A stretch of 64,000 nucleotides of DNA from a virus, in the IMG/VR virus record IMGVR_UViG_3300020370_000002, positions 18,806 through 82,805 of that record. One strand, 5' to 3'. Made by a program: the position numbers and the translations under genes. Within the stretch, counting starts at the first letter, position 1, and the number at the start of each line of letters is the position of its first letter. The notes below the pieces were generated by a model. That model did not search any database and was not told where the DNA came from. It saw only the letters and a list, made by a program, of their open reading frames with translations. Of the stretch, positions 1 to 64,000 are shown piece by piece.

Positions 1-3000
1 CTGATTATGGTTCTAATACACAAGCTGATACAGAAAAATATGAGGGGGCAGGGTTTACTTTTAATCCTGGAGATGTTTTTCAGCCTGCACTTCCTGGCTT
101 GGGTGGAGTAGGGGTTTCTTCAGTGCCTATTAGTTTTCCTTCGGGCGCACTAGAAAAAAATAATGCAAAAGTTATAACAGCAAGCGGGTCACAAGCAGCT
201 CTAATAGATGAAGTAAAAATTCTAGTTACATACCCGAACGGCTTATATACTCAAGACGGTGGAAAGGATAAAAAATGGCCTTCAGGTGCAGCATACCATA
301 TTGAACTAGCTATAAATAGAGGGTCGGGTGATGTGTATGAAACCGTTAGAGGAAACGGTTCAAAAGGCGGTTTATCCTGTTTCACACATGGAGGAACTTA
401 TACTTCCGCTACAACTTTTGAATTTAGAATAAACTTAGAACAGTATCAACCTTTTCAAGCGTTCAAAATACGAATTACTAGAAAGACAATGCATGCTTTT
501 AATGATGGGCATGTTCAATGGCCTAGTCTTAATGAAGTGTTTGGAGGAAAACATAAAATTGTAGGAACTAGTCAAATTGCGGGAGTACAAGGATTAATCA
601 AAGAAAAATTAAATTATCCATACACCGCAATGGCAAATGTTTCTTTTAGCTCAAAATCTTTTCAATCCGTACCGTCCAGAACTTACGAGTGTCAAGGATT
701 AAAAATTAAAGTTCCCTCAAATTATGTGACTCGGCAAGAGAATGACGGTCTCAACGCACAGTATAACAGAAATGTAAGCACGGGTGCTCTTGTAGTAGAT
801 GGAAGTAACAATCCGCTGCCTCAATTTTGGGACGGCAATTTTAGAGATATAGATGTCTTTACAGATAATCCTGCTTGGATTTTTTATGATATACTTACGA
901 ATAATCGCTATGGTTTAGGAGAGTTTTTACGTTCTACTGATATTGATAAGTTTTCTCTATATAAAATTGCAAGATATTGTGATGAGCTAGTTCCCGATGG
1001 AAAAGGAGGGCAAGAACCTAGATTTACTGCAAACTTATATCTAACAAAAGCTACTGATGCTTTCAAAGTTATGAAAGATATAGCAACTATTTTTAGAGGT
1101 ATTCTTTACTGGTCTGATTCTAAATTTTTTGCAGTTATTGATGAGAAGAGAGAACCTATTTATACTTTTTCTAAGGCTAATGTTATTGATGGTCAGTTTA
1201 AATATGAGTCAACAGGAGACAAAACTCGAGCAAATCAAATAATTGTTACTTGGAATAACCCAGAGTCAGACTATAAGCTTGAACCTCTTCTAGTAGAAGA
1301 CAGAGAAAATCAAATAAAAACAGGAAAAATAGTTAGTAGTAAAGCTATGGCTTATGGTTGTACTTCCCAAGGCCAAGCAGTAAGATATGGTAGATGGAAA
1401 TTATGGACGGCTATAAATCAAACAGAAGTTTTATCCTTTGAAACCTCAATAAATGCAGGATTTCTTAGTCCGGGCGACATAGTAAATATTCATGATGAAG
1501 CAGATTTTAGGATGCCTTTTAGTGGTAGAATAAGAAGTTGTACTAATTCTGAGATTACCATAGATCGTTCTGTTGCATCAGATTTTGCAAACGGATTTAA
1601 TTATACTATTGCTGTGATAATTCCTAAAAGAACGATACTCTTGAACCAAGATAGAGCAGTTGTTAAAACATCGTCAGGAGATGTTACTCTAACAAGAGGA
1701 GACGAAGTTACAGAAGCACAAACAGAGAAAAGTGGAAGTGCGGTTACATTATTAAATGCTAGTCAAGATACCACCGATAAGAATATAGTAAGTGCGTTAG
1801 ATACTTCTGGAAACTCTATAGAATTGCAGTATGCAGAGTCTCAAATAGTTGAAGAAAGAACTTTAACAACAGGAAGTGCGACTACAAACGATGGAGTAGA
1901 TACAATTCCTATTTCTTCAGCTTTTTCTGAGACTCCTGCGGTGGGGGCCATTTGGGCAATAAAAGAAACCTCTACTTCTACGGCGGTAATAACAGAATCA
2001 TCCTATAAGCAATTCAAAATAATGACTATAGATGAAACTAGTAAAGGAAAGTATGGAATAGTAGCAGTTCAGTATGAGCCAGGAAAATTTGATGTTCTTG
2101 AAAATGATTTTACTTTAGATACTCCCGATCCTTTATATTCACCTGAAGGTGTTTCTGACGTACCTGCCCCCAAAAATATACGAATACTTAGAATGTCTTC
2201 GGCAGGAAAAGACGGAGAAGAGCTAGCTCTTGCTTGGGATCCCCCCGATCCTGTGGGTAGCTCTGGTGTATCTTCTAATTATGAACATTTATCCTATTTT
2301 GAAGTAACTCATAACTGTACTTCAAGTACTGGAAGACCTCCCACTTTTACTGTACCCGCAGAAAGAACTTCGGTAGGTTTTAATAATGTTCCTGACGGTC
2401 TATTTGCTGTTTTTCAAATTAGAACAGTCAGCGCTAAAGGAAGAAAATCAGAAGCAGCAGTAGCAAAAATACAAGTTGAAGATATATTTAGTGGCAACTT
2501 TCCTCGAACAGGCGGAATTATAAGAGGAGGATTTTCCTCAAATGATGTAATGATGATTGATTCTGGCTCTGAGAAAGGAACTGTAAAATTTACAAATACC
2601 TCTTTTGTGGCAGCGCCCTTCACAGATATAGAACTAGGAAAAAGAAATACAGAAGCAGATGCAAATACTTATTCTATATCTACAGCTCCTTTAGCAAACG
2701 CACAATGGCCTCAACAAAATTCTACGGGCGGTTCAGACTTGGGCTGGATATTCATGGATTTTAGTAAACTTGATGCTTCTAATCCAAACGCTGATGCACT
2801 TAAGCTAATACAATTAAAACAAGCGGGGGACTCAGAATATGGAGTAGAGTATTGGTATGATGGAACTAAATTTATAGCGGATTCGGATAGTATATGGACA
2901 GGTGTAGGAAATGTTGCAGTAACTCAAGGAGAGAGAAAAGTAACGGGTTCAGGATTTAACTCTAGCTTAAAAATACCTGATACTGTAAGAATTGGTACTT

Positions 3001-4976
3001 TTGGGGCAAAAGTTGCTTATGTAGAAAGCGATACCGTTGCATACCTAACACATGCGTATACAGGAAGTACAAGCGCAAGTATAGCTATGCATACACAGGA
3101 ACTTGATATAGATTATGATACAGATTTCTTAGTTTGTGCAGTTCACTACACCGCATCTGAGAATGATAGTGCAGGCCAGTCTGGAAAATATCGAATAAGT
3201 GGTAATGGTATGACTTTCTTAGAAATTACTCCAGACCTAAATGCAATAGGAAGATCTGTAGTTGTTAATTCTCCTGTCCCTTTCTTACAATACCAAGCAG
3301 ATAATACTCAAGTTACAACTTATGCTAATATTCAACTTACTATGGCTGCCGTTAATTTTGATGAGGCAGAGTTTAAAGTAACAGGTAGTGGTTTTAGTCA
3401 AGTAAACCAAAGTCAAGAAGGTGTTTTCACTACAGGTACAAATAATTCTCGTACAGTTACTGTCCATAACAGTAGTAGTGCTATAACTTACTCTGCAACT
3501 CCCATAGATTTTACAGTAACTGCAAGAGAAAAGTCTGATCCAGATAATACAAGCAAGCAAGTAACTTCTACTTTCTCTATAGGAAAAATAAGGGAGGGTA
3601 TACAAGGTAACTCGACAGCTCTGGTATATTTATATAAAAATAGTGAGGACGATCCTGGCTCAGTAGGAAACTCTTTTCCTACCGTTACAGTAGCACTCTC
3701 AGGTACGGGAGCAGGGACAATTACAGGAGTCTCTTCTGGCGTTATATCAGGGGCGGGACAAATTGGAAGCACGGGATGGTTTAAAACTCCACAAACTCCT
3801 AATACAAACGAAAAAATATGGGTAGTTGCAGCAACTGCAAACGGCTTAGGAACTACAGATACAATTCTTAATACTGAATGGACCTCTCCAGTACAATTCT
3901 CAGGAGCAGACGGAAACCCAGGACCTGGGGGTTTCAGTAGCGCAACAGTAGAAATATTTAAACTAAGCACTGTTGGCACTGGGTCAACAACTACACCAAA
4001 CCAAGCTTTAACTTATAAGTTTTCTGATGGAACTTTAAAAAATAGTTCAGGAGTTGCTCAGAATACTGCTGGCAATGTTACAGGTTTTAATGGCTGGAGA
4101 ACAGTTGCTCCAAATCCTGATAGCACTAATAAATATTTATATAAAAGAACTGCAGCAGCGATAGCAACAACTTTAGCTACTCCTGCTAATACTACCGCCA
4201 GTATAGCTACAAATGACTGGTCTGACGCTATTTTAATAGCTCAACTTGTAGAAGGAGGTCCAGGAGCTCCTGGTAAATTATCAATAACTGGTACTTTGTA
4301 CTATCAAACTGGAGTTGTGGCTGTGGGAGGAAGTTTTACTCCTCCTAGTGTCCCTAGTGGCAGTATAAATTTTAGATTTAGTGACAATAAGTTCCAAGAG
4401 GGAGGCTCCTTCTTAGACACTGTAGATGGTTGGGCACTTAAAACTCCAACTTTTGCACCTTTTAATGCTAGTGATGTTGCGCAAAAATGGTATGCTTGTA
4501 CTTTCTCAGCAGAAGAAAACGAATCTGAAGGAGACATAGCAAGTGGCAGTAATCTTACCTTTGTTAATGTTACAGAGGTACATTCGTTTGATGGTGTTGT
4601 TGCCTTTACAGATTTAGAAAATGCGGGAGGAAGTACAGTAATACAAGGAGAGTATATAAACACGGGACAAATCAAAAGAGGTAGCCCTGAAGCATCAGAG
4701 ATAGACGGTACTAATTTTGTAGGTAATGGTGAATTTGTTATTAACTTGTTAGATGGAACAATTAATACTCCTAAATTTAAAGTTAAAGGAAGTACGGGAG
4801 ACGCAGAGTTTAAGGGCTCCGTAAAAGGAGGCTCTTTTGAGGGTACAAACTCCTTGCTTACAAATGCAGGAGATAAAATTACGGTAGGAAATAATGTCAC
4901 CATAGACGGACAAAATCAACAGATTAAGATAACAGATGCATCTGGTAATACGCGCGTAGTATTAGGAAAATTATAG
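1..4976 (+). CDS. Tail tip / host-specificity protein, lambda J-like (5' end outside window)
   Basis: The frame is open from base 3, so the true start lies upstream; about 1657 residues are visible. The J-family signature NPAWIFYDILTNNRYGLGEF falls near visible residue 290. A fibronectin-III-like stretch (LAWDPPDPVGSS) follows near residue 745. The last third is beta-rich with short collagen-like Gly-Pro pieces (GADGNPGPGG, GGPGAPGK). J proteins form the tail tip and bind the host receptor. This one is longer than lambda J (about 1130 residues), mainly through its C-terminal extension. Fibre genes follow at once, which fits the usual order. The TTG at base 99 is in frame but has open frame before it, so it is not the start. 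Confidence 0.9.
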   Translation, partial: DYGSNTQADTEKYEGAGFTFNPGDVFQPALPGLGGVGVSSVPISFPSGALEKNNAKVITASGSQAALIDEVKILVTYPNGLYTQDGGKDKKWPSGAAYHIELAINRGSGDVYETVRGNGSKGGLSCFTHGGTYTSATTFEFRINLEQYQPFQAFKIRITRKTMHAFNDGHVQWPSLNEVFGGKHKIVGTSQIAGVQGLIKEKLNYPYTAMANVSFSSKSFQSVPSRTYECQGLKIKVPSNYVTRQENDGLNAQYNRNVSTGALVVDGSNNPLPQFWDGNFRDIDVFTDNPAWIFYDILTNNRYGLGEFLRSTDIDKFSLYKIARYCDELVPDGKGGQEPRFTANLYLTKATDAFKVMKDIATIFRGILYWSDSKFFAVIDEKREPIYTFSKANVIDGQFKYESTGDKTRANQIIVTWNNPESDYKLEPLLVEDRENQIKTGKIVSSKAMAYGCTSQGQAVRYGRWKLWTAINQTEVLSFETSINAGFLSPGDIVNIHDEADFRMPFSGRIRSCTNSEITIDRSVASDFANGFNYTIAVIIPKRTILLNQDRAVVKTSSGDVTLTRGDEVTEAQTEKSGSAVTLLNASQDTTDKNIVSALDTSGNSIELQYAESQIVEERTLTTGSATTNDGVDTIPISSAFSETPAVGAIWAIKETSTSTAVITESSYKQFKIMTIDETSKGKYGIVAVQYEPGKFDVLENDFTLDTPDPLYSPEGVSDVPAPKNIRILRMSSAGKDGEELALAWDPPDPVGSSGVSSNYEHLSYFEVTHNCTSSTGRPPTFTVPAERTSVGFNNVPDGLFAVFQIRTVSAKGRKSEAAVAKIQVEDIFSGNFPRTGGIIRGGFSSNDVMMIDSGSEKGTVKFTNTSFVAAPFTDIELGKRNTEADANTYSISTAPLANAQWPQQNSTGGSDLGWIFMDFSKLDASNPNADALKLIQLKQAGDSEYGVEYWYDGTKFIADSDSIWTGVGNVAVTQGERKVTGSGFNSSLKIPDTVRIGTFGAKVAYVESDTVAYLTHAYTGSTSASIAMHTQELDIDYDTDFLVCAVHYTASENDSAGQSGKYRISGNGMTFLEITPDLNAIGRSVVVNSPVPFLQYQADNTQVTTYANIQLTMAAVNFDEAEFKVTGSGFSQVNQSQEGVFTTGTNNSRTVTVHNSSSAITYSATPIDFTVTAREKSDPDNTSKQVTSTFSIGKIREGIQGNSTALVYLYKNSEDDPGSVGNSFPTVTVALSGTGAGTITGVSSGVISGAGQIGSTGWFKTPQTPNTNEKIWVVAATANGLGTTDTILNTEWTSPVQFSGADGNPGPGGFSSATVEIFKLSTVGTGSTTTPNQALTYKFSDGTLKNSSGVAQNTAGNVTGFNGWRTVAPNPDSTNKYLYKRTAAAIATTLATPANTTASIATNDWSDAILIAQLVEGGPGAPGKLSITGTLYYQTGVVAVGGSFTPPSVPSGSINFRFSDNKFQEGGSFLDTVDGWALKTPTFAPFNASDVAQKWYACTFSAEENESEGDIASGSNLTFVNVTEVHSFDGVVAFTDLENAGGSTVIQGEYINTGQIKRGSPEASEIDGTNFVGNGEFVINLLDGTINTPKFKVKGSTGDAEFKGSVKGGSFEGTNSLLTNAGDKITVGNNVTIDGQNQQIKITDASGNTRVVLGKL

Positions 4977-4999
4977 CTCTTACCCTCAAAAAATAAACC

Positions 5000-5028
5000 T
5001 TGACTAAGGAGGTGGATTGTATTATAAT
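5000..5028 (+). promoter_or_regulatory. sigma70-type promoter for the fibre gene cluster
   Basis: TTGACT at 5000-5005 and TATAAT at 5023-5028 are separated by 17 bp. The predicted transcript starts near 5035. This is the only good promoter seen for the tail fibre cluster, and it matches the promoter family found elsewhere in the window. Confidence 0.75.
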
Positions 5029-5034
5029 TACACC

Positions 5035-5052
5035 ATGGAGAAAAACTTATGA
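5035..5052 (+). CDS. Possible five-codon leader ORF (MEKNL)
   Basis: An ATG lies exactly 6 bp after the -10 box, at the predicted first base of the transcript. It encodes MEKNL, and its TGA overlaps the ATG of the next gene as ATGA. The same bases also supply GGAG as ribosome binding site for that next gene, so the mini-ORF may be incidental. Confidence 0.25.
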   Translation: MEKNL

Positions 5053-5387
5053 GTGCAGGAACATATAACTTAGTAGTCGACCAAGGCTCTAGCTTTGCTC
5101 TTGACTTGGCAATTAAGCAAGCAGGATCAGCTTTAAACTTGACTAATTATACTGGTCGAGCACAGCTGCGTACGGCTCACTCTGCTTCTTCTGTTTCTGC
5201 TACTTTTACAGTTACTAAAACTAATGCAGCTCAAGGTACTTTAAAATTGGAGCTGTCAGCAACTCAAACTGCTAACTTACCTGCAGGACAATATGTATAT
5301 GATTTAGAAATTTTCACTTCAGGCGATGCTATTGTTAAAAGAATTTTGCAGGGAGACGTAACTATAACACCGGAAGTCACACGATGA
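5049..5387 (+). CDS. Tail fibre / baseplate-associated beta-sandwich protein
   Basis: This protein of 112 residues is rich in Ser, Thr and Ala. Its pattern (QGSSFALDLAIKQAG, YTGRAQLRT, PAGQYVYDLEI, ILQGDVTITPEVT) resembles the Ig-like N-terminal domain of phage baseplate upper (BppU-like) and fibre attachment proteins. A GGAG ribosome binding site lies 8 bases before the ATG. The stop overlaps the next start as ATGA, which implies translational coupling. A role in joining a fibre to the tail tip is inference from position and fold pattern. Confidence 0.6.
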   Translation: MSAGTYNLVVDQGSSFALDLAIKQAGSALNLTNYTGRAQLRTAHSASSVSATFTVTKTNAAQGTLKLELSATQTANLPAGQYVYDLEIFTSGDAIVKRILQGDVTITPEVTR

Positions 5388-5794
5388 GTACTCAAACTAC
5401 CTTGGAGCTTACAGAAGAAGTTACAGAAGTTGCTGTAACTGGAGATACTATTAGTGTTACTATAACTGACGATATTACAGAAGTTCAAGCATATACATTA
5501 GCAATACCCATAGATACTCCGGGTCAGCTTGCTGCAGCAAACGTAACAGTAGTACCTTATAATACTATTACATCTAATACACTACAAAGTGCTTTAGAAG
5601 AGCTAGCGGATCAGAATTTTAGAGGCACAAGTACTCCTTCTTCGAATATACAAGAAGGGGATACGTGGTATGACACAGATGACGATCAATTTAAAGTCTA
5701 TAGAGAGACAAGTTCTGGGAACTTTGCATGGGTTCCTATAATGGTAGGAAACATCTCACCCGACTCAGACACAATAGACGCAGGATCCTACTAG
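5384..5794 (+). CDS. Tail fibre component
   Basis: A protein of 136 residues with a Thr/Val-rich beta N-terminus. The C-terminal motif GDTWYDTDDDQFKVYRE is a common ending unit of phage fibre and structural proteins. It is coupled by ATGA overlap to the preceding BppU-like gene and was probably co-translated with it. It has no enzyme motif. It probably forms part of the fibre base, but the exact role is unknown. Confidence 0.6.
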   Translation: MSTQTTLELTEEVTEVAVTGDTISVTITDDITEVQAYTLAIPIDTPGQLAAANVTVVPYNTITSNTLQSALEELADQNFRGTSTPSSNIQEGDTWYDTDDDQFKVYRETSSGNFAWVPIMVGNISPDSDTIDAGSY

Positions 5795-5812
5795 GATATT
5801 TCGGAGTTTTAA

Positions 5813-6925
5813 ATGGCTCAAACAATGAAAATCAAAAGAAGTACCGGGACTGGCAAACCCACTTCGGTAGCACAGGGTGAGCTATTTTATGCGTACGGTA
5901 CAGGGGGTACTTACGGTAAACGACTCGCTATAGGCCATGTCAACGGCGGGGGCGATACTCCAGAGATTATCGGTGGTAAGTTCTTTACTGATTTACTCGA
6001 TGTTACAGCAGGAAATATAACTGCTAGTAAAGCCCTACTTCTAGATGCCAATTCTACTGTAGATGAATGGAAGATTAGAGCACAAGGACAGTTAAAACTT
6101 TTTGAAGCAACTGCAAATGGAAGCAATTATTTAGGTATAAAAGCTCCTGCAACAGTTAATAGTGATCTTACTTATACTCTTCCTGCAGAAGCAGTAAATG
6201 GTAGATTTTTACAAACAGACGGTTCGGGAGTTTTATCTTGGACTGCTGTTGCAACAACTATTCTTATAGGGGCAGATTCGGGTAGTAATGATACTGTAAA
6301 TCTTGGCGAAACTATTAACTTTACAGGAACAACCAATGAAATTGAAACCACGGTATCTAATAATGAAATAACAATAGGATTACCTGATAATGTTGTTATA
6401 GCGGGTAATCTAACAGTTAATGGTACAACTACTACTATTAATACAGCTACTCTTGATGTTGAAGACTCCTTAATTCAGTTAGCAAAAGCAAATACTTCTT
6501 CAGATAGTATAGATATTGGTCTTTATGGTATCTATGACACAGGAGGCACTGATAAATATTCAGGATTATTCAGAGATGCTTCTGATTCAGGAAAATGGAA
6601 ACTATTTAAAGACAATCAAGCCGCTCCTGCTGCAACAGTTAACCCTTCTGGAACAGGATATGCAGTAGCTACTCTTGTTGCCCACCTTGAAGACTCAAAT
6701 ATTACTGTTACAGGTGGATCAATTACAGGCATTACTGATCTTGCAGTAGCAGATGGAGGTACAGGACTTTCAGCAATTGCAAAAGGATCTATACTTGCAG
6801 CAAATTCAGCAAACGTACTCACAGCAGTAGATGGTGGAGGATCAACAGATAAAATGTTGTTATATACAGCATCTTCTGACACGATTTCATGGTCAAATAC
6901 TATAGACGGCGGAACTTATTCATAA
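5813..6925 (+). CDS. Tail fibre / structural protein
   Basis: A protein of 370 residues. It opens with a short basic beta segment (MAQTMKIKRSTGTGKPTS), which recurs in similar form at the start of the next gene. The centre contains TVNGTTTTINTATLDVEDS, a repeat-like element that I recognise from marine phage structural proteins. Composition is Thr/Gly/Ala-rich with no catalytic motif. A CGGAG ribosome binding site precedes the ATG. It is probably one element of a multi-chain side fibre. Confidence 0.6.
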   Translation: MAQTMKIKRSTGTGKPTSVAQGELFYAYGTGGTYGKRLAIGHVNGGGDTPEIIGGKFFTDLLDVTAGNITASKALLLDANSTVDEWKIRAQGQLKLFEATANGSNYLGIKAPATVNSDLTYTLPAEAVNGRFLQTDGSGVLSWTAVATTILIGADSGSNDTVNLGETINFTGTTNEIETTVSNNEITIGLPDNVVIAGNLTVNGTTTTINTATLDVEDSLIQLAKANTSSDSIDIGLYGIYDTGGTDKYSGLFRDASDSGKWKLFKDNQAAPAATVNPSGTGYAVATLVAHLEDSNITVTGGSITGITDLAVADGGTGLSAIAKGSILAANSANVLTAVDGGGSTDKMLLYTASSDTISWSNTIDGGTYS

Positions 6926-6937
6926 TAGGAGATAGCA

Positions 6938-8056
6938 ATGGCAATGGTAATTAAGCCAAAGCGGAAGTTTACTGCTGGTGCTCCTACAACGTCAGACATT
7001 GTAGAGGGTGAAATTGCAATTAACACCGCCGATAAGAAGTTATACGTTAGAGATAACTCTAATGCTATAATTGAAATCGGGGGTGCTGCTGGTACAACGG
7101 CAGAAATTACACAAAATAGTCATGGTTTTGTAGTTAAAGATGCTATCTATCATAATGGAAGTGCTTGGGCAAAGGCACAAGCAAACTCGGTAAATAGTTT
7201 AGCGCTTGGAATTGTTACTGAAAAAACTACTAATACATTTGTAGTTGCACAGTCGGGAAGGTTTACAATAAGCTCTCACAGTCTTATAGTTGGACAGTGG
7301 TACTACTTAAGCGCGTCTTCAGCAGGAGGGCTTGTTACTACAGAGCCAGTTATTTCTCAACCGATAGTGTATGTAGAAGATGCAAATACTATACAAATTT
7401 TTCAGTATCGTCCTACAAATTTACTGGTAAACGGTAGTTCAAGTATAATACCGGGCAATAACACAGTAACATCAGCAAAGATAGTAGATGGCACAATCGT
7501 AGCGGCAGATTTAGCAACAAATGCGATTACAACAGCAAAGATAACAGACTTAAATGTTACAACAGGCAAAATAGCGAATGATGCTATTACAGCTGCAAAA
7601 ATAGATAATGACGCAGTAGGAGCTGCAGCAATAGCTGATGACGCAGTAGGAGCTGACGCAATAGCTGATAACTCCGTAGATATTGCACGTTTAAATGTAA
7701 CTGATGGTTCGAATGGTCAGTTTTTAAAAACGAATGGTTCAGGTACTCTATCTTTCGCCTCAATAACTCCTGATAGTGGAAGACCCTACACAGACTGGGC
7801 AATAAAAACAGGCACGTATACGGCAGTTGACAAGGATCAACTTATAGCAAATAGCGGAAGTGCTTTTACTATTACACTTCCAGCAGGTTCGGCAGGAAAC
7901 ACAGTAATTATCTGTAATGCGGGAGCAGGAACTGTAACAATCGGAAGAAACGGGAGTCAAAAAATAAATAGTGCAGCAGAGGATGGTACTTTACCTCAGG
8001 GCAATAGCGTTCAACTTGTGTATGTAAGTGATCCTATTGGTTGGTTCGAGATTTAA
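6938..8056 (+). CDS. Tail fibre with repeated TAKI units
   Basis: A protein of 372 residues. The N-terminus (MVIKPKRKFTAGAPTTSDI, IAINTADKKLYVRD) is typical of fibre attachment ends. The middle carries about seven imperfect repeats of the type ITxAKIxxxAV. The last 90 residues (TGTYTAVDKDQLIANSGSAF to GWFEI) are closely matched by the C-terminus of the 153-residue protein at 15371, so the two genes share a duplicated tip domain. The gene is likely exchanged as a module. Confidence 0.65.
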   Translation: MAMVIKPKRKFTAGAPTTSDIVEGEIAINTADKKLYVRDNSNAIIEIGGAAGTTAEITQNSHGFVVKDAIYHNGSAWAKAQANSVNSLALGIVTEKTTNTFVVAQSGRFTISSHSLIVGQWYYLSASSAGGLVTTEPVISQPIVYVEDANTIQIFQYRPTNLLVNGSSSIIPGNNTVTSAKIVDGTIVAADLATNAITTAKITDLNVTTGKIANDAITAAKIDNDAVGAAAIADDAVGADAIADNSVDIARLNVTDGSNGQFLKTNGSGTLSFASITPDSGRPYTDWAIKTGTYTAVDKDQLIANSGSAFTITLPAGSAGNTVIICNAGAGTVTIGRNGSQKINSAAEDGTLPQGNSVQLVYVSDPIGWFEI

Positions 8057-8058
8057 TT

Positions 8059-9081
8059 ATGGCAGTATTAGGAGGAGCAGCAGCAGGGGGTGGTGGTCAA
8101 CTACCTACTATAAGTTTTATGACGTCTCAGGCCTGGACTCCTTCATATGACTTAACAGCTTATGTATATGTAATTGGTGGAGGAGGCGCTGGAGGCTCCA
8201 CTAATAATTCTGTAGGAGGCGCTTGTGGTGGAGGTGCAGGCGGATGCGCTGTAAGCAAGTTAGATCTTAAATCTGGTACAACTTATACGATTACAATCGG
8301 AGCAGGAGGAGCTGCTCAGTCTGCTTCAAACACTAATACAAATGGTAATAACGGAAACAATACCACTTTTGTGGATGGCTCTAGCGTTATATCCACAATG
8401 ACTGGAGGCTTAGGATATGGAGGAGTTACGAGACCCAGTAATGATAGTACACAGGCTGCTGGAGCTAATGGAGGAACTGCAAGTGGTGGTACTTTAGGTA
8501 ATTTTACAGGTGGAAAGGGCGCAGCAATAACAGCATCAGTAAATAGTGTGGCTTATATCATGGGTGGGGGAGGAGCTGTTGGACTTTGGGCAAATGGAAA
8601 TGATGCTCCTGATGCACTTAGCCATTATGGGTATACCGTACCAGGTGCTATGTTAAATGTAGAGAAAGGAGATCTTCCCGCAAATAAATATTATAATCGT
8701 ATGAACGAGGGAGGTGCAGACGATCACGAACTTAGTGGATACCCAACAATCGAAGCTTTTACGGGAATTCTTACTACGGAAGTTAGCTATGCCGACTACA
8801 TTTCGACGGCTGGCTCATATGCCGATTATGATCATACTTTTGAAAAAAGAACAGGAGCTCTGGATGCTAAAGGCCGAGGATTTACTCATAGCAGCAAAGT
8901 TTGGATGGGTATGTCTCCCCCTTTTCAAGGTGCTAATGGCTGGAGTGGTGCAAATGGTTATGGTCAAAGAGGTTGTGCAGGTTCTGGGGGAGGGGGCTCT
9001 TATGCTTACTCGAGCGCTACCTATGGTGGAGCAGGCGGAAACGGGCTTGTACTTATCTTTCCAATAAGTTTAGGAGCATAA
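8059..9081 (+). CDS. Glycine-rich tail fibre protein
   Basis: I chose the ATG 2 bases after the upstream stop rather than an in-frame TTG 18 bases earlier, which lies inside the previous gene. The protein has 340 residues. Runs of glycine (GGGGAGG, GGACGGGAGG, GSGGGGSY) near both ends resemble the glycine-rich receptor-binding domains of phage adhesins. Such polyglycine scaffolds display variable loops that determine host range. Binding of a specific receptor is inference. Confidence 0.65.
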   Translation: MAVLGGAAAGGGGQLPTISFMTSQAWTPSYDLTAYVYVIGGGGAGGSTNNSVGGACGGGAGGCAVSKLDLKSGTTYTITIGAGGAAQSASNTNTNGNNGNNTTFVDGSSVISTMTGGLGYGGVTRPSNDSTQAAGANGGTASGGTLGNFTGGKGAAITASVNSVAYIMGGGGAVGLWANGNDAPDALSHYGYTVPGAMLNVEKGDLPANKYYNRMNEGGADDHELSGYPTIEAFTGILTTEVSYADYISTAGSYADYDHTFEKRTGALDAKGRGFTHSSKVWMGMSPPFQGANGWSGANGYGQRGCAGSGGGGSYAYSSATYGGAGGNGLVLIFPISLGA

Positions 9082-9082
9082 T

Positions 9083-9397
9083 ATGCCAAACATTAAGATA
9101 ATAAAAGATGGAGTAAGTAATATTATAGTAGCTTCTATGTCTTTTGCGCAAAAAGCATACCCTACAAGTGCAGGATACTCCCATGAGAATCTTACACTAG
9201 AGCCGACAGAAGAAGAATTACTAAACGTTAGAAAAATTCATGCACGAGAGTGGAGAGATAATGAACTTTTAAAGACAGATTCTCTTTCGCTTCTTACAGA
9301 CCACCCAAAGAAAACAGAAATAGCTGCGTATCGAGTAAAATTAAGAGACTGGCCGAGTACATCAGACTTTCCTAATACTCGACCAGTAATGGAGTAA
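9083..9397 (+). CDS. Tail fibre assembly chaperone-like protein, copy 1
   Basis: A protein of 104 residues whose C-terminal half (REWRDNELLKTDSLSL, AYRVKLRDWP, DFPNTRP) follows the pattern R-x-LL-x-SD-x-W, YR-x-LRD, P-x-x-x-P of the phage tail assembly chaperone family (Phage_tail_APC type). Related proteins lie at 14885, 17945 and 55677, and each directly follows a fibre gene. A role in folding or trimerising the adjacent fibre is inferred from this repeated position. Confidence 0.6.
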   Translation: MPNIKIIKDGVSNIIVASMSFAQKAYPTSAGYSHENLTLEPTEEELLNVRKIHAREWRDNELLKTDSLSLLTDHPKKTEIAAYRVKLRDWPSTSDFPNTRPVME

Positions 9398-9400
9398 CCT

Positions 9401-9730
9401 ATGTCATCATCGCCAGTAGCAGCAAGTATATCATCAATAACATTAAATGCAAGCACGAGTAATATTACAGAGTTTGTGTCTACCTCTAACCAGACTACCT
9501 ACTCAATTACTTATACTCCAAATGCAATACTTGTGTTTTTAAACGGAATACTACTAGATAATGGAGTGGATTATACAGCAACAAACGGTACTTCGATAGT
9601 TTTAACAAACGGAGCAGCAGCAGATGACGTTCTCACAGTAGATAAAGGAAACTATACTTTTACTGCTACATCAGTGGGGGCTCCCGCATCAGTAGACGAT
9701 GCCACAGCTCTGGCAATCGCATTGGGATAA
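9401..9730 (+). CDS. Small tail fibre / adhesin protein
   Basis: A protein of 109 residues. The segment YTPNAILVFLNGILLDNGVDYTATNG is a beta-hairpin unit that I recognise as common in marine phage fibres. It is Ser/Thr-rich, with no cysteine or catalytic motif. It begins 3 bases after the upstream chaperone-like gene. The exact structural role is unknown. Confidence 0.55.
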   Translation: MSSSPVAASISSITLNASTSNITEFVSTSNQTTYSITYTPNAILVFLNGILLDNGVDYTATNGTSIVLTNGAAADDVLTVDKGNYTFTATSVGAPASVDDATALAIALG

Positions 9731-9733
9731 ATT

Positions 9734-10069
9734 ATGGCAAATACATTTAAAAACGCTTTTAAAGCAAATGTAAATCACTCAGGCTATGTTGATTTATATA
9801 CTGCTGGAAGCGGAGTAACTACGGTGGTTCTTGGTTTAGCACTTTGTAATAAAACAGCAAATGCTGTAGATGCTACTGTGCAGATACAAGATACAGCACC
9901 TTCAACTGCTAACTTTCAAGTTTTGGATACTGTAAGTATACCTCCAAGAACAACCCTTGAAGTGTTGGCGGGGCAGAAGTACATACTTGAAGCTACAGAT
10001 GTTTTACGAGTAAAATCGGGAACTGCATCCGCACTTGATGCAACACTCGGAATTATGGAGATAACCTAA
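9734..10069 (+). CDS. Small tail structural protein
   Basis: A protein of 111 residues, beta-rich (LGLALCNKTANAVDATVQIQ, PRTTLEVLAGQKYILEATD). The pattern suggests a jelly-roll-like small structural subunit. Its stop overlaps the next start as TAATG. The same 1-base overlap joins the next several genes, so the cluster behaves as one translationally coupled unit. No precise function is recognised. Confidence 0.55.
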   Translation: MANTFKNAFKANVNHSGYVDLYTAGSGVTTVVLGLALCNKTANAVDATVQIQDTAPSTANFQVLDTVSIPPRTTLEVLAGQKYILEATDVLRVKSGTASALDATLGIMEIT

Positions 10070-10350
10070 TGCCATTTATTGGAAGAACCCCTGACATAGG
10101 AGCAGTATCTGATAATAGTGTTACTTCGGCAAAGATTGTAAATGCTACTATTGTAGAAGCAGACTTAGCAGATGATGCAGTTACAGCCGCAAAAATAGCA
10201 AACAACGCAGTAGACATAGCAAGATTGAACGTATCTGATGGAACAAATGGACAGCTACTTAAAACAAACGGAAGTGGAACTTTATCTTTTACAGACCCTC
10301 CTTCTGGTGGAGCAAGCGCGGGTAAAGCCTTCTTTATGGGACAATTATAA
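10069..10350 (+). CDS. Small tail fibre protein with TAKI repeats
   Basis: A protein of 93 residues. It starts MPFIGRTP, which matches the MPFIGEQP start of the 47-residue protein at 11952. It then carries three TSAKI/TAAKI-type repeats and DGTNGQLLKTNGSGTLSF, nearly the same as a segment of the 372-residue fibre at 6938. It looks like a shuffled fibre module. Start and stop both use TAATG overlaps. Confidence 0.55.
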   Translation: MPFIGRTPDIGAVSDNSVTSAKIVNATIVEADLADDAVTAAKIANNAVDIARLNVSDGTNGQLLKTNGSGTLSFTDPPSGGASAGKAFFMGQL

Positions 10351-10658
10351 TGGCAGTTAAAATATCAGGTGTAAACCTATCAGCAAATACAACAGCAAAC
10401 GTAGGACAGGCGGGTTCAAGTGGCGGTACATACACCGTCCATATTCTGAATCGAGGAACTACCTCTGCTCAAATACAACTAGGCGTGGGAGACTCTTCTG
10501 CGACTTTTGATACAAGTCAGAAGTTATTAGAATCCACACTAATAGGTATTAATGAAAGTATGAGTTTCTCTCCAGTTGTCTGTGGAGCATCGGATTATAT
10601 AATTGGCAGATCAACCGTGGCAAATGTGAACATGGTGATGATGGGGCATGACGAGTAA
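10350..10658 (+). CDS. Small tail structural protein
   Basis: A protein of 102 residues of beta-sandwich character (GTYTVHILNRGTTSAQIQL). It has no recognised domain. TAATG overlaps at both ends couple it to its neighbours. Its function is inferred only from its position inside the fibre cluster. Confidence 0.5.
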   Translation: MAVKISGVNLSANTTANVGQAGSSGGTYTVHILNRGTTSAQIQLGVGDSSATFDTSQKLLESTLIGINESMSFSPVVCGASDYIIGRSTVANVNMVMMGHDE

Positions 10659-11659
10659 TGGCTGGTTTAGTTTCAAATTCAACAGGTAAGAGTCGTACAA
10701 GAACGGAACTACCTATGTTTCCTCTTGCCGATACAACTCTATGGCCTTATTTTGGCTGCGACCAACCCGAGGGTGCTTATGCAAATTTACCAGGTTTTGC
10801 AGGCGGAACAGCAGGAAGATGTATTAGAATTCTTATGAACTCTAACACTTCTTTTGGAGCAACTCTGTATAACATAGACGGAACTGCCGCTACAGATGGT
10901 GTTTGGAACGGAGGCATGACAATAGCAGAAGCGGCTGGAAGTGCAAACGCTGACCATTTTGTTGGCGCATGTATGGATGCTACAGACCAAGTTTTGTATA
11001 TGCTATTTAATGATACAGGAACAAGTCCTGACACATTGTATTTTTCCAAGGTAAATGAAGCGGGAACTGTAACCGCCATTGGAAATGCTCAAGTTGCAAA
11101 CACATCATTTGATGGCTTTCGCCTGAACAATTCTTATATGGGTGCTTTGCATCGTAAAGGCGGAGACGGTTCTGGAGACTTTGCCGTATATTGGATGCAT
11201 ACCGCAGGAGGAAATGCTGCATATGGACTACCTTACCGTGGATCGGAAGTTACCATTGCAACAAGTAATGGGGCTCTAAGCTACGCAAATTTTATGCCGA
11301 CTACTTTTGGAAGTACAACTCCGACAGGCTACTATCCAAGGGTTGGGCCTACATCCAATAATATTGTAGGAAGCTTTGCTTCATCTTGGGGTGCTACAGG
11401 AAATGGTTCAGCGATTGGTGGAAATTATGGCAATATCTGGAACAGAGACAATGGAAAAGCAATAACTCATGCTCATATGGGACATCCGTATCACAATGGT
11501 GTACCGTGGGGCACTGGGTACGGTGTTATAACATTTAGGTGTAGAGGATACTATGTTTTCTCACAATATTATGCCACACAGTATGGACAAAAAATTTATA
11601 AAGAAGAAGACGTTCATACTTGGTTAGACGAAATGGCGGTGTATTATGGAATTTTATAA
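10658..11659 (+). CDS. Tail fibre / putative adhesin
   Basis: A protein of 333 residues rich in Gly, Thr, Asn and aromatic residues. WxxD and Y-x-x-G-type turns run throughout (TLWPYFGCD, YWMHTAGGNAAYGLPYRG, FRCRGYYVFSQYYATQ). The composition suggests a receptor-binding beta-propeller or beta-helix, but no family is recognised. Its last 14 bases overlap the start of the next gene. The 702-residue protein at 15834 has a similar Tyr/Gly/Asn-rich texture. Confidence 0.5.
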   Translation: MAGLVSNSTGKSRTRTELPMFPLADTTLWPYFGCDQPEGAYANLPGFAGGTAGRCIRILMNSNTSFGATLYNIDGTAATDGVWNGGMTIAEAAGSANADHFVGACMDATDQVLYMLFNDTGTSPDTLYFSKVNEAGTVTAIGNAQVANTSFDGFRLNNSYMGALHRKGGDGSGDFAVYWMHTAGGNAAYGLPYRGSEVTIATSNGALSYANFMPTTFGSTTPTGYYPRVGPTSNNIVGSFASSWGATGNGSAIGGNYGNIWNRDNGKAITHAHMGHPYHNGVPWGTGYGVITFRCRGYYVFSQYYATQYGQKIYKEEDVHTWLDEMAVYYGIL

Positions 11660-11948
11660 ATTTGTAGAAGTCGAAAAAGCAGGAATGTTACATTTTCCTG
11701 CATCTGTTTGGTTGAATCTTTTAACAGAAACAGAAATGTGCGCCTTCTTTCGTAGCTCTACACAGATCATAGCTGATACAGCACTACTAATGAGTAACAG
11801 AAATTGGATTGTTAATACTGAAAGCTCAAGATTTGATGATGTGATGACTGCTTGTGTAGCAGAAAGTATTTTTACTGCTGAAAGAGTAGCAGAGTTTAAG
11901 CGTGGTGTGATACCAATAAGCCCAATGGAATATTTAGACGGAGTATAA
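11646..11948 (+). CDS. Hypothetical protein in the fibre cluster
   Basis: A protein of 100 residues, unlike its neighbours in being mostly helical and non-repetitive (VWLNLLTETEMCAFF, VMTACVAESIFTAERVAEF). It overlaps the upstream adhesin gene by 14 bases. It could be a fibre chaperone or a hinge protein. I do not recognise a family. Confidence 0.5.
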   Translation: MEFYKFVEVEKAGMLHFPASVWLNLLTETEMCAFFRSSTQIIADTALLMSNRNWIVNTESSRFDDVMTACVAESIFTAERVAEFKRGVIPISPMEYLDGV

Positions 11949-11951
11949 AAT

Positions 11952-12095
11952 ATGCCTTTTATAGGAGAACAACCAGCAGAAAGAGCAACATTAGGAGTTG
12001 TGGCAAGATCGGGCACAGTGACGATTGATTTATCTGTGCCTGGCACTATAACGGTCACGACCCGTTCAGGCACAGTAAGTGTAGGAGTAACATAA
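11952..12095 (+). CDS. Small protein of 47 residues in the fibre cluster
   Basis: This short ORF fills an otherwise empty gap. It begins MPFIGEQPAERATL, which resembles the start of the protein at 10069, and ends in alternating Thr/Val beta strands. Its stop overlaps the next ATG as TAATG, the same coupling used by its neighbours. That coupling and the paralogous N-terminus are the evidence that it is real. Confidence 0.55.
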   Translation: MPFIGEQPAERATLGVVARSGTVTIDLSVPGTITVTTRSGTVSVGVT

Positions 12096-12811
12096 TGGCA
12101 GATAGATTTCCACTTGTAGTGGATTCATCAAATAACAACATAAAAGAAATTCCTTCTGGGGATAATCTTGATATCACTGGTTGTGGACTTATAACATCCT
12201 CAGGAAACAGTAATATAGGACTTACTCCCCATGGCACTGGAGTTGTTCGTATTGATGGCACAAGTGGCATTGATATGCAATCAGGCGAAATCTCAATTAA
12301 AAACAGCGGAACTGTATCAAACATCAAACTGTATTGTGAGCAAAGCAATGCTCACTACGTACAGTTACAGTCGCCTGCACACAGTGCGTATAGTGGAAAT
12401 GTTACTCTTACTTTGCCTTCTAAGACGGGTACTATAATAGGAGCAGATGCGAATAATGTTACAACTTTTTTAGGAGGAACTGCGGGCAAGACTACGGCAG
12501 TTTCTTCCTCTGGTGGTACTGCTACTTTTAATTTACAACTTGGGGATAGTTTTACAACTACTCTTACTGAGAATACTACATTTGCTTTTTCAAATCCTCC
12601 AGCTGGTACAGGGTTAGGAGCTTTTATAATAAAAGTAAAACAAGACGGCACTGGTGGTAGAACACTTGCATTTCCTGGAACAGTCGATTGGGCAGGTGGT
12701 TCAGCTCCTGATGTTTCAACAGGAGCAAATGATGTAGATATTTTCGTATTTGTAACTGTAGATGCAGGAACAATTTATTATGGAATTACAGCAGGACAGG
12801 ACTTAGGATAA
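12095..12811 (+). CDS. Tail fibre / structural protein
   Basis: A protein of 238 residues. The opening (PLVVDSSNNNIKEIPSGDNL) and the segment NVTLTLPSKTGTIIG are typical of repetitive phage structural proteins, with a beta-sandwich-like C-terminus (FSNPPAGTGLGAFIIKVKQD). It has no catalytic residues. TAATG overlaps join it to both neighbours. Confidence 0.55.
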   Translation: MADRFPLVVDSSNNNIKEIPSGDNLDITGCGLITSSGNSNIGLTPHGTGVVRIDGTSGIDMQSGEISIKNSGTVSNIKLYCEQSNAHYVQLQSPAHSAYSGNVTLTLPSKTGTIIGADANNVTTFLGGTAGKTTAVSSSGGTATFNLQLGDSFTTTLTENTTFAFSNPPAGTGLGAFIIKVKQDGTGGRTLAFPGTVDWAGGSAPDVSTGANDVDIFVFVTVDAGTIYYGITAGQDLG

Positions 12812-14874
12812 TGACCTTACGAATACTAGCAGGAGGCGGAGGCGCGGCTGACCCAAGGGACGACGATTTTAACCTTGTAACTACGCTTCTTCAAGGAAAC
12901 GGGCCTAATGCAGGAACGAACGGTTTTTTTACAAATAGCTCTGGAGATAGCTATAGTATAAGTACATCAGGATCTATAAATCAGGGAAGAAGGAGCCCTT
13001 TTAGTGCACCTGCAGGATACTGGTCTACATTTTTTGATGGTGCGAGTGAATACTTTAAAGTAAATGCAACTAATGATTTTGCTTTTGGTACAGGTGCTTA
13101 TACTATTGAAATGTGGGTTTGGAAAACTAGCACAGGCTCGCAGTTTTTTTACGAAGGCAGAGATGGAGGAGATACAGGCAGAATTTTGTTATATGTCAAT
13201 AGCAATAATAAACTTGCTGCTCATATAGACGGTGGGACTGTAGGAACTATAGAGTCCTCAAGTGGTACTTTTCCTTTAAATCAATGGGTTCATATAGCTC
13301 TTACTAGAAACTCAACTTATGGTTATATGTATCAAAATGGAGCACAAGTTGCTACTTGGTCAGATTCTGTGAATGTTGTAAAACCAAGCTCTGATTTATA
13401 TGTAGGTAGGTACTATTCTGGGGGCAGTTATGACTTTAAAGGCTATATATCAAATCTTCGAGTTATAAAAGGAACTGCTTTATACACTTCTGCTTTTACT
13501 GCTCCAACAGCGCCTTTGACTGCGGTTACAAATACTAAACTACTTATGTGTACTAGTAATAGTATGTTGGAAGATAGAAGTGGAACAAATAAAGTAATTA
13601 GATCATATGGCGGACAAGAAGGTTATTCTTTTTCTCCTTTTGCTCGACCAGCAGCTACCGCTGCTTATGATGCTGCGGTACATGGAGGCTCCTATAGTTT
13701 TGATAGGAGTGTTCCTAACTACGCGCAGATGAACCACGCTAATTTTGCTATGGGCACAGGTAATTTTACGATTGAAGGCTGGGTTAGATTTACAAAACTT
13801 ACAGACCATGGTATATTTCATACCACACCGTCAGGTATTGGTAGCGTCAATACATCAAACCCCTCACTTGGAATATCTTCTAGTGGAAATTATTGGACTA
13901 TATACTCAGGGGTAGGACAAAAAATTTTTAGTGGTATTGATGCACCCATTATGTATACTTGGTATCATTTTGCACTCGTTAGAGGCACGTCAGATGGGGT
14001 GGATAATGCCTTAAGGCTTTATATAAATGGAGTAAGAGCAACTGATGGAAGCGGTGCTGATGGCTATGTTGATACAACAAACTATACAGCACAATATCTT
14101 ACGATAGGTGCATACTACTCGAGTACTTATGCACTTCATGGAGACTTAAGTAACTTCAGGGTTATAAAAGGGGACCAAATCTATGCTGCTAACTTTACTC
14201 CCCCGACCGCTCCTGTGACTAATACTGGAACAAACACAAGACTTTTACTACAGGGAACAAATGCAAAAATAGTCGATGGCTCAAGAAATTTCAATATTTT
14301 CCTGAATCAAAATACGCATTTAGATACTAGCATTAAAAAATTCGGTACTGCAAGTATTGAGATTAATGGTCATGCTGCGAACGAATTTTTAAAAGCTCCT
14401 CCACAAATGTTTTACGGAAATAACTACCTGCACAGAATTTTAGATATAGGTGTATTTACGGTTGAGTTTTGGGTATATGTAGACAGCTATCATGCTGCAT
14501 ATATGGATATTGTTGGAGTGTTTAATGGGTCGTCCTCAGGTTGGTTAATTTACCAAAATGGAAACAATCTTGAGGTTTATATGAATGGAAGCACAATGAT
14601 TACTGGAACCAGACCATCCGTTGATGCGTGGCATCATATTGCGATGACAAGGGACGGAACAACTCTAAGACTATTTGTAGATGGTAGTCTGCATGGAAGT
14701 GCTACCAACAATAGCACAGGTGTGTCGCAAACCAACAACCCTCTTCGAATTGGAGACACTGGAGGGGGTAGAAACTCTTTAGATGGATATATAGACGATT
14801 TTAGAATAACATATGGTAAAGCTAGGTACACTTCCAACTTTACAGCACCAACCGAAGAATTTTTAGCTATATAG
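12811..14874 (+). CDS. Adhesin with three LamG / concanavalin-like domains
   Basis: A protein of 687 residues with three tandem laminin-G-like lectin domains, roughly at residues 65-220, 285-465 and 520-680. Each shows the order F-x-V-E-x-WVR/WVY, W-H-HIAL or AMTRD, V-x-VDG or INGV, and a final YIDDFRITYGKARYT-type strand. These domains bind carbohydrate, so host surface polysaccharide is the likely ligand. It is the most convincing receptor-binding candidate in the cluster. A chaperone-like gene follows it. Confidence 0.75.
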   Translation: MTLRILAGGGGAADPRDDDFNLVTTLLQGNGPNAGTNGFFTNSSGDSYSISTSGSINQGRRSPFSAPAGYWSTFFDGASEYFKVNATNDFAFGTGAYTIEMWVWKTSTGSQFFYEGRDGGDTGRILLYVNSNNKLAAHIDGGTVGTIESSSGTFPLNQWVHIALTRNSTYGYMYQNGAQVATWSDSVNVVKPSSDLYVGRYYSGGSYDFKGYISNLRVIKGTALYTSAFTAPTAPLTAVTNTKLLMCTSNSMLEDRSGTNKVIRSYGGQEGYSFSPFARPAATAAYDAAVHGGSYSFDRSVPNYAQMNHANFAMGTGNFTIEGWVRFTKLTDHGIFHTTPSGIGSVNTSNPSLGISSSGNYWTIYSGVGQKIFSGIDAPIMYTWYHFALVRGTSDGVDNALRLYINGVRATDGSGADGYVDTTNYTAQYLTIGAYYSSTYALHGDLSNFRVIKGDQIYAANFTPPTAPVTNTGTNTRLLLQGTNAKIVDGSRNFNIFLNQNTHLDTSIKKFGTASIEINGHAANEFLKAPPQMFYGNNYLHRILDIGVFTVEFWVYVDSYHAAYMDIVGVFNGSSSGWLIYQNGNNLEVYMNGSTMITGTRPSVDAWHHIAMTRDGTTLRLFVDGSLHGSATNNSTGVSQTNNPLRIGDTGGGRNSLDGYIDDFRITYGKARYTSNFTAPTEEFLAI

Positions 14875-14884
14875 GAGATAAAAA

Positions 14885-15361
14885 ATGCAAATAGCAATAA
14901 TAAAAGATAATGCCGTAGAAACTATGGGGGAGCATAAAGAATTGTTTCCAAATGTTGGGTTTCCTGGTGGAGTACCTACAGAGTCTTGGATGGCAGAAAA
15001 CTCTGTTATGCCCGTTACTGAGTTTCGACCGTATAACGGACTTACTGAAAAAAGCACGCCTGTAGACCCTTACATAGAAAGTGGTGTGGTTTATTTACAC
15101 AAAATAGAGACGTTAGATGATAGCGAAAAAACTGCTGCACAGACAGCAAGAAACAATCGAATTGCAGAAGACAACAGAGCGTTTAGAGACCGATTACTTG
15201 CAGAGAGCGACTGGATGGCAAACAGTGATGTAACGATGACAGATGAGTGGAAAACATACAGGCAAGCACTTCGAGATATTACAAAGCATAGCAGTTGGCC
15301 TAATTTAAAACTAGGGGGCCCAGGAACAGAAGAGACTGACTGGCCCGTTCAACCTTCGTAG
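14885..15361 (+). CDS. Tail fibre assembly chaperone-like protein, copy 2
   Basis: A protein of 158 residues. The C-terminal segment (FRDRLLAESDWMANSD, WKTYRQALRDITKHSSWP, DWPVQPS) is the clearest match in the window to the phage tail assembly chaperone family. The N-terminal half is probably the partner-specific part. It lies 10 bases after the LamG adhesin, its probable client. An AGGAG ribosome binding site is present. Confidence 0.7.
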   Translation: MQIAIIKDNAVETMGEHKELFPNVGFPGGVPTESWMAENSVMPVTEFRPYNGLTEKSTPVDPYIESGVVYLHKIETLDDSEKTAAQTARNNRIAEDNRAFRDRLLAESDWMANSDVTMTDEWKTYRQALRDITKHSSWPNLKLGGPGTEETDWPVQPS

Positions 15362-15370
15362 GAGAGATAA

Positions 15371-15832
15371 ATGGCATTTTCAAAAGCACGTAGACTTGCA
15401 GACTTAATGTCAGCGGCATCTGCCTCAGTTCCTGCTTCAAAAAGAACGCTTGCAGATGATGCAGTTACGTCTGCAAAAATAGCAGACAATGCAATCATTA
15501 CAGCTTTGATAGCAGATGGTGCGATTACTGGTGCAAAACTTGCAGCAGGCGTTGGAGGCGGATATAATAGTTGGTCTGTAAAAACAGGAACTTATACAGC
15601 AGCGAGCAGAGACCAACTTATTGCCAATAGCGGTAGTGCTTTTACTATAACCTTGCCATCTTCTCCAAGTGCAGGAAACTCTGTAACTATACATAATGCA
15701 GGTGCGGGAACAGTTACAATAGGAAGAAATAGTTCAAACATAGAATCAACAGCAGATGATGGAGAACTGGAAACAGGAAAATCAACTCAATTAGTTTATA
15801 TTGACAGCACCATAGGTTGGAAGGAGGTATAA
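15371..15832 (+). CDS. Short tail fibre protein with duplicated tip domain
   Basis: A protein of 153 residues. The first third carries TSAKI/TGAKL repeats. The last 90 residues closely match the C-terminus of the 372-residue fibre at 6938 (shared DQLIANSGSAFTITLP, NAGAGTVTIGRN, GW-E/K-E). The shared tip indicates duplication and shuffling of a fibre end domain within the cluster. Confidence 0.6.
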   Translation: MAFSKARRLADLMSAASASVPASKRTLADDAVTSAKIADNAIITALIADGAITGAKLAAGVGGGYNSWSVKTGTYTAASRDQLIANSGSAFTITLPSSPSAGNSVTIHNAGAGTVTIGRNSSNIESTADDGELETGKSTQLVYIDSTIGWKEV

Positions 15833-15833
15833 A

Positions 15834-17942
15834 ATGCCAGTTAAATTAGGTGGTTCAGGAGGCGGTGGCGGACAAGTCACAGAAATTTCTGCTACAGCAG
15901 ATGGCGCAATAGCTAATGGAGCACCCTGTATTCAAAGTGGAGATGGAAAGATTGCGACTCCCGTAGGAAATATTGCTGCTAACGCAATAGATGTTGGTTC
16001 AAATACATCTTCAAATAATAACTCCGCTTATTATGCGTTTTATAACGGAATTACTTTTGTTGATAGAGCCGCTGGTAGAGGGATTCTGTTAGGCAATCAA
16101 GGCGTGGGGTATAACTACCGTGCTACATGCAAATTATTCACGGTAAATACAAGCACAGGAGGAGGGACAGCAAGTGGCATGACTTCTACAAATTTTAGTT
16201 ACCCACAAGGCACTGGTGTAAACTATACGCAGTATCCAGTAGGAGCAATTTGGGATGCAGATACTGATTCATGGTTTGGTTGTTACCGTTTTAATTCCTC
16301 AGCTAGCTATGGACTAAATATGTTTAAACATAGAACTACAAATGGTACAACAAGTACAGCGGGTTACGGGCATACCTTTGGCACTACTAATTATTGGAAT
16401 CCGTATTCAAGTCAAAGCGTTGGATCAACTAGATTTATAGAAGCAAGAGGATTCAAATATGTAATCACTACTGGAAGCACTCAGGCTTATGGCAGAGACT
16501 CTTGTATGGTGCATGGGCCGTTTACGTGGACTTCAAATGCGCATGACGGAGGTGCGTTCGGTGCTCATGTTGTAGCAACAGATTACGTTGCGAATGGGTA
16601 TAACTATACCGCAGATGCAAGTTATGATTCCGCTAATGAACAAATCGTAGTAGTAACCGCGAATTATAACGCTGGTGCTCACAATCAAACTCTTTATGCT
16701 TTTGACGTAGCCGCTAATGGGACAGTAACGTATTCTCACTATCTTGCGAACGCTGGTGGAGCTGATGTTATAGGCCAAATTCGAGCAGTTGAGTGTGATA
16801 CAGCAGGCAATATAGTTTGGTCTGAATTAACTGCGAAAAAATTTTATGCTGCTTCAAACAACGGAAGTGCTTTTACAAAAGGCGGCTCTTTAGCATGGCC
16901 TGCTGGGGTTCATTCTCAGATAAGTATGCGATATAGTTCTACTTATAAAAATTTTGTTGCGAGTTTTTGTCCAGCCAATTTTTCGGCCCTCCCCCCTCCT
17001 AAACATATTATCTTTGCAGTAGGAGCTGGCAATTTTTCAGATAAGACTTTTACGTCAGCAGGCACTGGTTCTACTTATGGCACATACGGAAACTATGCAG
17101 GCTACCAGGACTATCCGACTAGCTCAGCAAAAATAGGCGGTAACTTCGCGGATACTACAGATACCTTTATTCAGTACAACTTCGGAAACGCAGATGGTAA
17201 CACCGTGTCGGAAGTAAATAGTAATAAAATTGCCACTAGCAATTTATTTACAGGTAATTATATAGGTTTAGCAAAAGCCGCTATATCTAATGGAGCATCT
17301 GGAACTTTAACAACAAAGGGTGCGATAAATGAATCTCAATCTGGACTTACTGCGGGTGCGAGATATGCGGTAACACCAACAGGCACGGTAAAAACAGAGT
17401 CTTCTTTAACTGACGCAGAGCAGCTATCAAGTGTTTTTCTTGGAACCGCTACTGCTACGAACGCTATTATCGTAGGGGATAGTTTAGTTGCAGTAGATTC
17501 GTCTGCTATTCATAACGATGTACCTAAGGGAGTAGCCACTAGCGGGAGTAGCACTCCTGCTGCTTATTCAACCGACGGTTGGACGAGTGTATTAAATAGG
17601 TTCGGTATAAATACTTCAAGCGTAACCGCAACAGGAACAAATACCATACTCAAAGTTACAGGTAGTGGTACAGTTTTATATTTTATCCTAGGTGGGCAAA
17701 GTCAACAATCAACAAGCGTAACAGTACATATTGATGGTGTACAGATTATAGAGTCAGGCACGATTACTACTGGAAATAGCTATCCTTATTGTCCTATTGG
17801 TGAATTTGGTGGAGTAAACAGCAATAAACACGGAAACTTCTCGCCTTCAACGGCTTTTAGTTTTAATAAAAGTTTTGAAGTAAAAAACAATGGTGGAACA
17901 GCTACAGCCTTTTATATAGGCTATAGAATAGTAGAGAACTAG
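15834..17942 (+). CDS. Large tail fibre / adhesin
   Basis: A protein of 702 residues. It begins with a glycine-rich linker (GGSGGGGGQ), then a long Tyr/Asn/Gly-rich central region with repeated beta-propeller-like units (TNGTTSTAGYGHTFG, YSHYLANAGGADVIGQIRAVECD). The C-terminal 150 residues look like a jelly-roll (TNTILKVTGSGTVLYFILGG). It is probably a receptor-binding subunit. A third chaperone-like gene follows it by 2 bases. Confidence 0.6.
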   Translation: MPVKLGGSGGGGGQVTEISATADGAIANGAPCIQSGDGKIATPVGNIAANAIDVGSNTSSNNNSAYYAFYNGITFVDRAAGRGILLGNQGVGYNYRATCKLFTVNTSTGGGTASGMTSTNFSYPQGTGVNYTQYPVGAIWDADTDSWFGCYRFNSSASYGLNMFKHRTTNGTTSTAGYGHTFGTTNYWNPYSSQSVGSTRFIEARGFKYVITTGSTQAYGRDSCMVHGPFTWTSNAHDGGAFGAHVVATDYVANGYNYTADASYDSANEQIVVVTANYNAGAHNQTLYAFDVAANGTVTYSHYLANAGGADVIGQIRAVECDTAGNIVWSELTAKKFYAASNNGSAFTKGGSLAWPAGVHSQISMRYSSTYKNFVASFCPANFSALPPPKHIIFAVGAGNFSDKTFTSAGTGSTYGTYGNYAGYQDYPTSSAKIGGNFADTTDTFIQYNFGNADGNTVSEVNSNKIATSNLFTGNYIGLAKAAISNGASGTLTTKGAINESQSGLTAGARYAVTPTGTVKTESSLTDAEQLSSVFLGTATATNAIIVGDSLVAVDSSAIHNDVPKGVATSGSSTPAAYSTDGWTSVLNRFGINTSSVTATGTNTILKVTGSGTVLYFILGGQSQQSTSVTVHIDGVQIIESGTITTGNSYPYCPIGEFGGVNSNKHGNFSPSTAFSFNKSFEVKNNGGTATAFYIGYRIVEN

Positions 17943-17944
17943 AA

Positions 17945-18226
17945 ATGACAAAAATAAACTTAACAAATCCAGATAAAGACCCTGTTCATGGAGATGAGAT
18001 TTTAGAAACTCAAGGCGGTTTGAAGATATACTATACTCACGCTGAAGACTCACGTTCAAAAGAAGAGCAAGCGCGAGAGTGGCGAAATCAAGAGTTAGTA
18101 GATAGTGATTGGATCATGTCAGTTCCTGACCATCCACAGTTTGAAGCATATAAAACCTATCGTACTAAGTTAAGAGACTGGCCCGCTAGCGAGTCAGATT
18201 TTCCTGATACGAAACCAACATTATAG
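17945..18226 (+). CDS. Tail fibre assembly chaperone-like protein, copy 3
   Basis: A protein of 93 residues. The C-terminal half (REWRNQELVDSDWIMSVPDH, YRTKLRDWPASESDFPDTKP) is closely similar to copy 1 at 9083. It follows the 702-residue adhesin and probably serves it. Confidence 0.6.
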   Translation: MTKINLTNPDKDPVHGDEILETQGGLKIYYTHAEDSRSKEEQAREWRNQELVDSDWIMSVPDHPQFEAYKTYRTKLRDWPASESDFPDTKPTL

Positions 18227-18260
18227 GGCTGAGCCCAAGATTCCAAGGAGGGAATATAAT

Positions 18261-18941
18261 ATGAGAAAACTAGTGGCTATGGGGTTAATTGCCCTCAGCC
18301 TTGGGGCCTGTGCGAGTACGTCTACAGAGTATTACAATGCAGTAGAAAGAGCAGCTCTAGCGCAGGCAAAGGTACAAGAAGCAAGATATAACGCTCTAAG
18401 CAAAATTGCAGGACAAGGAGACGGGGCAGCAACTGCCGCGGTTATGGCTCTCGCTATGACAAATCAAACTCCTATAGTTCCTAAAGCCCAACAATCTGCA
18501 GCCCTACAATGGGCATCAGTCCTCTCGGGCCCAGTTTCGTCATTAGGAGCAATGTGGCTTTCAAATGATGCAACTAAATCAATGGCAAGATTCAATAGAG
18601 ACACTCAAATAGCAAACATAAGAGCAGACCAAACAAATACTACTCAACTATATGGTTTATTAGGTTCTAATTCTGATAATCTAACAAGTATGGGTTTGGG
18701 AGGCTTTAATGCGTTGAATACTTCTATGGAATATATGGATAATACCGATATTGTAATACCAGACTATTCTACTAACTTTGGTGATATTGACGATTACTTA
18801 CTAAAAATAATAGATAATTTAAATACTACTAATGGAGAAGATAATCAAATTTGGGTTCCAGGTGTTAACTGTGTAAGTGCTGGAAACGGTATAATTGGTG
18901 TCGGATCATCAGGAAGTGCGGTTCCTATTTGCCCACAATAA
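18261..18941 (+). CDS. Phage lipoprotein
   Basis: A protein of 226 residues with a classical lipoprotein signal: basic start, hydrophobic run and lipobox ALSLGAC. The mature part is Ala/Gln-rich and helical, then low in complexity. It is preceded by a strong AGGAGG ribosome binding site. As the last gene of the structural block it could act in superinfection exclusion or be a virion component, but neither is shown by the sequence. Confidence 0.7.
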   Translation: MRKLVAMGLIALSLGACASTSTEYYNAVERAALAQAKVQEARYNALSKIAGQGDGAATAAVMALAMTNQTPIVPKAQQSAALQWASVLSGPVSSLGAMWLSNDATKSMARFNRDTQIANIRADQTNTTQLYGLLGSNSDNLTSMGLGGFNALNTSMEYMDNTDIVIPDYSTNFGDIDDYLLKIIDNLNTTNGEDNQIWVPGVNCVSAGNGIIGVGSSGSAVPICPQ

Positions 18942-18961
18942 AAAAGGGGCTATTCAGCCCC
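18940..18961 (-). terminator. Rho-independent terminator ending the minus-strand replication operon
   Basis: The stem GGGGCT/AGCCCC with a 4-base loop is followed on the minus strand by six T residues. The stop codon of the last minus-strand gene lies inside the stem. It separates the two converging operons. On the plus strand the T-run is missing, so it acts mainly on minus transcripts. Confidence 0.75.
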
Positions 18962-19105
18962 CTCTTCACTTACCATTTCAGGTTGCATTTGAGGTGCAGC
19001 CTGTTGTTGTATCTTTTGGATAAGTCCCATACTATGTTTAGCAGGTAGTTCCCCTAAACCTTGTAAGAGTACATTTACTTCTTCTACTTCTAATTCAAAT
19101 TTCAT
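18950..19105 (-). CDS. Small phage protein of 51 residues
   Basis: The protein starts MKFELEVEEVNVLLQGLGEL and continues with a Gln-rich helical tail ending MVSEEGAE. I recognise this type from marine phages; its function is unknown. The ATG overlaps the nrdB stop as ATGA, so it is translationally coupled, and its own stop lies in the terminator stem. Confidence 0.75.
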   Translation of the reverse strand: MKFELEVEEVNVLLQGLGELPAKHSMGLIQKIQQQAAPQMQPEMVSEEGAE

Positions 19106-20061
19106 TTAAAAATGTCCTGCCAGTTTCCTGTTGTGCTTGCCCGAGAATACTCAGTTGCACGGTTCTCAAAGAAATTAGTGTGTTCAACACCGTTTAACAT
19201 ATAGTCTAACCATGGTAACGGGTTGTCTTCACTCCCAAATATTTTTTTCATTCCAAGACCTAAAAGTCTACGATCTGCAATATAACGAATATAATCTTTT
19301 ATTTCTGCTGCGGTAAGATTTGGCACTTCTGCGTTTTCAAAACACAAGTCAATAAAAGCATCTTCAAGCTCTACTGTACGCTCTGCAGCACAATAAATCT
19401 CATACTTTAGATCGTCTGTCCATAAGTCTGGGTTCTCCTTTATAAAAGTGCGAAAGAGCTGTGACATTCCTTCAACGTGCAATGTCTCATCTCGCACAGA
19501 CCATGTAACAATTTGACCCATGCCTTTCATAAGGTTATGTCGAGGAAAGTTCAACAAGATAGCAAAACTACTAAATAGCTGTACCCCCTCGGTGAAAGCT
19601 GAGTATATAGCCATCGTTTTTGCGATATCCATCTCAGTTTTCATACCAAAATTATTCAAGTGCTCATGTTTTGCTAACATTTCCTTGTGTTGGAAGAATT
19701 TTTGATATTCTTCATCACCAAATCCTAACGTTTCCAAGAGCAAAGAATATGCTTCCTGATGTACTGCCTCCATAGCTGCAAAAGCCGAAAGCATCATTCG
19801 TACTTCAGGTTGTTTGAATGTGGGCAAATAGTGTTTTGCGTACCCACAACAAACGTCTACATCTGCTTGAGTAAAAAACCTAAAGATTTGACTTATAAGT
19901 TTCTTACTTTCAGGTGTTAGTTTCTCTCTATAGTCACGCAAATCATCTGCAAGATTGACTTCATCTGGAAGCCAGTGCATATGTTGTTGTGTCTTATAAT
20001 GTTCAAAAGCCCAAGGGTAATTAAAGGGCTTGTAATAATTTCTTTCTGCCAATAAACTCAT
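19102..20061 (-). CDS. nrdB: Ribonucleotide reductase class I, small subunit
   Basis: A protein of 319 residues. It holds the di-iron and tyrosyl radical cofactor that lets NrdA reduce ribonucleotides to deoxyribonucleotides for phage DNA synthesis. Metal ligands are visible as D67, E98, H101, E158, E192 and H195. Y105 sits four residues after H101, as the radical tyrosine does in class Ia proteins. The length is somewhat below E. coli NrdB (376). It lies downstream of nrdA in the same operon, separated by one tiny gene. Confidence 0.95.
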   Translation of the reverse strand: MSLLAERNYYKPFNYPWAFEHYKTQQHMHWLPDEVNLADDLRDYREKLTPESKKLISQIFRFFTQADVDVCCGYAKHYLPTFKQPEVRMMLSAFAAMEAVHQEAYSLLLETLGFGDEEYQKFFQHKEMLAKHEHLNNFGMKTEMDIAKTMAIYSAFTEGVQLFSSFAILLNFPRHNLMKGMGQIVTWSVRDETLHVEGMSQLFRTFIKENPDLWTDDLKYEIYCAAERTVELEDAFIDLCFENAEVPNLTAAEIKDYIRYIADRRLLGLGMKKIFGSEDNPLPWLDYMLNGVEHTNFFENRATEYSRASTTGNWQDIFK

Positions 20062-20070
20062 TTTATTTCT

Positions 20071-20202
20071 CTACCAGTGGTGTATCACTCCTGAAATTAT
20101 AAAGAAGCAAGTTATAAAATTTACTAATACAACTATACTTCTTATAATAGCCACTAAATCTGCTTCGTGGGAGTCCTCGGATGCTTTTTCTCCAAGAGAC
20201 AT
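20071..20202 (-). CDS. Possible small single-span membrane protein
   Basis: This ORF of 43 residues fills the gap between nrdA and nrdB. It has an acidic N-terminus (MSLGEKASEDSHEADL) and one hydrophobic segment (VVLVNFITCFFIISGVI). The start is inside the 3' end of the gap with a GGAAG-type ribosome binding site. An upstream in-frame start would run into nrdA. A glutaredoxin would be usual here, but there is no CxxC. Confidence 0.5.
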   Translation of the reverse strand: MSLGEKASEDSHEADLVAIIRSIVVLVNFITCFFIISGVIHHW

Positions 20203-20221
20203 TGCCCATAACTTCCATAGT

Positions 20222-21991
20222 CTAGCCCTCACAGGCCAAACAGCCTTCGTCGTCCATACTCTCAAAGATATACTGTCGGAGAGCTTCATCAGATACTGTT
20301 TCGGCTCTCTTTATTGCTTCACTTCTTAAATAGTACAGAGTTTTTACTTTTTTCTTCCATGCCATCATATGAATAGCATGAAGTTCTTGTTTTGAAACAT
20401 TTGCAGGAAAGAAGATATTTAAAGACTGACTTTGACAAATTTCTTTTTGTCTGTCTGATGCCATTTCTATTATCCATCTCTGGTCTATTTCTACAGCGGT
20501 CTTAAAGACATCTCTAGTCCAATCATCCAAAAAATCAAGATGCTGAACAGAACCATTGTTTGTAATAATACTTTTCCATACTTCATCAGTATCTTCTCCT
20601 ATTTCTTGTAGTATGTGTTCAAGGTATTCATTCTTTAAAAGAGATGATCCCGATTTTGTTTTCTGCGTAAATGCATTAGCGCGGTATGGCTCGATACTAG
20701 GAGAAGTATTCCCACAGATAATAGAACTGCTAGCATTGGGAGCCACAGCCAAAAGATGAACATTTCGAACACCCTCGCCAATAGCATCAGGGGCTTCACC
20801 ACGCTCCACAGCCAAAGTTGTTGTAGCATTTACTGCCTCCGATTTTATATGTCTAAACATTCTTGCATTATGGCTTTTTGCGATTGCACTCTCAAAAGGC
20901 ACATTATGTCTTTGTAAGTAGGCATGGAAGCCCATTGCTCCCAGTCCAAGACTTCTTTCCATTTCAGCACTATATTTTGCTTTTGATAACGTGTCGGGTG
21001 CATTTTCCACAAAGTAAGAGATTACATTGTCTAGCATCCGTATAAGGTCTGGAATAAAGTTCTCATCATTCTTCCACTCGTCATACTCTTCAAGATTTAC
21101 ACTTGATAGACAGCATACTGCTGTTCTCTCTTCGTTTGTTGCAAGCGTAATCTCTGAGCACAAATTAGAGTGGTGAACCCGTAACCCCTGCTCTAACTGG
21201 TATAAGGGGAGAGCTTCTTGTACTGTATTCTTAAATACAATATACGGCTCACCAGTTTCTACTCTATTTTGTATTAGCTTTACCCATAATGTCTTTGCAG
21301 ACACGGTTTTAACAACTTTTTTTGTATGTGGGTCTATAAGATCCCATGAATCGTTAAAACCAGGCTCTCTTGTAGCCTGCTCAATTAGCCCCATAAACCT
21401 ATCGCTAAGGAGAACACCATGATGCAAATTAACAGACTTTCTATTAACATCGCCTCCTGTGGGCTTACGTACGTCCAAGAACTCTTCGATCTCAGGGTGA
21501 GATATATCCAAATACGCCGCATAACTTCCTCTCCTAGTTACTCCTTGTGAAAACGCCAACATTTCTGCGTCAACAACTTTCATGAATGGTATGACTCCTG
21601 TGCTCTCAGAGCCGTTAGATGTTTTTGAGCCTACAGAGCGAATAGCTGACCAAGAGCCACCAACGCCACCACCAACACTGGAAAGAAAAGCATTTTCTGT
21701 GTAGTGGCTCGTGATTCCCTCTCTGCTGTCCTCAACATAATTAAGAAAACAACTAATAGGCAAGCCGCGAGTTGTTCCGCCATTAGAGAGTATAGGAGTA
21801 GAAAACATAAACCAAAGTTTACTAGCATAATCATAGAGCCTCTGTGCATGCGCTTCATTATCTGAAAAAGCTTTTGCAGCTCGCGCAAAAGCATCCTGAG
21901 GAGATGTTTCTCCTTCGATTAAATATCTATCTTGTAGAGTTTTGTGACTAAACTCTGACAGATAGTTGTCTCTCTTGTAATCAATTAACAC
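20222..21991 (-). CDS. nrdA: Ribonucleotide reductase class I, large subunit
   Basis: A protein of 589 residues forming the catalytic subunit. It shows PISCF (C81, first redox cysteine), SNLCSE (N276, C278, E280, active site), a following Cys pair at 293-294 and the Tyr-Tyr radical relay in TLYYLRS. The C-terminal CLAC pair exchanges electrons with glutaredoxin or thioredoxin. It lacks the N-terminal ATP-cone of the 761-residue E. coli enzyme, so it probably escapes dATP feedback, which suits a phage. The start is GTG with GAGGAG 8 bases before it, overlapping the upstream exonuclease gene by 7 bases. Confidence 0.95.
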   Translation of the reverse strand: MLIDYKRDNYLSEFSHKTLQDRYLIEGETSPQDAFARAAKAFSDNEAHAQRLYDYASKLWFMFSTPILSNGGTTRGLPISCFLNYVEDSREGITSHYTENAFLSSVGGGVGGSWSAIRSVGSKTSNGSESTGVIPFMKVVDAEMLAFSQGVTRRGSYAAYLDISHPEIEEFLDVRKPTGGDVNRKSVNLHHGVLLSDRFMGLIEQATREPGFNDSWDLIDPHTKKVVKTVSAKTLWVKLIQNRVETGEPYIVFKNTVQEALPLYQLEQGLRVHHSNLCSEITLATNEERTAVCCLSSVNLEEYDEWKNDENFIPDLIRMLDNVISYFVENAPDTLSKAKYSAEMERSLGLGAMGFHAYLQRHNVPFESAIAKSHNARMFRHIKSEAVNATTTLAVERGEAPDAIGEGVRNVHLLAVAPNASSSIICGNTSPSIEPYRANAFTQKTKSGSSLLKNEYLEHILQEIGEDTDEVWKSIITNNGSVQHLDFLDDWTRDVFKTAVEIDQRWIIEMASDRQKEICQSQSLNIFFPANVSKQELHAIHMMAWKKKVKTLYYLRSEAIKRAETVSDEALRQYIFESMDDEGCLACEG

Positions 21992-22770
21992 GCAATTTTC
22001 TCCTCAATCTCTGCAATGTTTTTATTTCCGATTGCATCGTCACAATATGACATTAAATCCATTAGCTCATAGTTTTGCAGTATTCGTTCCCCGCTTGCAT
22101 TAAGTTCTTGGATGTGCTTATATTTACTAGGTATAGGCATAGAGTCATAGATATTCATTGCATCACCATATGCAACAATTAAGTCTTTAGCTCTCTTTGG
22201 ACCAATACCTGTAATTCCTGGAACATTGTCTCCTTTATCTCCTGTGAGGCATTTTAGCGAGATATATTGCTCAGGACTTACTTCATAGTGGTCATACCAG
22301 TTTTGAATTCGTACCTCTTTTCGATTTACATATGAAAATCTGCTTACGCCTTCTTGTATTAGTAAGTCCCAGTCTCGGTCGCTTGATATAAGCCAGACTT
22401 CTCCAAAACCATACTTATCTTTGTTTTTTACTAAGTGTGCGGCAATATCATCTGCTTCTACTCCGTCAAAGCGTAGTAAAGGCAAAAATGCACCAAGCAT
22501 ATCAAGAGTGGCTTGGTACTCTTCGAAAAACTCTTCAAACGCAATTTTTTCTTCTTCCGTCTGAGTCGCATACTTGTCTTTTCTATTCTGTTTATAATCA
22601 GGAAGTATAGCTTTACGGTATGCTGAAGCGCCTCCGTCTGCTGTAAGTATTACGTCCTTACACTTATATGAATCTGCAAGACTATGTATGGTCTTTTCGT
22701 ACTCATATCTAAAATCTGTTCTGCCCTGATGTTTCCATCGGAACGCTAAGTTGAGGGCATCAACTATCAT
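21985..22770 (-). CDS. 5'-3' flap exonuclease (FEN / T5 D15-like)
   Basis: A protein of 261 residues. Metal-binding acidic motifs are visible in MIVDALNLAF, VEADDIAAHL and SSDRDWDLL. The helix-hairpin-helix DNA clamp is CLTGDKGDNVPGITGIGPKR. The family removes RNA primers and 5' flaps during replication. I chose the ATG preceded by AAGGAAC; an earlier in-frame ATG (22809) overlaps the upstream gene and has no ribosome binding site. It acts with the family A polymerase and ligase encoded further upstream in the block. Confidence 0.9.
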   Translation of the reverse strand: MIVDALNLAFRWKHQGRTDFRYEYEKTIHSLADSYKCKDVILTADGGASAYRKAILPDYKQNRKDKYATQTEEEKIAFEEFFEEYQATLDMLGAFLPLLRFDGVEADDIAAHLVKNKDKYGFGEVWLISSDRDWDLLIQEGVSRFSYVNRKEVRIQNWYDHYEVSPEQYISLKCLTGDKGDNVPGITGIGPKRAKDLIVAYGDAMNIYDSMPIPSKYKHIQELNASGERILQNYELMDLMSYCDDAIGNKNIAEIEEKIAC

Positions 22771-22798
22771 TGTTCCTTCTTTTTTCTGAGAATTAAAA

Positions 22799-23242
22799 CT
22801 AAGTGCCATTTATAAATTCTACCTTTTCTTTTTGCAACCATTGTTCTGCAATACAGATATAGCAGTTTAAGTCGCTAATATAAATATAATTTGTATACTC
22901 TGGTTTATCTTCTGTGCCTACATATATCTTTGATCTATTATATTTGAAAAAGAGCAAAGGACGCTGTTTTCCTGCGATTGCCTGTACAGTTACTTTTTTC
23001 CACCATCGTATTAAATTATTTGTTTTTAACTGAGAAAGTATTTTATCTGTCAAAGGAGTTTCTGCATAGTTTTTTACTTCGATACAGAAATGATTCTTTT
23101 CATTTGGAACATATAAATCTCCTTTTAAATATTCCAAAGCTCCTGACATGGGTACTCGTTCAAACTGAAGATTTGTATATTCTCTTAGTAAGTCTCTTAC
23201 TAAATACTCTCCGCGAGCACCTTTTGCTCTGCTATCTACCAT
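22799..23242 (-). CDS. Hjc-like Holliday junction resolvase (PD-(D/E)XK nuclease)
   Basis: A protein of 147 residues. The N-terminal helix KGARGEYLVRDLLRE, then ERVPMSGALEYLKGDLYV and IEVKNY give the E, D and E-x-K residues of the PD-(D/E)XK fold in the archaeal Hjc arrangement. Such enzymes cut four-way junctions or branched replication intermediates before packaging. Its neighbours (flap exonuclease, gp46/gp47-like complex) support a recombination role. A related restriction-like nuclease is possible. Confidence 0.75.
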   Translation of the reverse strand: MVDSRAKGARGEYLVRDLLREYTNLQFERVPMSGALEYLKGDLYVPNEKNHFCIEVKNYAETPLTDKILSQLKTNNLIRWWKKVTVQAIAGKQRPLLFFKYNRSKIYVGTEDKPEYTNYIYISDLNCYICIAEQWLQKEKVEFINGT

Positions 23243-23490
23243 TCAGTTTTCTGCCATCTATCCTTGTATAGCTCGTCCTCAGGGTAGGCATAGCCTATCC
23301 CATTTAAGGCAGCTAGTTTATCTTTGTACTCGGCAATCTTTCCAAGTTCTTCTTCTATTGTTGCCATCGTATCAGGGTGTTCTGCCACACCTACTGGGTT
23401 TTTCATAAAAACCTGTGCATTGATTGTGTGTTTTGCAATCTGCCCTTCCAGATACTTTTCCATGTGTTCTTTTATAACATTATATGCCAT
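23236..23490 (-). CDS. Hypothetical helical protein of 84 residues
   Basis: It starts MAYNVIKEHMEKYLEGQIAK and ends YPEDELYKDRWQKTEW. The central part (TIEEELGKIAEYKDKLAALN) looks like a coiled coil. The chosen ATG has GGAAGG 7 bases upstream and overlaps the stop of the lipoprotein gene as TAATG. A longer reading of the frame would run through that lipoprotein gene and is not supported. Function unknown. Confidence 0.7.
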   Translation of the reverse strand: MAYNVIKEHMEKYLEGQIAKHTINAQVFMKNPVGVAEHPDTMATIEEELGKIAEYKDKLAALNGIGYAYPEDELYKDRWQKTEW

Positions 23491-23705
23491 TAAAACCTTC
23501 CCATTCTGTTTAGCATTCTTTGATACTCTAGCCTTATCTTTGCTTCGGCTTCGCTTCGTTCCATCAAGTAACATTCTCTTCTACCTCCGAAAGTTTCGCA
23601 TATCTCTATGTACTCTGTCGAGTTGAAGCTTGATGTTCCTTTTGTAGGAATTAATTTACCGCTAGTACAACCTGTTAATAATAATAAAATTAATAAGTGT
23701 CTCAT
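23490..23705 (-). CDS. Small lipoprotein of 71 residues
   Basis: The N-terminus MRHLLILLLLTGCTSG has a short hydrophobic run and an LLTGC lipobox. The mature part is charged and helical (MERSEAEAKIRLEYQRMLNR). It is coupled by ATGA to the gp46-like gene upstream and by TAATG to the next gene. A lipoprotein inside a recombination operon is unusual. A lysis or exclusion role is possible but only inferred. Confidence 0.7.
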   Translation of the reverse strand: MRHLLILLLLTGCTSGKLIPTKGTSSFNSTEYIEICETFGGRRECYLMERSEAEAKIRLEYQRMLNRMGRF

Positions 23706-25495
23706 TCGAGTCTACTAATGTTCTCCCTTTTAACTACTTCTTTCTTTTCAAGAAGTGGGTGAGTCCAACCGTGTGAAACTATGTAAGTATTTAAATCTTC
23801 GCTAAGAAGAACCTCTACTAGCTTCTCACGCCCTGTATCATCTAATACTGCGATGACTTCATCTAAGAAAAGTATGTTAAGTCGAGACTTCGAGATGCTA
23901 CTCATTAGCTTTCGAATAGCAATCAACGTGGCAGTATTCACTCTTGCTAACTCTCCTGAAGAAAGTGCGAGAATATCTACTATTTTGCCATCATCTTCAA
24001 CCTGTACATTTAACTTATCATTAGATACTACAAATTCAAGAGTAAACCTTCCATCAGAAAGCTCTGCTAGATAGGTGTTCGCCAATTCTTCTAACTCTTT
24101 TACAAGATTTTCGATCTTATAGGCAAGAAGTCCGTTTGTACTAAAGGACTTTTTTAATATTTCAAGATTCGACAGCAGGGCTTCCTGTTTTATGAGAACG
24201 TCCTGAAATTCTGCCAGTTCTAAAAGAAAAGCATTTGTTTGTTCTTGAATTACTTGGATTCGAGTGTTGTGCTTTGTTCTTCTTTCATTTTCCTTTGCTG
24301 TGTTCTCCAGTTCGCTCTTTCGTTCAAGTAACTGCGCACGAACGCTTTGTAACCGACTATCGAGCTCTTCTTTATCCAAAAGAGCCGTAGGAAGATCCCG
24401 ATCAATACTCTGCCAAAGTTCCTTCCAATCGTTTTCCAACTTTTTTGTTTCGTCAAATCTTTTGTTGTCATTCTTAATTCGTCTAATTTCTTCTGTAATC
24501 CGTTCAATTTCTTTCTCCGCATCTATTGCTTTTCGTGTTTCCGCCGCTACAAGTGACTGTTTGAAGGTCGGATCTACCTCCTGTTCGCACGTAGGACATA
24601 TATCCCCTAATTTATTCAACTTTTCTACAAGTCGTTGAGACCCCGCTGCGACTTGAGAGTGCTCTCCCATTTTTGTCTGTAAAGAGTCATACGACTTTCT
24701 TTCAGTTACAGACGGGTTTTGTACTTCTTGTAAATTAATTTGACCTAATAAGGTTCTCAACTGATTATTTTTTGAGATTTTTTTATTTTTTTCCGAAATA
24801 TTTTCAATTTCTTTCGTAAGATATCGGAATTGCTTCTCATCTTCATCCGAAGAAATTGGTAAATCTAACATGGGAAGTATGTTAGTATCCCCTAATTTGT
24901 TATCTACTAACCATTTTTCTATCGTATCGAGCTTTGCTTGTACTCCGTTAATTTCCAAAGAAGCAACTCTAGCAGCCTCTTTAAAAATATCAAATAGCTG
25001 GACATAGTTTTCAAGGTGTAGCAAATCGATCAAAAACTTTTTTCTGTTTGTATCTGTAGCGGTTAGAAACTGTAAACTCGCATTTGTATTTTGATACACT
25101 AACTGAGAAAAAGTTTTGAAATCTACACCGATAGTATCTTGTATGGTTTTGTATGTGTTTGTAGCTGTATGACTGGAGATATCCTCTCCGTTCTTTTCAA
25201 GCTTTACTTTTACACTTGTCTTTCTATCAATACTAACTACATAAGTATCTTCGTCTTTAGTAAAAACTAATCGTATATTATAGCCTTTACCTATATATCT
25301 ATTTGGTATATCTGCTTTTTTGATTCCTTTGGAATTTTTGTTGTACAGCGCCTCCTCTATAATTAGAGGTATAGAGGATTTGCCAGTACCATTTGTTCCA
25401 ATGATTTGAGTTACAGTATTGTTATCAAGAAGTAACTCGTTGTTAGAACCATAGCTAAAGCAGTTATTCCACTGTAGCTGTTTTAGAGTAATCAT
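23702..25495 (-). CDS. Recombination nuclease ATPase subunit (SbcC / Rad50 / T4 gp46-like)
   Basis: A protein of 597 residues. Walker A GTNGTGKSS lies near residue 35. Two long coiled coils flank a zinc hook CPTCEQ near residue 305. The signature region precedes Walker B NILFLDEVIAVLDD near residue 545. With the SbcD-like partner encoded next to it, it forms the Mre11-Rad50-type complex that resects DNA ends for recombination-dependent replication. It is far shorter than SbcC (about 1050) and close to gp46 size. It overlaps the partner gene by 32 bases. Confidence 0.9.
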   Translation of the reverse strand: MITLKQLQWNNCFSYGSNNELLLDNNTVTQIIGTNGTGKSSIPLIIEEALYNKNSKGIKKADIPNRYIGKGYNIRLVFTKDEDTYVVSIDRKTSVKVKLEKNGEDISSHTATNTYKTIQDTIGVDFKTFSQLVYQNTNASLQFLTATDTNRKKFLIDLLHLENYVQLFDIFKEAARVASLEINGVQAKLDTIEKWLVDNKLGDTNILPMLDLPISSDEDEKQFRYLTKEIENISEKNKKISKNNQLRTLLGQINLQEVQNPSVTERKSYDSLQTKMGEHSQVAAGSQRLVEKLNKLGDICPTCEQEVDPTFKQSLVAAETRKAIDAEKEIERITEEIRRIKNDNKRFDETKKLENDWKELWQSIDRDLPTALLDKEELDSRLQSVRAQLLERKSELENTAKENERRTKHNTRIQVIQEQTNAFLLELAEFQDVLIKQEALLSNLEILKKSFSTNGLLAYKIENLVKELEELANTYLAELSDGRFTLEFVVSNDKLNVQVEDDGKIVDILALSSGELARVNTATLIAIRKLMSSISKSRLNILFLDEVIAVLDDTGREKLVEVLLSEDLNTYIVSHGWTHPLLEKKEVVKRENISRLE

Positions 25496-26423
25496 TAAAT
25501 GTTCCTATTATACTAGATATTTTATCTTTAGGAAGCTCTAGTATGTATTCCAGATACTCTGCTAGTTCTTCTCCTACACTCATTTCTTTATCGAGAACAA
25601 GGGTTGCTTCCGTACTTCGTTTCACAACTTTCTTATCTAAAAGTTCTGAGTTTTTTACTTTCGAGAGGTCTTGTATATCGCCTTCCAACTCATAAATTGT
25701 GTGATGATAGTCGCTTGGAATCATCTCTTCAGCACTACTTACAGTCTTTCTCAGAAGCTGTGGTAAATAGAACTTATCCCACATCCAAGACCAATCTTTA
25801 TCATTTATAAGTAAATACCCTGTTTCTACCTCATTTCTATGAAATGAAGTAGTCATAGGACTTCCTGGGTATACAATATTTCTCTGAGTATTACTATGCG
25901 CATGTAAGTCTCCTGCAAAAACTACAGGAAACTCAGCTAAGCGATCTAAATCTACTTCTGGTTTTACATGGGGAGGAATCTCTCCCCGCACATGAGTAAA
26001 TAAAGGCATAGAAGTTTTAAATGTTTCTATACTGTCTTCTCGGTGTAAGTCCGCATAAGGAAGCACACTAAACCCTTTATCTGTATCCACATAAGAAAAA
26101 TCGACAACATGAATCAAAGGATTTATGTCTCTACTTACTTGCTTTAATTGAGTAAAGAAAGTTCTATTTTTCTTTGTGGCTTCGTGGTTTCCATCGTAGA
26201 TAAGAGTGGGGATGGTGACTCTTCGTATAAACGAAAAGTACAATTCTAACTCTTCCATAGTCGGAAGACGATCAAAGAGATCGCCTCCGATTATGTGCAT
26301 ATTGCATTGTTTTTCCTGTTCGCTGATTTGCTCGAAAAAAGACTCGTATCTTTTTTTCGCCCAAGCAACTGGGACATTCTTCTGCCCCAGTTTTATGTGC
26401 CAATCGGCTGTAAACAGTATCAC
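25464..26423 (-). CDS. Recombination nuclease catalytic subunit (SbcD / Mre11 / T4 gp47-like)
   Basis: A protein of 319 residues. The metallophosphoesterase motifs appear in order: ADWHIKL (D-x-H), GGDLFDR, YDGNHE and FAGDLHAHS. It cleaves DNA ends in complex with the ATPase subunit encoded downstream. Its stop overlaps nothing upstream except the SSB gene end as ATGA. The pairing with a gp46-like gene makes the assignment secure. Confidence 0.9.
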   Translation of the reverse strand: MILFTADWHIKLGQKNVPVAWAKKRYESFFEQISEQEKQCNMHIIGGDLFDRLPTMEELELYFSFIRRVTIPTLIYDGNHEATKKNRTFFTQLKQVSRDINPLIHVVDFSYVDTDKGFSVLPYADLHREDSIETFKTSMPLFTHVRGEIPPHVKPEVDLDRLAEFPVVFAGDLHAHSNTQRNIVYPGSPMTTSFHRNEVETGYLLINDKDWSWMWDKFYLPQLLRKTVSSAEEMIPSDYHHTIYELEGDIQDLSKVKNSELLDKKVVKRSTEATLVLDKEMSVGEELAEYLEYILELPKDKISSIIGTFNDYSKTATVE

Positions 26424-27046
26424 GCTACGTTAAACTCTGCTTCAAGGGTTTCGTCAATCTCAGAGACAGTCTCTTGGCGTATGCGGTCAAGAAGCTCTTT
26501 CTGAGCGTCAGGAGTAGGACGAGGCATCACGTCATCCATGGACTTTACATCCGCAGCAAGAGCCGCGTCAGAGTCCGAAAGTGCACTAGGCTTGCACTTT
26601 AGAGGTTGTAACTGGTATTCCACATTATAGGGAAGAGGACCAGTTTTAACTCTCTTAAATTTGATTTCCCATCCAGTCTCAGGATCGGTAGGATCGCCTA
26701 AATCCTCTGCGGCAGTTATGATTTGCTCCCACAGCTTCTTTTTTAGATTAACAACTTTTACTTCACCGTTGTCAATGCACTGAGTTGCATAGCTCCAACC
26801 ACACTTGAGGTCGGGGTAGTATTCACGAACCCAATCCTTCTCTTTGTTGTTGAACGCTTCTGCATTGCGATCAAAAGACAGACACTCCAAAGGAATGTTC
26901 TTGTCGTTTTCGCCTTTGACCCAGTACACATAGCGAGCAAGAATGTCGCCTACGAGACGAAAAGAGTTGTCACCGTCTTTGTACTGAAATGTGCTGATAG
27001 AGGTTTTTTGAGCAGATCCCTTCTGCTGATTAAATGATATTGCCAT
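26420..27046 (-). CDS. Single-stranded DNA-binding protein, T4 gp32-like
   Basis: A protein of 208 residues. It starts MAISFNQQKG, using the ATG after GGAGAT. The core (FRLVGDILARYVYWVKG, CGWSYATQCIDNGEVKVVNL, DLGDPTDPETGWEIKFKRVK, YNVEYQLQPLKCK) has the spacing of gp32-type OB-fold proteins. The C-terminus is acidic (ETVSEIDETLEAEF), as in SSB tails that recruit replication partners. A longer frame upstream overlaps the preceding gene and is rejected. Its position beside recombination nucleases and polymerase fits. Confidence 0.8.
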   Translation of the reverse strand: MAISFNQQKGSAQKTSISTFQYKDGDNSFRLVGDILARYVYWVKGENDKNIPLECLSFDRNAEAFNNKEKDWVREYYPDLKCGWSYATQCIDNGEVKVVNLKKKLWEQIITAAEDLGDPTDPETGWEIKFKRVKTGPLPYNVEYQLQPLKCKPSALSDSDAALAADVKSMDDVMPRPTPDAQKELLDRIRQETVSEIDETLEAEFNVA

Positions 27047-27047
27047 T

Positions 27048-27449
27048 TTAATGTATCTCCATTGGGGCTTCTTCGTATAGAAAGTGAAGTTGATCACTAT
27101 CTACATAAAGTAGTCTAGGGTTGTCTAAAAATATAAAAGGATCTATTGTTAAATGCAATAAATCCAATGAAAGTTTGCCGTGTGCAGCATACTCGGCGTA
27201 TGAACGTGCACTGGCCATTGCTACGTAAATACAGATGTCTTTGTATGAATACTGATACGCATTATACAATAAAACATCTGGGTGTAGTAGAAAGGAGTCA
27301 CCACGGAAATCAATATGAGAATATTTATATATTTTATCATACTGGTTTACTGGTAGTTCTTTTTCTACTAACATTTTTAAAACTCGCAAGACCTCGGAAG
27401 TATTTCCTCTGCAAGTTTCATAAATCTTTTTCCAATCGTAGAATAACAT
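27048..27449 (-). CDS. Hypothetical protein of 133 residues
   Basis: A helical, Tyr/Leu-rich protein (VLLYNAYQYSYKDICIYVAM, SARSYAEYAAHGKLSLDLLH). No domain is recognised. It ends 1 base before the SSB start. The ATG directly abuts a -10 box with no spacer and has no ribosome binding site. If that promoter is used, translation must start further in (for example at codon 26) or depend on read-through from the helicase gene. The start is therefore uncertain. Confidence 0.6.
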   Translation of the reverse strand: MLFYDWKKIYETCRGNTSEVLRVLKMLVEKELPVNQYDKIYKYSHIDFRGDSFLLHPDVLLYNAYQYSYKDICIYVAMASARSYAEYAAHGKLSLDLLHLTIDPFIFLDNPRLLYVDSDQLHFLYEEAPMEIH

Positions 27450-27478
27450 ATTATATCAAAAATTATAACTCATGTCAA
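27450..27478 (-). promoter_or_regulatory. sigma70-type promoter upstream of the SSB gene pair
   Basis: On the minus strand TTGACA (27478-27473) and TATAAT (27455-27450) are separated by 17 bp, with an AAAATAATAC element before the -35. It follows the helicase stop codon and should boost SSB expression. Confidence 0.7.
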
Positions 27479-27489
27479 GTATTATTTTT

Positions 27490-28773
27490 TTAAAGTTCCT
27501 GTATCTGGTAACCCTGTTTCATATAGTATCCCATCCTGTTGGAAGCCTGCCTGCGTGCAGTATTCCCTTTCAAGTGTACGTCTATAACGAGAGGGTCTTT
27601 CTTATCTTTCTTCTGTCTTATCACTCTGCCGATTAACTGAGTGAGTAGAGGCTCGTTATTCACTGGCGTACCTAAAATGAGGCAACTCAAGTCGTCTAGT
27701 GAGATGCCTTCTGAGAAAATAGCTTGTGTACCGAATAAAATATCTGCTTTTCCGTTTGAAATCTTAGACATGAGTGTTTTTCTCTCCTCATGCGGCACCT
27801 CACCCGTAACACAAACAGCTCTATCACCTGCCAGTTCGGCGCAGACCTGCAAAAAATGCACACGATCACTTACTACGAGCACTTTGTGCCCTTTCTTTGC
27901 GTAAAATGCGGCTAAAAGTGCAATGCTGTGCAGATATTCTTCATTGTAGGCTAAGTTTGTTACTTTATTTGCCCAAGGAATGTTACTTCCGTCCATAAAT
28001 CGTACTTCCGAGCGGTATACAAGTATGCTCGGAGTCATATAGTTTTCTTTTGGAGGTTTGATTACTTTTTGTCCAAAGTAATCACGAAATACTACGTGTT
28101 TGCCATCTTTTCTTTCTATAGTGCCCGATAGGCCGATCTTATATCTTGCATAATTTGAGTCTATGACTTTAGAAAACGTTGGAGACGAGACATGATGCAT
28201 TTCGTCCAAGATGACGGTTCCAAATTCTCGACGTATATCTGGAATGCGACGGTACAGACTTTGAGTGTTCCCAATAACCACAGGACTGTCAATGTCCATT
28301 TTACCACTTCCAATAATACCTGCTGTAATTCCATATACTTTTTCTACCTCTGCCGCCCACTGGTTTCTTAGTGGAACTGTGTGTACAACTATAAGTGTTT
28401 TCTGCCCTAGTTTGCCAGCTATTGCAAGACCTGTAAAAGTCTTTCCCCAACTGACCCAAGCGTTTATTATACAGTTGTCATCAACTTCGTCAAAAGCATC
28501 CTTTTGGCTTGGTCGTAACTCAAACTTAAAGTCAGGAAAGTCGACTGGCTTTGTTATACGCTTATTGACTATTTCGTAGTCATCTGGGATTAGATCCATT
28601 CGTCCAATCGGAATACTAACTAAGTTACTCTTAATACGTGCCATATTCTTAATAACTATAGGCGGATCTTTCCGATTGAACGAAGGAATCGTATATGTCA
28701 GTTCTTTGCTTAAAATGTCTTTATATTTATCTGTTACTTCAAGATAAATACGGTTACTGACTACTGCTTTCAT
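27490..28773 (-). CDS. UvsW-like superfamily 2 helicase
   Basis: A protein of 427 residues. The ATP-binding loop is AWVSWGKTF, a variant of GxGKT. The DEAH-type box is ILDEMHH, followed by the SAT-like GLSGTIER and the motif VI QLIGRVIRQKK. T4 UvsW unwinds branched DNA and R-loops and helps switch from origin-dependent to recombination-dependent replication. Size and domain order (N-terminal extension, RecA1, RecA2) match. The start overlaps the phoH stop as ATGA. Confidence 0.85.
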   Translation of the reverse strand: MKAVVSNRIYLEVTDKYKDILSKELTYTIPSFNRKDPPIVIKNMARIKSNLVSIPIGRMDLIPDDYEIVNKRITKPVDFPDFKFELRPSQKDAFDEVDDNCIINAWVSWGKTFTGLAIAGKLGQKTLIVVHTVPLRNQWAAEVEKVYGITAGIIGSGKMDIDSPVVIGNTQSLYRRIPDIRREFGTVILDEMHHVSSPTFSKVIDSNYARYKIGLSGTIERKDGKHVVFRDYFGQKVIKPPKENYMTPSILVYRSEVRFMDGSNIPWANKVTNLAYNEEYLHSIALLAAFYAKKGHKVLVVSDRVHFLQVCAELAGDRAVCVTGEVPHEERKTLMSKISNGKADILFGTQAIFSEGISLDDLSCLILGTPVNNEPLLTQLIGRVIRQKKDKKDPLVIDVHLKGNTARRQASNRMGYYMKQGYQIQEL

Positions 28774-29423
28774 GCGTACTCTTTTGCTATAATATACTCT
28801 TTTACAAAACCGCTTCGTACAATATCCTCTACCCCAAACTCTATAAAATCAAATCGATTCATAGAAGCTAGAATCTCAAAAAACTCCTTCATTCCGTTCT
28901 GTTTTAGATCGGATTGTGAGAAGTCTCCGCAGAATATCACTCTACAGTTTTCCCCGACTCTTGTTATGATAGAGTCTAATTCATGAAAACTCATATTTTG
29001 ACACTCATCTATAAGTATAACTGCATCTCTGAGTGTGATACCTCTTATGTAAGAAGTAGTCATAAAATGCACTAATCTTTTAGTTTTAAGTATCTGGTAT
29101 GCGTCTCCTCTTGCAAACAAATCAATAGATATGTCATAGTAAGGCTCTTCATACACTGAGCTTTTTTCTTTTTCAGTTCCTGGTAGAAAACCAATATCCC
29201 TAGTAGGAACTGCACTTCGTATGATTACTAACTTTTCATACTGATTTTTTGTCATATCGTCAAATGCAAGATAACATGATATGAAAGTCTTTCCCGTGCC
29301 TGCACACCCATGCAGAACTAAATTTTTATCACTTTCAAAAGCAACTAATTGATTACGGGTCAAAGGTTCTATCTCTGCTAGTTCTAAACCAGAACCATTC
29401 AGAGTTTTACTACGTTTAGCCAT
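28770..29423 (-). CDS. phoH: PhoH-like ATPase
   Basis: A protein of 217 residues. Walker A is HGCAGTGKTFIS near residue 36, Walker B is VILIDECQNM near residue 118, and a later FCGDFSQ forms the sensor region. PhoH proteins are RNA-helicase-like ATPases of uncertain role. They are very frequent in marine phages, where they are often treated as auxiliary genes. The ATGA overlap couples it to the UvsW-like gene. Confidence 0.9.
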   Translation of the reverse strand: MAKRSKTLNGSGLELAEIEPLTRNQLVAFESDKNLVLHGCAGTGKTFISCYLAFDDMTKNQYEKLVIIRSAVPTRDIGFLPGTEKEKSSVYEEPYYDISIDLFARGDAYQILKTKRLVHFMTTSYIRGITLRDAVILIDECQNMSFHELDSIITRVGENCRVIFCGDFSQSDLKQNGMKEFFEILASMNRFDFIEFGVEDIVRSGFVKEYIIAKEYA

Positions 29424-29426
29424 AGT

Positions 29427-29921
29427 TTATATTTTCCTGCGAGTATCCTTGAGTTTTTCTTCAGAATACTCATATAGCAGCCAAGGTATATCGTTTAGAT
29501 GTAAAATACCTGCCCAAGTTCTTCCGTCCTCTGGAGGTCTCGGAATCGTAAACGGAAAGTTTATTCCTTTGACCCATAAAATTGAGGCGACCTCTTTTCT
29601 CTCAACCTTTCTGATTTTGTAATACTTAAGTTTACACATCAAGGTCTTGTCATAGATAAAAGGATCGCCTTTTGAGTCAATAAAATTTTTTCCCGCTTGT
29701 TTTATTATGCCGATATGGCTGATAAGAGCGTTTCGCAGAGGAAACAGATTCTTAAAAGGAGTCTGTAGTCTGCGAATACCCAAAGTTTGCCCAGGCATAT
29801 TCTTATCGTCTAGTAACTGATCGTCTAAGAATAGCAGTCCGTCAGAATAACTCCAGTTGCTTCCAGTAATCTTGAAAACTGGGAAAGTTACGCTTTGAAC
29901 GTCCCTGTATGTAACTATCAA
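29427..29921 (-). CDS. Hypothetical protein of 164 residues
   Basis: A non-repetitive soluble protein (FKITGSNWSYSDGLLFLDDQ, RTWAGILHLNDIPWLLYEYS). I do not recognise the family. The start is TTG, with GGAG 6 bases before it. It overlaps the 75-residue gene upstream by 80 bases in another frame. Both frames look protein-like. The position between polymerase-associated genes and phoH suggests a replication accessory, but this is inference. Confidence 0.6.
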   Translation of the reverse strand: MIVTYRDVQSVTFPVFKITGSNWSYSDGLLFLDDQLLDDKNMPGQTLGIRRLQTPFKNLFPLRNALISHIGIIKQAGKNFIDSKGDPFIYDKTLMCKLKYYKIRKVERKEVASILWVKGINFPFTIPRPPEDGRTWAGILHLNDIPWLLYEYSEEKLKDTRRKI

Positions 29922-30069
29922 CTACTTCTCCATATGGGGCATAGTATTTTATTTTTATATCTGTTGCTCCCTCTCTTTCTAGCATCTGGCAGTATTCGTA
30001 CCTGCCGAGGGGAGATTTAACTTTGGCTTTGTACTTCTTGCCGTCGTAGTTCCATGCTGCTTTGTACAA
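29842..30069 (-). CDS. Hypothetical protein of 75 residues
   Basis: A small basic, Tyr-rich protein (MYKAAWNYDGKKYKAKVKSP, GRYEYCQMLEREGATDIKIK). The TTG start has AAGGAG 6 bases upstream. It overlaps the next gene by 80 bases. No family is recognised. The charge suggests nucleic acid contact, which is only a guess. Confidence 0.6.
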   Translation of the reverse strand: MYKAAWNYDGKKYKAKVKSPLGRYEYCQMLEREGATDIKIKYYAPYGEVVDSYIQGRSKRNFPSFQDYWKQLELF

Positions 30070-30081
30070 CTTTTTCTCCTT

Positions 30082-30390
30082 TTAAATGGTGAAGCTAACG
30101 CCACACCCGCACGCATCCTGTACATTAGGATTGTTTATTGTAAGCGAAGAACCTATGAGTTCTTCATGATAGTCTACTGTGCTTCCATGTACTGCCGTTA
30201 GGGCAGCTTCACCAACAACCACTAGATCATCTACTAATGTAAAGGTTAGTGGGAGTTCATCACAGTAGTCCCAAGTATATTCAAAACCCGCACAGCCACT
30301 AGGCTTCAGGTCTAAGAGTATATACTTCTTATTCTTCTCAATACGTTTACTGTTAAGATACTTCTTGGCACTCGCAGTTATGGTTAACAT
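30082..30390 (-). CDS. Fe-S cluster carrier, IscA / HesB-like
   Basis: A protein of 102 residues. The three conserved cysteines are C33 in SGCAGFEY and C94 and C96 in ACGCG, spaced as in A-type carriers. It would receive a cluster from the IscU-like scaffold and pass it to a target enzyme. It overlaps the iscU-like gene by 38 bases with an AAGGG ribosome binding site, so the two are coupled. Which phage or host enzyme is served cannot be seen here. Confidence 0.9.
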   Translation of the reverse strand: MLTITASAKKYLNSKRIEKNKKYILLDLKPSGCAGFEYTWDYCDELPLTFTLVDDLVVVGEAALTAVHGSTVDYHEELIGSSLTINNPNVQDACGCGVSFTI

Positions 30391-30763
30391 TTTTACCCTT
30401 GTAATCCTCTATTGCAGCTTTTATTGCGTCTTCAGCTAAGACACTACAGTGGATCTTGACTGGGGGCAAGGAAAGTTCGTCCGCAATTTCGGTGTTCTTG
30501 ATTTGAAGAGCTGTATCAAGGCTTCGTCCCTTAACCCACTCGGTAAGGAGAGAGCTTGAAGCAATGGCGGATCCACATCCGTAAGTTTTAAACTTAGCAT
30601 CTTCAATGATGTTTTCATTATTGACTCGTATTTGTAGTCGCATAACATCCCCGCAAGCAGGTGCACCAACCATCCCCGTACCCACGGAGTCGTCTCCTTC
30701 GTCAAGTCGCCCAACGTTTCTTGGTCGTTCATAGTGTTCTAATACCTTATCAGAGTATGCCAT
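30353..30763 (-). CDS. iscU: Fe-S cluster assembly scaffold, IscU-like
   Basis: A protein of 136 residues. From memory it follows E. coli IscU almost residue by residue from MAYSDKVLEHYERPRNVG onward. The ligands C37, D39, C63, H105 and C106 fall at the same numbers, and the HscA-binding LPPVK motif (99-103) is intact. The tail NHNCECQEVS adds a CxC not found in IscU. The start was chosen at the IscU-like Met; a longer frame enters polA. No cysteine desulfurase is visible, so it must borrow host IscS. Confidence 0.92.
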   Translation of the reverse strand: MAYSDKVLEHYERPRNVGRLDEGDDSVGTGMVGAPACGDVMRLQIRVNNENIIEDAKFKTYGCGSAIASSSLLTEWVKGRSLDTALQIKNTEIADELSLPPVKIHCSVLAEDAIKAAIEDYKGKNVNHNCECQEVS

Positions 30764-33029
30764 ATTGCTTCTCAAATTTGCCCATTGAATAGTCGTCTCC
30801 GATTTCGAAGTCGCACCCAACTGGAGCGCCAGGAATAATAATTCCTCTGTCTTTCTGTATACAATACTTAAGTTTTTCTGAGTACACTTCTATCTCGTCG
30901 TCTGGAACTTCTGCAAGAATAGAATCGTGTACAAGTGCAAAGATACGGGCTTTCATCTTGCTTGCCTGTATATCATCATGCATATCTATAGCCCCAAGCA
31001 GGTTAATATCAGAAGCAGTAGACTGGACCAAAAAGTTAAGACCAGAACGAATGCTGTGACTTTTGATACCTGCGTCCGAAGATTTGACATTTGGTAATCT
31101 CCTTTTTCTACCAAAGAAACTGTATACAAACCCATTTTGTTCAATGAATCTGTGGTTGTCGTTTATCCACTTCTTAAGCGCATGAAACGATTCAAAGTAG
31201 TCATCAATAACTTCTTTTGCTTCTTGCTGACTAAAGTATTTGCCAGAGTCTTTGGTAACTTGCTCACTAATCTTCTTTGGGCCTGCACCATACATGATGC
31301 CGAATGTAACTGCTTTTGCAGCCTGTCTTTGTGTTGTGTATAGTTCTGCTACTTCTTCTACTTCACACGGTAGACGAAATACTGTCTTCGCAATACTACT
31401 GTGAAAGTTTCCGCCTGAACGAAATACTTCCATAAGTGCTTTGTCTTTGGCAAGAACTGCGGCAACATAAACCTCTGCCGTAGTCAAGTCCATTGCAACA
31501 ATCTTATGTCCTTCCGCCGCTTTGATACATCCTTTTACAGCAGGGTTATCCCGAGGAAGCTGTTGCATATTAAGCTTACCACTAGAACTGAGCCTACCGC
31601 TAGTAGTACCATGAAGGTTGAACGATGTGCGCAATCTGCTATCTCTATCCAGTTGCGGTATGATTTTGTCCAGATAAGTATTTTTAATTTTGGATCGTTG
31701 ACGTATGTCAAGGATAAGTCGTGGAATTTCCGACTGGGATCCAAGTTCTTGCAATACCTCTGCATCCGTAGAGTGAGCTCCTGTTCCTGTCTTTTTGCCA
31801 GTTGGTTGCAGATCAAGATAGTCAAAAAGAAGGGAACGTAGCTGGACAGTAGAATTAGGATTAAAATCTTTTCCATTGTACTTTTCCCACTTGTTTATTA
31901 TAGGGTTCTTGTATAGCCCAGTAACGGCAGTATCAATATCGTCCTGCATAAGCTCCTGAGCTGCGTATAATCTTTTCTTGTCGAAAGGAACACCGTTGTC
32001 CTGTGCATCAATCAGAAAGCGTGTGCCAGGAATGAGTATGTTATCGTATACCCACTTGAGTTTGGGGTTCTCTTTAATCTTCTTAAACTTGTCGTAAAGA
32101 AGATAAGTACATAGAGCATCCATTGCTGCATATGTTTTCATTATATCAAAGGGAATAGACCCCCACTGGAAGTCTCCTTTCAGGATGCCGTTTTCTTTTC
32201 TGTAGTTATCCATCCACTCATACATTGGCTTCTCATAGTCGCCATATGGAGTAAATCGAATAGATAACTGCTTCAGGCCATGCCCTCCGGGATTCTCGTC
32301 TATGAGATAGTGGAGCAGCATGGTGTCTTCTATTCTTGGGAACTCAAAGTTGAAGTGGTACTCAAAGAATGCAACGTCAAACTTTGCGTTATGAAATACT
32401 ACTCGCTTTTTGCTGAAGAGCGTTTGAAGAAGCTCTTCAGTCTCTTCATCAAAGCAGTCTGTTGAGATATATGCTCCGCGTTTGCCGTCGTAAGAAAGTG
32501 ATATCCCCAGAATGTGCCCGTCCCTAGGATAGAGCCCAGTCGTCTCGGAATCCAGAGCAATAAATGTACCAGAATCTGCGATTGCTTCTCGTAAAAACGT
32601 GTTACACTCTTTTGTATCTTGTATGCCAAATGCGATTGACTCATCTATTATCACCTCTTCTATCTCACCATTTATATACTTAATGATGCTTTCTTTTGAA
32701 TCTTCCCATGTCTTACGTGCTTCTGGCTTGAAGGTAAGCATGGCTGGGTTTATTACTGGCAAGAATTTATCTTCTACTTTCTTACCAGAATATTCTGTTA
32801 CTGAATTTATCTTTGTGAAGTATTTCAACGCATCACTCCCAACTAGAACAATCCAGTCATATAAGTCTGCGTTAAAGGTTATATCACAATCTCTCTTCAA
32901 TACTTTCTTTATAGTAGGATCAGAACAAAGCTGATACTGGTCGAACTCGAAAGCTCCACCAAACGCTTTGTTAAAGTCTGTTCTACTAGGTTTAGTTTCT
33001 ACTAGAGCAACTTTAGCTGGTAACTTCAT
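30750..33029 (-). CDS. DNA polymerase, family A, with 3'-5' exonuclease
   Basis: A protein of 759 residues. An N-terminal domain of about 140 residues (DYDWIVLVGSDALKYF-like region, FLPVINPAMLTFKPEARKTW) resembles the uracil-DNA-glycosylase-like fold seen in some phage polymerases. The exonuclease starts at FIALDSETTGLY (DxE). Motif A is VAMDLTTAEVY, with Tyr in place of the usual Arg; motif B is RQAAKAVTFGIMYGAG with Phe at the ddNTP-selecting site; motif C is LVHDS. It is the main replicative polymerase. It overlaps primase by 17 bases and iscU by 14. Confidence 0.92.
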   Translation of the reverse strand: MKLPAKVALVETKPSRTDFNKAFGGAFEFDQYQLCSDPTIKKVLKRDCDITFNADLYDWIVLVGSDALKYFTKINSVTEYSGKKVEDKFLPVINPAMLTFKPEARKTWEDSKESIIKYINGEIEEVIIDESIAFGIQDTKECNTFLREAIADSGTFIALDSETTGLYPRDGHILGISLSYDGKRGAYISTDCFDEETEELLQTLFSKKRVVFHNAKFDVAFFEYHFNFEFPRIEDTMLLHYLIDENPGGHGLKQLSIRFTPYGDYEKPMYEWMDNYRKENGILKGDFQWGSIPFDIMKTYAAMDALCTYLLYDKFKKIKENPKLKWVYDNILIPGTRFLIDAQDNGVPFDKKRLYAAQELMQDDIDTAVTGLYKNPIINKWEKYNGKDFNPNSTVQLRSLLFDYLDLQPTGKKTGTGAHSTDAEVLQELGSQSEIPRLILDIRQRSKIKNTYLDKIIPQLDRDSRLRTSFNLHGTTSGRLSSSGKLNMQQLPRDNPAVKGCIKAAEGHKIVAMDLTTAEVYVAAVLAKDKALMEVFRSGGNFHSSIAKTVFRLPCEVEEVAELYTTQRQAAKAVTFGIMYGAGPKKISEQVTKDSGKYFSQQEAKEVIDDYFESFHALKKWINDNHRFIEQNGFVYSFFGRKRRLPNVKSSDAGIKSHSIRSGLNFLVQSTASDINLLGAIDMHDDIQASKMKARIFALVHDSILAEVPDDEIEVYSEKLKYCIQKDRGIIIPGAPVGCDFEIGDDYSMGKFEKQYGIL

Positions 33030-33849
33030 ATAATTTTTCCTTTAACTTATCTACTTGAAGTTGACTGAGAGCACCAGGGTCTGTGTTTTTGATATGCACA
33101 TTCCTAGCTACGAGACCAACTTTCTCACACTCAGTCTTTAGTTTTTCTGCGGCACTTTGTCCCGCATCGTCTCCATCAAAAAAGATGTCCACGTACTCTG
33201 CTCCTTGTACTCGGAGCATTGATAATTTTGCTTCATTGTAATTATTAGTTCCAAAGCAGCACACAGCATTTGTCAATCCCTTATCATGAAGGTTTATCAT
33301 GTCAAAAATGCCCTCAACTAGGATAGCGGAACCCTGTATAAAATCCACTATCGGGAAGAACGGAAGTTTTGCGCCTGGAGGAGTAAATTTATATTTTGGC
33401 CTCCCGTCTGCTGTGTGCCGCCCTTGGAACGCAACTATACGCCCTGCAATGTCTCGTATAGGAAATACTATTCTTCCTACATAGTCAGAGTCAGAGTGCT
33501 GAAACGCCTCAAACTTTCTATAGGTTTCTGGACGAATATCTCTCCAGTTTCCTACATATGGTAAACTATTTTGGGGAAAGGACAAGCCAACACTTTCAGA
33601 CCTCTTTTGTATAAGTTTCTTCTTGAAAAGTTCGCGCTGCTGTTGTAATTGATTTGCCCTTTCTCCAAAATGATTAAATAAACTTCCCTTGTAACCACAA
33701 GAAAAGCAGTTGAATATCCCAGTAATCTGGTCAATTCTCATGCTTGGGTTTCTATCTTCATGCTCAGGATTTAGACAACGAACAAGAAAGTCGCTACCTT
33801 TCGGCATGAAGTATATATTTTTACTTGTTAGTAATGTTTCTACATTCAC
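33013..33849 (-). CDS. DnaG-type primase
   Basis: A protein of 278 residues. An N-terminal zinc ribbon (RCLNPEHEDRNPS, FNCFSCGYKG) recognises template. The TOPRIM core follows with ILVEGIFDM and DIFFDGDDAGQSA. It makes RNA primers for the family A polymerase and works with the DnaB-like helicase at 34740. It lacks the C-terminal helicase-binding domain of bacterial DnaG (about 580 residues). The start is GTG, overlapping the upstream stop as TAGTG. Confidence 0.9.
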   Translation of the reverse strand: MNVETLLTSKNIYFMPKGSDFLVRCLNPEHEDRNPSMRIDQITGIFNCFSCGYKGSLFNHFGERANQLQQQRELFKKKLIQKRSESVGLSFPQNSLPYVGNWRDIRPETYRKFEAFQHSDSDYVGRIVFPIRDIAGRIVAFQGRHTADGRPKYKFTPPGAKLPFFPIVDFIQGSAILVEGIFDMINLHDKGLTNAVCCFGTNNYNEAKLSMLRVQGAEYVDIFFDGDDAGQSAAEKLKTECEKVGLVARNVHIKNTDPGALSQLQVDKLKEKLYEVTS

Positions 33850-34109
33850 TAAGGTCTGTTATCCCATCTGTAAAATTTCTTTTCTGGGTAGCTCCAAAAC
33901 CACCCTTTGTACTTTTGCTCCTCTTGAGGAGTAGTGCTTTCTACATATCGTTCCGCTTCTGCAGCAAACTCAGGACTCTGAGTAAGAGGAGGTTTAGGTT
34001 TCGGGTACTTACTTTCATCCTCCCCGTTACGGCCTCTCTCACGGTTTCCATCTGCATTAAGTTCTGTTAAGTCTTGTTGTGTAAATTTAAAATCAGGTGC
34101 TAATCCCAA
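33849..34109 (-). CDS. Hypothetical protein of 86 residues
   Basis: The chosen start is TTG with AGGAG 8 bases upstream. The protein is hydrophilic and Pro/Lys-rich (KYPKPKPPLTQSPEF) with an aromatic C-terminus (KGWFWSYPEKKFYRWDNRP). It overlaps the upstream gene by 10 bases. No family is recognised. It may be a small primase-associated protein, judged by position only. Confidence 0.6.
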   Translation of the reverse strand: MGLAPDFKFTQQDLTELNADGNRERGRNGEDESKYPKPKPPLTQSPEFAAEAERYVESTTPQEEQKYKGWFWSYPEKKFYRWDNRP

Positions 34110-34303
34110 AACGCTGTCTCCTGTGGTACCATCCTTGGTGTACAATATGCTGTTATTTTAGCTTGAAACCCTCGATACGATTTTCCGTACCTACCTCGTT
34201 CTATTCTCTCCGAAAAATAATTACATCTATTGATATTACGAAAGTACATATTTGCAGTAGGCTCAGGTTCTCCATCTACAATTACTACTAATAAAAAAGC
34301 CAT
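34100..34303 (-). CDS. Hypothetical protein of 67 residues following the tRNA
   Basis: It begins MAFLLVVIVDGEPEPTANMY and has a basic, aromatic C-terminal half. The ATG lies only 8 bases after the 3' CCA of the tRNA-Trp on the same strand and has no ribosome binding site. After tRNA processing the mRNA would be almost leaderless. Function unknown. Confidence 0.6.
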   Translation of the reverse strand: MAFLLVVIVDGEPEPTANMYFRNINRCNYFSERIERGRYGKSYRGFQAKITAYCTPRMVPQETAFWD

Positions 34304-34311
34304 TAACAAGT

Positions 34312-34385
34312 TGGCATACCCCCAGGGACTCGAACCCCGACTAACAGTTTTGGAGACTGTCGTGCTACCATTACACTAGGGATAT
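34312..34385 (-). tRNA. tRNA-Trp (anticodon CCA)
   Basis: A complete cloverleaf reads on the minus strand. The 7-bp acceptor (ATATCCC with GGGGTAT, one G-T pair) is followed by a D arm GTG/CAC. The anticodon stem ACAGT/ACTGT has loop CTCCAAA (anticodon CCA), and the T arm CGGGG-TTCGAGT-CCCTG is complete. The discriminator is G and the CCA end is encoded. It is the only tRNA found in the window and reads UGG. Confidence 0.93.
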
Positions 34386-34390
34386 TCATA

Positions 34391-34678
34391 TTACTTTCCA
34401 ATATCCTCAATGCTATCTTTACTAATTACTTGGTATGCGCCTTTGTTGTAAGCAGGTGCAATCGTGTACCCCTCAGAAGCCTGCACCTTCCAATCGTCAC
34501 GAGGACGAGGTTTGTAAGGTGTAAGCGGAGCGGAAGGGTAGTCGGGTGTCTCACGACGAACAGGCTCATTATTTGCATGAAGCTGCATATATTGTACCCT
34601 ACGCTTGTTTGTATATAATGATTTGTTTGGTCTCTTTCTACCACTAGGTGAATATCTCATACTGCCTCTTACAATCAT
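34391..34678 (-). CDS. Hypothetical basic protein of 95 residues
   Basis: An Arg/Pro/Tyr-rich protein (RYSPSGRKRPNKSLYTNKRR, APLTPYKPRPRDDWKVQ) with an acidic C-terminus. A GGAGG ribosome binding site lies 5 bases before the ATG. It is the first gene after the promoter at 34704, and the tRNA follows it on the same transcript. The function is unknown; nucleic acid binding is a possibility. Confidence 0.65.
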   Translation of the reverse strand: MIVRGSMRYSPSGRKRPNKSLYTNKRRVQYMQLHANNEPVRRETPDYPSAPLTPYKPRPRDDWKVQASEGYTIAPAYNKGAYQVISKDSIEDIGK

Positions 34679-34703
34679 AAAGCCTCCACATTTTGAATAT
34701 ATA

Positions 34704-34732
34704 TTATACTAAAAATAGATGCAAATGTCAAG
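34704..34732 (-). promoter_or_regulatory. sigma70-type promoter
   Basis: TTGACA (34732-34727) and TATAAT (34709-34704) have a 17-bp spacer. The A-rich element overlaps the stop of the helicase gene. It drives the 95-residue gene, the tRNA and probably the primase-polymerase genes. Confidence 0.8.
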
Positions 34733-34739
34733 AACTATT

Positions 34740-36092
34740 TTAGATGTCGTCTATATCTTCACCAGTTTTTTGGTCATTATCCTCTCTTTCTGTCGGAGTC
34801 AGAGCGGTATCTGGACCAATCTTGAGTGTCTCCCAATCCATGTAAGAAGAAAAATCACGCATAGCGGCAGCTCGCATTTTTACACACTTGAAGGTAATAC
34901 AATTATCTTCCTGTGACCAAGTTTCAAGACTATACGCAGCATCTGCTGCATCTAGTATTCCCTTGGCAAAACGAGCCTCACCGCTAGCGTCAGTTTGGTA
35001 TGGTGAGAACACGGGGGTTTCGAATTCTTGTGCCATACTCTTGAGTGCTTTACTAACTTCGATCTGCTCTGTCCAGTCATACTGTCCTCCACGAGAAGGC
35101 ATACTGGATCTTTTTACTTGATTGATGTAGTCAACGATAATCACGCCAACGTCCATCTTACTTTTTATTTTCTTATCAAGTTCAGATCGTATCTTAGAAA
35201 TAGTCAAGCTAGGGTCATAAATTACATCTAACTGTTGAGTCGGGAGAAGCTCACAGCTAGTCTTTAACTTATCATGAAACTTCTCAAAGTCTCGATGTTC
35301 TCGATACTCTGCTAGTCTCTCTTGACTATCACTGTATCTTGCAGCCCACCAACCAGCTACTTGCTCCCACTCAGGAATACTAAGATTCTTAGTTCGTAGG
35401 CGAGAGAAGGGTATGCCTGTTGCAATCGAACAACACCGTTGCAGTATTGCACGACTATCCATTTCAATGGTGAAATATAAGGCAGACTTGCCAGAAGCAT
35501 AGACTGAGTTAGCTATGTTAGCACAAGTGATAGATTTCCCTGCCCCGCGACGGCCTCCGACAAGAATCAAGTCTCGGGGGGAGAACGTGATATCTTGGTC
35601 ATACTCCGTATTTAGACCGAGGGGCAGGTACTTTCCAAGTTCTTCATCTGGTTCAAACAAGGGAATACGTTGCATACTCTCTTGGGGTTCTTGAAGCTCT
35701 ACTTTTTCTTCGATATCAAGAACTATTTGATGTAGATGATTTACAGACTCTTCCGCATCCTCAAAGGATATGGAGTTGTCAACATAATCCTCAAGAGATT
35801 TGAGTATCTCTTTTTGAGTAAACTCATTCTTGAGGTACTGCAGAAGCATGAAAGGCTCAGCTTCTACATCAATGGCATCTATTGCAAAGAGCAATTCTTT
35901 GGTAGATGTATCACGGATCTCGAACTTAAGATCCTCAAGGGTGGGGAGTCGATGAAACTTCTCACAGTGTTTATCTATCTCTGTAAAGAGACGATGGTAT
36001 GCTGTAGGCAAATATGCTTTGCGCGTAGAAGACCAAGACTCAAAATCTTGCAGGTCTAAAACTTGCTTCAAGTAAGCACTTGCTATGTTCAA
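34740..36092 (-). CDS. Replicative DNA helicase, DnaB-like
   Basis: A protein of 450 residues. Walker A is GGRRGAGKS near residue 180, and Walker B is VGVIIVDYINQVKR near residue 315. A DnaB-type N-terminal helical domain precedes them. It unwinds the fork ahead of the family A polymerase and should partner the primase. The start is TTG (then AAC ATA GCA) with GGGGGA as ribosome binding site. A large inverted repeat lies just upstream and may control its expression. Confidence 0.88.
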   Translation of the reverse strand: MNIASAYLKQVLDLQDFESWSSTRKAYLPTAYHRLFTEIDKHCEKFHRLPTLEDLKFEIRDTSTKELLFAIDAIDVEAEPFMLLQYLKNEFTQKEILKSLEDYVDNSISFEDAEESVNHLHQIVLDIEEKVELQEPQESMQRIPLFEPDEELGKYLPLGLNTEYDQDITFSPRDLILVGGRRGAGKSITCANIANSVYASGKSALYFTIEMDSRAILQRCCSIATGIPFSRLRTKNLSIPEWEQVAGWWAARYSDSQERLAEYREHRDFEKFHDKLKTSCELLPTQQLDVIYDPSLTISKIRSELDKKIKSKMDVGVIIVDYINQVKRSSMPSRGGQYDWTEQIEVSKALKSMAQEFETPVFSPYQTDASGEARFAKGILDAADAAYSLETWSQEDNCITFKCVKMRAAAMRDFSSYMDWETLKIGPDTALTPTEREDNDQKTGEDIDDI

Positions 36093-36110
36093 CGATTCCC
36101 CCGAAAAGAG

Positions 36111-36142
36111 TACAGCCGCAACGACCCCTCATCACGGCTGTA
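36111..36142 (-). promoter_or_regulatory. Inverted repeat between helicase and HTH gene
   Basis: The 8-bp arms TACAGCCG and CGGCTGTA are perfect, with a 16-base loop. There is no T-run, so it is not a standard terminator. It sits 19-50 bases before the helicase TTG start, where it could shield translation, block processing or bind a regulator. Confidence 0.55.
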
Positions 36143-36158
36143 GAATTAACACTAAAAT

Positions 36159-36890
36159 TTAGCTAGCGGCAGCTTTTTCTTTTTTAGCCGCACCATCATA
36201 ATCAGACGCTGTTAATCCTCTTCGGGTCAACATAGTCTTTACACCACGTGCAGTTTTACCAATCGACTCTGCGATTGCTTCAACTGTCATGTCAGATACA
36301 TCACCTAACTCTGCTAAAGGATCGCTTTTTGCAGAACCTTTGGTGTGTTCCTGACGGGGAATAGCGTCAATATCGCCAGAACGAAGTAGGCTGAGAGCCT
36401 TTCCTCGTACACTGTTTACACTACGATCAAGAGCTTCTGCAATCGCTTCTACGAAAGCACCATCATTTACCATAGAAATAAAGGTAGCCTCTTCATCTGG
36501 TGAGTAGGTTCTAACAGTCTCCACTTTGGGAGCTGGCTTAACATGGGCAGTAAGTTCCATTGAAAGAATCTTACCTTGAATAGACTTAGCACTAAATGCT
36601 CCGCCTTCAAAGTTCTCTGCAATCTGAGCATAGGTATACTCACCGCTATTGTCAGAAACAAAAGCTGCAAGAGTAGCTTCTTGACTTTCAGAAAAAGCAC
36701 GAGTGCTCTTTGCAGAAGCAAGTTCTACTTCGTAACCCATTTTCCTCAGTTTGCTAGAAACTGACCGTGTAGTAGTCTCAAGCTGATCTGCTGCTTCTGC
36801 AACAGTATCTTGAGATACTGGGGATTCATCACCGACAAAATTAGTGAGCTCGTCGGTACGCTCGTCTGTCCACTTAGGCAATGTTGCCAT
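36159..36890 (-). CDS. DNA-binding protein with four GcrA-like HTH repeats
   Basis: A protein of 243 residues with four helical units: TVAEAADQLETTTRSVSSKL near residue 30, TYAQIAENFEGGAFSAKSIQ near 85, FVEAIAEALDRSVNSVRGKA near 145, and TVEAIAESIGKTARGVKTML near 205. Each fits the pattern IA-x2-L-x5-SV-x2-KL-x3-G of GcrA and Myb/SANT-like helix-turn-helix modules. The first starts WTDERT, as GcrA does. It ends in an Ala/Lys tail. It probably binds several sites at once and could be a transcription factor or nucleoid protein. A GGAG site precedes the ATG. Confidence 0.65.
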   Translation of the reverse strand: MATLPKWTDERTDELTNFVGDESPVSQDTVAEAADQLETTTRSVSSKLRKMGYEVELASAKSTRAFSESQEATLAAFVSDNSGEYTYAQIAENFEGGAFSAKSIQGKILSMELTAHVKPAPKVETVRTYSPDEEATFISMVNDGAFVEAIAEALDRSVNSVRGKALSLLRSGDIDAIPRQEHTKGSAKSDPLAELGDVSDMTVEAIAESIGKTARGVKTMLTRRGLTASDYDGAAKKEKAAAS

Positions 36891-36893
36891 AGT

Positions 36894-37649
36894 TTAGTCT
36901 CCTATCAATTCTTTTAGACTTGTAATTATTGTTATGCCCCGTTCTTGGGCTTGTTTTGTTTTAGCAGACTCTATTCCTGACTCATTAATTAAGAATATTA
37001 CATCCTTAGCCATGGTTGTTTTCACCATATATCCTGCATAGGATAAGGCTTTTGTAGCTTCTGCTTTTGTTTTGAAACTTGAAAGTTTACCACTAATACA
37101 TACTGCACCTTTCGTTTCTTTTGCAATTCTAGGTCTTTCAAACTCCCAATCAAATGGGAGGAGCTGTTTTAGCCCATCTTGAAACTCACCATAGTACCAG
37201 CTAAGTAAACTTTCTGTTGCTTTCGGCCCAAGACCTGCGGCTTTACATTTGTCCTCATCAAGGTCAAAGAGACTTTTGATTTTGCTGGACAATTTTGTTG
37301 CAGCAGTCTTTCCGATCAACGGAATACTAAATGCAGGTAATACATCATTCATACTAGCTTTTCTTGAATGATTTATTTCTCTTAAAAGTTTTATAGCTAG
37401 CTTTTCAGAGGAAAGACCATCTCTCATATCTACATATGACAAAGAATATATCTTTGGAAAAGAGGTAATACCTAGTCTCTCGATGCTCTTTGGGCCAAGC
37501 CCTTTAATCTTTAGTGCTCTTGCAAAATGCTCAATTCGTTTCTGAAGTTGAGCAGGACACAAGCTGTGTGTGCAATAAAGCAAATCGTTTTTCCACTCAA
37601 GTGGTGATCCACAAGAGGGGCAAACTTCAGGAGCTACTATCGCTTGCAT
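36894..37649 (-). CDS. NAD-dependent DNA ligase, C-terminal subunit
   Basis: A protein of 251 residues equal to the back half of bacterial LigA. It has a Cys4 zinc finger (CPSCGSPLEWKNDLLYCTHS, then LCPAQLQ), helix-hairpin-helix repeats (LKIKGLGPKSIERLG, LGPKATESLL) and a BRCT domain (GAVCISGKLSSFKTKAEATK). It must pair with the separate adenylation subunit encoded upstream. T5-type phages carry a similar two-gene ligase. It has its own promoter and a GAGGAA ribosome binding site. Confidence 0.9.
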   Translation of the reverse strand: MQAIVAPEVCPSCGSPLEWKNDLLYCTHSLCPAQLQKRIEHFARALKIKGLGPKSIERLGITSFPKIYSLSYVDMRDGLSSEKLAIKLLREINHSRKASMNDVLPAFSIPLIGKTAATKLSSKIKSLFDLDEDKCKAAGLGPKATESLLSWYYGEFQDGLKQLLPFDWEFERPRIAKETKGAVCISGKLSSFKTKAEATKALSYAGYMVKTTMAKDVIFLINESGIESAKTKQAQERGITIITSLKELIGD

Positions 37650-37675
37650 AAAGATTCCTCTGAAAATGAAAGTAT

Positions 37676-37704
37676 ATTATACGAAAATTTAGGTTTCATG
37701 TCAA
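37676..37704 (-). promoter_or_regulatory. sigma70-type promoter
   Basis: TTGACA (37704-37699), 17 bp, TATAAT (37681-37676). The upstream stop TAA of the ligase N-subunit lies inside the AAATAATTC element. The predicted leader is about 20 bases and contains a ribosome binding site. Confidence 0.8.
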
Positions 37705-37707
37705 GAA

Positions 37708-38661
37708 TTATTTTTCCTCAACTCGTCGGACAATACGCGGGATGATTTCACCACTTCGTATGACCTCGACGTGACAACCAATTTCAAGACCTAACTCCTC
37801 AATATGAGCCATATTATGTAAGGTTGCTCTTGATACAAGAGCATCCCCAATCATAACAGGGCCAAGTATTGCTACTGGTGTAACAACACCTGACTTACCT
37901 GTCTGCCACTCAACATCGCTTAGATAGGTTATTACCCCCTCTTTTTGCTCTTTGAAGGCAAGAGAGCCTCTTGGATGGTGGGAAGTAAATCCCTGATCCA
38001 TCCAATAAGTTGTATCGTCTAGTCGGAATACTCTTCCGTCTTGAGGATACAGGGATGCATCAATAGAGTAAACTGTGCCAATTCCAAAAGACTCAACCAT
38101 CTGTAGAACATCTACCCAAGAGTCTATAAAGTAAGGTCGCATATCATACGCTACAAACCTAAGCTCGTTTCTACGACTCATGAAATCTCTTTCTAGTTTT
38201 AGATTGAGAGACCCCGCAGCGTAATTACGAGCATTAGGAATACTAATAGGGGCGACAACTTCTCCATCAATCTGTACTTCTTTTTTGAAGTTGATCTTGG
38301 CTGGTACAAGATATTTTATCTTGTTAGTAATATCAATACCTATCTTACCATTGCCTCGTGTTAAGGCACGGTAAAACTCGCCATCTCGATACATGACAGA
38401 TACTGCCGCCCCGTCTAGTTTAGGAGTGCAAGTTACTAACTGTCCTTCATGCTTTACTCTAAGCCAGTTTTCTAGCTCATCATTATCAAATGTTTTCTGT
38501 AGTGAGTACATTTGATACTTATGATGTACTCCAGACTCGGGGGTATATCCGATACCCTCAAGTCCGTCGTATAAAGCGTCCCACTCAGTGTCAGTCAAAG
38601 GACTGTTACCACCTTCGTAGTATTTCTTTGCTATTGAATTTTTGTTAGTATTATCACTCAT
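37708..38661 (-). CDS. NAD-dependent DNA ligase, N-terminal (adenylation) subunit
   Basis: A protein of 317 residues. The adenylation motif is TPKLDGAAVSV (Lys near residue 79). RGNGKIGIDIT, QIDGEVV and an OB-fold ending at SRATLHN and IPRIVRR follow. The N-terminal Ia part is short. It becomes adenylated from NAD and seals nicks together with the C-terminal subunit. The ATG lies 8 bp after a -10 box with no ribosome binding site, so the mRNA is predicted to be leaderless or to have 1-2 extra bases. Confidence 0.9.
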   Translation of the reverse strand: MSDNTNKNSIAKKYYEGGNSPLTDTEWDALYDGLEGIGYTPESGVHHKYQMYSLQKTFDNDELENWLRVKHEGQLVTCTPKLDGAAVSVMYRDGEFYRALTRGNGKIGIDITNKIKYLVPAKINFKKEVQIDGEVVAPISIPNARNYAAGSLNLKLERDFMSRRNELRFVAYDMRPYFIDSWVDVLQMVESFGIGTVYSIDASLYPQDGRVFRLDDTTYWMDQGFTSHHPRGSLAFKEQKEGVITYLSDVEWQTGKSGVVTPVAILGPVMIGDALVSRATLHNMAHIEELGLEIGCHVEVIRSGEIIPRIVRRVEEK

Positions 38662-38669
38662 ATGTATAT

Positions 38670-38698
38670 ATTATACTAGAAAATGAATAAAGTGTCAA
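38670..38698 (-). promoter_or_regulatory. sigma70-type promoter giving a leaderless ligase mRNA
   Basis: TTGACA (38698-38693), 17 bp, TATAAT (38675-38670), then 8 bases to the ligase ATG. The stop TAA of the upstream gene lies in AAATAATTC. Confidence 0.8.
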
Positions 38699-38701
38699 GA
38701 A

Positions 38702-39019
38702 TTATTTTGGGTTATCGTGCTTGTATAAATTATCTACGAGGTCTTGGAAGTTCTCCTCAATTATCTCGCGCGACTCTGCTAGAGACAGAATCTCTGTGAG
38801 GGCGCGAAATAACTCTCTGGAGTTATTGAAGTCAATAGGCATTGCTATACCTTCGGGTGTAGGTTTCCATTCTTCAAAAAAATCCATGTAATACTTACGC
38901 AAGTGAAGATATTCAACCCCTTTGAAAGTATTTACAGAAACTCGTACCTGTACTTGTTTTTCTTCATCATAGTGTATTATATGCTCGTATAAAGGAGCTG
39001 GCTCATGAATTTGTATCAT
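38702..39019 (-). CDS. PC4-like single-strand DNA-binding transcription cofactor
   Basis: A protein of 105 residues. The segment VEYLHLRKYYMDFFEEWKPT followed by PEGIAMPIDFNNSRELFRAL matches the PC4/Sub1 pattern (strand, RKYY, W-x-PT-x-x-G, helix). PC4 domains bind single-stranded DNA and modulate transcription initiation and repair. The protein might act on melted promoters or at the fork. It is coupled by ATGA with the upstream 88-residue gene. Confidence 0.7.
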   Translation of the reverse strand: MIQIHEPAPLYEHIIHYDEEKQVQVRVSVNTFKGVEYLHLRKYYMDFFEEWKPTPEGIAMPIDFNNSRELFRALTEILSLAESREIIEENFQDLVDNLYKHDNPK

Positions 39020-39282
39020 GAGTCGTTCTTCAATACAGAAGCAAGAGGGACTACACTCGTTACATTCTTAGGTTTTAATAAGCGATAAGAATCCGTGTCC
39101 CAACAAAACAATAGTAGGGTTTCAGTAGATTCTCTCGCTCGGTTTTTCTTGTCTCGAATGTACTTTGTACTAAAGTCCAACGTGCATACATTGTACTTTA
39201 GTTTTTTTGAGTTCTCACTACGATATGTAATGATCGCATCACCATACTCATCAACAAGTTTGGCTAGTTCGTCCTTCTTCAC
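39016..39282 (-). CDS. Hypothetical protein of 88 residues
   Basis: The start is GTG with AAGGAA 6 bases upstream. The sequence contains NVCTLDFSTKYIRDKKNRAR, ETLLLFCWDTDSYRLLKPKN and VTSVVPLASVL, which look like a small beta-barrel or WYL-like fragment. I do not recognise the family with certainty. The ATGA overlap couples it to the PC4-like gene. Confidence 0.6.
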   Translation of the reverse strand: MKKDELAKLVDEYGDAIITYRSENSKKLKYNVCTLDFSTKYIRDKKNRARESTETLLLFCWDTDSYRLLKPKNVTSVVPLASVLKNDS

Positions 39283-39335
39283 GGTGTTCCTTAGTTAGGT
39301 AGGTAAAATCTTTTACTGTCCTATACTGAAGAAAC

Positions 39336-39364
39336 AAAAAAGACCTCGGGGATCTCACCCGAGG
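39336..39364 (-). terminator. Rho-independent terminator
   Basis: The perfect 7-bp stem CCTCGGG/CCCGAGG with a 7-base loop is followed on the minus strand by a T-rich run (TCTTTTTT). It ends the transcript of the HTH gene at 39370. Confidence 0.85.
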
Positions 39365-39369
39365 GAGTA

Positions 39370-39765
39370 CTAGTCGGCCAATAAGCCTGTGAAATACTGA
39401 GCTGCTTTGCCAGTTAACTTAGATATAATATCTTCGTCTACTGCTAAGCCTTTGTCTGTGATAGCTGCGGTGAGGGCATCTTGTGCTGCCTGCTTAGATA
39501 CGCGTGTACCACCTGAGGAAGTCCCACCACCATTCCCCGTAGCGGGAGTCTTTTTTACATAGACACCTGCTTTGGTTAGAATCATACGAACCCCGTTAGG
39601 GCTTTCGTTTAATTCATCTGCAATTTCTTTTACAATTTCCATTGAAGTCTCAGGAGTTGGATCCTGTGCTTCATACATCTCTACGGCTTGCGCCTTCTTG
39701 TCGTCGTCCCACGCCATTCTGCGTTTTCCTCGTTGTTGTTGTTGAAAATAAAATCGGTCGCCCAT
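39370..39765 (-). CDS. GcrA-like HTH protein
   Basis: A protein of 131 residues with a single HTH unit (IVKEIADELNESPNGVRMIL, then TKAGVYVKK) after a MAWDDDKKAQAVEMYEAQ helix. A Gly/Ser/Thr linker leads to a C-terminal helical domain (SKQAAQDALTAAITDK, VDEDIISKL), the layout shared by the paralogues at 48569, 49859 and 52711. GAGGAA precedes the ATG. With its own promoter and terminator it is a monocistronic unit, which suits a regulator or an abundant DNA-binding protein. Confidence 0.7.
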   Translation of the reverse strand: MGDRFYFQQQQRGKRRMAWDDDKKAQAVEMYEAQDPTPETSMEIVKEIADELNESPNGVRMILTKAGVYVKKTPATGNGGGTSSGGTRVSKQAAQDALTAAITDKGLAVDEDIISKLTGKAAQYFTGLLAD

Positions 39766-39790
39766 TTGGTTTCCTCATTTTTGAAATACT

Positions 39791-39819
39791 ATTATATCTC
39801 GATTTAACATTTGTGTCAA
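39791..39819 (-). promoter_or_regulatory. sigma70-type promoter
   Basis: TTGACA (39819-39814), 17 bp, TATAAT (39796-39791), with the AAAAAAAGTTC element upstream. The leader of about 19 bases carries GAGGAA. It drives the monocistronic HTH gene. Confidence 0.8.
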
Positions 39820-39838
39820 GAACTTTTTTTGCTCTCCA

Positions 39839-40492
39839 CTAAATTTTTTCGATATCAATGCCATGCTCTTCCAAGTGAGTTAATTTACCTAGGTCACAGG
39901 CTAGTGCTGCTCCATGAAAACCTCCCACCCTTAAAGTTTCAGTTTCTTCCAGTATGTATATCTCATAGCACTTACATCCATACTTGTCTATGTAATACTG
40001 AGGGTTGGGGCTTTCTTTTTGTACTATGGCAGGAGCATGATAGAAAGCAGACCATACTTTTTCATTTGGAATGAACTCATCAGATACACATTGATCTGGT
40101 AAGAATGCGTATCCTTTTCGTTCTTCTACAAGCGCTGGTCGCGTTGGTACTCCAACTCGATTAAGTATAGCTTTTACAAACCCCGTAGAGCGGTACATAC
40201 CTTGAGATATTTCGGATATAGACTGCCCATCGAGATAAGAAGTTATAGCTTCTTTTATCTCTAAAGCACTTGCTGGCTTACCTTTTAACTGAGCTTTTCT
40301 CTTCGCTCTAAAGTTTTGTTTGTCTTGAAAATCTTGTATTATATTATTAAGTCTTGTAGTATTGTACGAGATGTTGAGTATCTCACACGCCTCCTTTTTA
40401 GTTATCGGTTTATCCGAACTCAAAAGGGTTATCACGTGTTGTATATTTTCCTGAGTCAACTTCTCGTGTTCTTTCTTCTTCACCCTTGCCAA
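39839..40492 (-). CDS. HTH-containing phage protein
   Basis: A protein of about 217 residues. The N-terminal half has two helix-turn-helix-like segments (PITKKEACEILNISYNTTRL and ISEISQGMYRSTGFVKAILN). The C-terminal half is a mixed alpha/beta domain with YYIDKYGCKCYEIYI. I recognise this type from marine phages without a known function. The start is uncertain: I chose TTG with GGAGG 9 bases upstream; a TTG at 40459 (before TQENIQHV) is an alternative. It overlaps the upstream gene by 83 bases. Confidence 0.65.
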   Translation of the reverse strand: MARVKKKEHEKLTQENIQHVITLLSSDKPITKKEACEILNISYNTTRLNNIIQDFQDKQNFRAKRKAQLKGKPASALEIKEAITSYLDGQSISEISQGMYRSTGFVKAILNRVGVPTRPALVEERKGYAFLPDQCVSDEFIPNEKVWSAFYHAPAIVQKESPNPQYYIDKYGCKCYEIYILEETETLRVGGFHGAALACDLGKLTHLEEHGIDIEKI

Positions 40493-40778
40493 GTAATTCA
40501 TCCTCCAATTTAAATAATAAACAACACATCGCATGGGCTAGATGCGATAGTCCAGTTTCTTCGTCTAACTGCTCTCCGTCCATGTGGGCAAAGATATGTC
40601 TTAGTGCAGCGCTTGTATATCTATTTTGTAGATCATCTACTTTACGCCAGTTTTCGGCATCATACTTCTCTGCTCCGTATGTTAATACTTTTCCTACTTC
40701 TAATATAGACTTTGGAGGAAGTAAGTATAGCTTTGGTTTTTCACTATCAAACTTTCTACCTTGTGATTCTTTGTTCAT
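40410..40778 (-). CDS. dATP/dGTP diphosphohydrolase-like protein (DUF5664 type)
   Basis: A protein of 122 residues. KFDSEKPKLYLLPPKSILEV, VLTYGAEKYDAENWRKV, RYTSAALRHIFAHMDGEQLD and SGLSHLAHAMCCLLF follow the order of the phage DUF5664 / dGTP diphosphohydrolase N-domain family, related to MazZ. Such enzymes hydrolyse purine dNTPs and adjust the pool. No PurZ homologue is seen, so a 2-aminoadenine genome is not implied. A GGAAG site precedes the chosen ATG. Confidence 0.7.
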   Translation of the reverse strand: MNKESQGRKFDSEKPKLYLLPPKSILEVGKVLTYGAEKYDAENWRKVDDLQNRYTSAALRHIFAHMDGEQLDEETGLSHLAHAMCCLLFKLEDELLGKGEEERTREVDSGKYTTRDNPFEFG

Positions 40779-41325
40779 AATCTGCTTCCTGTTCGTTCCA
40801 CCAAGGAGGCTTCTCTCGATACTTCCAAGAAGCAAACGTTGCTTTGTCTTTGTGATAAAATCTACGGTATGCGTCTATGGCGTCTGATCCTTTAAGTTCA
40901 TCTGGCATAGCTTGTGCAAATGGAGTAAGTCCCAGTGGTGGTGTTCGTATGCTGGGGAGCTTGAGTATAACATCATGCACTGATTTATGGCTTTTTCCGT
41001 ATCTGTAAGTGTACTCTTCGTCCAATGCGAGGGCGTAGCAAAACAACCACTCATAGTTATCGAGGCTACTCCTAGCCCATATCGTGCAGGGGTGGTTATG
41101 CATTGTAGGAAGGTACGGGAAGTCTCTTGGTTCATTTGTTTTTTTCTCCCGTAAAAGGGCGAGTTCTTCTTTTGTAAGTTTTCGAGGAACAAAACCCAAG
41201 TATTTATCTACCCAATGATTTGTGCACAGCATTTGAGCTGCCTCAAGAGGCATTTTGACTATATGCTTGTCAACGTGGTACTCTGCACACTTGTCATGGT
41301 TTTCGTCAAGTATAAAAATATTCAT
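40756..41325 (-). CDS. Conserved phage protein of unknown function
   Basis: A protein of 189 residues. It starts MNIFILDENHDKCAEYHVDK and continues HIVKMPLEAAQMLCTNHW, HNHPCTIWARSSLDNYEWL and TPFAQAMPDELKGSDAIDAY. I recognise this pattern from many T4-like and marine phages. The conserved His, Lys, Cys and Trp residues suggest an enzyme, possibly nucleic-acid related. The ATG lies 6 bp after a -10 box with no ribosome binding site, so the mRNA should be leaderless. Confidence 0.75.
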   Translation of the reverse strand: MNIFILDENHDKCAEYHVDKHIVKMPLEAAQMLCTNHWVDKYLGFVPRKLTKEELALLREKKTNEPRDFPYLPTMHNHPCTIWARSSLDNYEWLFCYALALDEEYTYRYGKSHKSVHDVILKLPSIRTPPLGLTPFAQAMPDELKGSDAIDAYRRFYHKDKATFASWKYREKPPWWNEQEADYEQRITR

Positions 41326-41331
41326 GCAACT

Positions 41332-41360
41332 ATTATACTAATAAATGTATATAATGTCAA
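41332..41360 (-). promoter_or_regulatory. sigma70-type promoter giving a leaderless mRNA
   Basis: TTGACA (41360-41355), 17 bp, TATAAT (41337-41332), 6 bases, ATG. The TGA stop of the upstream small gene is part of the TTGACA hexamer. Confidence 0.85.
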
Positions 41361-41503
41361 GATTTTTTTCGACTTTTGGCCCTCATTGCTTCTACATCAA
41401 ATTCTTTTTGCCACGGCCAATATCCTGTTGCTTTTTTATCTCCATACGCTGCTCCCAATAGTAATACTACTGGTAGACTAAGTATTAATAGAATGAAGGT
41501 CAT
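41357..41503 (-). CDS. Small membrane protein of 48 residues
   Basis: It begins with a hydrophobic span (MTFILLILSLPVVLLLGAAY) and continues with a charged tail (KKATGYWPWQKEFDVEAMRA). A GGAAAG site precedes the ATG, which lies inside the 3' end of thyX (26-base overlap). Its TGA forms part of the next promoter's -35 box. It could be a holin-like or signal-anchored peptide; function unknown. Confidence 0.6.
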   Translation of the reverse strand: MTFILLILSLPVVLLLGAAYGDKKATGYWPWQKEFDVEAMRAKSRKKS

Positions 41504-42161
41504 CTACTGCTTTCCTTACGCTTGGGAAGTGGTCACCAATTATACTCCAACATCGATCTGCTATGTCAGCGTGCTCTTGCTGAGTTCCATTAGCTCTACG
41601 AAGCTCACAATAGTGAATCCAACTACGAAGTGTTCCTGCCATATATAAAGTAGTACCGCTCATTCCTTCTGGAAGAAGTGCTCTTGCTTGTTCCTTTGCA
41701 ATGCCGTCCTCTAAAGCTTCCTCATATGCTTTTCTTGTTAAGTGCAAGACGTTCTGCTGAGCCATAGAGAAACGTTCATTTATTCTACGGTGGCATTGAT
41801 TTTTATAGTCCATAGAAATACTATTTTGTCTATTTTTCTCATCCTGAAGTCTTGCTTCTCTTATTTCAAAAACATTAGTCACAGCGTATCTCTGGCTAAA
41901 CTCTTGAAAAGAGAAGCTTCGATGACGTACTATCTGGTGGGAGATATCTCGTGTTGTCTGTATTTCCATGGTAATGGATACCATTTCAAACGGACTCCAG
42001 TGACCATGTTTGATTAAGTACTTCAACAGTCCTGGAGCTGTTTTATTATTGTTTTGATTTTCAGGGTTACTTACTCTTGCACAGTAAGCTATAAATTCAT
42101 CCGCCGTATTACATCCTGTACTTGCACTCGGCTTGCTTAGAGCTACTAAAGCTACATTCAT
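41478..42161 (-). CDS. thyX: FAD-dependent thymidylate synthase
   Basis: A protein of 227 residues. The ThyX signature RHRSFSFQEFSQRY is complete (RHR-x7-S). MEIQTTRDISHQIV and the C-terminal RSWIHYCELR region also match. It makes dTMP from dUMP using methylene-tetrahydrofolate and FAD, completing the dNTP pathway begun by NrdA/NrdB. The length is typical. It starts at the last base of the lysozyme stop. Confidence 0.93.
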   Translation of the reverse strand: MNVALVALSKPSASTGCNTADEFIAYCARVSNPENQNNNKTAPGLLKYLIKHGHWSPFEMVSITMEIQTTRDISHQIVRHRSFSFQEFSQRYAVTNVFEIREARLQDEKNRQNSISMDYKNQCHRRINERFSMAQQNVLHLTRKAYEEALEDGIAKEQARALLPEGMSGTTLYMAGTLRSWIHYCELRRANGTQQEHADIADRCWSIIGDHFPSVRKAVDDLHSINT

Positions 42162-42607
42162 TAAACATTTTCCAATCTAGTCATTAATCTTTCTGCTCGT
42201 TGTGTTACTTGCTTGTACCAACGGGAGTCCCTCCCTTCAACAGCAGCCCTTTTCCAGTCTTCTGCCCATAAGGCTTTATTCATATTCTTAAATTTGGACA
42301 GTCTGGGTCTGCCCATGTTAAACATCATATTGACCAGGATCTGCTGGACTTCGTCGGGGAAGCTTCTAAAAGTCCCTTCTCCGTATAGAGTACAACACTC
42401 TCTGATGGCAATGTTAAGGTCTCTAGCGAAACACGTCCTGACTCGTTCTTCAGTAACTGGTGTTCCAGTCGGCCTTCCGAATTCCTCGTCACTTTCGACG
42501 ATAAGATGACCGACGCCAAAGGTTGGATAGCCGAGGTGGTCATTGTAGATTCCATATACTACTCCTTCATCAATCTTGAGTTGCTCGTAAACTGCTTCTC
42601 TATTCAC
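42161..42607 (-). CDS. Endolysin, T4 lysozyme-like (GH24)
   Basis: A protein of 148 residues. The catalytic triad is E14 (KIDEGVV), D23 (YNDHLG) and T29 (PTFGVGHLI), with exactly the E-x8-D-x5-T spacing of T4 lysozyme. It cleaves the glycan strand of peptidoglycan at lysis. No signal peptide is present, so it needs a holin. It is coupled by ATGA to the coiled-coil gene upstream and lies in an operon with spanin-like genes. Confidence 0.92.
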   Translation of the reverse strand: MNREAVYEQLKIDEGVVYGIYNDHLGYPTFGVGHLIVESDEEFGRPTGTPVTEERVRTCFARDLNIAIRECCTLYGEGTFRSFPDEVQQILVNMMFNMGRPRLSKFKNMNKALWAEDWKRAAVEGRDSRWYKQVTQRAERLMTRLENV

Positions 42608-42780
42608 ATCATTTTCCCACTAGGATCAAGTAAGTGGCGTTTAATCCACCCTTCGATCTGCTTTTTTTGTTTCTCTACTTCTTCTGCTTGAGACATTACT
42701 TTTGCCTCAAGGTCATCAATTCTTTTTTCTTGAAAGCGAAGTCTGTCGCTCTGCATCTCTATTTCGTACTGACCTTTCAT
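42604..42780 (-). CDS. Coiled-coil protein of 58 residues
   Basis: A strongly heptad-like sequence (MQSDRLRFQEKRIDDLEAKV, MSQAEEVEKQKKQIEG) with no membrane segment. The ATG overlaps the upstream stop as TAATG, and the stop overlaps the lysozyme start as ATGA. It lies in the lysis operon. Function unknown. Confidence 0.65.
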   Translation of the reverse strand: MKGQYEIEMQSDRLRFQEKRIDDLEAKVMSQAEEVEKQKKQIEGWIKRHLLDPSGKMM

Positions 42781-43031
42781 TATGCTACCCTTACTAAATC
42801 CCAATTCATTGGTTCATGTGATTTAATTTCAACCACGTTCTTATCAATATCTATAAATTTTATAATGTTAGGTTTCAAACTAATTATCTCTCTAACATTA
42901 TAAAACTTTGGTGTACGCATATACATAGCTTTTCCATCTTCATCTATGCCTGTTACACTTCCAAAGTATATGGTTAACTTGTACTCTTGGTAAAATAAAC
43001 TTTTCCACCAAGCTATAATTTTATCAATCAT
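42780..43031 (-). CDS. Hypothetical protein of 83 residues
   Basis: It starts MIDKIIAWWKSLFYQEYKLT, a short amphipathic helix. A small beta domain follows (YFGSVTGIDEDGKAMYMRTP, REIISLKPNIIKFIDIDKN). The ATG overlaps the lipoprotein gene end by 8 bases. Reading the frame further upstream would conflict with that gene. It may be a small membrane-associated lysis accessory, by position only. Confidence 0.6.
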   Translation of the reverse strand: MIDKIIAWWKSLFYQEYKLTIYFGSVTGIDEDGKAMYMRTPKFYNVREIISLKPNIIKFIDIDKNVVEIKSHEPMNWDLVRVA

Positions 43032-43431
43032 TTTTCTCAAGCCATTCCTCTGCTTCATCGGCAGCATTTGTAGCTTTTCTATAGTACAATATAATTTCTT
43101 TTTGTTGCCGTATATACCTACGAATCTCTTGTAAATTATATGCCATGTTCTCATAGCCTTTTGGAGTAAGAGCCATTACTACAAAATCTCCACCCAATAG
43201 ACCCTCTACTTTTGCTACTGACTCTTCCCAGTTATCCTTTGTGATTACAAACCATGCTACATCCTCTAAGCCTATCTCATTAGGTAAAGGAGGTTGGTAT
43301 ATATCAACTTTAACTTCTTCCGTGATTACTTTTACAGGGGGAGGTGGTGTAAAGTCTACTTTCGGTAATACACTACATCCACTACTTAACGCTATCGTAA
43401 ACGCGCTCACTAGCACTATCGTCGGCTTCAT
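43024..43431 (-). CDS. Outer membrane lipoprotein, o-spanin-like
   Basis: A protein of 135 residues. The signal peptide ends in the lipobox ALSSGC, followed by a Pro-rich stretch (VDFTPPPPVKV) as in Rz1 proteins. The rest is longer and more structured than classical Rz1. Its start lies 50 bases inside the i-spanin-like gene in another frame, the usual nested layout of spanin pairs. It would link to the inner membrane partner to fuse membranes at lysis. Confidence 0.65.
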   Translation of the reverse strand: MKPTIVLVSAFTIALSSGCSVLPKVDFTPPPPVKVITEEVKVDIYQPPLPNEIGLEDVAWFVITKDNWEESVAKVEGLLGGDFVVMALTPKGYENMAYNLQEIRRYIRQQKEIILYYRKATNAADEAEEWLEKND

Positions 43432-43834
43432 CTAATTCCCTACTATCTGCTTCCACTTGTCGGAACACATCTTTTGTGCCCTTATTTATCCGTGGTTCAA
43501 TAAGTCCTGGCTTTCTACGAGCCAGATTTGTTAAATTGTGTTTTTTAAAAATACTTAAGTATTGCTGTTTTTCAGCTTCTAATTTACTATTCTTATTTGT
43601 TAGGTCTGCAAACGCTTGAGCCTGCTGCTTCATTTGTTTCTCTAACTTACGAATAGTGCTTTCGTTAGTCTGTGCTGCGGTTTGAAGAGCCACATTTTGT
43701 TGTGTTGCTGCTGCAATCTCCATTTGTTGTTCGGTGATGCGGTTATCCTTCGCATTGATTTGTATTTTGTGATAAGCAAAACCAGCACCACCTACAACTA
43801 GGATGATTGGAAGCATTTTTATCATTCCAAACAT
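43382..43834 (-). CDS. Inner membrane coiled-coil protein, i-spanin-like
   Basis: A protein of 150 residues with one N-terminal membrane segment (MLPIILVVGGAGFAYHKI), then a long periplasmic coiled coil (QNVALQTAAQTNESTIRKLE and on). The end RKPGLIEPRINKGTKDVFRQ is a motif I recall from marine phages. With the overlapping lipoprotein gene it fits a two-component spanin. It precedes lysozyme in the operon. Confidence 0.7.
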   Translation of the reverse strand: MFGMIKMLPIILVVGGAGFAYHKIQINAKDNRITEQQMEIAAATQQNVALQTAAQTNESTIRKLEKQMKQQAQAFADLTNKNSKLEAEKQQYLSIFKKHNLTNLARRKPGLIEPRINKGTKDVFRQVEADSRELDEADDSASERVYDSVK

Positions 43835-43850
43835 ACTATTTACCTTTTAC

Positions 43851-44129
43851 TTACAATTCTGTAAGTGTTCTAACGCCTGATTGTCGATTCAGCTCGCAGA
43901 GTATTTTCTGGTTGCCTTCGGGAAAGTATACCATAAACTGCATCTGGAATCCCGCTCCTCGATCTTTTATTTTTTTCAAAAGATAACGCGAAGCTCCGAC
44001 ATATTCTGATTTTACTTCTTGTTTACACAGATTAAATGCTTTATTTTTATCTATTGCTTTGGCATTTACAGGTAGTGCGACTAGTAGGGCTAGGGTTCCT
44101 ATTCCTATTAAGGATAGAACTCGTTTCAT
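43851..44129 (-). CDS. Secreted small protein of 92 residues
   Basis: A clear signal peptide (MKRVLSLIGIGTLALLVALP, cleavage after NAKA) is followed by a mature part with two Cys (FNLCKQEVKSEY, KILCELNRQSG) that could form a disulfide in the periplasm. A GGAG site precedes the ATG. It sits in the lysis operon. Function unknown. Confidence 0.7.
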   Translation of the reverse strand: MKRVLSLIGIGTLALLVALPVNAKAIDKNKAFNLCKQEVKSEYVGASRYLLKKIKDRGAGFQMQFMVYFPEGNQKILCELNRQSGVRTLTEL

Positions 44130-44206
44130 ACTTCTTTTCTCCTTTTATCTTGGCATCGTTGCCAGTTTTGCTACTTTCATTTGCCCAATAAAAATAGCGG
44201 TATGAG

Positions 44207-44368
44207 TCAGAGAGGTACCTCGTCTTCGTCAACGTCAAGATGACCGTTGTCAACGAGGTAGTCTACGGCATGTTGGATTCCGACTCTGCGTCCAACATAC
44301 CAGCAATGTGCTCCACACCCTATTAAACATAGGGAAAACACGACGAAAGCTGCTATCGTAGTTTCCAA
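44207..44368 (-). CDS. Small membrane protein of 53 residues with TTG start
   Basis: The TTG is preceded by AAGGAGAG, a strong ribosome binding site. The protein has one hydrophobic span (IAAFVVFSLCLIGCGAHCWY), which also contains an LIGC lipobox-like end, and an acidic tail (DNGHLDVDEDEVPL). It is the first gene after the minus-strand promoter of the divergent pair. It is therefore an early member of the lysis-ThyX operon. Confidence 0.65.
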   Translation of the reverse strand: METTIAAFVVFSLCLIGCGAHCWYVGRRVGIQHAVDYLVDNGHLDVDEDEVPL

Positions 44369-44408
44369 TTTACTCTCCTTTTGAATTTATAATTTTCAGA
44401 ATGTAGAT

Positions 44409-44437
44409 ATTATACTTCATATGACATAAAATGTCAA
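44409..44437 (-). promoter_or_regulatory. sigma70-type promoter, leftward arm of a divergent pair
   Basis: TTGACA (44437-44432), 17 bp, TATAAT (44414-44409). The leader of about 34 bases ends at a TTG start with a good ribosome binding site. Its -35 is 36 bp from the -35 of the rightward promoter. Confidence 0.85.
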
Positions 44438-44472
44438 GAAAAATTTTTAGAATGTACTTTAAAAAATAATTC

Positions 44473-44501
44473 TTGACATTCGTACTTGTTTTGTGTATAA
44501 T
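44473..44501 (+). promoter_or_regulatory. sigma70-type promoter, rightward arm of a divergent pair
   Basis: TTGACA (44473-44478), 17 bp, TATAAT (44496-44501), preceded by AAAAAATAATTC. The ATG of the HTH gene lies 6 bases later, so the mRNA should be leaderless. Confidence 0.88.
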
Positions 44502-44507
44502 ATCACA

Positions 44508-44693
44508 ATGAGAAAATATATAAAAAGACCTTGGAGCAAGGAAGAAAGGACAGTATTATCACAGTATTACTACTTAAAATCTATAGAAGAAATACAACTA
44601 CTACTTCCTGAACGCACTCCAAATGCAATAAGAAAGCAAGTTTTATACTTAAGAAAACGAGGATGGCGATTTAAGCGTGAAAGTAAAGGTTAG
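44508..44693 (+). CDS. Small HTH (SANT/GcrA-like) protein of 61 residues
   Basis: It starts MRKYIKRPWSKEERTVLSQY, continues SIEEIQLLLPERTPNAIRKQ and ends with a basic tail (YLRKRGWRFKRESKG). This is a single Myb/SANT-like DNA-binding unit. The ATG is at the predicted transcription start and has no ribosome binding site. An upstream in-frame GTG would place the -10 box inside the gene. It heads the operon with bS21 and could autoregulate the divergent promoter region. Confidence 0.75.
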   Translation: MRKYIKRPWSKEERTVLSQYYYLKSIEEIQLLLPERTPNAIRKQVLYLRKRGWRFKRESKG

Positions 44694-44886
44694 AAACAAT
44701 AACATAGAAAATGCAATACGTGTTTTCAAAAAGAAGTGTAGCGAGGTAATATTTGAATACCGAGAAAAAGAATACTACGAAAAGCCCAGTGCAAAACGAC
44801 ACAGAGCTAAGCAGTCTGCTAAAGCAAGAGAACAACGAAGACAGCGAAAAGATGAGATTCTCACCAGAGGAAATAGAAAATTCTAA
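44677..44886 (+). CDS. rpsU: Ribosomal protein bS21 homologue
   Basis: A protein of 69 residues. The start VKVRNNNIENAIRVFKKKC and the segment EYREKEYYEKPSAKRHRAKQ follow bacterial S21 closely (RRFKR-x-C, REFYEKP-x-x-x-R-x-RA-x-x-x-A). bS21 sits on the 30S platform beside the anti-Shine-Dalgarno end of 16S rRNA and affects initiation. Phage copies are known and are thought to replace host S21. The start is GTG, inside the end of the HTH gene (17-base overlap). Confidence 0.88.
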   Translation: MKVKVRNNNIENAIRVFKKKCSEVIFEYREKEYYEKPSAKRHRAKQSAKAREQRRQRKDEILTRGNRKF

Positions 44887-45142
44887 AAGAATATTTAAGT
44901 CTGCTACTCCGAAATACACGGTTGATTGGTACGTTAAGTGGGCTTCTTCAATCATTCTTATTTGTGCAATATCTATCCGATCAGCGCAAATAAGCCCTTT
45001 TATTGACCTCGTACTGTCTTTTATAGGTATGATAGGTTGGACTTATGTGAGTTTAGTATGGAAGGACAGAGCGTTAATACTAGTGAACGGAATAGCAATG
45101 GTACTATTAGGAACAGGACTACTGCGTCATTTCGCGGGATGA
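44852..45142 (+). CDS. Membrane protein of 96 residues
   Basis: After MRFSPEEIENSKRIFKSATP come three hydrophobic stretches (SIILICAISI, IDLVLSFIGMIGWTYVSLV, ILVNGIAMVLLGTGLL). I chose the ATG overlapping bS21 by 35 bases; a TTG further upstream would overlap it by 134. I recognise the type from marine phages. Function unknown. A holin-like role is possible because of size and topology. Confidence 0.65.
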   Translation: MRFSPEEIENSKRIFKSATPKYTVDWYVKWASSIILICAISIRSAQISPFIDLVLSFIGMIGWTYVSLVWKDRALILVNGIAMVLLGTGLLRHFAG

Positions 45143-45315
45143 AAAATTTATTTAAACGTCAGAAGAACTGGAAAGACCCAGACCCTGACGAGGTCTCCAT
45201 TGATAACGCCTACAAGACGCGTTGGATATGGTATCACACAATTTTAGCACTAGAGCTACTGATGGTAAATATACTACTCGTAGCGATATTAATAGTGTTA
45301 GCAGTTAAACTTTAG
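45139..45315 (+). CDS. Small membrane protein of 58 residues
   Basis: A cytoplasmic charged N-terminus (MKNLFKRQKNWKDPDPDEVS) is followed by one long membrane segment (LLMVNILLVAILIVLAVKL). The ATG overlaps the upstream stop as ATGA, so it is coupled to the 96-residue membrane protein. The two may form one complex. Confidence 0.65.
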   Translation: MKNLFKRQKNWKDPDPDEVSIDNAYKTRWIWYHTILALELLMVNILLVAILIVLAVKL

Positions 45316-45323
45316 GAGGTATT

Positions 45324-45731
45324 ATGGCAGCTTTTGGAAGCACTAATTTTGAATTAGTTGGAGACTTTATGGAATCAATGGATCAAGACATTCATCTTGA
45401 TCCTGAGTTTCCAGAGGAGCATATTCAAAGGCTTCGAATAAATTTAATAGAAGAAGAACTTGATGAGCTTCAGTTGGCTGTGGACAATCAAGATATGGTT
45501 GAAGTCGCAGACGCACTTACTGATCTTCTGTACGTTGTGTACGGAGCAGGTCATGCGTTCGGAATCGACTTAGATGAATGTTTCTGCGAAGTACACCGAA
45601 GCAATCTGAGTAAACTTGGTCCTGATTTTAAGCCAATAAAAAGGGAAGATGGTAAGGTTCTCAAACCTGACACATACTCCCCTCCAAATCTTAAAATGGT
45701 ACTATTTCAGGACGACTGCTACTCTGAGTAG
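45324..45731 (+). CDS. MazG-like nucleotide pyrophosphohydrolase
   Basis: A protein of 135 residues. The metal motif EEELDEL in helix 1 and EVADALTDLLYVVYG in helix 3 give the E-x-x-E(12-28)E-x-x-D pattern of the all-alpha NTP pyrophosphatases. A conserved tail (SNLSKLGPDFKPIKREDGKV) resembles phosphoribosyl-ATP pyrophosphatase-like phage proteins. It may clean the dNTP pool or lower alarmones. The ribosome binding site AGGAGGT is strong. Its last 13 bases overlap the convergent hydrolase gene. Confidence 0.82.
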   Translation: MAAFGSTNFELVGDFMESMDQDIHLDPEFPEEHIQRLRINLIEEELDELQLAVDNQDMVEVADALTDLLYVVYGAGHAFGIDLDECFCEVHRSNLSKLGPDFKPIKREDGKVLKPDTYSPPNLKMVLFQDDCYSE

Positions 45732-46165
45732 AAATGGTGATCGCCGATTGTCGTTTTATGACTATATGCGTCAGCCCAGTACGGATCTACATTCTTTGCA
45801 TGATACCAATATACGTTATCATCTAATACTGGTGAATCTTTTTTCTTTAACCTTACATATGCAATCATAGTACATAGGTTAAATACTGCTTTTGTTCTTG
45901 GAGTATCGGATTTGCCGTCGCAATACCAGCTAAATTGACAAATCCATTTTCCTCCTGTATTCTTTCGTTGCTTTACTACTTCACAAACTGTACTTGGCCA
46001 CCTCGAATCTCTTACCCGATTCAAAGTTACGTCTGCTACCGCGTACATACCTTGTATCGACTGGTTTCGAGCTTCCCAATAGATGTTTTCTGCTAGACAT
46101 TTTACTTCGTCCGCCATTAAAGAACCACTTGCCATCAATAGAATGGCTACTACTATTCCTTTCAT
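45719..46165 (-). CDS. Cell wall hydrolase, SleB-like
   Basis: A protein of 148 residues with a signal peptide (MKGIVVAILLMASGSLMADE). The hydrolase domain shows CLAENIYWEARNQ, AVADVTLNRV, WPSTVCEVVKQ and QFSWYCDG in order, as in the SleB/CwlJ family. The conserved Glu in the first motif is the likely catalytic residue. Being secreted, it may act from the periplasm, unlike the lysozyme, and is a second lysis or entry-related enzyme. Confidence 0.82.
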   Translation of the reverse strand: MKGIVVAILLMASGSLMADEVKCLAENIYWEARNQSIQGMYAVADVTLNRVRDSRWPSTVCEVVKQRKNTGGKWICQFSWYCDGKSDTPRTKAVFNLCTMIAYVRLKKKDSPVLDDNVYWYHAKNVDPYWADAYSHKTTIGDHHFYSE

Positions 46166-46185
46166 ATTGGAACTCCATTATCATC

Positions 46186-46350
46186 TTAGCCTCTGGCTTT
46201 TGCTGCAATGTGTTCTGCTTCTGTTACACGAGGCGAGTTGGGCTTTCTCTTCGCACGATAACTTCCGTGTGAAACTGTCTTTCTTCCGTTTCTGCGCATC
46301 TTGATGAGTGTTGCTCTACTCCAGCTTTTATCTACTACTTGTTTTGACAT
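46186..46350 (-). CDS. Basic protein of 54 residues
   Basis: An Arg/Lys-rich protein (MSKQVVDKSWSRATLIKMRR, SHGSYRAKRKPNSPRVTEAE). GGAGG lies 8 bases before an ATG that overlaps the upstream stop as TAATG. The coupling and a strong ribosome binding site support it. Nucleic acid binding is likely from its charge. Confidence 0.65.
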   Translation of the reverse strand: MSKQVVDKSWSRATLIKMRRNGRKTVSHGSYRAKRKPNSPRVTEAEHIAAKARG

Positions 46351-46547
46351 TAAAATGCCTCCGATTGTTTGAATGATGTTGTTACTTGCTCTTTCTTCTT
46401 TCTTTCTAACAGCCAGTTGTAAACACTATCTGGCATGTCCATTGTACTTCTACATAGAGCCATTGCTTCTATCCACTTTAGACCATCTTGTTGCATACCA
46501 CCAACAATAATCATCCAGTCGAACTGTTCATTAGTAATCATATCCAC
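46350..46547 (-). CDS. Hypothetical protein of 65 residues
   Basis: It contains ITNEQFDWMIIVGGMQQDGL and MPDSVYNWLLERKKKEQ. The GTG start has AGGAG 5 bases upstream; the ATG two codons later is nearly as likely. It starts 8 bases after the upstream stop. No family is recognised. Confidence 0.55.
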   Translation of the reverse strand: MDMITNEQFDWMIIVGGMQQDGLKWIEAMALCRSTMDMPDSVYNWLLERKKKEQVTTSFKQSEAF

Positions 46548-46555
46548 TTTGTCTC

Positions 46556-46894
46556 CTAACAGTAATAAGGTCGTTCTTCGGGGAAGGCTTTTGCAGGATG
46601 ATCTTCGATTCTTGCTCTCAGATTTGATCGTCCCCATACTCCGCCTACCATTAAAAAGTTGTCATCTCCGTTACCTTCTGGATCTACACCATCGTGCTCT
46701 CCATAACCCATCGAGTACTCACCTTTCATCTTTTGGAAGCGTTTGTTTAGTGCTTCCTGTCTTTCTTGCATTCTCTTGAGGTCTCGATTCAAAAACTTCT
46801 CTGACTCTACTGGAGTTCCAACTGTATACCACCAACCACCTTCTTCTGAGCCGCCATACGCTTGCCCTATTTCATAAATGTTTAGATATTTCAT
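46556..46894 (-). CDS. Conserved phage protein of 112 residues
   Basis: It starts MKYLNIYEIGQAYGGSEEGG and continues WWYTVGTPVESEKFLNR; a central charged coiled coil precedes an acidic, Gly-rich C-terminus (YGEHDGVDPEGNGDDNF). I recognise this type from marine phages. Function unknown. It is coupled to the leaderless upstream gene by overlapping start and stop. Confidence 0.65.
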   Translation of the reverse strand: MKYLNIYEIGQAYGGSEEGGWWYTVGTPVESEKFLNRDLKRMQERQEALNKRFQKMKGEYSMGYGEHDGVDPEGNGDDNFLMVGGVWGRSNLRARIEDHPAKAFPEERPYYC

Positions 46895-47028
46895 GTGTAC
46901 TTTCCCTTATGTTTTCGATAACCACGCTTTCCTCTTTTCTTTCGGTCTACCTCTTTTCTACCGCGAAAGGGGCTGTCCTTATCAAAAAGAATAAAGTGGT
47001 ATGTTGTTCTGTGTCTTTTATTTTTCAT
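46891..47028 (-). CDS. Leaderless basic protein of 45 residues
   Basis: The ATG lies 7 bases after a consensus -10 box, at the predicted transcription start, with no ribosome binding site. The protein is very basic (RKEVDRKKRGKRGYRKHKGK). The start-stop overlap (ACATGA) couples it to the next gene, so it may serve to load ribosomes onto that gene. It was found by following the promoter. Confidence 0.65.
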   Translation of the reverse strand: MKNKRHRTTYHFILFDKDSPFRGRKEVDRKKRGKRGYRKHKGKYT

Positions 47029-47035
47029 ACGAAGT

Positions 47036-47064
47036 ATTATACTCGCAAACACTCCGTATGTCAA
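47036..47064 (-). promoter_or_regulatory. sigma70-type promoter giving a leaderless mRNA
   Basis: TTGACA (47064-47059), 17 bp, TATAAT (47041-47036), 7 bases, ATG. The TAA stop of the PPK2-like gene is in the AAATAATTC element. Confidence 0.85.
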
Positions 47065-47067
47065 GAA

Positions 47068-47670
47068 TTATTTTTTCGCAACTCTAATTATTGTCTTGAG
47101 GGCTGACTTGATTCCCTTCTTTTTGTTGTTGTAATCAAGAACGTGCCATTCACTATCTACTACTCGTTCCTTGAGAAGCGTCATGCTATCGTAGTACGAC
47201 AGTGCATTTTCGTCATTCTCTGAGAACTTCCAGTAGGTGAGAGGAGAGTTTTTTCTGTTGTCTATTCTAGCTCTCTGCTCTTCCTCTGTGATGGACAGCC
47301 ATAGCTTGATAATCTTCACGTCTTGGAAGGATTCCCACATCTTGTAGCCTTGCAAAAACTCTCTGTACTGATCTTCTGTGCACCAGTTGTTGAGTCTCTG
47401 AACCATAGCTCGTGAGTACCAAGACCTGTCATAGAATACGATCTGACCTTTTGCTGGCATCTTTGTTTGCCAATGACCTAGCCAGTTCTCCATAGTTTGT
47501 TTACTTGGCTTTGTTGAAGGGACAACAGAGTACCATGCAGGGGATAAGTATTGGGTCAAAGCTCTAATCGTACTTGACTTTCCAGCCGTGTCTCTGCCTT
47601 CTAATACTACTGCAATGCCTTTGTTGTTGTTTGCTGCGATCTGATTTAGTTTTGCTAATAATTTTTTCAT
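47068..47670 (-). CDS. Polyphosphate kinase 2-like enzyme
   Basis: A protein of 200 residues. Walker A EGRDTAGKSS lies at 24-33. VPSTKPSKQTMENWLGHW fits the PPK2 segment KP-x-x-E-x-x-x-x-Y-x-x-RW. Walker B FYDRSWYSRAMV lies at 79-90, with the family DRSWY box. PPK2 enzymes make nucleoside di- or triphosphates from polyphosphate. It is shorter than usual PPK2 (about 230-300). The ATG is 6 bp after the -10 box with no ribosome binding site, so the mRNA should be leaderless. Confidence 0.8.
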   Translation of the reverse strand: MKKLLAKLNQIAANNNKGIAVVLEGRDTAGKSSTIRALTQYLSPAWYSVVPSTKPSKQTMENWLGHWQTKMPAKGQIVFYDRSWYSRAMVQRLNNWCTEDQYREFLQGYKMWESFQDVKIIKLWLSITEEEQRARIDNRKNSPLTYWKFSENDENALSYYDSMTLLKERVVDSEWHVLDYNNKKKGIKSALKTIIRVAKK

Positions 47671-47676
47671 GTTTGT

Positions 47677-47705
47677 ATTATCTCACCATTTAGCGAGAAT
47701 GTCAA
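47677..47705 (-). promoter_or_regulatory. sigma70-type promoter giving a leaderless PPK2-like mRNA
   Basis: TTGACA (47705-47700), 17 bp, GATAAT (47682-47677), 6 bases, ATG. An AAAATAACG element precedes the -35. Confidence 0.8.
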
Positions 47706-47802
47706 GCGTTATTTTCCATTTACTACAAGAAATATAAAACTTTTTTTCGTTTGCTGAAGCGTGTCCAGAACTATAAGTTTACTACATAGGCAAAAAAATT
47801 AT

Positions 47803-47831
47803 TTGACGTATGCCAAAAAGTGTGATAAAAT
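47803..47831 (+). promoter_or_regulatory. Promoter of the plus-strand structured RNA
   Basis: TTGACG (47803-47808), 17 bp, TAAAAT (47826-47831), preceded by AAAAAAATTA as in the other promoters of the family. No gene follows on this strand. The predicted start is near 47838. Confidence 0.65.
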
Positions 47832-47837
47832 ATATGA

Positions 47838-48255
47838 AAAATCGTAAGATGATTTGATCAATCGACTGTTTTTACAAACCTATGGTGATGAAAATATCTT
47901 GAAATATGTATGCGATTGGAGTGGAATCGGAATTAAGGGAGATTCCATCTCCAAACCCATAAAATTATTGAAGTGATATTGAATCGCCTACATACAAGCA
48001 ATCGTCAATTCGATTGTAATGATTTTCGATCACTTACTTATGACTTCGTAAATTACGATAACCCAATACGGGTTTTTAACCTACTAACGATGTAAGTGGA
48101 AATTCGCCTTAATTTTGCCAAAGTCGCGATGGGTCAAAAGAGATAAAGGACTTTGTGTAATTTTAAGGGATTATTCTTAGGCGATCAACCATCCGATAAG
48201 AATGAAAGGTATAGAGCATACACAGCAGATCGTTACTGCATAGATAAAAATTTTT
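47838..48255 (+). ncRNA. Candidate large structured non-coding RNA
   Basis: No gene is found on either strand here. Perfect pairings are dense: GTATG-CGATT (47908-47917) with AATCG (47982-47986) and CATAC (47991-47995); GGAGAT/ATCTCC (47938, 47947); CAATCG/CGATTG (47999, 48011); CACTTAC/GTAAGTG (48031, 48092) enclosing AACCC/GGGTT; CCTTAA plus AAAGTC with GACTTT plus TTAAGG (48107-48168); and ATTCTTA/TAAGAAT (48173, 48197). A family-type promoter precedes it, and a weak GCAG/CTGC hairpin with a T-run (48250-48257) ends it. It runs against the flanking genes. It matches no RNA family that I can recognise. Confidence 0.65.
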
Positions 48256-48256
48256 T

Positions 48257-48493
48257 TCAAAGTTCCAAGTCCTGATACTTTTCGTACACTTGTTCTCGTT
48301 TTCGGTCTACTACTCCCATATCGAGGGCACCTTTTCGTCTTAGGATATCAATAATTGCAAGGACGTCCCCGATCTCTTCTTCTAATTGTTGATTTTCGAC
48401 CCCGTGGCGACCCCGCTTCAACACTTTACTACATGCTCTCACAACTTCGCCACATTCTTCCATTAGTTTCACGTACAGATTAAACCTATCCAA
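48257..48493 (-). CDS. Small MazG-like nucleotide pyrophosphohydrolase
   Basis: A protein of 78 residues. YVKLMEECGEVVRACSKVLK and LEEEIGDVLAIIDIL give the two metal-binding helices of MazG-type enzymes in minimal form. The TTG start has GGAGG 6 bases before it. It is a second MazG-like gene, distinct from the one at 45324, and may act on a different nucleotide. It ends at the 3' end of the converging RNA region. Confidence 0.78.
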   Translation of the reverse strand: MDRFNLYVKLMEECGEVVRACSKVLKRGRHGVENQQLEEEIGDVLAIIDILRRKGALDMGVVDRKREQVYEKYQDLEL

Positions 48494-48572
48494 AAACTCC
48501 TCCCGCAGATAGCATTAAGACCGCAAGGATTGCCAACCCCGCTGCGACCATTAATTGTTCATAATCTTTCAT
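48486..48572 (-). CDS. Hydrophobic micropeptide of 28 residues
   Basis: It starts MKDYEQLMVAAGLAILAVLM and ends LSAGGVFG, one membrane span. The ATG overlaps the HTH stop as ATGA and the stop overlaps the MazG start. This tight coupling on both sides supports translation. It may be a small membrane toxin or lysis modulator; unknown. Confidence 0.5.
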   Translation of the reverse strand: MKDYEQLMVAAGLAILAVLMLSAGGVFG

Positions 48573-48883
48573 ATAAGTTCCTTAATTGAGGTTTCTAGCT
48601 TCTTTAGTGTTGCTTTCGGTGCTTTCTCCAAACCCAGTAGACTCTCCACTTCAATTCCAAGATCATCAGCGATATTTGAAACGATCTCCACTTTTGTAAC
48701 AGGTAGTTCTCCAGTCTTGGTCTTGTAGATTTCACGTCTGTATACTCCTTCTCTTGATAGCTTGCCGATTATTGACTTAATACTCTTACTCAGCTCTTTA
48801 GCTAAAGCTTCTACTGTTTCCCTATTCGGGTTGTTTTGATAGGCTTCAACTATGTGTTTTGTCTGTTCCTCATTGTAGTTCAT
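48569..48883 (-). CDS. GcrA-like HTH protein, paralogue
   Basis: A protein of 104 residues. The HTH unit (TVEALAKELSKSIKSIIGKL, SREGVY) is followed by a second domain (TKVEIVSNIADDLGIEVESL, LKKLETSI). Both parts match the proteins at 49859 and 52711. It overlaps the upstream gene by 14 bases, with AAAGG before the ATG. It is probably a DNA-binding regulator or architectural protein. Confidence 0.72.
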   Translation of the reverse strand: MNYNEEQTKHIVEAYQNNPNRETVEALAKELSKSIKSIIGKLSREGVYRREIYKTKTGELPVTKVEIVSNIADDLGIEVESLLGLEKAPKATLKKLETSIKELI

Positions 48884-49280
48884 CCATTTTACCTTTCAAA
48901 AATTTTGTTAATGTATCCATAAACTGCTGAACTTCAGCCATTGGATTCTCACTCTTCTTGGCTAATTCTTCAGCAGGAGGCGCTTTATCTAGGGCTATAG
49001 AGATATCTCCCGTATCTCCATCACAGGTGGTTATTACTTGAGTACAGTATTCTAACATTCCTGCGGGGATATTTTCTGCCCCAATCGCAGCCGCATATTG
49101 CATTACAAGATCGTCATATCTAACCTGTAACTCTCCACATTCTTTTTCTAGCTCACGAGAAGCCACAAAGAGTTTTGTTAAATTTTCAAATCTATCTGTA
49201 ATCTGCGCTTGCAAATTATTTATTTCTGCTGCAATAGTTTCAACTTTCCTTTCGATTGGAAACTGTACTACATTGCTCAT
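48870..49280 (-). CDS. Coiled-coil hypothetical protein of 136 residues
   Basis: The N-terminal 60 residues are helical (VETIAAEINNLQAQITDRFE, SRELEKECGELQVRYDDLVM). The middle is acidic and the end amphipathic (VQQFMDTLTKFLKGKMDEL). A GGGAG site precedes the ATG. No family is recognised. Its operon partners are the HTH protein and MazG. Confidence 0.6.
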   Translation of the reverse strand: MSNVVQFPIERKVETIAAEINNLQAQITDRFENLTKLFVASRELEKECGELQVRYDDLVMQYAAAIGAENIPAGMLEYCTQVITTCDGDTGDISIALDKAPPAEELAKKSENPMAEVQQFMDTLTKFLKGKMDELQ

Positions 49281-49425
49281 CTACTTCTCCCTGTATTTCT
49301 TTTACCCACATAGGTATAAATTTCCTGTCAGGATCTCTACTTAAGATCGGACAGGGTATAAACTCTGACTCTTTTCTATTAAAAACGGAGTCACGCACAA
49401 ATGGGTGCTTCGGTTTTCTTAACAT
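49240..49425 (-). CDS. Hypothetical protein of 61 residues
   Basis: It starts MLRKPKHPFVRDSVFNRKES and contains IPMWVKEIQGEVDEQ. I chose the ATG downstream of the predicted transcription start (near 49450); earlier in-frame codons would lie inside the promoter. The ribosome binding site is weak. It overlaps the next gene by 41 bases. Function unknown. Confidence 0.5.
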   Translation of the reverse strand: MLRKPKHPFVRDSVFNRKESEFIPCPILSRDPDRKFIPMWVKEIQGEVDEQCSTVSNRKES

Positions 49426-49456
49426 AAAATTCTCACTTAAAATTTTGAATGTGTAT

Positions 49457-49485
49457 ATTATCTCACGAAATAGCACTTATGTCAA
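49457..49485 (-). promoter_or_regulatory. sigma70-type promoter
   Basis: TTGACA (49485-49480), 17 bp, GATAAT (49462-49457), with AAAATAGTTC before the -35. It lies directly after the terminator of the structured RNA and restarts transcription for the MazG/HTH operon. Confidence 0.8.
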
Positions 49486-49506
49486 GAACTATTTTCGTTC
49501 AGGCAT

Positions 49507-49539
49507 AAAAAAACCGCCGTTAGAGTGCACCAACGGCGG
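49507..49539 (-). terminator. Strong Rho-independent terminator of the minus-strand RNA
   Basis: A perfect 8-bp stem, CCGCCGTT with AACGGCGG, and a 10-base loop are followed on the minus strand by seven T residues. It is the best terminator in the window. Confidence 0.93.
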
Positions 49540-49858
49540 CTGGGAGTGGTTTAAGTTATGTAGCTACTAGAGCCGTCCCGAGGCGTAAGCTCGACCATAA
49601 TTCTCTGGGGGTGTGGTACGAATCCCACCTGACACATTCCGTTCCGTCTGTCAGGCAACGCACCACAACTAGGAATACATGCACTCAGAGCTGTGGCTTT
49701 ATGGTGGGGGCTGCGGCGAGGCACCAGTTTTACCGCGATCTTTACTGTCTTATCACACTATCTAGCTGGGCATGACCCAAGAAGTATTGCGTCCCTGACT
49801 TCCCCCATAAACTGGAGGTCGATTGATTTGCGAGAGGTCGACCAACTCTCGGGTGCGT
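49540..49858 (-). ncRNA. Candidate structured RNA co-transcribed with an HTH gene
   Basis: This segment lies between an HTH stop codon and the terminator, with no plausible gene. Plus-strand coordinates of perfect helices: CGAGAG/CTCTCG (49831, 49846); GAAGT/ACTTC (49781, 49798); TGGG/CCCA (49767, 49776); TGGTG/CACCA (49702, 49722); CCACA/TGTGG (49663, 49692); CCTGACA/TGTCAGG (49628, 49649); GTGG/CCAC (49613, 49625); CGAG/CTCG (49579, 49590) inside AGAG/CTCT (49569, 49603). It is richer in G+C than the phage average. It could be a long structured 3' untranslated region, an sRNA precursor or a decoy. It is not recognised as tmRNA, RNase P RNA or 6S RNA. Confidence 0.6.
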
Positions 49859-50224
49859 TTAGGATACTGCGTCAAGCAGAGTCTGTAGATCACCAAAGCC
49901 AGCTTTGTTTAGGCTGACAAACTCGACACCAAGTTTGGCTTCGATGTCGGCTACCAAATCAGCTTTTCTCACCTGAGGTGGACGCTTGGTAGGCTTAGGC
50001 TGGGCAACGTATACACCCAGAGCGGAGAGCTTAGCGATAACGCTTCGCTCGGTTTTCCCAAACTGAGCTGCAAGTGCATTGACAGTCTCACGGTTGGGGG
50101 ATTCCTCGTAAGAAGCTATCATAGTGTCGATAACGTCCTGAGGGTAATTACTTGATTTAACAGCAGTCATAGTCATACTATTTGTTCCTCCGAATAATTT
50201 TTTTAATGTTTCTCTCAATTTCAT
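49859..50224 (-). CDS. GcrA-like HTH protein upstream of the structured RNA
   Basis: A protein of 121 residues from the leaderless ATG, or 105 from the internal MTMTAVKSSNYPQ start that has GGAGG 10 bases before it. The HTH unit is TVNALAAQFGKTERSVIAKL, SALGVY. The second domain is RKADLVADIEAKLGVEFVSL. Two in-frame starts, one leaderless and one with a ribosome binding site, may give two products. The stop is followed directly by the structured RNA. Confidence 0.72.
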   Translation of the reverse strand: MKLRETLKKLFGGTNSMTMTAVKSSNYPQDVIDTMIASYEESPNRETVNALAAQFGKTERSVIAKLSALGVYVAQPKPTKRPPQVRKADLVADIEAKLGVEFVSLNKAGFGDLQTLLDAVS

Positions 50225-50231
50225 AATACAT

Positions 50232-50260
50232 ATTATATTAGAATTTACCATTTGAGTCAA
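50232..50260 (-). promoter_or_regulatory. sigma70-type promoter inside the end of the peptidase gene
   Basis: TTGACT (50260-50255), 17 bp, TATAAT (50237-50232), 7 bases, ATG. The -35 and spacer are coding sequence for the last residues of the upstream protein, whose TAA stop touches the -10 box. Confidence 0.8.
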
Positions 50261-50672
50261 GAACTTTTTTCCATTTCCTCATCATTTTTTTCTCCGCTTT
50301 TCGTGCTTCGACTTCCCACGGAGCAGTCCAATAGTCAGCACGCTTGTACTCTTTTCCTTTGAACTTGTCAACTTTTGTACCCATCTCTAGCTCTCCTCTT
50401 GCGAATTGCTTCACATGAGTCATTTCGTGAAAGATGGTTCTTATCATGCGGTAATCGTTGAATCGGCTATTGATACGAATTTCATAGCCCCATTCGTGCA
50501 TCCAAGAATCCCCGTAATAGTTATCCTTGAACTTCGTTAGTATAAGTTTTACTGGGTAATCCGCACACTCGTCTTGCAACTTATAATGTTTTATTGCAAA
50601 GTCTAGTGCTTTTACCGCAAGTTGCTGCCTTTCCCAAGTCCACCAACCTTTTTTGATTTTTATCTTATACAT
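50238..50672 (-). CDS. HExxH metallopeptidase-like protein
   Basis: A protein of 144 residues. FHEMTHVKQFARGE is a HExxH zinc motif near residue 83, and WEVEARKAE may give the third ligand near residue 120. The layout resembles SprT/WLM-like small metallopeptidases. It has no signal peptide, so it acts inside the cell. SprT-type proteases remove DNA-protein crosslinks, but the match is too weak to claim that. An AAGGAAA site precedes the ATG. Confidence 0.7.
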   Translation of the reverse strand: MYKIKIKKGWWTWERQQLAVKALDFAIKHYKLQDECADYPVKLILTKFKDNYYGDSWMHEWGYEIRINSRFNDYRMIRTIFHEMTHVKQFARGELEMGTKVDKFKGKEYKRADYWTAPWEVEARKAEKKMMRKWKKVLDSNGKF

Positions 50673-50695
50673 AGATTTCCTTAATTTATGGATAT

Positions 50696-50724
50696 ATTAT
50701 ACCAGCAATTACATCCATTGTCAA
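50696..50724 (-). promoter_or_regulatory. sigma70-type promoter
   Basis: TTGACA (50724-50719), 17 bp, TATAAT (50701-50696). It lacks the A-rich upstream element, because it borders the GC-rich gene desert. The leader of about 17 bases contains AAGGAAA for the metallopeptidase gene. Confidence 0.75.
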
Positions 50725-50766
50725 ATGATTTTGCCCCTATTCGTGAAAAAAACATCAGCGAATTCC

Positions 50767-50790
50767 GGGGGGCCGCGCGCGGGGTCGGAA
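50767..50790. other. GC-rich palindromic element
   Basis: A run of G and C contains the 10-bp palindrome CCGCGCGCGG (50773-50782) flanked by G tracts. It sits at the left border of the gene desert. A protein site or melting barrier is possible; nothing more can be said. Confidence 0.4.
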
Positions 50791-50803
50791 AGTCAAGTGT
50801 TTT

Positions 50804-50863
50804 TTGTGTAATTTGTGCAAATTTTGTGTAATTTTTGTCCCCGTTGCGGAGACTTGTGTAATT
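50804..50863. repeat. Three iteron-like repeats TTGTGTAATT
   Basis: Identical 10-bp copies start at 50804, 50824 and 50854, spaced 20 and 30 bp, that is whole helical turns. Such phasing is typical of sites bound cooperatively on one DNA face, for example by an initiator or repressor. They lie beside tandem promoters and a parS-like site. Confidence 0.6.
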
Positions 50864-50896
50864 ATAAAAAATTTGGTGCATTCGTGCAAAAAAGAC

Positions 50897-50925
50897 TTGA
50901 CATGCGCACCCGTTGCGCGTATACT
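50897..50925 (+). promoter_or_regulatory. Promoter in repeat module 1
   Basis: TTGACA (50897-50902), 17 bp, TATACT (50920-50925). The spacer holds an inverted repeat GCGCA-CCCGT-TGCGC, a possible operator between the hexamers. Confidence 0.6.
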
Positions 50926-51021
50926 GGCGCCGGGCGGGTACTTAAAATCGTCGTCGTACTACTACTGGCGCAGGAGACTTGCTTAATTTGCATTAATTTG
51001 CACCATACCCGCAAAAAAGAC

Positions 51022-51050
51022 TTGACTTTTGTACTCATCGGCCGCATACT
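51022..51050 (+). promoter_or_regulatory. Promoter in repeat module 2
   Basis: TTGACT (51022-51027), 17 bp, CATACT (51045-51050). It is weaker than copy 1 and its spacer lacks the same inverted repeat. Confidence 0.5.
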
Positions 51051-51141
51051 GGCGCAAGCAACACCTTATACAGTCGTCGTCGTACTACTACTGGCGCCCC
51101 CGCGCCAAAAATCTCAATAAATCAAGATTTTTTTCGCGGAA

Positions 51142-51157
51142 TGTTTCACGTGAAACC
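51142..51157. other. parS-like ParB-binding site
   Basis: The sequence is TGTTTCACGTGAAACC, with the 14-bp perfect palindrome GTTTCACGTGAAAC. It matches 15 of 16 bases of the chromosomal parS consensus TGTTTCACGTGAAACA as I know it. The stop codon of a small gene lies inside it. No ParA or ParB gene was seen in the window. Confidence 0.7.
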
Positions 51158-51271
51158 ATTGTGAAGCGCAAGGGCTATGCAATAGCCAACGCTGGAGAAT
51201 ATCGCGGCAAGTGCCAGAGTGAGCAATCCCCAATATATAGAAATTGCGAGAGCAGAGATAAGATTTTTCAT
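51146..51271 (-). CDS. Small membrane protein of 41 residues
   Basis: It starts MKNLISALAISIYWGLLTLA and has two hydrophobic stretches, the second around AAIFSSVGYCIALAL. The ATG overlaps the upstream stop as ATGA. Its own TGA is within the parS-like site. It is the last gene of a GC-richer operon. Function unknown. Confidence 0.55.
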   Translation of the reverse strand: MKNLISALAISIYWGLLTLALAAIFSSVGYCIALALHNGFT

Positions 51272-51375
51272 AGTGTATTATTCCAAAGGTAATAAATTGC
51301 AGTTGCCCATATAGCAACGTCAGTAATAATCGAATAAATGAAATATCCGAGAGCCATAATTTTTGCTAGTTTCAT
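51268..51375 (-). CDS. Small membrane protein of 35 residues, paralogue of the 53112 gene
   Basis: The sequence MKLAKIMALGYFIYSIITDV, then AIWATAIYYLWNNTL, matches the 36-residue protein at 53112 (LAK, Y-x-IYSI-x-D, IxYxx). GGAGG lies 7 bases before the ATG, which overlaps the exonuclease stop as ATGA. The conserved pair and the strong ribosome binding site support translation. Confidence 0.6.
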   Translation of the reverse strand: MKLAKIMALGYFIYSIITDVAIWATAIYYLWNNTL

Positions 51376-52034
51376 TGTCCCGCCTCCAAAACGGTTTTTC
51401 GTGTAGTATTTTTTAGTAGTGAGGCAAGAATCATTGCCTCGTAATCTCGCGCATCTTCGAGCGCGGTGTGGGGTTCGTCCGCTAGTGCGTTGTACGCATC
51501 ACGCGCGACATATTTTGCCATAGTGTCGGCAGTCATAGAAACGCGAGTTCGTTTTGCAGTCCAGAGGTTGCGCTCTTCGCACCATGCGACATATTCGGCA
51601 GTCGTGCCAATCATATTTTTTGCCGCTTTCATTAGGCAAAATTTCTGCGAAAATACGCCAAGGTCGATTCCAGTATTTCGGCATTTGCCAAAATCGAAAG
51701 CGATATTGTAGGCAGTCAAAACAGGCTTGTATTGTCCTAAGATTCGAGCGAGCCAAATATTGACCAGTGTAGGCGAGCAAATAGAGCGTTGCCCATTGTC
51801 TAGCAAATCCTCGTAATGCTTGAGCCTACGCGCTCGCGTTTGCTTAGAAAAGAAAGCGTCAGCGGGTGCGCCTTTGACAGCGAATAAAGGCAGTTTGCCG
51901 AAATGCCCATTTAGCAGAACCGCGAATTGCTCAATAATTGCGCCTTTGCGATCCATGATAACCGCGCCAAAATCTGCGACCGTTTGTTGTTGGGTTGTCT
52001 CGGTATCGACAATCAAGTAATAGTGTTTATTCAT
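51372..52034 (-). CDS. DnaQ-like 3'-5' exonuclease (DEDD)
   Basis: A protein of 220 residues. LIVDTETTQQQ gives D and E of motif I, LTAYNIAFDFGKC gives motif II, and PHTALEDARDYE gives the H and D of motif III (DEDDh type). It is a separate exonuclease, since the family A polymerase carries its own. It may degrade RNA or host DNA, or proofread. GAGGAA precedes the chosen ATG. Base composition is GC-richer than in the replication block. Confidence 0.85.
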   Translation of the reverse strand: MNKHYYLIVDTETTQQQTVADFGAVIMDRKGAIIEQFAVLLNGHFGKLPLFAVKGAPADAFFSKQTRARRLKHYEDLLDNGQRSICSPTLVNIWLARILGQYKPVLTAYNIAFDFGKCRNTGIDLGVFSQKFCLMKAAKNMIGTTAEYVAWCEERNLWTAKRTRVSMTADTMAKYVARDAYNALADEPHTALEDARDYEAMILASLLKNTTRKTVLEAGQ

Positions 52035-52035
52035 T

Positions 52036-52506
52036 TTATGCGTTCCTCGCGTTGTATGAAATAGGATTATAAACCCGAATACCCATAGATTGCAAGGCAT
52101 TTCGGACGTTTTCGGAATCATCAAACATAAAAGCATTATAGCGCATCCATGCCAGAGAAACCCCAAGATCACGCGCACATTGGCGAATCATGGATTGTTT
52201 GAGAATACCATCGGCAATAGTCGAGCCAATAGGCCGCGAGTATATAAACCGATAGCGTAGATTAGACCGCACCAGAAACGCAAGGTCTGCGTCACCAATA
52301 ACGCGAGCCGTCATAATGACAACATCATGCCGCGATTGGTCAATGGTTCGCCATGAATCCGCGAGAGGCAGAAGCGAATCTCTCGCGATTTTTTCGGGCG
52401 TGTTGTTGTCGATCCATGCCGACAGGTTGAGCGTACCATCTGCCAGAGTATTCTGCCTATGGCTTGAGTCGATGGTAGTCCCATCTAGATCAAAAATAAA
52501 GAGCAT
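52036..52506 (-). CDS. HAD-superfamily phosphatase
   Basis: A protein of 156 residues. Motif I is FIFDLDGTTID (nucleophile D near residue 6), motif II is VIMTARV, and motif III/IV is AFMFDDSENV. The size matches small phage HAD enzymes related to the 3'-phosphatase half of polynucleotide kinase. No kinase domain is present. The substrate could be a nucleotide or a DNA/RNA end. Confidence 0.82.
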   Translation of the reverse strand: MLFIFDLDGTTIDSSHRQNTLADGTLNLSAWIDNNTPEKIARDSLLPLADSWRTIDQSRHDVVIMTARVIGDADLAFLVRSNLRYRFIYSRPIGSTIADGILKQSMIRQCARDLGVSLAWMRYNAFMFDDSENVRNALQSMGIRVYNPISYNARNA

Positions 52507-52711
52507 AAAAATATCCTATAATGCCGAGTGAATTTAATATGATTAAGTTGTAGAGCTTACCAGAGGTTGCTTGTATAGTCAACAGCGCAAGCCCAACAAT
52601 CGCAAGAAATTTTCCTGCATTATAATCAATGATAAAGGGAGCCAAGCCCATGCAGATCGTACCGATCCACGCGAGCCATTCAACCAAAGCCTGACGGCTT
52701 TGAGCATCCAT
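52490..52711 (-). CDS. Membrane protein of 73 residues
   Basis: It has two or three hydrophobic segments (WLAWIGTICMGLAPFII, FLAIVGLALLTIQA, NLIILNSLGIIGYFYAL). The ATG overlaps the HTH stop as TAATG. It overlaps the HAD gene by 17 bases. A transporter- or holin-like role cannot be decided. Confidence 0.65.
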   Translation of the reverse strand: MDAQSRQALVEWLAWIGTICMGLAPFIIDYNAGKFLAIVGLALLTIQATSGKLYNLIILNSLGIIGYFYALYF

Positions 52712-53001
52712 TATTGGATGCTCATTAGAAGGGCTGAGAGAGAGCGCATTGATGCGCCTTCTAGACCTTCAAGGCTTTCACCTTGCAAAGCCTTTTCGAT
52801 GGCTTGCACCATCTCGGCTTTGGTTGAGCGTGAGGCTTTCGCCTTTGGCTCTGCTTTTTTGTAAAGCCCAAGCATAACGGCTTTTGAAATGACAGAACGG
52901 ACGGGAAGCCCGAATTCTGCCGCGAGATCATCAGCGACAGAGCGCGTGATGGGTGAGCGATCGTCCATAATGGCGATCATTTTAGTAGTGTAGTTTGACA
53001 T
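52711..53001 (-). CDS. GcrA-like HTH protein, paralogue at the head of the GC-richer operon
   Basis: A protein of 96 residues. HTH unit VADDLAAEFGLPVRSVISKA, VMLGLYKK; second domain TKAEMVQAIEKALQ, MRSLSALLMSI. The chosen ATG has AAGGAGG 6 bases upstream; longer readings would cross the promoter. It is the first gene of the operon and is probably its regulator. Confidence 0.72.
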   Translation of the reverse strand: MSNYTTKMIAIMDDRSPITRSVADDLAAEFGLPVRSVISKAVMLGLYKKAEPKAKASRSTKAEMVQAIEKALQGESLEGLEGASMRSLSALLMSIQ

Positions 53002-53043
53002 ATGAGCCTCCTTAGGCGTGTCGGTTAATTTTAATATGCAAGC

Positions 53044-53072
53044 ATTATCGCACATTTTTGCGAAAAAGTCAA
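53044..53072 (-). promoter_or_regulatory. sigma70-type promoter of the GC-richer operon
   Basis: TTGACT (53072-53067), 17 bp, GATAAT (53049-53044), preceded by AAAATAATGC. The leader of about 36 bases carries AAGGAGG. Confidence 0.78.
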
Positions 53073-53111
53073 GCATTATTTTATATTTCTTTTGCATATA
53101 TTTCTTGCCCC

Positions 53112-53222
53112 TTAGAAGAAAATGATATAAACGATTCCGCCTATGACGATCATGTCAGCGGTGATAGAATAAATCATGTAAGCCCTGAAGGCGAATTTTG
53201 CTAGTTGTTTTTTGATTTTCAT
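53112..53222 (-). CDS. Leaderless small membrane protein of 36 residues
   Basis: It starts MKIKKQLAKFAFRAYMIYSI and ends TADMIVIGGIVYIIFF. The ATG lies 7 bases after a -10 box and has no ribosome binding site. It is a paralogue of the 35-residue protein at 51268, so the two ends of this region carry related micropeptides. Confidence 0.6.
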   Translation of the reverse strand: MKIKKQLAKFAFRAYMIYSITADMIVIGGIVYIIFF

Positions 53223-53229
53223 AAGGTGA

Positions 53230-53258
53230 ATTTTACAGGAGTCTTTCGCAAATGTCAA
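53230..53258 (-). promoter_or_regulatory. sigma70-type promoter giving a leaderless mRNA
   Basis: TTGACA (53258-53253), 17 bp, TAAAAT (53235-53230), 7 bases, ATG of the 36-residue gene. A Fur-box-like palindrome lies 38 bp upstream of the -35. Confidence 0.7.
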
Positions 53259-53295
53259 TGGTAATAATGCACATTCCATTATATTTCCATTATTT

Positions 53296-53314
53296 AATGA
53301 GAATGATTCTCATT
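53296..53314. promoter_or_regulatory. Fur-box-like palindrome
   Basis: AATGAGAATGATTCTCATT is a perfect 8-3-8 palindrome. It contains TGAGAATGATTCTCA, a close variant of the 7-1-7 Fur site TGATAATxATTATCA. It lies in a 190-bp divergent intergenic region. Which promoter it controls, if any, is unclear. Confidence 0.6.
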
Positions 53315-53316
53315 TG

Positions 53317-53368
53317 GCGGGGGCGGTTAAGAGACGCACCATCTTGGTGCGCGGCGTCGCTCCCCCGC
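53317..53368. repeat. Nested GC-rich inverted repeat
   Basis: The outer arms GCGGGGG and CCCCCGC enclose the hairpin CGCACC-ATCTT-GGTGCG. All pairs are perfect. A T-rich run follows on the plus strand about 15 bases later. It may be a terminator, a cruciform or part of a small RNA. Confidence 0.6.
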
Positions 53369-53413
53369 ACGTACAACTTTGGGTTTTTTCGGCAACTGAC
53401 TTAAAAAAATTTC

Positions 53414-53442
53414 TTGACATTGTATGTCATTTTTAGTATAAT
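53414..53442 (+). promoter_or_regulatory. sigma70-type promoter of the second fibre locus
   Basis: TTGACA (53414-53419), 17 bp, TATAAT (53437-53442), 6 bases, ATG, with AAAAAAATTTC upstream. The fibre mRNA should be leaderless. Confidence 0.85.
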
Positions 53443-53448
53443 TTTTTC

Positions 53449-54963
53449 ATGAGTACTTATAGATACGATTTTACCATAGCTAATGCTCCTCCTGGTCAGT
53501 CTGGGCAATATCCTCTAGCAACACAGAGCACTGTTTTCATGCCAGAGACTAGTATATTTTTTCAGCATGGTGATACGATTCAGGCAAAGCATACACACCC
53601 AACAGGTTTAAACATAAACTATACTGGCCCTGATGTACATGGGGCAAATCCAGATCCTACAGTTAAGACTTCCTTAGCTTCAGGAGAGACAAGAACTTTA
53701 ACATGGAGTGGGACCTTTCAAGATGAGGCTACTCCGCCTAATACTGTAGATTTTAACGATGACTATTTTACACAATGGTTTTTCTTTGCAAATGATGGCA
53801 CAGATAATATATACTCTCAAAAAATAGTTTATAGAAGGGTAAAAATTACATCCTTTACGACTTCTGCAACAACAGTTGAGCCTGGGGAGTCAATAACTTT
53901 TGGTGTCGGAGGCCTCACAGGATTCCCTGATGCTAGTGGTGCTAATGGAAATCGTTTATATATTAGTATATTTCCAGCAGGAGCCGCTTCTTTAGTAGGA
54001 ACTAATTATATAAGCTGGAATAATTCTAATAATCAACTTGGAAGGGTTACCACGTCAGATACTTTTCCGGTATTACAAACCTCAGGCACAGCAGGTAATC
54101 TACCTGATGGAACTTATAATGCTTATATAACTCATTATGGAGGAGAAACAGCCCTAAACGGTAGTTTAACTGTAGGTAACAGATTTTTTGGATCAGAAAG
54201 AAGACTTAGAAACAACAGTGGGGTTATTTTTACAAAGTCATTTACAGTAGCTACCCCCACTAATACAACTCCCACTAATTTTAGCTTAGGAGCAGATATA
54301 GAGAACTCTGCACTAAATGCAACATGGAATCTAGGACAAGTTACAGTAGCAGGTATGGATGCAGGAGTTAGTACTAGTATTTCTGTTTCTGGACAAGGAG
54401 CGCCCCGATTTTCTATAAATGGAGGATCGTACAATAATGCAACAGTAACAAATTTAACAGTCTCTAATGGAGATACAGTTGATATGCAGATGGATGCTTC
54501 TGGAGAGTTTAATACCCCGCATACAGCAACTTTAAATATTGGAGGTGTAGAAGACTCTATGGTTGTTACAACTATAATAGATCCTGGAACAGGAGGAGGA
54601 GGTTCAGGAAGCGGTACTGGAACCGGAGACTTTGGTTTAATAGTTAAAAATGCTGCCACTCCTCCTGCTATTATATTTGGACCAGGTATAAGATCAAGTC
54701 ATCTACTAGGTAGCAATACATTCGTAATAGCAGCTAACTCATCAATTGATGTAGGCCCCTTCGAAGGTTTTACAGGCACAAATATATCGACTTGCGGATT
54801 TTTTCTTGTGGCTGTTAACGCCAACAATGTTTTTATAGGCTATCAAATAGTAGTAACTAGGGGGCTGGGCAACACAATTAACGGTATAGATGTAGGAAAG
54901 GTGCGTATTAGTAACTCTTCAAGCCACCAAGTTGAAGGTCGCTACTACGCGGTGAGATATTAA
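53449..54963 (+). CDS. Tail fibre / adhesin of the second fibre locus
   Basis: A protein of 504 residues made of several beta-sandwich-like sections (VKITSFTTSATTVEPGESIT, FTVATPTNTTPTNFSLGADI, VTVAGMDAGVSTSISVSGQG). A GGGGSGSGTGTG hinge near residue 380 leads to a C-terminal tip domain. The ATG is at the predicted transcription start, without ribosome binding site. It lies far from the main fibre cluster and has its own promoter, so it may be expressed differently or be an accessory adhesin. Confidence 0.65.
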   Translation: MSTYRYDFTIANAPPGQSGQYPLATQSTVFMPETSIFFQHGDTIQAKHTHPTGLNINYTGPDVHGANPDPTVKTSLASGETRTLTWSGTFQDEATPPNTVDFNDDYFTQWFFFANDGTDNIYSQKIVYRRVKITSFTTSATTVEPGESITFGVGGLTGFPDASGANGNRLYISIFPAGAASLVGTNYISWNNSNNQLGRVTTSDTFPVLQTSGTAGNLPDGTYNAYITHYGGETALNGSLTVGNRFFGSERRLRNNSGVIFTKSFTVATPTNTTPTNFSLGADIENSALNATWNLGQVTVAGMDAGVSTSISVSGQGAPRFSINGGSYNNATVTNLTVSNGDTVDMQMDASGEFNTPHTATLNIGGVEDSMVVTTIIDPGTGGGGSGSGTGTGDFGLIVKNAATPPAIIFGPGIRSSHLLGSNTFVIAANSSIDVGPFEGFTGTNISTCGFFLVAVNANNVFIGYQIVVTRGLGNTINGIDVGKVRISNSSSHQVEGRYYAVRY

Positions 54964-55680
54964 ATGAGTACATATGGACTACAAGTATTTGGAGAGGGGG
55001 TGGCAGCTTTTCAAATTGATTCAAATACCACAGATACACAGCATTTGCCCATAACCCATTCAGCCACAGGAACCTCTGTAGGAGCGGGACTTACTAATGC
55101 TCAAAAAGCAGCGATTTACCAGCCTGGAGACATTATAATGGCAAGGCCTGTTTCGGGTTCAGGAAGTCTGTGTATAAGTGATGATGCTTACCCGAATTTT
55201 TCTCAAAATGCCGACTATAAAATACTTTCTCCAGCAGCGGGTGCTCCCACCAATGTAAACAGTTCGACTCATGGTCTTACTGTTTTTAACAACCCTAGTA
55301 CAGCTGCTGACGGAAGTGTTATTCCTTCTAAAAAAATATTTGATTCAAGAAGTTTTACTAACTCTATCCCTTTTAATCAGATTTATGGAAAACTTAGTTT
55401 TGATGGAGGACCACAAAGTGCTGGAGCTCTAATTGCAACAAACAACATTGTTTTAGCCTCAACCACACAAGCAAAGTATGATAAGACATATACCGTTATG
55501 AACGGCGGTTACTTTGTAGAAGGCTTTCCCACTGTAATTCACGGATTCTATTTTGATGATGCAAATAACAGAATACTTTATCACAGTGTTATAACTTTTG
55601 CTTTGCCTTGGTACCCTTACCCAGTAATAAACAACCCCATAAAAAACTATGGCGACGTAATGATAGGAGAATTAGTATGA
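54964..55680 (+). CDS. Tail fibre tip / structural protein
   Basis: A protein of 238 residues, starting with no gap after the 504-residue gene. It begins MSTYGLQVFGEGVAAFQIDS and ends KNYGDVMIGELV. It is beta-rich with no enzyme motif, and resembles the small fibre or decoration subunits encoded after large fibres. Its stop overlaps the next ATG as ATGA. Confidence 0.6.
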   Translation: MSTYGLQVFGEGVAAFQIDSNTTDTQHLPITHSATGTSVGAGLTNAQKAAIYQPGDIIMARPVSGSGSLCISDDAYPNFSQNADYKILSPAAGAPTNVNSSTHGLTVFNNPSTAADGSVIPSKKIFDSRSFTNSIPFNQIYGKLSFDGGPQSAGALIATNNIVLASTTQAKYDKTYTVMNGGYFVEGFPTVIHGFYFDDANNRILYHSVITFALPWYPYPVINNPIKNYGDVMIGELV

Positions 55681-56135
55681 CAGTTTATGGTATAGCATAC
55701 GTAGACGCAGAGGGTCACATAGACTCTTTTTATATACCTGGCCCCACGGGTTATCCTGAAGAAGGAACCTCCGAGGCTGACAACACAAAAACAATCGTTC
55801 ATGTAACAGACGAAGTTACAGATATGTCAAGCTTTGTAAAATATAAATATTACAAAGATGGTATATGGAAAAGCCGTACAGGACCTCCCGCAGATTATTA
55901 TAACTGGAAAGATGAAGCTTGGGTTCTTGACTCTACGGAACTCTTTTTGCAACTAAGAAAGGAAAGAGATTTAAGACTTTACCAATGTGATTGGACACAG
56001 CTAGATGACTCTAAACTCAGCATGACAAAGAAGGGGGAGTGGGCAGAGTATAGACAAGCTCTTCGTGAAGTTCCACAAACTAATGGCGACGCAAAGTTAT
56101 TAAGCGAGGTAGTTTGGCCAGATAAACCATCATAG
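55677..56135 (+). CDS. Tail fibre assembly chaperone-like protein, copy 4
   Basis: A protein of 152 residues. The C-terminal segment (LRKERDLRLYQCDWTQLDDS, WAEYRQALREVP, VVWPDKPS) matches the phage tail assembly chaperone pattern and copy 2. The N-terminal half (DEAWVLDSTELF) is the longer version. It completes the fibre-plus-chaperone layout seen in the main cluster. Confidence 0.7.
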   Translation: MTVYGIAYVDAEGHIDSFYIPGPTGYPEEGTSEADNTKTIVHVTDEVTDMSSFVKYKYYKDGIWKSRTGPPADYYNWKDEAWVLDSTELFLQLRKERDLRLYQCDWTQLDDSKLSMTKKGEWAEYRQALREVPQTNGDAKLLSEVVWPDKPS

Positions 56136-56146
56136 AAAAATAATTC

Positions 56147-56175
56147 TTGACATTTAATCCCCTTTTGAGTATAAT
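56147..56175 (+). promoter_or_regulatory. sigma70-type promoter of the packaging operon
   Basis: TTGACA (56147-56152), 17 bp, TATAAT (56170-56175), 6 bases, ATG, with AAAAATAATTC upstream. The terminase small subunit mRNA should be leaderless. Confidence 0.88.
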
Positions 56176-56181
56176 TTCCCC

Positions 56182-56643
56182 ATGGCTAAAGAAGTAACAA
56201 CAATTTCTCCGGAAGGACTTGAAGTAGCAAACTCGTATCTCACTCTTGGGAATATTCGGGGTGTTTGCGAGCAGCTGCAAGTTGACGAAAAGAAGGTTGT
56301 TGATATATTAAATAAACGAGAAGTAAAGAAGTACATTGATACTGTTTACCTCGACACGGGGTATAGAAACAAAAATAACATTGGCTCTTTACTAGATGAG
56401 ATGATACAATCAAAGCTCGATGAAGCACAGGAAAGCGGTGTGTACTCCAGCAAAGACTTAGCTGACTTACTACAAATGGCTCACAAAATGCGAATGGATG
56501 AAATCAAAGCTCAAGCAGACCTTGAGAAAGCATCCGCTTCCAACATCAAGAATCAGACGAATGTTCAGATAAATGATGGTGTACCGTTCGGTCAGGGTAA
56601 CTACGGCAAGCTAATGGATAAACTACTCAATGGAACAGCCTGA
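56182..56643 (+). CDS. Terminase small subunit (putative)
   Basis: A protein of 153 residues. The N-terminal HTH (LTLGNIRGVCEQLQVDEKKV, VDILNKREVKKYID) binds DNA in TerS proteins. A helical middle (LADLLQMAHKMRMDEIKAQA) would oligomerise into a ring, and the C-terminus would meet the large subunit. It lies 3.5 kb before the large subunit, further than usual. The ATG is at the predicted transcription start. Confidence 0.72.
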   Translation: MAKEVTTISPEGLEVANSYLTLGNIRGVCEQLQVDEKKVVDILNKREVKKYIDTVYLDTGYRNKNNIGSLLDEMIQSKLDEAQESGVYSSKDLADLLQMAHKMRMDEIKAQADLEKASASNIKNQTNVQINDGVPFGQGNYGKLMDKLLNGTA

Positions 56644-56830
56644 TTTGAATGAAATATACACAAAGTTTGCCGCTCACGAAGTTCAGTGTGAAGAGCGATG
56701 GAAAACTATTTTTGCCCGTCTTGAGCGTATGGACGCAAAGATGGACAGACTACAAAATATGCTCATGGGAGCAACTGGAACCGTAATTTTATTTTTAGGA
56801 GGAATTATTATAACGCTACTTAACTCGTAG
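56630..56830 (+). CDS. Holin-like protein (coiled coil plus one membrane span)
   Basis: A protein of 66 residues. An N-terminal coiled coil (ERWKTIFARLERMDAKMDRL) precedes one span (GATGTVILFLGGIIITLL). This is the XhlA/haemolysin-like layout often found in phage lysis or tail regions. It overlaps the terminase gene by 14 bases. A role in lysis is inference. Confidence 0.6.
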   Translation: MEQPDLNEIYTKFAAHEVQCEERWKTIFARLERMDAKMDRLQNMLMGATGTVILFLGGIIITLLNS

Positions 56831-56859
56831 CCGACGCTGCAAAGCGTAGAGATAATGAT

Positions 56860-57303
56860 GTGGAACCAATCACAGCCGCAGTGGCGGCTTTGGGTGCGCT
56901 AAAACAGGGTGTAAAAGTCGGTAAAGAGTTACACGATATGGCCGCAGATATAGGCAAACTCTGGGGCGGAATAGATGCAGCCAGGGGAGCGCACACCAAA
57001 AAGAAGAAAGGTCAGATACTCTCTGTAGAAGAGGAAGCATTACAAACTTTTGCAGCAAAACGAAAAGCAGATGAAATTGAGAAGGAACTTCGAGAGTTTA
57101 TCATCTATACTTTGGGTGGAGCAGCCTGGTCTCAGTTAATTGAAATCCGAGGGCAAGTAAGAAAACAGCGAGCTGAAGCGGCCCTCGCGGAACAACGAAA
57201 ACGACGAAAAGCCGTTGAAGGTACACTTATTACAGCCACAGTTATATTTTGTGGATTTGCTATATACTGGATGGGCTACGTAGTTATAAACAAGGGGTTT
57301 TAA
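56860..57303 (+). CDS. Membrane-anchored helical protein, copy A
   Basis: A protein of 147 residues. A helical N-terminal domain (AVAALGALKQGVKVGKELHD) and a charged coiled coil precede a C-terminal span (LITATVIFCGFAIYWMGYVV). The start is GTG with a weak ribosome binding site. The same layout recurs in the next gene, so the pair arose by duplication. Function unknown; I know similar pairs in marine phages. Confidence 0.65.
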   Translation: MEPITAAVAALGALKQGVKVGKELHDMAADIGKLWGGIDAARGAHTKKKKGQILSVEEEALQTFAAKRKADEIEKELREFIIYTLGGAAWSQLIEIRGQVRKQRAEAALAEQRKRRKAVEGTLITATVIFCGFAIYWMGYVVINKGF

Positions 57304-57422
57304 TGCAAGGTTCTGTTTGGGAGAACGCTAGTGATTGGGGAGGTCGCAGCAGTTTTAAGTGCCCTCAAGGCACTGAACGACGGTATTCAGACTATAAAGC
57401 AGTCCGCGGGAAACGCAGGTGA
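57303..57422 (+). CDS. Possible overlapping small ORF of 39 residues
   Basis: The ATG overlaps the upstream stop as TAATG. It encodes MQGSVWENASDWGGRSSFKC and a basic end (RRYSDYKAVRGKRR). It overlaps the next gene in another frame. The coupling and the protein-like composition are in favour, but only one of the two starts may be used. Confidence 0.3.
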   Translation: MQGSVWENASDWGGRSSFKCPQGTERRYSDYKAVRGKRR

Positions 57423-57783
57423 TTTACAATCACTTATTGGTAGATACGCAGGCGCTTCAGAAAAGTATAGGGATGTAGAAAAAGCAAGAACAGGGCGAAT
57501 GAGCTACAAAGAAGCTCTCGCCATGGAAAGTGCCAAGAGACAACTATTAAACTTTGATAGACAATTAAAAGACATATGCTTGATGCAGGGTCAAGGTGAC
57601 CTGTATAATTCAATAAAGACTCGAATGGAAGAGTCACGGATAGCCCACGAAAAAGAACTTGTACGTCTTCGAGCAAGACGCAGAGAAATAAAGAAGTATA
57701 TAAGCTGGGCAAGTATGGGCATACTTTGTTGGGTTTTTTCAATGGCAATGGTTTGGCTGATAATAGCCATATGGGAAGCATAA
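57331..57783 (+). CDS. Membrane-anchored helical protein, copy B
   Basis: A protein of 150 residues. It has the same layout as the preceding gene: VAAVLSALKALNDGIQTIKQ, a charged coiled coil (RMEESRIAHEKELVRLRARR), then one C-terminal span (MGILCWVFSMAMVWLIIAIW). The GTG start has GGGAGA 6 bases before it. A hetero-complex with copy A in the inner membrane is likely. Function unknown. Confidence 0.65.
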   Translation: MIGEVAAVLSALKALNDGIQTIKQSAGNAGDLQSLIGRYAGASEKYRDVEKARTGRMSYKEALAMESAKRQLLNFDRQLKDICLMQGQGDLYNSIKTRMEESRIAHEKELVRLRARRREIKKYISWASMGILCWVFSMAMVWLIIAIWEA

Positions 57784-58074
57784 ATGCCGGCAACAAAATT
57801 AAATGAAACAACAGAACTTGCAATCCCACTTAAAAACCTCATAGGTTTAGTGGCGTTCACAGCAATATCTGTCTGGGGGTATACGTCAATCACAGAGCGA
57901 ATAACCTTTCTGGAACATGATGTAGACCTAATAAAAGAAGACGTAAAAGAAAACGAAGAGTGGATTGATACCTTTACTCCTCCTCCAGAAGTACGAGATA
58001 CGGTAAATAGAGTGAGAGAGCTAGAGTTACAAATCAAAGAGCTGAAGGTTAAACTTCAGGAAAGGGAGTATTGA
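57784..58074 (+). CDS. Membrane protein with coiled coil, 96 residues
   Basis: One N-terminal span (LKNLIGLVAFTAISVWGYTS) is followed by a periplasmic or cytoplasmic coiled coil (EHDVDLIKEDVKENEEWIDT, VRELELQIKELKVKLQ). I recognise the type from marine phages, where it is placed near holin-like genes. It could be a spanin- or holin-like factor. Confidence 0.65.
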   Translation: MPATKLNETTELAIPLKNLIGLVAFTAISVWGYTSITERITFLEHDVDLIKEDVKENEEWIDTFTPPPEVRDTVNRVRELELQIKELKVKLQEREY

Positions 58075-58075
58075 T

Positions 58076-58138
58076 ATGTGTATTATTTGTGGATGTAGTC
58101 CGTGTGTATGTGGAGGTTTCAAATGCCAAAAGGTGTAG
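58076..58138 (+). CDS. Cysteine-rich micropeptide of 20 residues
   Basis: The ATG follows the upstream stop by 1 base, with AAGGGAG 11 bases before it. It encodes MCIICGCSPCVCGGFKCQKV, with six cysteines, a possible metal-binding peptide. It overlaps the next start. Its tiny size keeps confidence low, but the cysteine density is striking. Confidence 0.35.
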   Translation: MCIICGCSPCVCGGFKCQKV

Positions 58139-58194
58139 GATATCCTAAAAAGAAGAAGAAGCGTGGTAAGAAAAGGAAAAAGCCGTCTTACTAA
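58123..58194 (+). CDS. Lys-rich micropeptide of 23 residues
   Basis: GGAGG lies 6 bases before the ATG. The product starts MPKGVGYPKKKKKRGKKRKK and ends PSY. It is the first of the string of highly basic proteins, each of which starts inside the basic tail of the one before. It probably binds nucleic acid. Confidence 0.5.
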   Translation: MPKGVGYPKKKKKRGKKRKKPSY

Positions 58195-58414
58195 ACTTTT
58201 AAAACGTTTTGACAAAATGATGAAAAGCGGGTTACTTACAAAAGTGACCAAGAAGGTGAGCAAAGGCATGAGGAAAACATACCGAGGAAAAAGAGCACCG
58301 AAAGGCTACCACTTTATGCCTGGCGGCAGACTAATGAAAGACTCTGCCCATAAGAGGAAGAAGCGTGGCGGTAAGAAGAAAACGAAAACCCGCAAGAAAA
58401 AGCGGGGGTACTAA
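58163..58414 (+). CDS. Lys/Arg-rich protein of 83 residues
   Basis: The GTG start lies in CGTGG within the basic tail of the preceding ORF. The product is very basic throughout (LTKLLKRFDKMMKSGLLTKV, KRKKRGGKKKTKTRKKKRGY). It may condense DNA or neutralise charge in the head. A later ATG (58217) is an alternative start. Confidence 0.55.
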   Translation: MVRKGKSRLTKLLKRFDKMMKSGLLTKVTKKVSKGMRKTYRGKRAPKGYHFMPGGRLMKDSAHKRKKRGGKKKTKTRKKKRGY

Positions 58415-58682
58415 GCGCAAAGCAAAGCCATTAAGTGCAAGCGTTAAGAAAACTCTTCAAGCAAAAGCAAAAAGAAGTAAGCGTTATACTTATGGACAAC
58501 TAGCACGCGTTTACAGAAGAGGACAGGGAGCGTATCTTAGCTCTGGCTCCCGTCCAGGTGTGTCAATGTCACAGTGGGCATTTGGTCGTGTAAACTCTTT
58601 TATGAGAGGCGGGCACTCACAGGACAACGACATAAAGAGAAAGAGACGTGGCACGAAAACGAAGAAGCGTACCAAAAGATAA
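58365..58682 (+). CDS. Basic phage protein (DUF5824-like), 105 residues
   Basis: A basic N-terminus is followed by RYTYGQLARVYRRGQGAYLS and SGSRPGVSMSQWAFGRVNSF, a conserved block that I recognise from marine and soil phages. The end is Lys/Arg-rich. The GTG start again lies in a CGTGG of the previous frame. Function unknown, but the conserved block is more than a charge-neutralising tail. Confidence 0.7.
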   Translation: MAVRRKRKPARKSGGTKRKAKPLSASVKKTLQAKAKRSKRYTYGQLARVYRRGQGAYLSSGSRPGVSMSQWAFGRVNSFMRGGHSQDNDIKRKRRGTKTKKRTKR

Positions 58683-58887
58683 AAAGACCAGAGTACCTAA
58701 AAAGTATTTAGGAGGCACCAAGGGTTCTAAAAGGTCACAGCTTGCCGCAGTTCTTAAAAGAATTTCAGCATTATATAAAGCGGGAAAGACTGTCCCAAGA
58801 TCGCTAATCAAGCAACGAATAGCGTTAGGAAAGGCGAATGGCACACGCAAAAAGAGGAAAAAGTCTGCTAAAAAGAGCAGGCGTTAG
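58648..58887 (+). CDS. Basic phage protein (DUF5872-like), 79 residues
   Basis: It contains RVPKKYLGGTKGSKRSQLAA, VLKRISALYKAGKTVPRSLI and a Lys/Arg-rich end. The GTG start lies in CGTGG of the upstream tail, a 35-base overlap. I recognise the core from phage proteins of unknown function. Confidence 0.65.
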   Translation: MARKRRSVPKDKKTRVPKKYLGGTKGSKRSQLAAVLKRISALYKAGKTVPRSLIKQRIALGKANGTRKKRKKSAKKSRR

Positions 58888-59134
58888 AGGCTACAATAAG
58901 CCTAAGCGCACGCCTCGACACCCGAAGAAGTCGCACATTGTGGTAGCAAGAGTAGGGCATAAAGTAAAGACTATTCGTTTTGGTCAGCAAGGTGCTAAAA
59001 CCGCAGGTAAGCCAAAGAAAGGCGAGAGCCAAGCGATGAAAAGAAAAAGAGCCTCATTTAAAGCTCGGCACAGAAAGAATATTGCAAGAGGTAAAATGAG
59101 CGCGGCCTACTGGGCCAACAAAGTGAAATGGTAA
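58838..59134 (+). CDS. Basic phage protein (DUF6321-like), 98 residues
   Basis: It contains RAGVRGYNKPKRTPRHPKKS, HIVVARVGHKVKTIRFGQQG and KRKRASFKARHRKNIARGKM, ending SAAYWANKVKW. This conserved pattern is frequent in phages, often near the terminase. The ATG overlaps the previous gene by 50 bases. It is probably a nucleic-acid-binding or virion protein. Confidence 0.75.
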   Translation: MAHAKRGKSLLKRAGVRGYNKPKRTPRHPKKSHIVVARVGHKVKTIRFGQQGAKTAGKPKKGESQAMKRKRASFKARHRKNIARGKMSAAYWANKVKW

Positions 59135-59143
59135 TCTCGTTCA

Positions 59144-59200
59144 TCCTTTAAGGACGGAAGTAAGGAGCACTTAGCCTGAAGGAACGCCAGACACGGCTAA
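59144..59200 (+). promoter_or_regulatory. Two-hairpin leader before a micropeptide gene
   Basis: TCCTT-T-AAGGA is followed by the perfect 6-bp helix TTAGCC/GGCTAA (59171-59176 with 59195-59200), which ends directly before AAGGAGA and the ATG. The arrangement suggests a structured ribosome-binding-site control element. Confidence 0.5.
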
Positions 59201-59213
59201 AAGGAGAGATACT

Positions 59214-59267
59214 ATGAAAGAAGTAACTTTAGTCTATCGTGGTGTTACATACACTAAAAAGGTATAG
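59214..59267 (+). CDS. Micropeptide of 17 residues (DUF4278-like)
   Basis: MKEVTLVYRGVTYTKKV has the LxYRGVxY core of short phage DUF4278-type peptides. AAGGAGA lies 8 bases before the ATG, and a structured leader precedes it. Function unknown. Confidence 0.55.
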   Translation: MKEVTLVYRGVTYTKKV

Positions 59268-59280
59268 GGAGAGGTAAAAT

Positions 59281-59871
59281 ATGGATATACTTTTAGAACT
59301 TGCAACAACTTTTTGGCAATGGAGCGTAGTAATCGTTCTAATTTTAATTGGTTTTATAATCAGTTGGTTTGACGGCCAAGGAGAAGAACGTGTAGGTTTT
59401 AAAATGCCCTTTGGTATGCCCGTATTACAACCTATACCAATAGAAACAAAAGACAAAGGGTTTTGGAAAGGGATTCTTCTGTGGCTTCTTGGTAAAAGAC
59501 AGTGGGAGGTCGCAGAAGACTTCTGGTTTAAACTAGACGGAGAAACCTACATGATTCCCGCAGGATTTCAGTTTGACGGGGCTTCTGTACCAAAGTTTCT
59601 TGCTACCTTTCTTTCGCCTGTAGGAGTTTTACTTATGGGTGGTTTAGTACATGATTATGGGTACAAGTACGCAACTTTAATGAGAGATGACGGTACTAAT
59701 ATTGGTTATAGAGACCAAGCGTACATGGACAGACTTTTTCGAGATATATGCATCGAAGTAAACGGGTTTAAATTTTTAAACTATCTTGCCTACTGGTCAC
59801 TTCGCCTTGTTGGCTTTGTGGCTTGGAACGGGCACAAAAAGAGAGGTACGCATACTGAGGAGAGCGCATGA
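59281..59871 (+). CDS. DUF1353-type phage protein
   Basis: A protein of 196 residues. An N-terminal span (WSVVIVLILIGFIISWF) is followed by the DUF1353 core: AGFQFDGASVPKFLATFLSP, GGLVHDYGYKY and YRDQAYMDRLFRDIC. Conserved His and Asp in VHDYGY suggest metal or catalysis. The family is common in tailed phages and has no proven role. GGGAGAGG precedes the ATG. Confidence 0.78.
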   Translation: MDILLELATTFWQWSVVIVLILIGFIISWFDGQGEERVGFKMPFGMPVLQPIPIETKDKGFWKGILLWLLGKRQWEVAEDFWFKLDGETYMIPAGFQFDGASVPKFLATFLSPVGVLLMGGLVHDYGYKYATLMRDDGTNIGYRDQAYMDRLFRDICIEVNGFKFLNYLAYWSLRLVGFVAWNGHKKRGTHTEESA

Positions 59872-60101
59872 GTGAAGAAGGTAAGAATAAATACCAGAAG
59901 TGGATTGATTTAGCAGAAGCTGTAGATAGCTGGAGAATATTTCCACGAGCATTTTTAAGCGTGTATATCTTTCTTCTCTACTACAGCACAATGTGGTTTA
60001 TGGCCTTAGAAGCACCAAGCCTTGAACAGTCGGGCCTTATATCAATTATCGTGGGTGCGGGTGCTGCATGGTTCGGATTATATACAGGAAGTAAAAAGTA
60101 A
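59868..60101 (+). CDS. Holin-like membrane protein of 77 residues
   Basis: Two spans (FLSVYIFLLYYSTMWFM and ISIIVGAGAAWFGLY) follow an amphipathic N-terminus (KYQKWIDLAEAVDSWRIFPR). The layout and size fit a class II holin, and I know near relatives in marine phages. Coupled by ATGA to the DUF1353 gene. It would release the T4-type lysozyme, although it is encoded 17 kb away. Confidence 0.65.
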   Translation: MSEEGKNKYQKWIDLAEAVDSWRIFPRAFLSVYIFLLYYSTMWFMALEAPSLEQSGLISIIVGAGAAWFGLYTGSKK

Positions 60102-60110
60102 GAGGCCACT

Positions 60111-61415
60111 ATGGCAATAGAGATTAGTCGAGCGGATATTATTTCGCAAGAGCTATTAGAGTTACAATCTGAGACAAGGTTTCTCAAATTACCAGTAGAT
60201 CCCTACTTGGAGCTACTCGGCATAACGCCCCTTGCTAGTCAAGTGGCGATCATAAATGCGATTAATAATCCGAAATACCGTTTTGTATGTGCGGCTGTTT
60301 CGAGAAGGCAGGGTAAAACCTACATCGCAAACATAATCGGGCAGCTAGTTTCGCTAGTTCCCAACTCAAACATACTCATAATGTCCCCCAACTATGCCTT
60401 GTCTCAGATTTCTTTTGATCTTCAAAGAAATCTGATAAAGCACTTTGATTTAGAAGTTGCGAAAGACAATGCAAAAGATAAGGTAATAGAACTAACAAAT
60501 GGATCCACAATTCGAATGGGAAGTGTTAATCAGGTTGATAGCTGTGTTGGTCGTAGCTACGACCTTATCATCTTCGATGAGGCTGCTTTGGCCGATGGCA
60601 GGGATGCTTTTAACGTAGCCCTACGCCCCACGCTGGATAAAGACAATTCAAAAGCAATCTTTATAAGTACCCCCAGAGGAAAAAACAACTGGTTTTCAGA
60701 CTTTTTCTACAGAGGCTTTTCAGATGAATTTAAAGAATGGGCGTCTATTCGAGCTACTTATAAGGATAATCCTCGCATGTCTGAGACGGATATTGCGGAA
60801 GCTCGAAAATCTATGTCCGAGGCTGAGTTTCGACAAGAGTATGAAGCAGATTTCAACACATACGAAGGACAAATTTGGAACTTTAATCACGAAGAATGTA
60901 TTGGAAACTTCGACGAGATTGACACCTCAAAGATGGATGTCTTTGCGGGCTTGGATGTCGGTTACCGAGACCCTACGGCCTTTTGTGTAATTGGCTATGA
61001 CTGGGATGAAGAAAAGTTTTACTTACTGGATGAGTACTTAGATGCCGAACAAACAACAGAAACTCACGCAAAAGAAATTCAAGCACGAATTGATAAATGG
61101 GGTATTGACTATATTTATATCGATTCTGCTGCGCAGCAAACACGATTTGACTTCGCACAAAACTATGACATATCTACTATTAACGCAAAGAAGTCCGTTC
61201 TCGATGGAATCGCGCAGGTAGCTGGAATAGTAGATAATGATAAATTACTTGTTGAACAGACTTGTAAAGAATCCCTCTCTGCGTTAGATCAGTACCAGTG
61301 GGACCCCAATCCCAACCTAATGAAAGAGAAACCGAAACACAACTATGCATCGCACATGGCGGACGCGTTAAGGTATGCATTATACTCATTTGAGACTTCG
61401 GCAATAAGTTTTTAG
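60111..61415 (+). CDS. terL: Terminase large subunit
   Basis: A protein of 434 residues. Walker A is SRRQGKTY (64-71) and Walker B IIFDEAA (153-159), followed by the ISTPRGK coupling motif. The RNase H-like nuclease shows GLDVGYRDPT (first Asp), IYIDSAAQQ and HMADALRYAL. It pumps and cuts phage DNA at the portal. AGAGG precedes the ATG. The HNH gene next to it is typical of cos-type HK97-like phages. Confidence 0.95.
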   Translation: MAIEISRADIISQELLELQSETRFLKLPVDPYLELLGITPLASQVAIINAINNPKYRFVCAAVSRRQGKTYIANIIGQLVSLVPNSNILIMSPNYALSQISFDLQRNLIKHFDLEVAKDNAKDKVIELTNGSTIRMGSVNQVDSCVGRSYDLIIFDEAALADGRDAFNVALRPTLDKDNSKAIFISTPRGKNNWFSDFFYRGFSDEFKEWASIRATYKDNPRMSETDIAEARKSMSEAEFRQEYEADFNTYEGQIWNFNHEECIGNFDEIDTSKMDVFAGLDVGYRDPTAFCVIGYDWDEEKFYLLDEYLDAEQTTETHAKEIQARIDKWGIDYIYIDSAAQQTRFDFAQNYDISTINAKKSVLDGIAQVAGIVDNDKLLVEQTCKESLSALDQYQWDPNPNLMKEKPKHNYASHMADALRYALYSFETSAISF

Positions 61416-61437
61416 GATACCTGGTCAAAAATAATAT

Positions 61438-61466
61438 TTGACATGATACCCCAAACTAGGTATAAT
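61438..61466 (+). promoter_or_regulatory. sigma70-type promoter of the head genes
   Basis: TTGACA (61438-61443), 17 bp, TATAAT (61461-61466), with AAAATAATAT upstream. A leader of about 28 bases precedes the HNH gene, unlike the leaderless members of the family. Confidence 0.82.
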
Positions 61467-61500
61467 TCTATCATTGAAAAATTAGAAATCCAAGAACCTA

Positions 61501-61866
61501 ATGGTCACACTTAAACGAGATATAGTAAAATATATTCGAGACAAAGCGAAGAATAAGTACGATAAAGGTTCGGAGTGCTACATTTGTGGAGCAACAGAGA
61601 AACTTGACTTTCACCACTATTACACGTTAGCGCCCCTAGTACATAAATGGGTTCGGGAAAATGACTTAAATCCTATGTACGTTCTTGCTTTCAGAGAAGA
61701 CTTTATAGAGGACCACCACGACGAATTATACGTACATGCGGTTACTCTATGTCATACGCACCATAGACAATTACATAAAGTATACGGACGAGACCCAGGC
61801 CTTGGAACAGCAAACAAGCAGAAGCGCTGGGTAGAGATACAAAGAGAAAAACATGGCATGGTATGA
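61501..61866 (+). CDS. HNH endonuclease next to terminase
   Basis: A protein of 121 residues. CYICGATEKLDFHHYYTLAP gives the first Cys pair and the HH of the HNH motif; VTLCHTHHRQLHKVYG gives the rest. HNH proteins beside TerL assist cos cleavage in HK97-like phages. A homing endonuclease is the alternative, but the position favours packaging. The ribosome binding site is poor. It overlaps the portal gene by 14 bases. Confidence 0.85.
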   Translation: MVTLKRDIVKYIRDKAKNKYDKGSECYICGATEKLDFHHYYTLAPLVHKWVRENDLNPMYVLAFREDFIEDHHDELYVHAVTLCHTHHRQLHKVYGRDPGLGTANKQKRWVEIQREKHGMV

Positions 61867-63064
61867 CAGATTCTTAGGCAGGGAAGACGAGGAAAAAGCT
61901 AATCCCGCACAGTCGCTATTAGGAGGGACTTCCGAGAGTACTCGAGAGCCTACTATAAGCTATGAGCGACAATACGAAGAATTAGAAATTGTCAACCGTG
62001 CAGTTAATATGATTGTTGATGACGCTGCAGAAATTCCTTCTACAATATTAGGCTCTAGGCGTCAAACAGGAATTATAAAAAACATAAAAAGAGCAAAAGT
62101 TAATCAGCTCTTAAATGTAGAACCAAACTTATTTCAAGATATAAATACATTTAAGCGTAACTTAATAACGGACTTTATACTAGATGGAAATATTTTTATA
62201 TACTACGATGGAGCACATTTGTACCATCTTCCTTCAAGTAAAATGTCTATTGAAGCAAGCGAAAGCACCTATGTAGAAAAATATACTTTCTCTCAGTCTA
62301 TAGACTATAGCCCAAAAGAAATCATTCATATAAAAGAAAATTCTTTTTATTCTATTTACAGAGGAGTACCTAGACTTAGTCCAGCCTTGAGAACTATGCA
62401 GTTAATTGGCTCAATGAGAAAGTTTCAAGATAATTTCTTTAAAAACGGTGCAGTTCCAGGATTAGTTTTAAAAAGCCCTAATACTCTTTCTGAAAAGATC
62501 AAAGAGAGAATGATACAATCATGGAGTGTAAGGTATAGGCCCGAAGGCGGAGGAAGGCGCCCTTTAATTTTAGATGGCGGCATTGAAGTTGATTCTCTTT
62601 CTAATACTAACTTCAAGGATTTGGACTTTCAGAATTCAATATCAGAAAATGAAAAAATTATACTTAAAGCTCTTGGCGTACCACCCATATTACTTGATTC
62701 AGGTAATAATGCAAATATAAGACCAAACTTAAGATTGTACTATTTAGAGACGATACTCCCAATAGTGCGAAAAATAAACTTTGGGTTTGAAAGATTTTTT
62801 GGGTTTGAAATTAAAGAAGATATTACAGATATCCCCGCTTTACAGCCAGAGTTAAGAGACCAATCAGCGTATTATACCTCCCTAGTAAACGGTGGTATAA
62901 TAACTATAAACGAAGCAAGAGAGCAGCTAGGTTTTGAACCTATTGCTGGTCAAGACGAAGTAAGAGTTCCTGCAAATATAGCAGGGAGTGCAGCAAACCC
63001 AGACGAAGGGGGAAGGCCTGCCGAATCAGAAGAAACTATAACCGAAGATGGAGAGGAAGAATAA
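61853..63064 (+). CDS. Portal protein, HK97-like
   Basis: A protein of 403 residues. It contains EIVNRAVNMIVDDAAEIPST, a clip/stem region, and IYRGVPRLSPALRTMQ with FFKNGAVPGLVLKSPNTLSE, typical of HK97-family portals. The C-terminus is acidic (ESEETITEDGEEE). It forms the dodecameric DNA gate of the head. Order terminase, portal, protease is standard. Confidence 0.93.
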   Translation: MAWYDRFLGREDEEKANPAQSLLGGTSESTREPTISYERQYEELEIVNRAVNMIVDDAAEIPSTILGSRRQTGIIKNIKRAKVNQLLNVEPNLFQDINTFKRNLITDFILDGNIFIYYDGAHLYHLPSSKMSIEASESTYVEKYTFSQSIDYSPKEIIHIKENSFYSIYRGVPRLSPALRTMQLIGSMRKFQDNFFKNGAVPGLVLKSPNTLSEKIKERMIQSWSVRYRPEGGGRRPLILDGGIEVDSLSNTNFKDLDFQNSISENEKIILKALGVPPILLDSGNNANIRPNLRLYYLETILPIVRKINFGFERFFGFEIKEDITDIPALQPELRDQSAYYTSLVNGGIITINEAREQLGFEPIAGQDEVRVPANIAGSAANPDEGGRPAESEETITEDGEEE

Positions 63065-63376
63065 ATGGCGGGATCGTCAGTACAAAAGAAAAAAATGGCA
63101 GTTACAATGGCCATGTATTTCGCAGAGAATGGTTATCTTCCAACTCCAAAAGAATTCTCGAACGACCCCATTAGACCACCAGAAATAAAAATATCAACTA
63201 TACGAAAAATATTTGGTTCTTGGTCGATAATGGAGAAATATACGAGATCATTTTGTCCCGACATTATGCGTGGACTTACTAATGTAAAGCCTAAAATAAT
63301 CGATCCTTTAAAGGAGCTAAACAAGGCACAGACCGCAGAAGCGGAAAAAGAGGGGGCAAATGGAAAAAGTATTTAA
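63065..63376 (+). CDS. Hypothetical protein between portal and protease, 103 residues
   Basis: A basic N-terminal helical segment (VQKKKMAVTMAMYFAENGYL) is followed by PTPKEFSNDPIRPPEIKIST, TIRKIFGSWSIMEKY and a charged tail. The segment resembles an HTH but no family is certain. It overlaps the protease gene by 17 bases. A head or packaging accessory role is inferred from position. Confidence 0.6.
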   Translation: MAGSSVQKKKMAVTMAMYFAENGYLPTPKEFSNDPIRPPEIKISTIRKIFGSWSIMEKYTRSFCPDIMRGLTNVKPKIIDPLKELNKAQTAEAEKEGANGKSI

Positions 63377-64000
63377 TCTCACCTCTACTTTTAAGTCTCA
63401 TACTGAAGAAGATGGTAGTGTTATGATTCGAGGTATGGCTAGTACCAATGACTTTGATCGCGCGGGCGATTCAATTTCAACTGATGCTTGGACTAAAGGT
63501 GGATTAAACAATTTTGAAAAGAACCCTATTATTCTTTTCAATCATGATTACAACAGACCTATTGGTAGAGCTACTGGTTTAAAAACTACTGCCAATGGAC
63601 TGGAGCTGACTGCTAAGATAAGCAAAGCAGCAAAAGATGTTGTAGATTTAGTTAAAGACGGTGTTCTTGGGGCCTTTTCTGTTGGTTTCCGAGTCAAGGA
63701 CGCTGATTATATCGAGGAAACCGACGGTTTAAAGATAAAGGACGCTGAGTTGTTTGAGGTATCGGTAGTATCTGTACCATGTAATCAATCAGCTACTTTT
63801 TCACTGGCGAAGTCTTTTGACTCCATGGCGGAGTACGAAGAGTTCAAAAAAACTTTCACTAATAGTGACGGGGCGCAAGTCCAAAAGGAGATAACAATGT
63901 CTGAAGAGACAACTCAACCCGTTGACTTGGAAGCTTTTGCTAAAAAAGTAGCTGAGGAAACTGCTGCTAAGATAGCCATGAAGCAAGCCGAGCAAAAAGC
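63360..64000 (+). CDS. Head maturation protease, HK97 S78-like, with extended C-terminus (partial)
   Basis: The frame is open to the window edge; 213 complete codons are visible. GGGGG before the ATG serves as ribosome binding site. FNHDYNRPIG (His), GAFSVGFRV (Ser) and ELFEVSVVSVPC give the S78 protease core at residues 60-150. After residue 180 the frame continues into a charged helical region (VDLEAFAKKVAEETAAKIAM) that looks like a scaffold or capsid delta domain. A protease-scaffold or protease-capsid fusion is therefore likely. Confidence 0.88.
   Translation, partial: MEKVFNLTSTFKSHTEEDGSVMIRGMASTNDFDRAGDSISTDAWTKGGLNNFEKNPIILFNHDYNRPIGRATGLKTTANGLELTAKISKAAKDVVDLVKDGVLGAFSVGFRVKDADYIEETDGLKIKDAELFEVSVVSVPCNQSATFSLAKSFDSMAEYEEFKKTFTNSDGAQVQKEITMSEETTQPVDLEAFAKKVAEETAAKIAMKQAEQK

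Follow-up and report, generated by a model that had tools for sequence, protein, structure and literature searches.

A conserved structured RNA, read as a noncoding RNA gene, in a lineage of marine T5-like phages

GOLLD and ROOL are large structured RNAs that occur in phages, and among phages T5 is a classic model. The literature searched yielded no description of a large noncoding RNA from the T5 group, and the large catalogues of phage RNAs may include the family described here. A permuted (two-piece) tmRNA is present in the marine phage Melnitz (PMC9004378); tmRNAs of this type resemble the present RNA in being structured and phage-borne, and they occur in related marine phages, but there they are a separate and clearly recognised gene. 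The locus considered here lies in a 64-kb window (the whole stretch of DNA that was analysed), part of an 82.8-kb virus record. The original prediction, that it holds a large, previously undescribed structured RNA with a promoter of its own, is upheld by the lack of an Rfam relative, by about 55 homologues, by compensatory changes in three subfamilies and by conserved synteny. The accompanying suggestion of GOLLD or ROOL, offered as a likeness only, found no support, as neither covariance model matched at the gathering score or at E up to 10; the window RNA is smaller (~300 nt) and consists of one rod with small hairpins. The RNA family is new, with no relative in Rfam, and its broad kind, a phage-borne structured RNA with no function assigned, is already known.

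The window phage shows an affinity with T5 in its DNA polymerase, a D5-like regulator, an SbcC-like subunit and an NAD-dependent ligase, and has both the T5-type DNA polymerase and the D5-type regulator by which T5-like phages were recognised. Since the best isolate match of the polymerase, in Aeromonas phages, is only 45% identical, the phage is placed in a distant, uncultured T5-like marine lineage. The ligase is short (317 aa, window positions 37708-38661) and recalls the split ligase of T5, and small D5-like or DNA-binding paralogues (phrog_323, phrog_1725) are found across the early region, at 36159-36890, 39370-39765, 48569-48883, 49859-50260 and 52711-53097. Positions 59090-64000 match perfectly the first 4,911 bases of the record, a direct end repeat that may reflect either T5-style terminal redundancy or a circular assembly, and a glutamine riboswitch aptamer (RF01739, 50.8 bits) lies within the repeat at 59136-59190 on the plus strand.

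The RNA occupies a gene-free, AT-rich stretch (47671-48256) with minus-strand genes on both sides. The longest sense open reading frames in it are of 40 aa, begin with TTG or GTG and lack conservation within the family, in keeping with the claim that the stretch is free of genes. On one side is a PPK2-type kinase gene (47068-47670, minus strand), divergent from the RNA and adjoining it in the window and the nearest relatives alone; PPK2-type polyphosphate kinases are rare in isolate phages (15 INPHARED records, the best about 40% identical). On the other is a convergent MazG-like gene (48257-48493, minus strand), which is not conserved at this spot in homologues. The predicted transcript, on the plus strand, is antisense in direction to both neighbours, as was originally noted.

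The promoter (47791-47831, plus strand) is made up of an A/T-rich upstream tract, the -35 box TTGACG, a 17-nt spacer and an extended -10, TGATAAAAT. Its core (47803-47831), of the sigma70 type TTGACG-17-TAAAAT with TG ahead of the -10, is the phage promoter first proposed to precede the RNA. This sequence is single-copy in the 82.8-kb record, and several perfect TTGACA-17-TATAAT promoters occur elsewhere in the window phage. The promoter is kept in homologues fetched by a protein search independent of the promoter motif, and homologues recovered without that motif have the same promoter with changes. When the start is set by promoter geometry and the 3' end, which is uncertain, by the last conserved element, comparison of homologues gives a conserved plus-strand noncoding RNA of only ~300 nt, from 47838 to 48133, and not one of ~410 nt as was first supposed. 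No conservation was seen across ~48170-48255, the contig of the nearest homologue stopping near ~48170.

The homologues were gathered by several routes. A protein search with the neighbouring PPK2, in which the RNA was not used, gave 39 viral loci, and nhmmer, given nothing but the window sequence, detected the RNA in 19 sequences, one of them the window itself (for example at E 5e-36 in L016 and 2e-29 in L031). In the nhmmer matches the RNA is often kilobases away from PPK2 and is therefore not tied to that gene. Pattern scans (promoter, hairpin loops, leader) enlarged the set to 56 distinct sequences, or about 55 homologues from marine IMG/VR contigs, and the 50 that were at least 300 nt long were folded; because such scans favour their own search motif, part of the conservation seen in the promoter is a product of the search. 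Sequences excluded by inspection as apparently unrelated, mostly coding DNA, were L086, L088, L089, L091, L093, L098-L100, L104, L105, L112 and L113. Neither blastn nor the promoter pattern found homologues in INPHARED phages or GTDB genomes, a likeness of L048 to T5-like phages of E. coli and Salmonella proved to be the promoter region of a protein gene, and model R1 yielded nothing significant in the genomes of that group (E above 1). A T5-like DNA polymerase is present in most of the RNA-bearing records tested and, in those large enough for the test, is 74-80% identical to that of the window. A model of one subfamily recovers members of others, with E down to ~1e-7, chiefly through the conserved leader. 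The C/D subfamily model did not recover the window itself, and the kinship between the window and C/D rests on intermediates that link the two by sequence similarity, and on an architecture common to both.

Folding of the 50 members gave z below -2 for 48 of them, with a mean of -4.27. All subfamilies have a leader, a rod ~100-120 nt in length, some smaller hairpins, in most cases one around GATAAYYAAATA, and a 3' element, and the sequence of the rod is almost wholly replaced from one subfamily to another. Within the C/D subfamily 12 of 25 pairs have changed on both sides and 96.6% of cells are paired, a figure that falls to 25-50% when the alignment is slid by 1-3 columns; the pair- and type-count measures were less extreme, being reached by 10 and 412 of 500 shuffles. 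Both-side changes affect 16 of 39 pairs in the B subfamily, a value that 0 of 500 shuffles reached, and 13 of 37 pairs in the rod of the window's own subfamily (95.5% of cells paired; 0 of 500 shuffles), with 5 of 23 pairs in a shorter alignment of the latter. These shuffles ignore the relatedness of the sequences, and the structures, having been derived from the same alignments on which they were tested, are somewhat favoured, but chance is an unlikely explanation given the slid controls and the repetition of the result across three subfamilies. Single-base indels in the rod, seen on comparing L012 with L085 and L020 with L031, keep the stems and shift every reading frame. Both of the properties generally asked of a structured noncoding RNA, stability beyond that of shuffled sequences and compensatory base changes, are present, and the locus is almost certainly a functional structured RNA; it is read as a gene for a noncoding RNA in a marine T5-like phage.

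In the window the plus strand folds better than 100 of 100 dinucleotide shuffles (z -3.72), but the reverse strand does equally well (z -3.76), and the strand was therefore assigned from the promoter and the homologues. The RNA opens with a leader hairpin region at 47840-47864 (AATCGTAAGATGATTTGATCAATCG, or TTGATAGACAATAAGGTCAATCA in most homologues), whose helix 1 is present in 13 of 13 sequences and is so nearly invariant that it is weak as evidence of covariation. The core of the RNA, identified by folding and homologue alignment, is a long imperfect rod at 47884-47988 with an apical loop, CGGAATTAAGGGAG, at 47928-47941. Small hairpins follow at 47998-48017 (CAATCG/CGATTG) and at 48060-48074 (AACCC/GGGTT), the latter in the region that in most homologues forms the hairpin enclosing GATAAYYAAATA, and the last conserved element, at 48100-48130, reads AAATTCGCCTTAATTTTGCCAAAGTCGCGAT in the window and AAATTCGTCTTAATTTTGTGCAATTCGCGAT in homologues; the T run that usually comes after it in the latter is absent from the window. 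All of these features are on the plus strand. A long-range pseudoknot joining the leader to the GATAAYYAAATA loop (ATCGTAA/TTACGAT in the window) was rejected, since a sequence's own pairs were no stronger than swapped ones (p 0.23).

The two nested long-range helices that the first description emphasised, CACTTAC/GTAAGTG and CCTTAA..AAAGTC/GACTTT..TTAAGG, are indeed to be found in the window sequence but are not conserved in its closest homologue, L005/L065, which is 92% identical. There CACTTAC has become AATCTC and GTAAGTG has become GTGTGTG, and AAAGTC/GACTTT is replaced by AATTCG/GACTGT, which breaks the helix; CCTTAA/TTAAGG still pairs in L065 through a G-U variant. Between L065 and the window the rod differs in a single outer pair, U-G having become U-A with pairing intact. 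As judged from these comparisons, the conserved structure is the rod with its small hairpins and not the long-range helices.

The RNA faces an opposite-strand operon that includes a gene for a putative DNA-binding protein of 104 aa (48569-48883, minus strand), convergent with the RNA in homologous loci and belonging to a family present at 25 of them. The N-terminus of the protein weakly resembles the T5 D5 regulator (phrog_323, E 3e-4). A second conserved gene of the operon (48870-49280, minus strand; MSNV.FP family) is found at 20 loci, and no matches to the proteins of this operon were found in INPHARED. G005, one of the RNA-bearing records tested for the polymerase, shows the same convergent arrangement of RNA and D5-like gene. 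In the more distant G006, whose polymerase is 62% identical to that of the window, no match to the RNA sequence was found, but a promoter lies beyond the D5-like gene together with a rod-shaped RNA (z -5.73), whose apical loop, CGGAACTAAGGGAG, is that of the window RNA with one base changed. A second contig shares the G006-type rod. The G006 RNA is read as a distant homologue on the basis of place, shape and loop rather than of overall sequence. In subfamily C (L045, L053, L061, L067, L069) an opposite-strand coding sequence appears to overlap the 3' part of the RNA (+217 to +477), so that one stretch may serve both.

An apical loop preserved on unrelated stems is a common sign of a contact site. 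The loop CGGAATTAAGGGAG is borne, in other subfamilies as well, on stems that differ: GAAT/ATTC, GGATG/CATCC (L012, L085) and GCCTT/AAGGC (L111, with ATAAAG); its retention on changing stems favours the view that a protein or other macromolecule reads it. The apex varies by subfamily, being either a 12-nt loop or a G.A loop with a small hairpin; in the second form a small GC hairpin has GA or GAA to one side of it and GA or GUA to the other, to judge by inspection a tandem G.A-type loop. The 3' half is poor in G (11.8% G against 22.1% C), and C is more than twice as frequent as G there in 25 of 50 members, as against 4% of background windows. Rod, apex and G-poor 3' half together suggest a trans-acting, protein-binding early RNA, which is the best overall explanation and is put at about even chances; that the RNA works mainly by binding protein is given slightly less than even odds. 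On this explanation the host RNA polymerase would make the RNA early from its strong T5-type promoter, and the RNA would work in trans, either as an RNA-protein scaffold or as a decoy. A protein encoded by phage or host would bind the conserved purine-rich apex that the rod presents (CGGAAUUAARGGAG, or, on a GC hairpin, tandem G.A loops), and the A/C-rich, G-poor 3' half would stay free for another partner.

A long open 3' half would suit base-pairing equally well, and for that reason the main rival is a large sRNA that regulates by pairing in trans, in which the rod would be a stabilising body and the 3' half would pair with phage or host mRNAs, perhaps with Hfq. The 3' half is mostly open in half of the members and contains the conserved stretches GATAAYYAAATA and CAATTCGCGAT, but when the window was searched for further copies or complements of the 3' element and of the two conserved loops, nothing exceeded chance. 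An Hfq-bearing host is plausible from the tmRNAs of the relatives. Permuted two-piece tmRNA genes of alphaproteobacterial type occur in L085 (13327-13780, plus strand), L139 (13727-14107, minus strand; ~350 bp from the structured RNA) and L143 (13273-13616, minus strand), with the tags ANDDIYALAA, ANDVYEQELALAA and ANDEVYDLAIAA among these relatives; none was found in the window's own record. The type weakly hints at alphaproteobacterial hosts, weakly because a marine phage described from a gammaproteobacterial host also carries it (PMC9004378). Regulation by base-pairing is a possibility, but a tentative one.

Regulation in cis, by transcription interference or by pairing of 3' ends with the convergent D5-like operon, is unlikely. 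It would draw on the convergent arrangement in homologous loci and on the overlap in subfamily C, but the rod is far from that overlap and would not be needed for it, nor would convergence explain a rod; in the window the end of the D5-like gene is >400 nt past the conserved RNA, and the adjacent gene varies. The hairpins might instead act in DNA, as an origin or a T5-type transfer stop, a reading to which the transfer biology of T5, the T5-like nature of the phage and the noncoding, AT-rich stretch lend some colour. G-U pairs among the pair changes, a strong promoter right at the 5' edge, a transcript too poor in G to favour R-loops and the lack of a strand switch at the locus make this very improbable.

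Membership of a known class (GOLLD, ROOL, 6S RNA, tmRNA, riboswitch or mRNA leader), for which size and complexity alone speak, is more improbable still. Rfam 15 gave no match at the locus at the gathering score and only chance-level ones in a permissive scan (E 3 or worse), and no conserved same-strand gene lies downstream. The 6S RNA (ssrS) is likewise rod-like with internal loops, and RNA polymerase is a conceivable target for an RNA made early by a phage, but the internal loops of the window RNA are small, without a large central bubble, its 3' half is long and open, and the 6S covariance model found no match at the locus. ARAGORN and Rfam were negative for a tmRNA there (tRNA-like domain, tag frame), and a riboswitch or 5' leader was rejected because every conserved gene downstream lies on the opposite strand. 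The stem-borne, GGA-containing loop of the window's subfamily recalls titrating RNAs of the CsrB/RsmY type; CsrA titration as a general function was discarded, GGA being missing from the apex of several subfamilies and Rfam giving no match, as was an anti-Shine-Dalgarno role for the GGAG loop, which other subfamilies lack. A short peptide gene can practically be dismissed, for the ~40-aa sense frame in the window's subfamily has a TTG start, is destroyed in relatives by 1-nt indels that keep the stems, and has no counterpart common to the subfamilies.

It is conceivable, though doubtful, that the family represents a new phage RNA machine, an RNP scaffold or decoy made early and at a high level and conserved throughout the marine T5-like lineage, with a body whose sequence changes quickly and a shape and apex contacts that endure, perhaps to capture a changing host RNA-binding or defence protein. 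The alignment, loops and coordinates make expression, partners and essentiality testable, and provide a seed family for RNA annotation in viromes. Since pairing has been preserved although most letters have changed, and at one fixed place across the lineage, the RNA must serve a need of the phage.

Follow-up and report, generated by a model that had tools for sequence, protein, structure and literature searches.

The stretch of DNA analysed here (hereafter, the window) comprises 64,000 nucleotides of an 82.8-kb virus record, and the DNA polymerase of this phage is 45% identical to those of Aeromonas phages such as AhSzw-1. On the minus strand of the window, a small helix-turn-helix gene (HTH1) is followed by a non-coding RNA, a coiled-coil gene (MSN) and a second helix-turn-helix gene (HTH2). 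The features of this locus are listed below in the direction of transcription.

50232..50260, minus strand: sigma-70-like promoter of HTH1, TTGACT-17-TATAAT (consensus scan, 11/12 matches)
49859..50224, minus strand: HTH1, small helix-turn-helix protein, PHROG 1725-like (AlphaFold: three-helix core, mean pLDDT 77)
49,858-49,505, minus strand: non-coding RNA, directly 3' of HTH1, with the terminator as its end
49831..49851, minus strand: P0 hairpin CGAGAG/CUCUCG, between HTH1 and D1; identical in the related contigs L002 and L007
49704..49807, minus strand: D1, conserved three-helix domain of ~100 nt (82.6 bits, E 3.6e-19)
49802-49806/49706-49710, minus strand: D1 helix P1
49797-49799/49747-49749, minus strand: D1 helix P2
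49789-49791/49754-49756, minus strand: D1 helix P3
49733-49736/49713-49716, minus strand: D1 helix P4
49792-49796 (ANNGA), 49750-49753 (AUAA) and 49738-49746 (AGUAAAGAU), minus strand: near-invariant unpaired segments of D1
49628..49655, minus strand: P5 hairpin CCUGACA/UGUCAGG; two pairs changed on both sides relative to L002
49591..49622, minus strand: P6 stem-loop around CCCAGAGAAU; two pairs changed on both sides relative to L002
49505..49541, minus strand: intrinsic terminator of the RNA; two stem pairs changed on both sides relative to L002
49457..49485, minus strand: promoter of the next gene, TTGACA-17-GATAAT, outside the RNA (consensus scan)
48870..49280, minus strand: MSN gene, coiled-coil, predicted long helix
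48569..48883, minus strand: HTH2, paralogue of HTH1, following MSN in the syntenic block

No other gene is apparent in the window sequence between the HTH1 stop at 49,859 and the terminator, whose 12-bp stem (49,541-49,512, minus strand) is followed by a T run. This agrees with a preliminary description of the stretch as gene-free and closed by a strong terminator. The raised G+C content noted there was also recovered, at 0.526 in positions 49,500-49,849 versus 0.34-0.44 in most neighbouring 350-nt intervals. The accompanying claim of a structured RNA is right, though not on a count of helices alone. The folding energy of the minus-strand RNA is -119.4 kcal/mol versus -110.6 ± 5.5 kcal/mol in shuffles (z -1.61), a value matched by 5 of 100 shuffles, and z is -0.40 for the plus strand. 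Because the energy is only weakly low, counting helices by eye is insufficient, and helix number and folding energy by themselves are not beyond chance; it is conservation and covariation in relatives that lift the RNA above chance. A conserved protein is disfavoured by length changes of any size and by stop codons: no shared open frame spans the whole RNA, and most frames of both copies contain stops.

The list of open reading frames prolongs HTH1 to a TTG at 50260. That TTG is the -35 box of the promoter, and the ATG at 50,224 lies so near the promoter (50,260-50,232) that the HTH1 mRNA would be leaderless or nearly so. A consensus scan of the minus strand found no promoter-like site between HTH1 and the RNA in the window; the HTH1 promoter, which the preliminary description had taken as the source of the transcript, is indeed the only one seen upstream in this phage. 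Because no other promoter-like site is present, we infer from the sequence that the window RNA is co-transcribed with HTH1, and a 3'-derived RNA would be the natural reading here.

A conserved domain in a family of phage RNAs

Five contigs encode close relatives of HTH1. The RNA is kept in L002 and L007, and comparison of these with the window reveals compensatory changes in the P3 hairpin, P5, P6 and the terminator stems. The L004 and L005 contigs stop short of the RNA locus and are thus outside the comparison. A lack of conservation in homologous phages, which the preliminary description had named as evidence against its proposal, was not what these relatives revealed. L003, which at first seemed to be without the RNA, carries D1 ~0.5 kb downstream with a promoter of its own, and L006 has an RNA-like locus without D1 at the same place (L006:4880-5130), the later part and terminator of which are common with the L003 RNA.

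Further members were sought with patterns and with R1, a covariance model of the ~100-nt domain built from 11 sequences. Applied to 16 records, R1 recovered the known copies and a new, out-of-sample copy in the L003 record (61.1 bits, E 8.6e-14), with no D1 copy in three of the records; a covariance model search of the window returned a single copy. Early narrow patterns over viral contigs matched none and then one contig. A conserved-core pattern over IMG/VR returned 108 stretches, among them 10 new members, the others being chance matches by reading. A viral pattern that left P2-P4 free and fixed part of the unpaired core gave 83 stretches, with 27 loci at ≥51 bits (including the L003 record) and the remaining 45 of 72 new loci at ≤24 bits. 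Another viral pattern, giving 11 stretches, found known members only, and 13 of the 14 stretches from yet another were rejected by reading as chance matches. Altogether, D1 is present in 38 other contigs of uncultured phages, for a total of 39 loci and 32 distinct sequences.

Prokaryote contigs gave no match with a first pattern and at least 119 stretches with a second, the best of the 80 searched scoring 18.7 bits. Freeing three AGUAAAGA positions in the pattern yielded no further member among the 77 new loci searched of at least 119 stretches (best 18.2 bits). No match to the RNA was found among 50,697 phage records, and blastn with the RNAs of the window, L002 and L035 or with D1 of L189, L174 and L143 returned no related phage record, the listed matches being short and weak. 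One such match in Prochlorococcus phage P-SSM4 was discarded because it falls within a coding gene and the covariance model does not recognise it. The Rfam comparison suggested in the preliminary description places the RNA in no known family, with no match to the RNA at gathering score in the window or in the 37 other loci scanned. A literature search of titles and abstract openings, with preprints and most subscription papers outside its reach, returned no description of a D1 RNA. As judged by these searches, the D1 RNA family is uncatalogued and matches nothing searchable here; structured phage RNAs of unknown function are already known as a kind, and the D1 family itself is new.

The fold of D1 was obtained with RNAalifold from 11 sequences, predating any model, and comprises P1 (6 pairs), P2 (3), P3 (3) and P4 (4), with six pairs changed on both sides. 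Across the 39 loci, 96.1% of cells are paired, and 12 of the 16 pairs are altered on both sides with pairing kept (107 such cells). The covariation score is 0.557 versus 0.168 ± 0.015 in shuffles, with 0 of 500 shuffles as high, for an alignment of 32 distinct rows that is fitted to the structure and for shuffles that ignore relatedness. Sliding the helix partners in this alignment lowers pairing to ≤48.7%. Since the alignment is structure-fitted and the shuffles ignore relatedness, RNAalifold was also run on 32 sequences aligned by MAFFT alone, with no fitting to the structure, and recovered P1-P4 with 11 of 15 pairs changed on both sides. The covariation among homologues that the preliminary description had proposed as a check is thereby borne out. 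The unpaired segments ANNGA, AUAA and AGUAAAGAU are almost unvarying, an invariance that arises partly by construction, as the search patterns fixed part of them. D1 is a conserved RNA fold in this phage family, and the window copy has both its four covarying helices and its near-invariant unpaired core.

Gene order, promoters and terminators

HTH1, the RNA, the coiled-coil gene and HTH2 follow one another in a conserved order. Profile searches seeded with the window proteins (E up to 1e-4; the HTH1 and HTH2 profiles also find each other) identified a same-strand HTH protein ≤2 kb upstream of D1 in 27 of the 39 loci and an MSN homologue downstream of the RNA, on the same strand, in 32. Eight of the 12 loci without an upstream HTH hold <750 nt of upstream sequence, and two of the seven without a downstream MSN (L086 and L141) hold <500 nt downstream; the true exceptions to the gene order are L188, L202, L174, L167 and probably L144. 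Among the structural neighbours of the predicted HTH1 and MSN folds, none is significant (best E 0.54 and 0.72), and tblastn with HTH1 of L022 and MSN of L196 returned no phage record. No partner of the RNA was found, the searches with the two neighbouring proteins being uninformative. A third HTH paralogue is located in the window at 52711-53097 (minus strand), ~3 kb upstream of the RNA, and several relatives have an additional HTH gene 4-5 kb upstream.

By consensus scan, a sigma-70-like promoter ending 10-33 nt before D1 is present in 30 of the 39 loci; those without one are the window, L007, L188, L202, L174, L167, L144, L149 and L169. Because of this promoter, and because it can sit several genes away from HTH1, the D1 RNA is an independent RNA gene in most members. 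The preliminary view of the stretch as a 3' region of the HTH gene is therefore the natural reading in the window, where the RNA occupies a slot that houses an RNA gene in relatives, and too narrow for the loci with a promoter of their own. Since the window and L007 copies lack such a promoter, the RNA in this phage could be just an mRNA tail. It might then be an HTH1 3' untranslated region with the mRNA-protecting or HTH-sponging role raised in the preliminary description, in keeping with the short spacing of ~52 nt from the HTH1 stop to D1 in these two copies and with the frequent presence of HTH1 upstream; however, the promoters in 30 loci and the possibility of intervening genes separate the RNA from the HTH1 mRNA there, and we consider this explanation improbable. 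Bacterial small RNAs derived from 3' untranslated regions are similarly placed at the 3' end of an mRNA and use its terminator, whereas D1 relatives have their own promoters and the RNA is larger and modular. According to the consensus scans, reliance on the promoter and terminator of the mRNA, with no promoter of its own, occurs in the window and L007 only.

A terminator is present in 31 of the 39 loci, counting a weak one in L144. Leaving out this weak site, at 752 nt, the first terminator lies between 51 nt 3' of D1 (L149 and L169) and 586 nt (L065). Outside D1 the RNA is highly variable, yet eleven long members have a conserved predicted fold there, with 71 pairs, 29 of which are changed on both sides (a count made without a shuffle control). 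In L144, L149/L169 and the L188 group, which lack a promoter directly upstream, D1 lies by reading inside the RNA or in its 3' part, and the L149 RNA measures ~330 nt from promoter to terminator by reading. A second motif, AUUGGUA...UUCCUAUG, is found 3' of D1 in L168, L189, L200, L179 and L164 and on its 5' side in L144, as though modules had been reordered. The gene context is different at L188:7123-7205 and in L202, L174 and L167, where D1 precedes, by ~25 nt, a small ORF that has a ribosome-binding-like site and, by reading, begins MDGVTIALI.

These distances bear on whether D1 is a cis-acting sensor, either riboswitch-like or a protein-binding leader, that controls the terminator and hence the downstream genes. 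A near-invariant unpaired core with covarying helices is a typical aptamer trait, and the short spacing to the terminator in L149/L169 would suit such a device, as would the position of D1 directly before the small ORF in the four loci of the L188 group. In the other loci with a terminator (L144 left out), however, it lies 175-586 nt beyond D1. Moreover, in the window and in the loci read (e.g. L035, L086, L180 and L003), a separate promoter-like site for the next gene lies past the terminator, and an alternative pairing between D1 and a terminator was not noticed by eye. We therefore regard a cis-acting role as unlikely, although the L188 group and L149 keep it among the explanations to be weighed.

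tmRNA is a ribosome-rescue RNA. At the Rfam gathering score, a permuted tmRNA (RF04321) is present in 16 of 37 loci (2/8 + 6/14 + 8/15), and in 14 loci, several of them near-duplicates, it shares the strand of D1 and is at most 0.8 kb away. In all nine loci with a readable upstream HTH1 (e.g. L168:10369-10618 and L140:6135-6329), the start of the RF04321 match falls on the final 1-2 nt of the HTH1 stop codon; L132 lacks the upstream part, and the gene context differs in the four L188-type loci. The slot immediately 3' of HTH1 is taken by a permuted tmRNA in relatives and by the D1 RNA in the window, and the whole record to which the window belongs (G000) has no RF04321 match. A tRNA is located 55 nt upstream of D1 in six loci; in the window itself, neither a tRNA nor a tmRNA lies near the RNA. 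That the permuted tmRNAs start at the HTH1 stop codon points to a common RNA island and suggests that D1-type RNAs and permuted tmRNAs are connected with translation. Just upstream of the L144 RNA, a T-arm-like stretch ending in CCACCA (L144:95-130) looks by eye like the 3' end of a tRNA or tmRNA.

Known large RNAs and a proposed role for D1

Among the known large RNAs, GOLLD, ROOL, RNase P RNA and permuted tmRNA are examples of families to which the RNA could belong as a divergent form. Its location in phages, its size of up to ~600 nt and the nearby tRNA/tmRNA genes would fit, and it contains GGGGAAGUC and ACAGNAA, which are reminiscent of RNase P motifs. Yet the absence of any Rfam match at gathering score extends to relaxed thresholds: none of these four RNAs matched it in the window (E up to 10), in L086 and L200 (E up to 5) or in L144 (E up to 3). 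The four matches returned for positions 49300-50000 at E up to 10 are all far below gathering scores, and no RNase P RNA model is among the matches to this stretch. As the permuted tmRNA, moreover, is present separately in the same phages, we judge a known large RNA in disguise to be very improbable. Resemblances to RNase P, a group I intron, SRP and a cobalamin riboswitch, limited to short motifs, were likewise rejected, no Rfam model having matched.

Besides the small RNAs from 3' untranslated regions, two kinds of known RNA come close to the D1 RNA. One report (PMC12286853) describes GOLLD and ROOL as large phage RNAs that encode no protein and have no assigned function, that often lie close to tRNA genes and that form homo-oligomeric RNA-only assemblies. 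The D1 family is also phage-borne and often near a tmRNA or tRNA, the window having neither nearby, but its RNA has no Rfam match at gathering score and is smaller (~50-590 nt from D1 to terminator); furthermore, the conserved region is 3' in GOLLD, whereas D1 is mostly at the 5' end of its RNA. Permuted tmRNA RF04321 shares the gene block, and in relatives fills the place that the D1 RNA has in the window; the two are nonetheless non-homologous, with no RF04321 match to the D1 RNA and both present as neighbours in 14 loci.

Based on these comparisons, we propose that D1 marks a modular non-coding phage RNA family, whose window member would be the 3' part of the HTH1 transcript, probably trimmed and acting in trans with D1 as its docking domain; we hold this reading to be reasonably likely. 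The conserved fold, the family, the gene order and the promoter and terminator patterns on which it builds are computed. In most family members, the RNA would be its own transcription unit. In this phage, it would be produced by transcription from the HTH1 promoter, stopping at the terminator at 49,512. It would probably be trimmed off the HTH1 coding part to ~300-350 nt, with its 5' end closed by P0 or P1, and the trimmed RNA may then act in trans. The unpaired core of D1 hardly varies, while its helices are free to covary and the attached modules are exchanged, extended or lost; D1 would therefore most likely be where one conserved partner docks, which may be the ribosome or a protein of host or phage. 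What differs between phages would be carried by the variable modules.

More tentatively, and as a possibility that we would not yet call probable, the RNA might represent a new class of large modular machine in which D1 docks in trans on a conserved host part, perhaps the ribosome or RNA polymerase, and carries exchangeable effectors. It would belong to an RNA island with the permuted tmRNA and the HTH genes, in which the slot at the HTH1 stop would serve to install different structured RNA genes.

We know of no job for large phage RNAs such as GOLLD and ROOL. Since a single covariance model suffices to recognise its ~100-nt domain and some natural versions are small (~330 nt, L149), the D1 family would be a far easier handle on the role of large phage RNAs during infection. 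Phages of this family seem to be equipped with an RNA tool.

Two-piece tmRNAs and glutamine riboswitches have been described in marine myophages (PMC9004378), the consulted part of that report mentioning no further RNA beside them. The window carries a glutamine riboswitch aptamer (RF01739; 59136-59190, plus strand, 50.8 bits) and no tmRNA, and the Rfam matches elsewhere in the window are only a tRNA and this riboswitch. At 47068-47670 (minus strand), the window encodes a Polyphosphate kinase 2 family protein (Pfam E 1.5e-39).

Follow-up and report, generated by a model that had tools for sequence, protein, structure and literature searches.

A conserved non-coding promoter array with a predicted parS site in marine relatives of bacteriophage T5

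The array and its genomic setting

The window analysed here is a stretch of 64,000 nucleotides (G000:C1:18806-82805) from a virus record 82,805 bases long. The best matches of its terminase (TerL) and DNA polymerase are in the Demerecviridae, the relatives of T5 (44–50% identity); judged by its sequence, the source phage is a bacterial virus from a marine lineage that is sister to T5. The replication genes are oriented leftward, starting at about 50 kb, and the structural genes rightward, starting at about 53 kb. Repeated strong promoters and one parS-like site occupy some 400 bases that are free of genes (Table 1). A polyphosphate kinase 2 family gene (PPK2; 47068-47670) lies amid the early genes, and a glutamine riboswitch (RF01739; 59136-59190) precedes a tail assembly chaperone gene (59281-59871), which is an odd partner for a glnA-type aptamer.

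Table 1. Features of the array and its flanks in the window
Feature	Position	Strand	Remarks
Leftward early promoter	50696..50724	-	12/12 consensus bases; ATAT-type discriminator; precedes first left gene
Left box	50761..50797	-	AATTCCGGGGGGCC 50761-50774; GTCAAG 50792-50797
Three TTGTGTAATT repeats	50804..50863	+	At 50804, 50824 and 50854, in AT-rich stretch
Promoter P1	50897..50930	+	TTGACA-N17-TATACT (TTGACA 50897-50902, TATACT 50920-50925); 11/12 consensus bases
P1 discriminator	50926-50930	+	GGCGC
Inverted repeat in P1 spacer	50904-50918		GCGCA-cccgt-TGCGC
Box 1	50960..50971	+	TACTACTGGCGC; second GGCGC of module 1
Promoter P2	51022..51055	+	TTGACT-N17-CATACT (TTGACT 51022-51027, CATACT 51045-51050); 9/12 consensus bases; aligns with relatives in alignment A1
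P2 discriminator	51051-51055	+	GGCGC
Box 2	51086..51106	+	TACTACTGGCGC with palindrome GGCGC-CCCC-GCGCC (51093-51106)
Weak AT-rich hairpin and T run	51110..51134		Possible terminator between converging units; score 7.5, too low to tell arrays from shuffles
parS-like site	51142..51157		TGTTTCACGTGAAACC; palindrome with one mismatch
DnaQ-like exonuclease gene	51372..52034	-	Converges on array; phrog_192 (DNA polymerase exonuclease subunit), E 1.4e-5
T5 dmp homologue (deoxynucleoside monophosphatase)	52036..52506	-	phrog_415, E 2.5e-15
A2/D5-family DNA-binding protein gene	52711..53097	-	phrog_1725, E 1.6e-5; AhSzw-1 A2 protein in same family

All sequence features named in the initial annotation of this region are present in the window. 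They include two direct-repeat modules of 83 nt (72% identical, starting at 50848 and 50973 and thus 125 bp apart), each with a promoter of 17-bp spacing, and four copies of the block TACTGGCGC, two of which overlap −10 elements and two of which lie inside TACTACTGGCGC (50960 and 51086). The parS-like site does follow the region at once, and it is the sole match in the window at up to three mismatches. The absence of a convincing gene likewise stands, as the longest forward open reading frame (50815-51120, 101 codons, GTG start) is mechanical only. On the minus strand, the left box can be read as a −35 element (CTTGAC) with an A-tract and without a −10 element, and matches the module profile R1 (E 0.0033). 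The PHROG label of the dmp family is polynucleotide kinase; the VspSw_1 protein annotated as a monophosphatase belongs to the same family.

Mechanical mapping of 73 arrays shows that, in most of them, the promoters and the flanking genes on both sides occupy opposite strands, so that the right-hand genes converge on the array; rightward genes start about 2–3 kb beyond it. Strong rightward promoters with rightward late genes 2–3 kb further on would also suit a late-gene leader of the lambda PR' type, in which RNA polymerase pauses and a phage antiterminator permits read-through into the late genes. This reading is highly improbable, because the late block has near-perfect promoters of its own (53414, 56147) and because transcription would have to pass in antisense through 2 kb of convergent genes. 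In the perfect late promoters at 53414-53451 and 56147-56184, an ATG stands six bases past the −10 element, which suggests that the late mRNAs are leaderless.

Tandem sigma70 promoters of the rRNA type are strong, with upstream A-tracts and a G+C-rich discriminator. The promoters of the array are likewise tandem and strong, with A-tracts upstream and a G+C-rich discriminator, but they have neither rRNA nor any other gene behind them and are accompanied by a fixed second GGCGC and a palindrome. Within G000, ATAT-like discriminators mark the leftward early promoters, a class that is present also in four other records, the rightward late promoters have TCTATC or TTTTTC, and GGCGC is restricted to the array. 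For T5, one study names the discriminator as the main difference among promoter classes, with ATATT in the early class, and has gpT5.026 act on the discriminator contact (PMC7472727). Together with this precedent, the discriminator classes of G000 support, by analogy, the view that the GGCGC promoters may be a class switched separately from the early (ATAT-type) and late classes.

Conservation and variation of the array

Going by sequence comparison, the region is not private to the source phage; dozens of related marine viruses share its layout. The array is present in more than 80 distinct IMG/VR contigs. A 22-mer of the region matched 19 IMG/VR stretches; a box pattern gave 85 matches (including chance coding matches, such as those in L046, L066, L074, L087, L092, L093, and L098) and a promoter-only pattern 86, with search patterns that themselves contained hairpin and −35 letters. 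Phage and plasmid collections yielded zero matches to the region (megablast, blastn), and the L130 array found just two weak short matches among phages (blastn). Genome contigs gave 0 matches to the 22-mer and 7 to the promoter pattern, of which, by eye, L150 alone is a true array. T5 and VspSw_1 have no array, and the module profile finds nothing in either; its matches in AhSzw-1 (E 0.002) and My1 (E 0.007) are weak and partial.

Toward parS, the arrays run from a left G box with an inverted −35 element through an AT-rich stretch to the promoters, the second GGCGC, the palindrome, and a predicted host-protein site. The left box reads GGGGG[GC]C in many arrays. The rightward promoters, a private class of tandem, predicted sigma70 promoters that all carry the GGCGC discriminator, number one, two, or three in 11, 56, and 14, respectively, of the 81 arrays with enough upstream sequence. 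About 42 bp past the last discriminator follows the second GGCGC, usually within the palindrome GGCGCnnnnGCGCC that ends the array, and then one predicted site of ParB consensus (of Fur consensus in some relatives). In 59 of 68 modules, the two GGCGC copies are 41–43 bp apart, or nearly four helical turns; these 68 remained after removal of redundancy from 75 of the 88 arrays, 12 having been excluded for want of a second GGCGC 58–90 bp past the −35 element and one for lying too near the end of its locus. Conservation among relatives gives good support to the initial proposal of a control region that has twin promoters and precedes parS.

Some relatives contain an extra unit without a −10 element, and at locus L063, the spacer of a promoter repeats the terminal box, interrupted by the letters of the −10 element. 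The arrays of L042, L063, L071, and L013 have an extra promoter with an ACCAGG discriminator, whose −10 element is flanked in L013 and L063 by an operator-like inverted repeat, CCTGG...CCAGG. In L011, tandem units similar to GCGAGCGATTCGCATTT follow directly past the terminal box (about 120-190). The inverted repeat between −35 and −10 in module 1, initially considered a typical repressor position, exists in the window, but arms of at least 5 bp occur in the spacers of only 11 of 67 upstream promoters (4% in shuffles), and a conserved repressor site was rejected because the repeat is a minority trait.

Several strong promoters with no gene behind them, a constant distance from start to hairpin, and conservation of the presumed RNA sequence would fit a small-RNA locus, whose strong tandem promoters produce an abundant RNA of 60–200 nt acting in trans. 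Such a function is unlikely. The sole consensus helix is invariant, with compensatory change in 0 of 6 pairs of alignment A1; this alignment leaves out 12 further rows, hand-picked as divergent, so that its invariant columns are flattering and, with typical members enriched, the missing covariation weighs little either way. The same motif family occurs also in promoter spacers (e.g., in L063), and the region from start to hairpin is of at least two types. Moreover, strong intrinsic terminators (score of at least 12) follow only 18% of 77 arrays (1% of shuffles), and the region has no Rfam match at gathering scores. A structured RNA was rejected because its helix shows no covariation, as was an attenuator leader peptide (frame IVVVLLLA), for which an in-frame start codon is present past the presumed transcript start in just 5 of 38 TAC-type modules, one of them ATG.

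Repeats, GC skew, and the origin question

A replication origin, the other function considered in the initial annotation, would use the tandem promoters for a primer or activating RNA beside the AT-rich stretch and parS for positioning the copies. The array does lie at the divergence point of the gene map, and its left part is AT-rich. It resembles RNA- or iteron-based origins of phages and plasmids (e.g., those of mycobacterial prophages) in being non-coding, with promoters and parS nearby, but differs in that its repeats are not conserved as iterons. Although the three TTGTGTAATT repeats of the window array are spaced by 20 and 30 bp as claimed, these distances are only roughly whole turns (1.9 and 2.9 at 10.5 bp per turn). 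The whole window contains six copies (0.31 expected by chance). The notion of phased iterons fails among the relatives: TTGTGTAATT occurs three times in the window array and once in one relative but is absent from the 86 others of the 88 distinct arrays, and the promoter spacings show no phasing (R = 0.16). The repeats are missing even from the array of a near relative with a neighboring protein of 92% identity. An iteron origin would require conserved and helically phased repeats, which the arrays lack.

The cumulative GC skew, proposed initially as a check, was followed in five records. Three of them (G001, G012, and G004) have their minimum 1.3–2.4 kb from the array and G011 about 6 kb away, and the curve of the window turns at 50–52 kb. 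In G000, however, the global minimum is the contig start, with just a local turn near the array, and the minima coincide with the switch in gene direction, which could by itself, through the change of coding strand, account for them. A comparison of minus-strand genes on the two sides of the array at fourfold sites gave mixed signs, with a weak difference in GC skew (p = 0.046) and one of opposite sense in TA skew. In addition, the RNA would probably be C-rich rather than G-rich, which is poor for R-loops. An origin at this locus is rather unlikely.

Host-protein sites and the comparison with T5

Sites beyond the array were predicted with the 16-bp palindrome TGTTNCACGTGNAACA, which we take to be the parS consensus of chromosomal ParABS systems (at most two mismatches), and with an assumed Fur-type consensus (at most three mismatches). 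They were counted in 83 of the 88 distinct arrays, excluding five with less than 250 bp downstream. A parS site is predicted past 58 of the 83 arrays, a Fur-type box past 23, and either of them past 66, as opposed to 6 (parS) and 36 (Fur-type) of 1738 background tiles (400 bp each) from other parts of these loci. Neither is within reach in 17 arrays, and a DnaA box follows just one of the 83. At no more than one mismatch, 10 of 13 array records have parS at one place only, which in all ten lies within 100 bp of the array; the entire records of VspSw_1, T5, My1, and AhSzw-1 have none. The array region of the window (50673-51372) contains 0 DnaA, Fur, or LexA sites; a perfect Fur-type box, AATGAGAATGATTCTCATT (53296-53314), stands alone in the gap where the pre-early-like block gives way to the late genes.

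The site in the array fits the consensus of chromosomal parS (with one mismatch in the window), but it is a single site adjoining promoters, and ParB_N (PF02195) was detected in 0 of 11 array records, compared with 10 of 14 control genomes. Since no ParB is encoded in the 11 tested records, the ligand would have to be the ParB of the host. The part of the literature that was searched holds no report of an orphan parS in T5-type phages. A single parS per genome, fixed in position, and the lack of a phage ParB would agree with an orphan partition or anchoring site, whose main function is the capture of host ParB and whose promoters just shield the site or limit ParB spreading. This is quite unlikely, because 25 of 83 arrays have no parS within reach, some of them with Fur boxes instead, and because the array is more constant than the parS site.

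The genes next to the array recall dmp and A2, two pre-early genes of T5. In 13 records, a non-random, author-selected sample of mostly larger ones, the dmp family (phrog_415) was always found 0.1–1.9 kb from the array and convergent on it (13/13), and a short gene of the A2/D5 family (phrog_1725) always within 2 kb on either side (13/13). Gene A1 of T5 encodes a DNA transfer protein required for the second step of T5 entry. Its family (phrog_1745) was found in 0 of the 13 array records, which may be incomplete, but in all four T5-like controls; a search for A1 in G000 was likewise negative. In T5, dmp is located at the genome end, about 9 kb from the injection-stop region (iss), so that synteny with the array is inexact.

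The annotated iss of T5 (L147 3412-3716, corresponding to 9411-9715 of the T5 record) contains seven Fur-type matches and one DnaA box, against an expectation of 0.05 for each type, as well as one near-perfect LexA-type match, a type that 20 simulated sequences lacked altogether. Comparable mixtures of Fur-, LexA-, and DnaA-type sites, far above chance, are present in non-coding stretches of AhSzw-1, VspSw_1, and My1. No report of Fur or LexA boxes in the iss was found in the portion of the literature covered. A 2026 paper describes repeats, palindromes, and DnaA boxes in the T5 region and calls the second-step mechanism poorly understood; how DNA entry halts after 8–9% is, according to the same text, still open (PMC13250531). 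The array shares with the iss and the border of first-step transfer its occurrence in T5-related phages, as non-coding DNA near dmp and A2-family genes, and the combination of repeats, palindromes, and predicted host-protein sites. It differs in the order relative to dmp and in its GGCGC-discriminator promoters and parS; with A1 missing from the array records and DnaA boxes from the window, it is not a proven member of the iss class. Contig ends near the array are enriched yet scattered, which does not support a packaging terminus, and no direct terminal repeat was demonstrated.

Kinship, position, and site content suggest, tentatively and short of even confidence, that this conserved non-coding array, which borders on a pre-early-like block, is a control locus for the start of infection, where host proteins would dock and which would work like the injection-stop region of T5. 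On entry, host RNA polymerase and host ParB (or Fur) would occupy the locus, perhaps together with phage A2/D5-type proteins encoded within 2 kb of it. Short transcripts would be directed at the 3' ends of the pre-early-like genes, ending before or at the docking site, and the loaded region would form the border between pre-early and early DNA, be it as transcription insulator, entry brake, or genome anchor. The injection-stop region of T5 is thought to act as such a border.

A wider and more doubtful possibility is that the boundary of the pre-early block in T5-related virulent phages serves as a docking hub for nucleoid and regulator proteins of the host, via an orphan parS in the source phage, Fur boxes in its relatives, and boxes for Fur, LexA, and DnaA in the iss of T5; the GGCGC promoters might then load host RNA polymerase beside the hub to hold, position, or meter the incoming genome. 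If so, virulent phages would carry a chromosome-segregation site without its protein. As a compact and highly conserved RNA polymerase and ParB/Fur module in a sister lineage of T5, the array is a short, testable candidate for an entry stop, and it points attention to the Fur and LexA sites in the iss. Among the T5-like phages compared, VspSw_1 has the sequence GCTCTTTAACAATTT, which resembles the boxA of rRNA leaders, ahead of its A2-family gene (L108 15892-15906).
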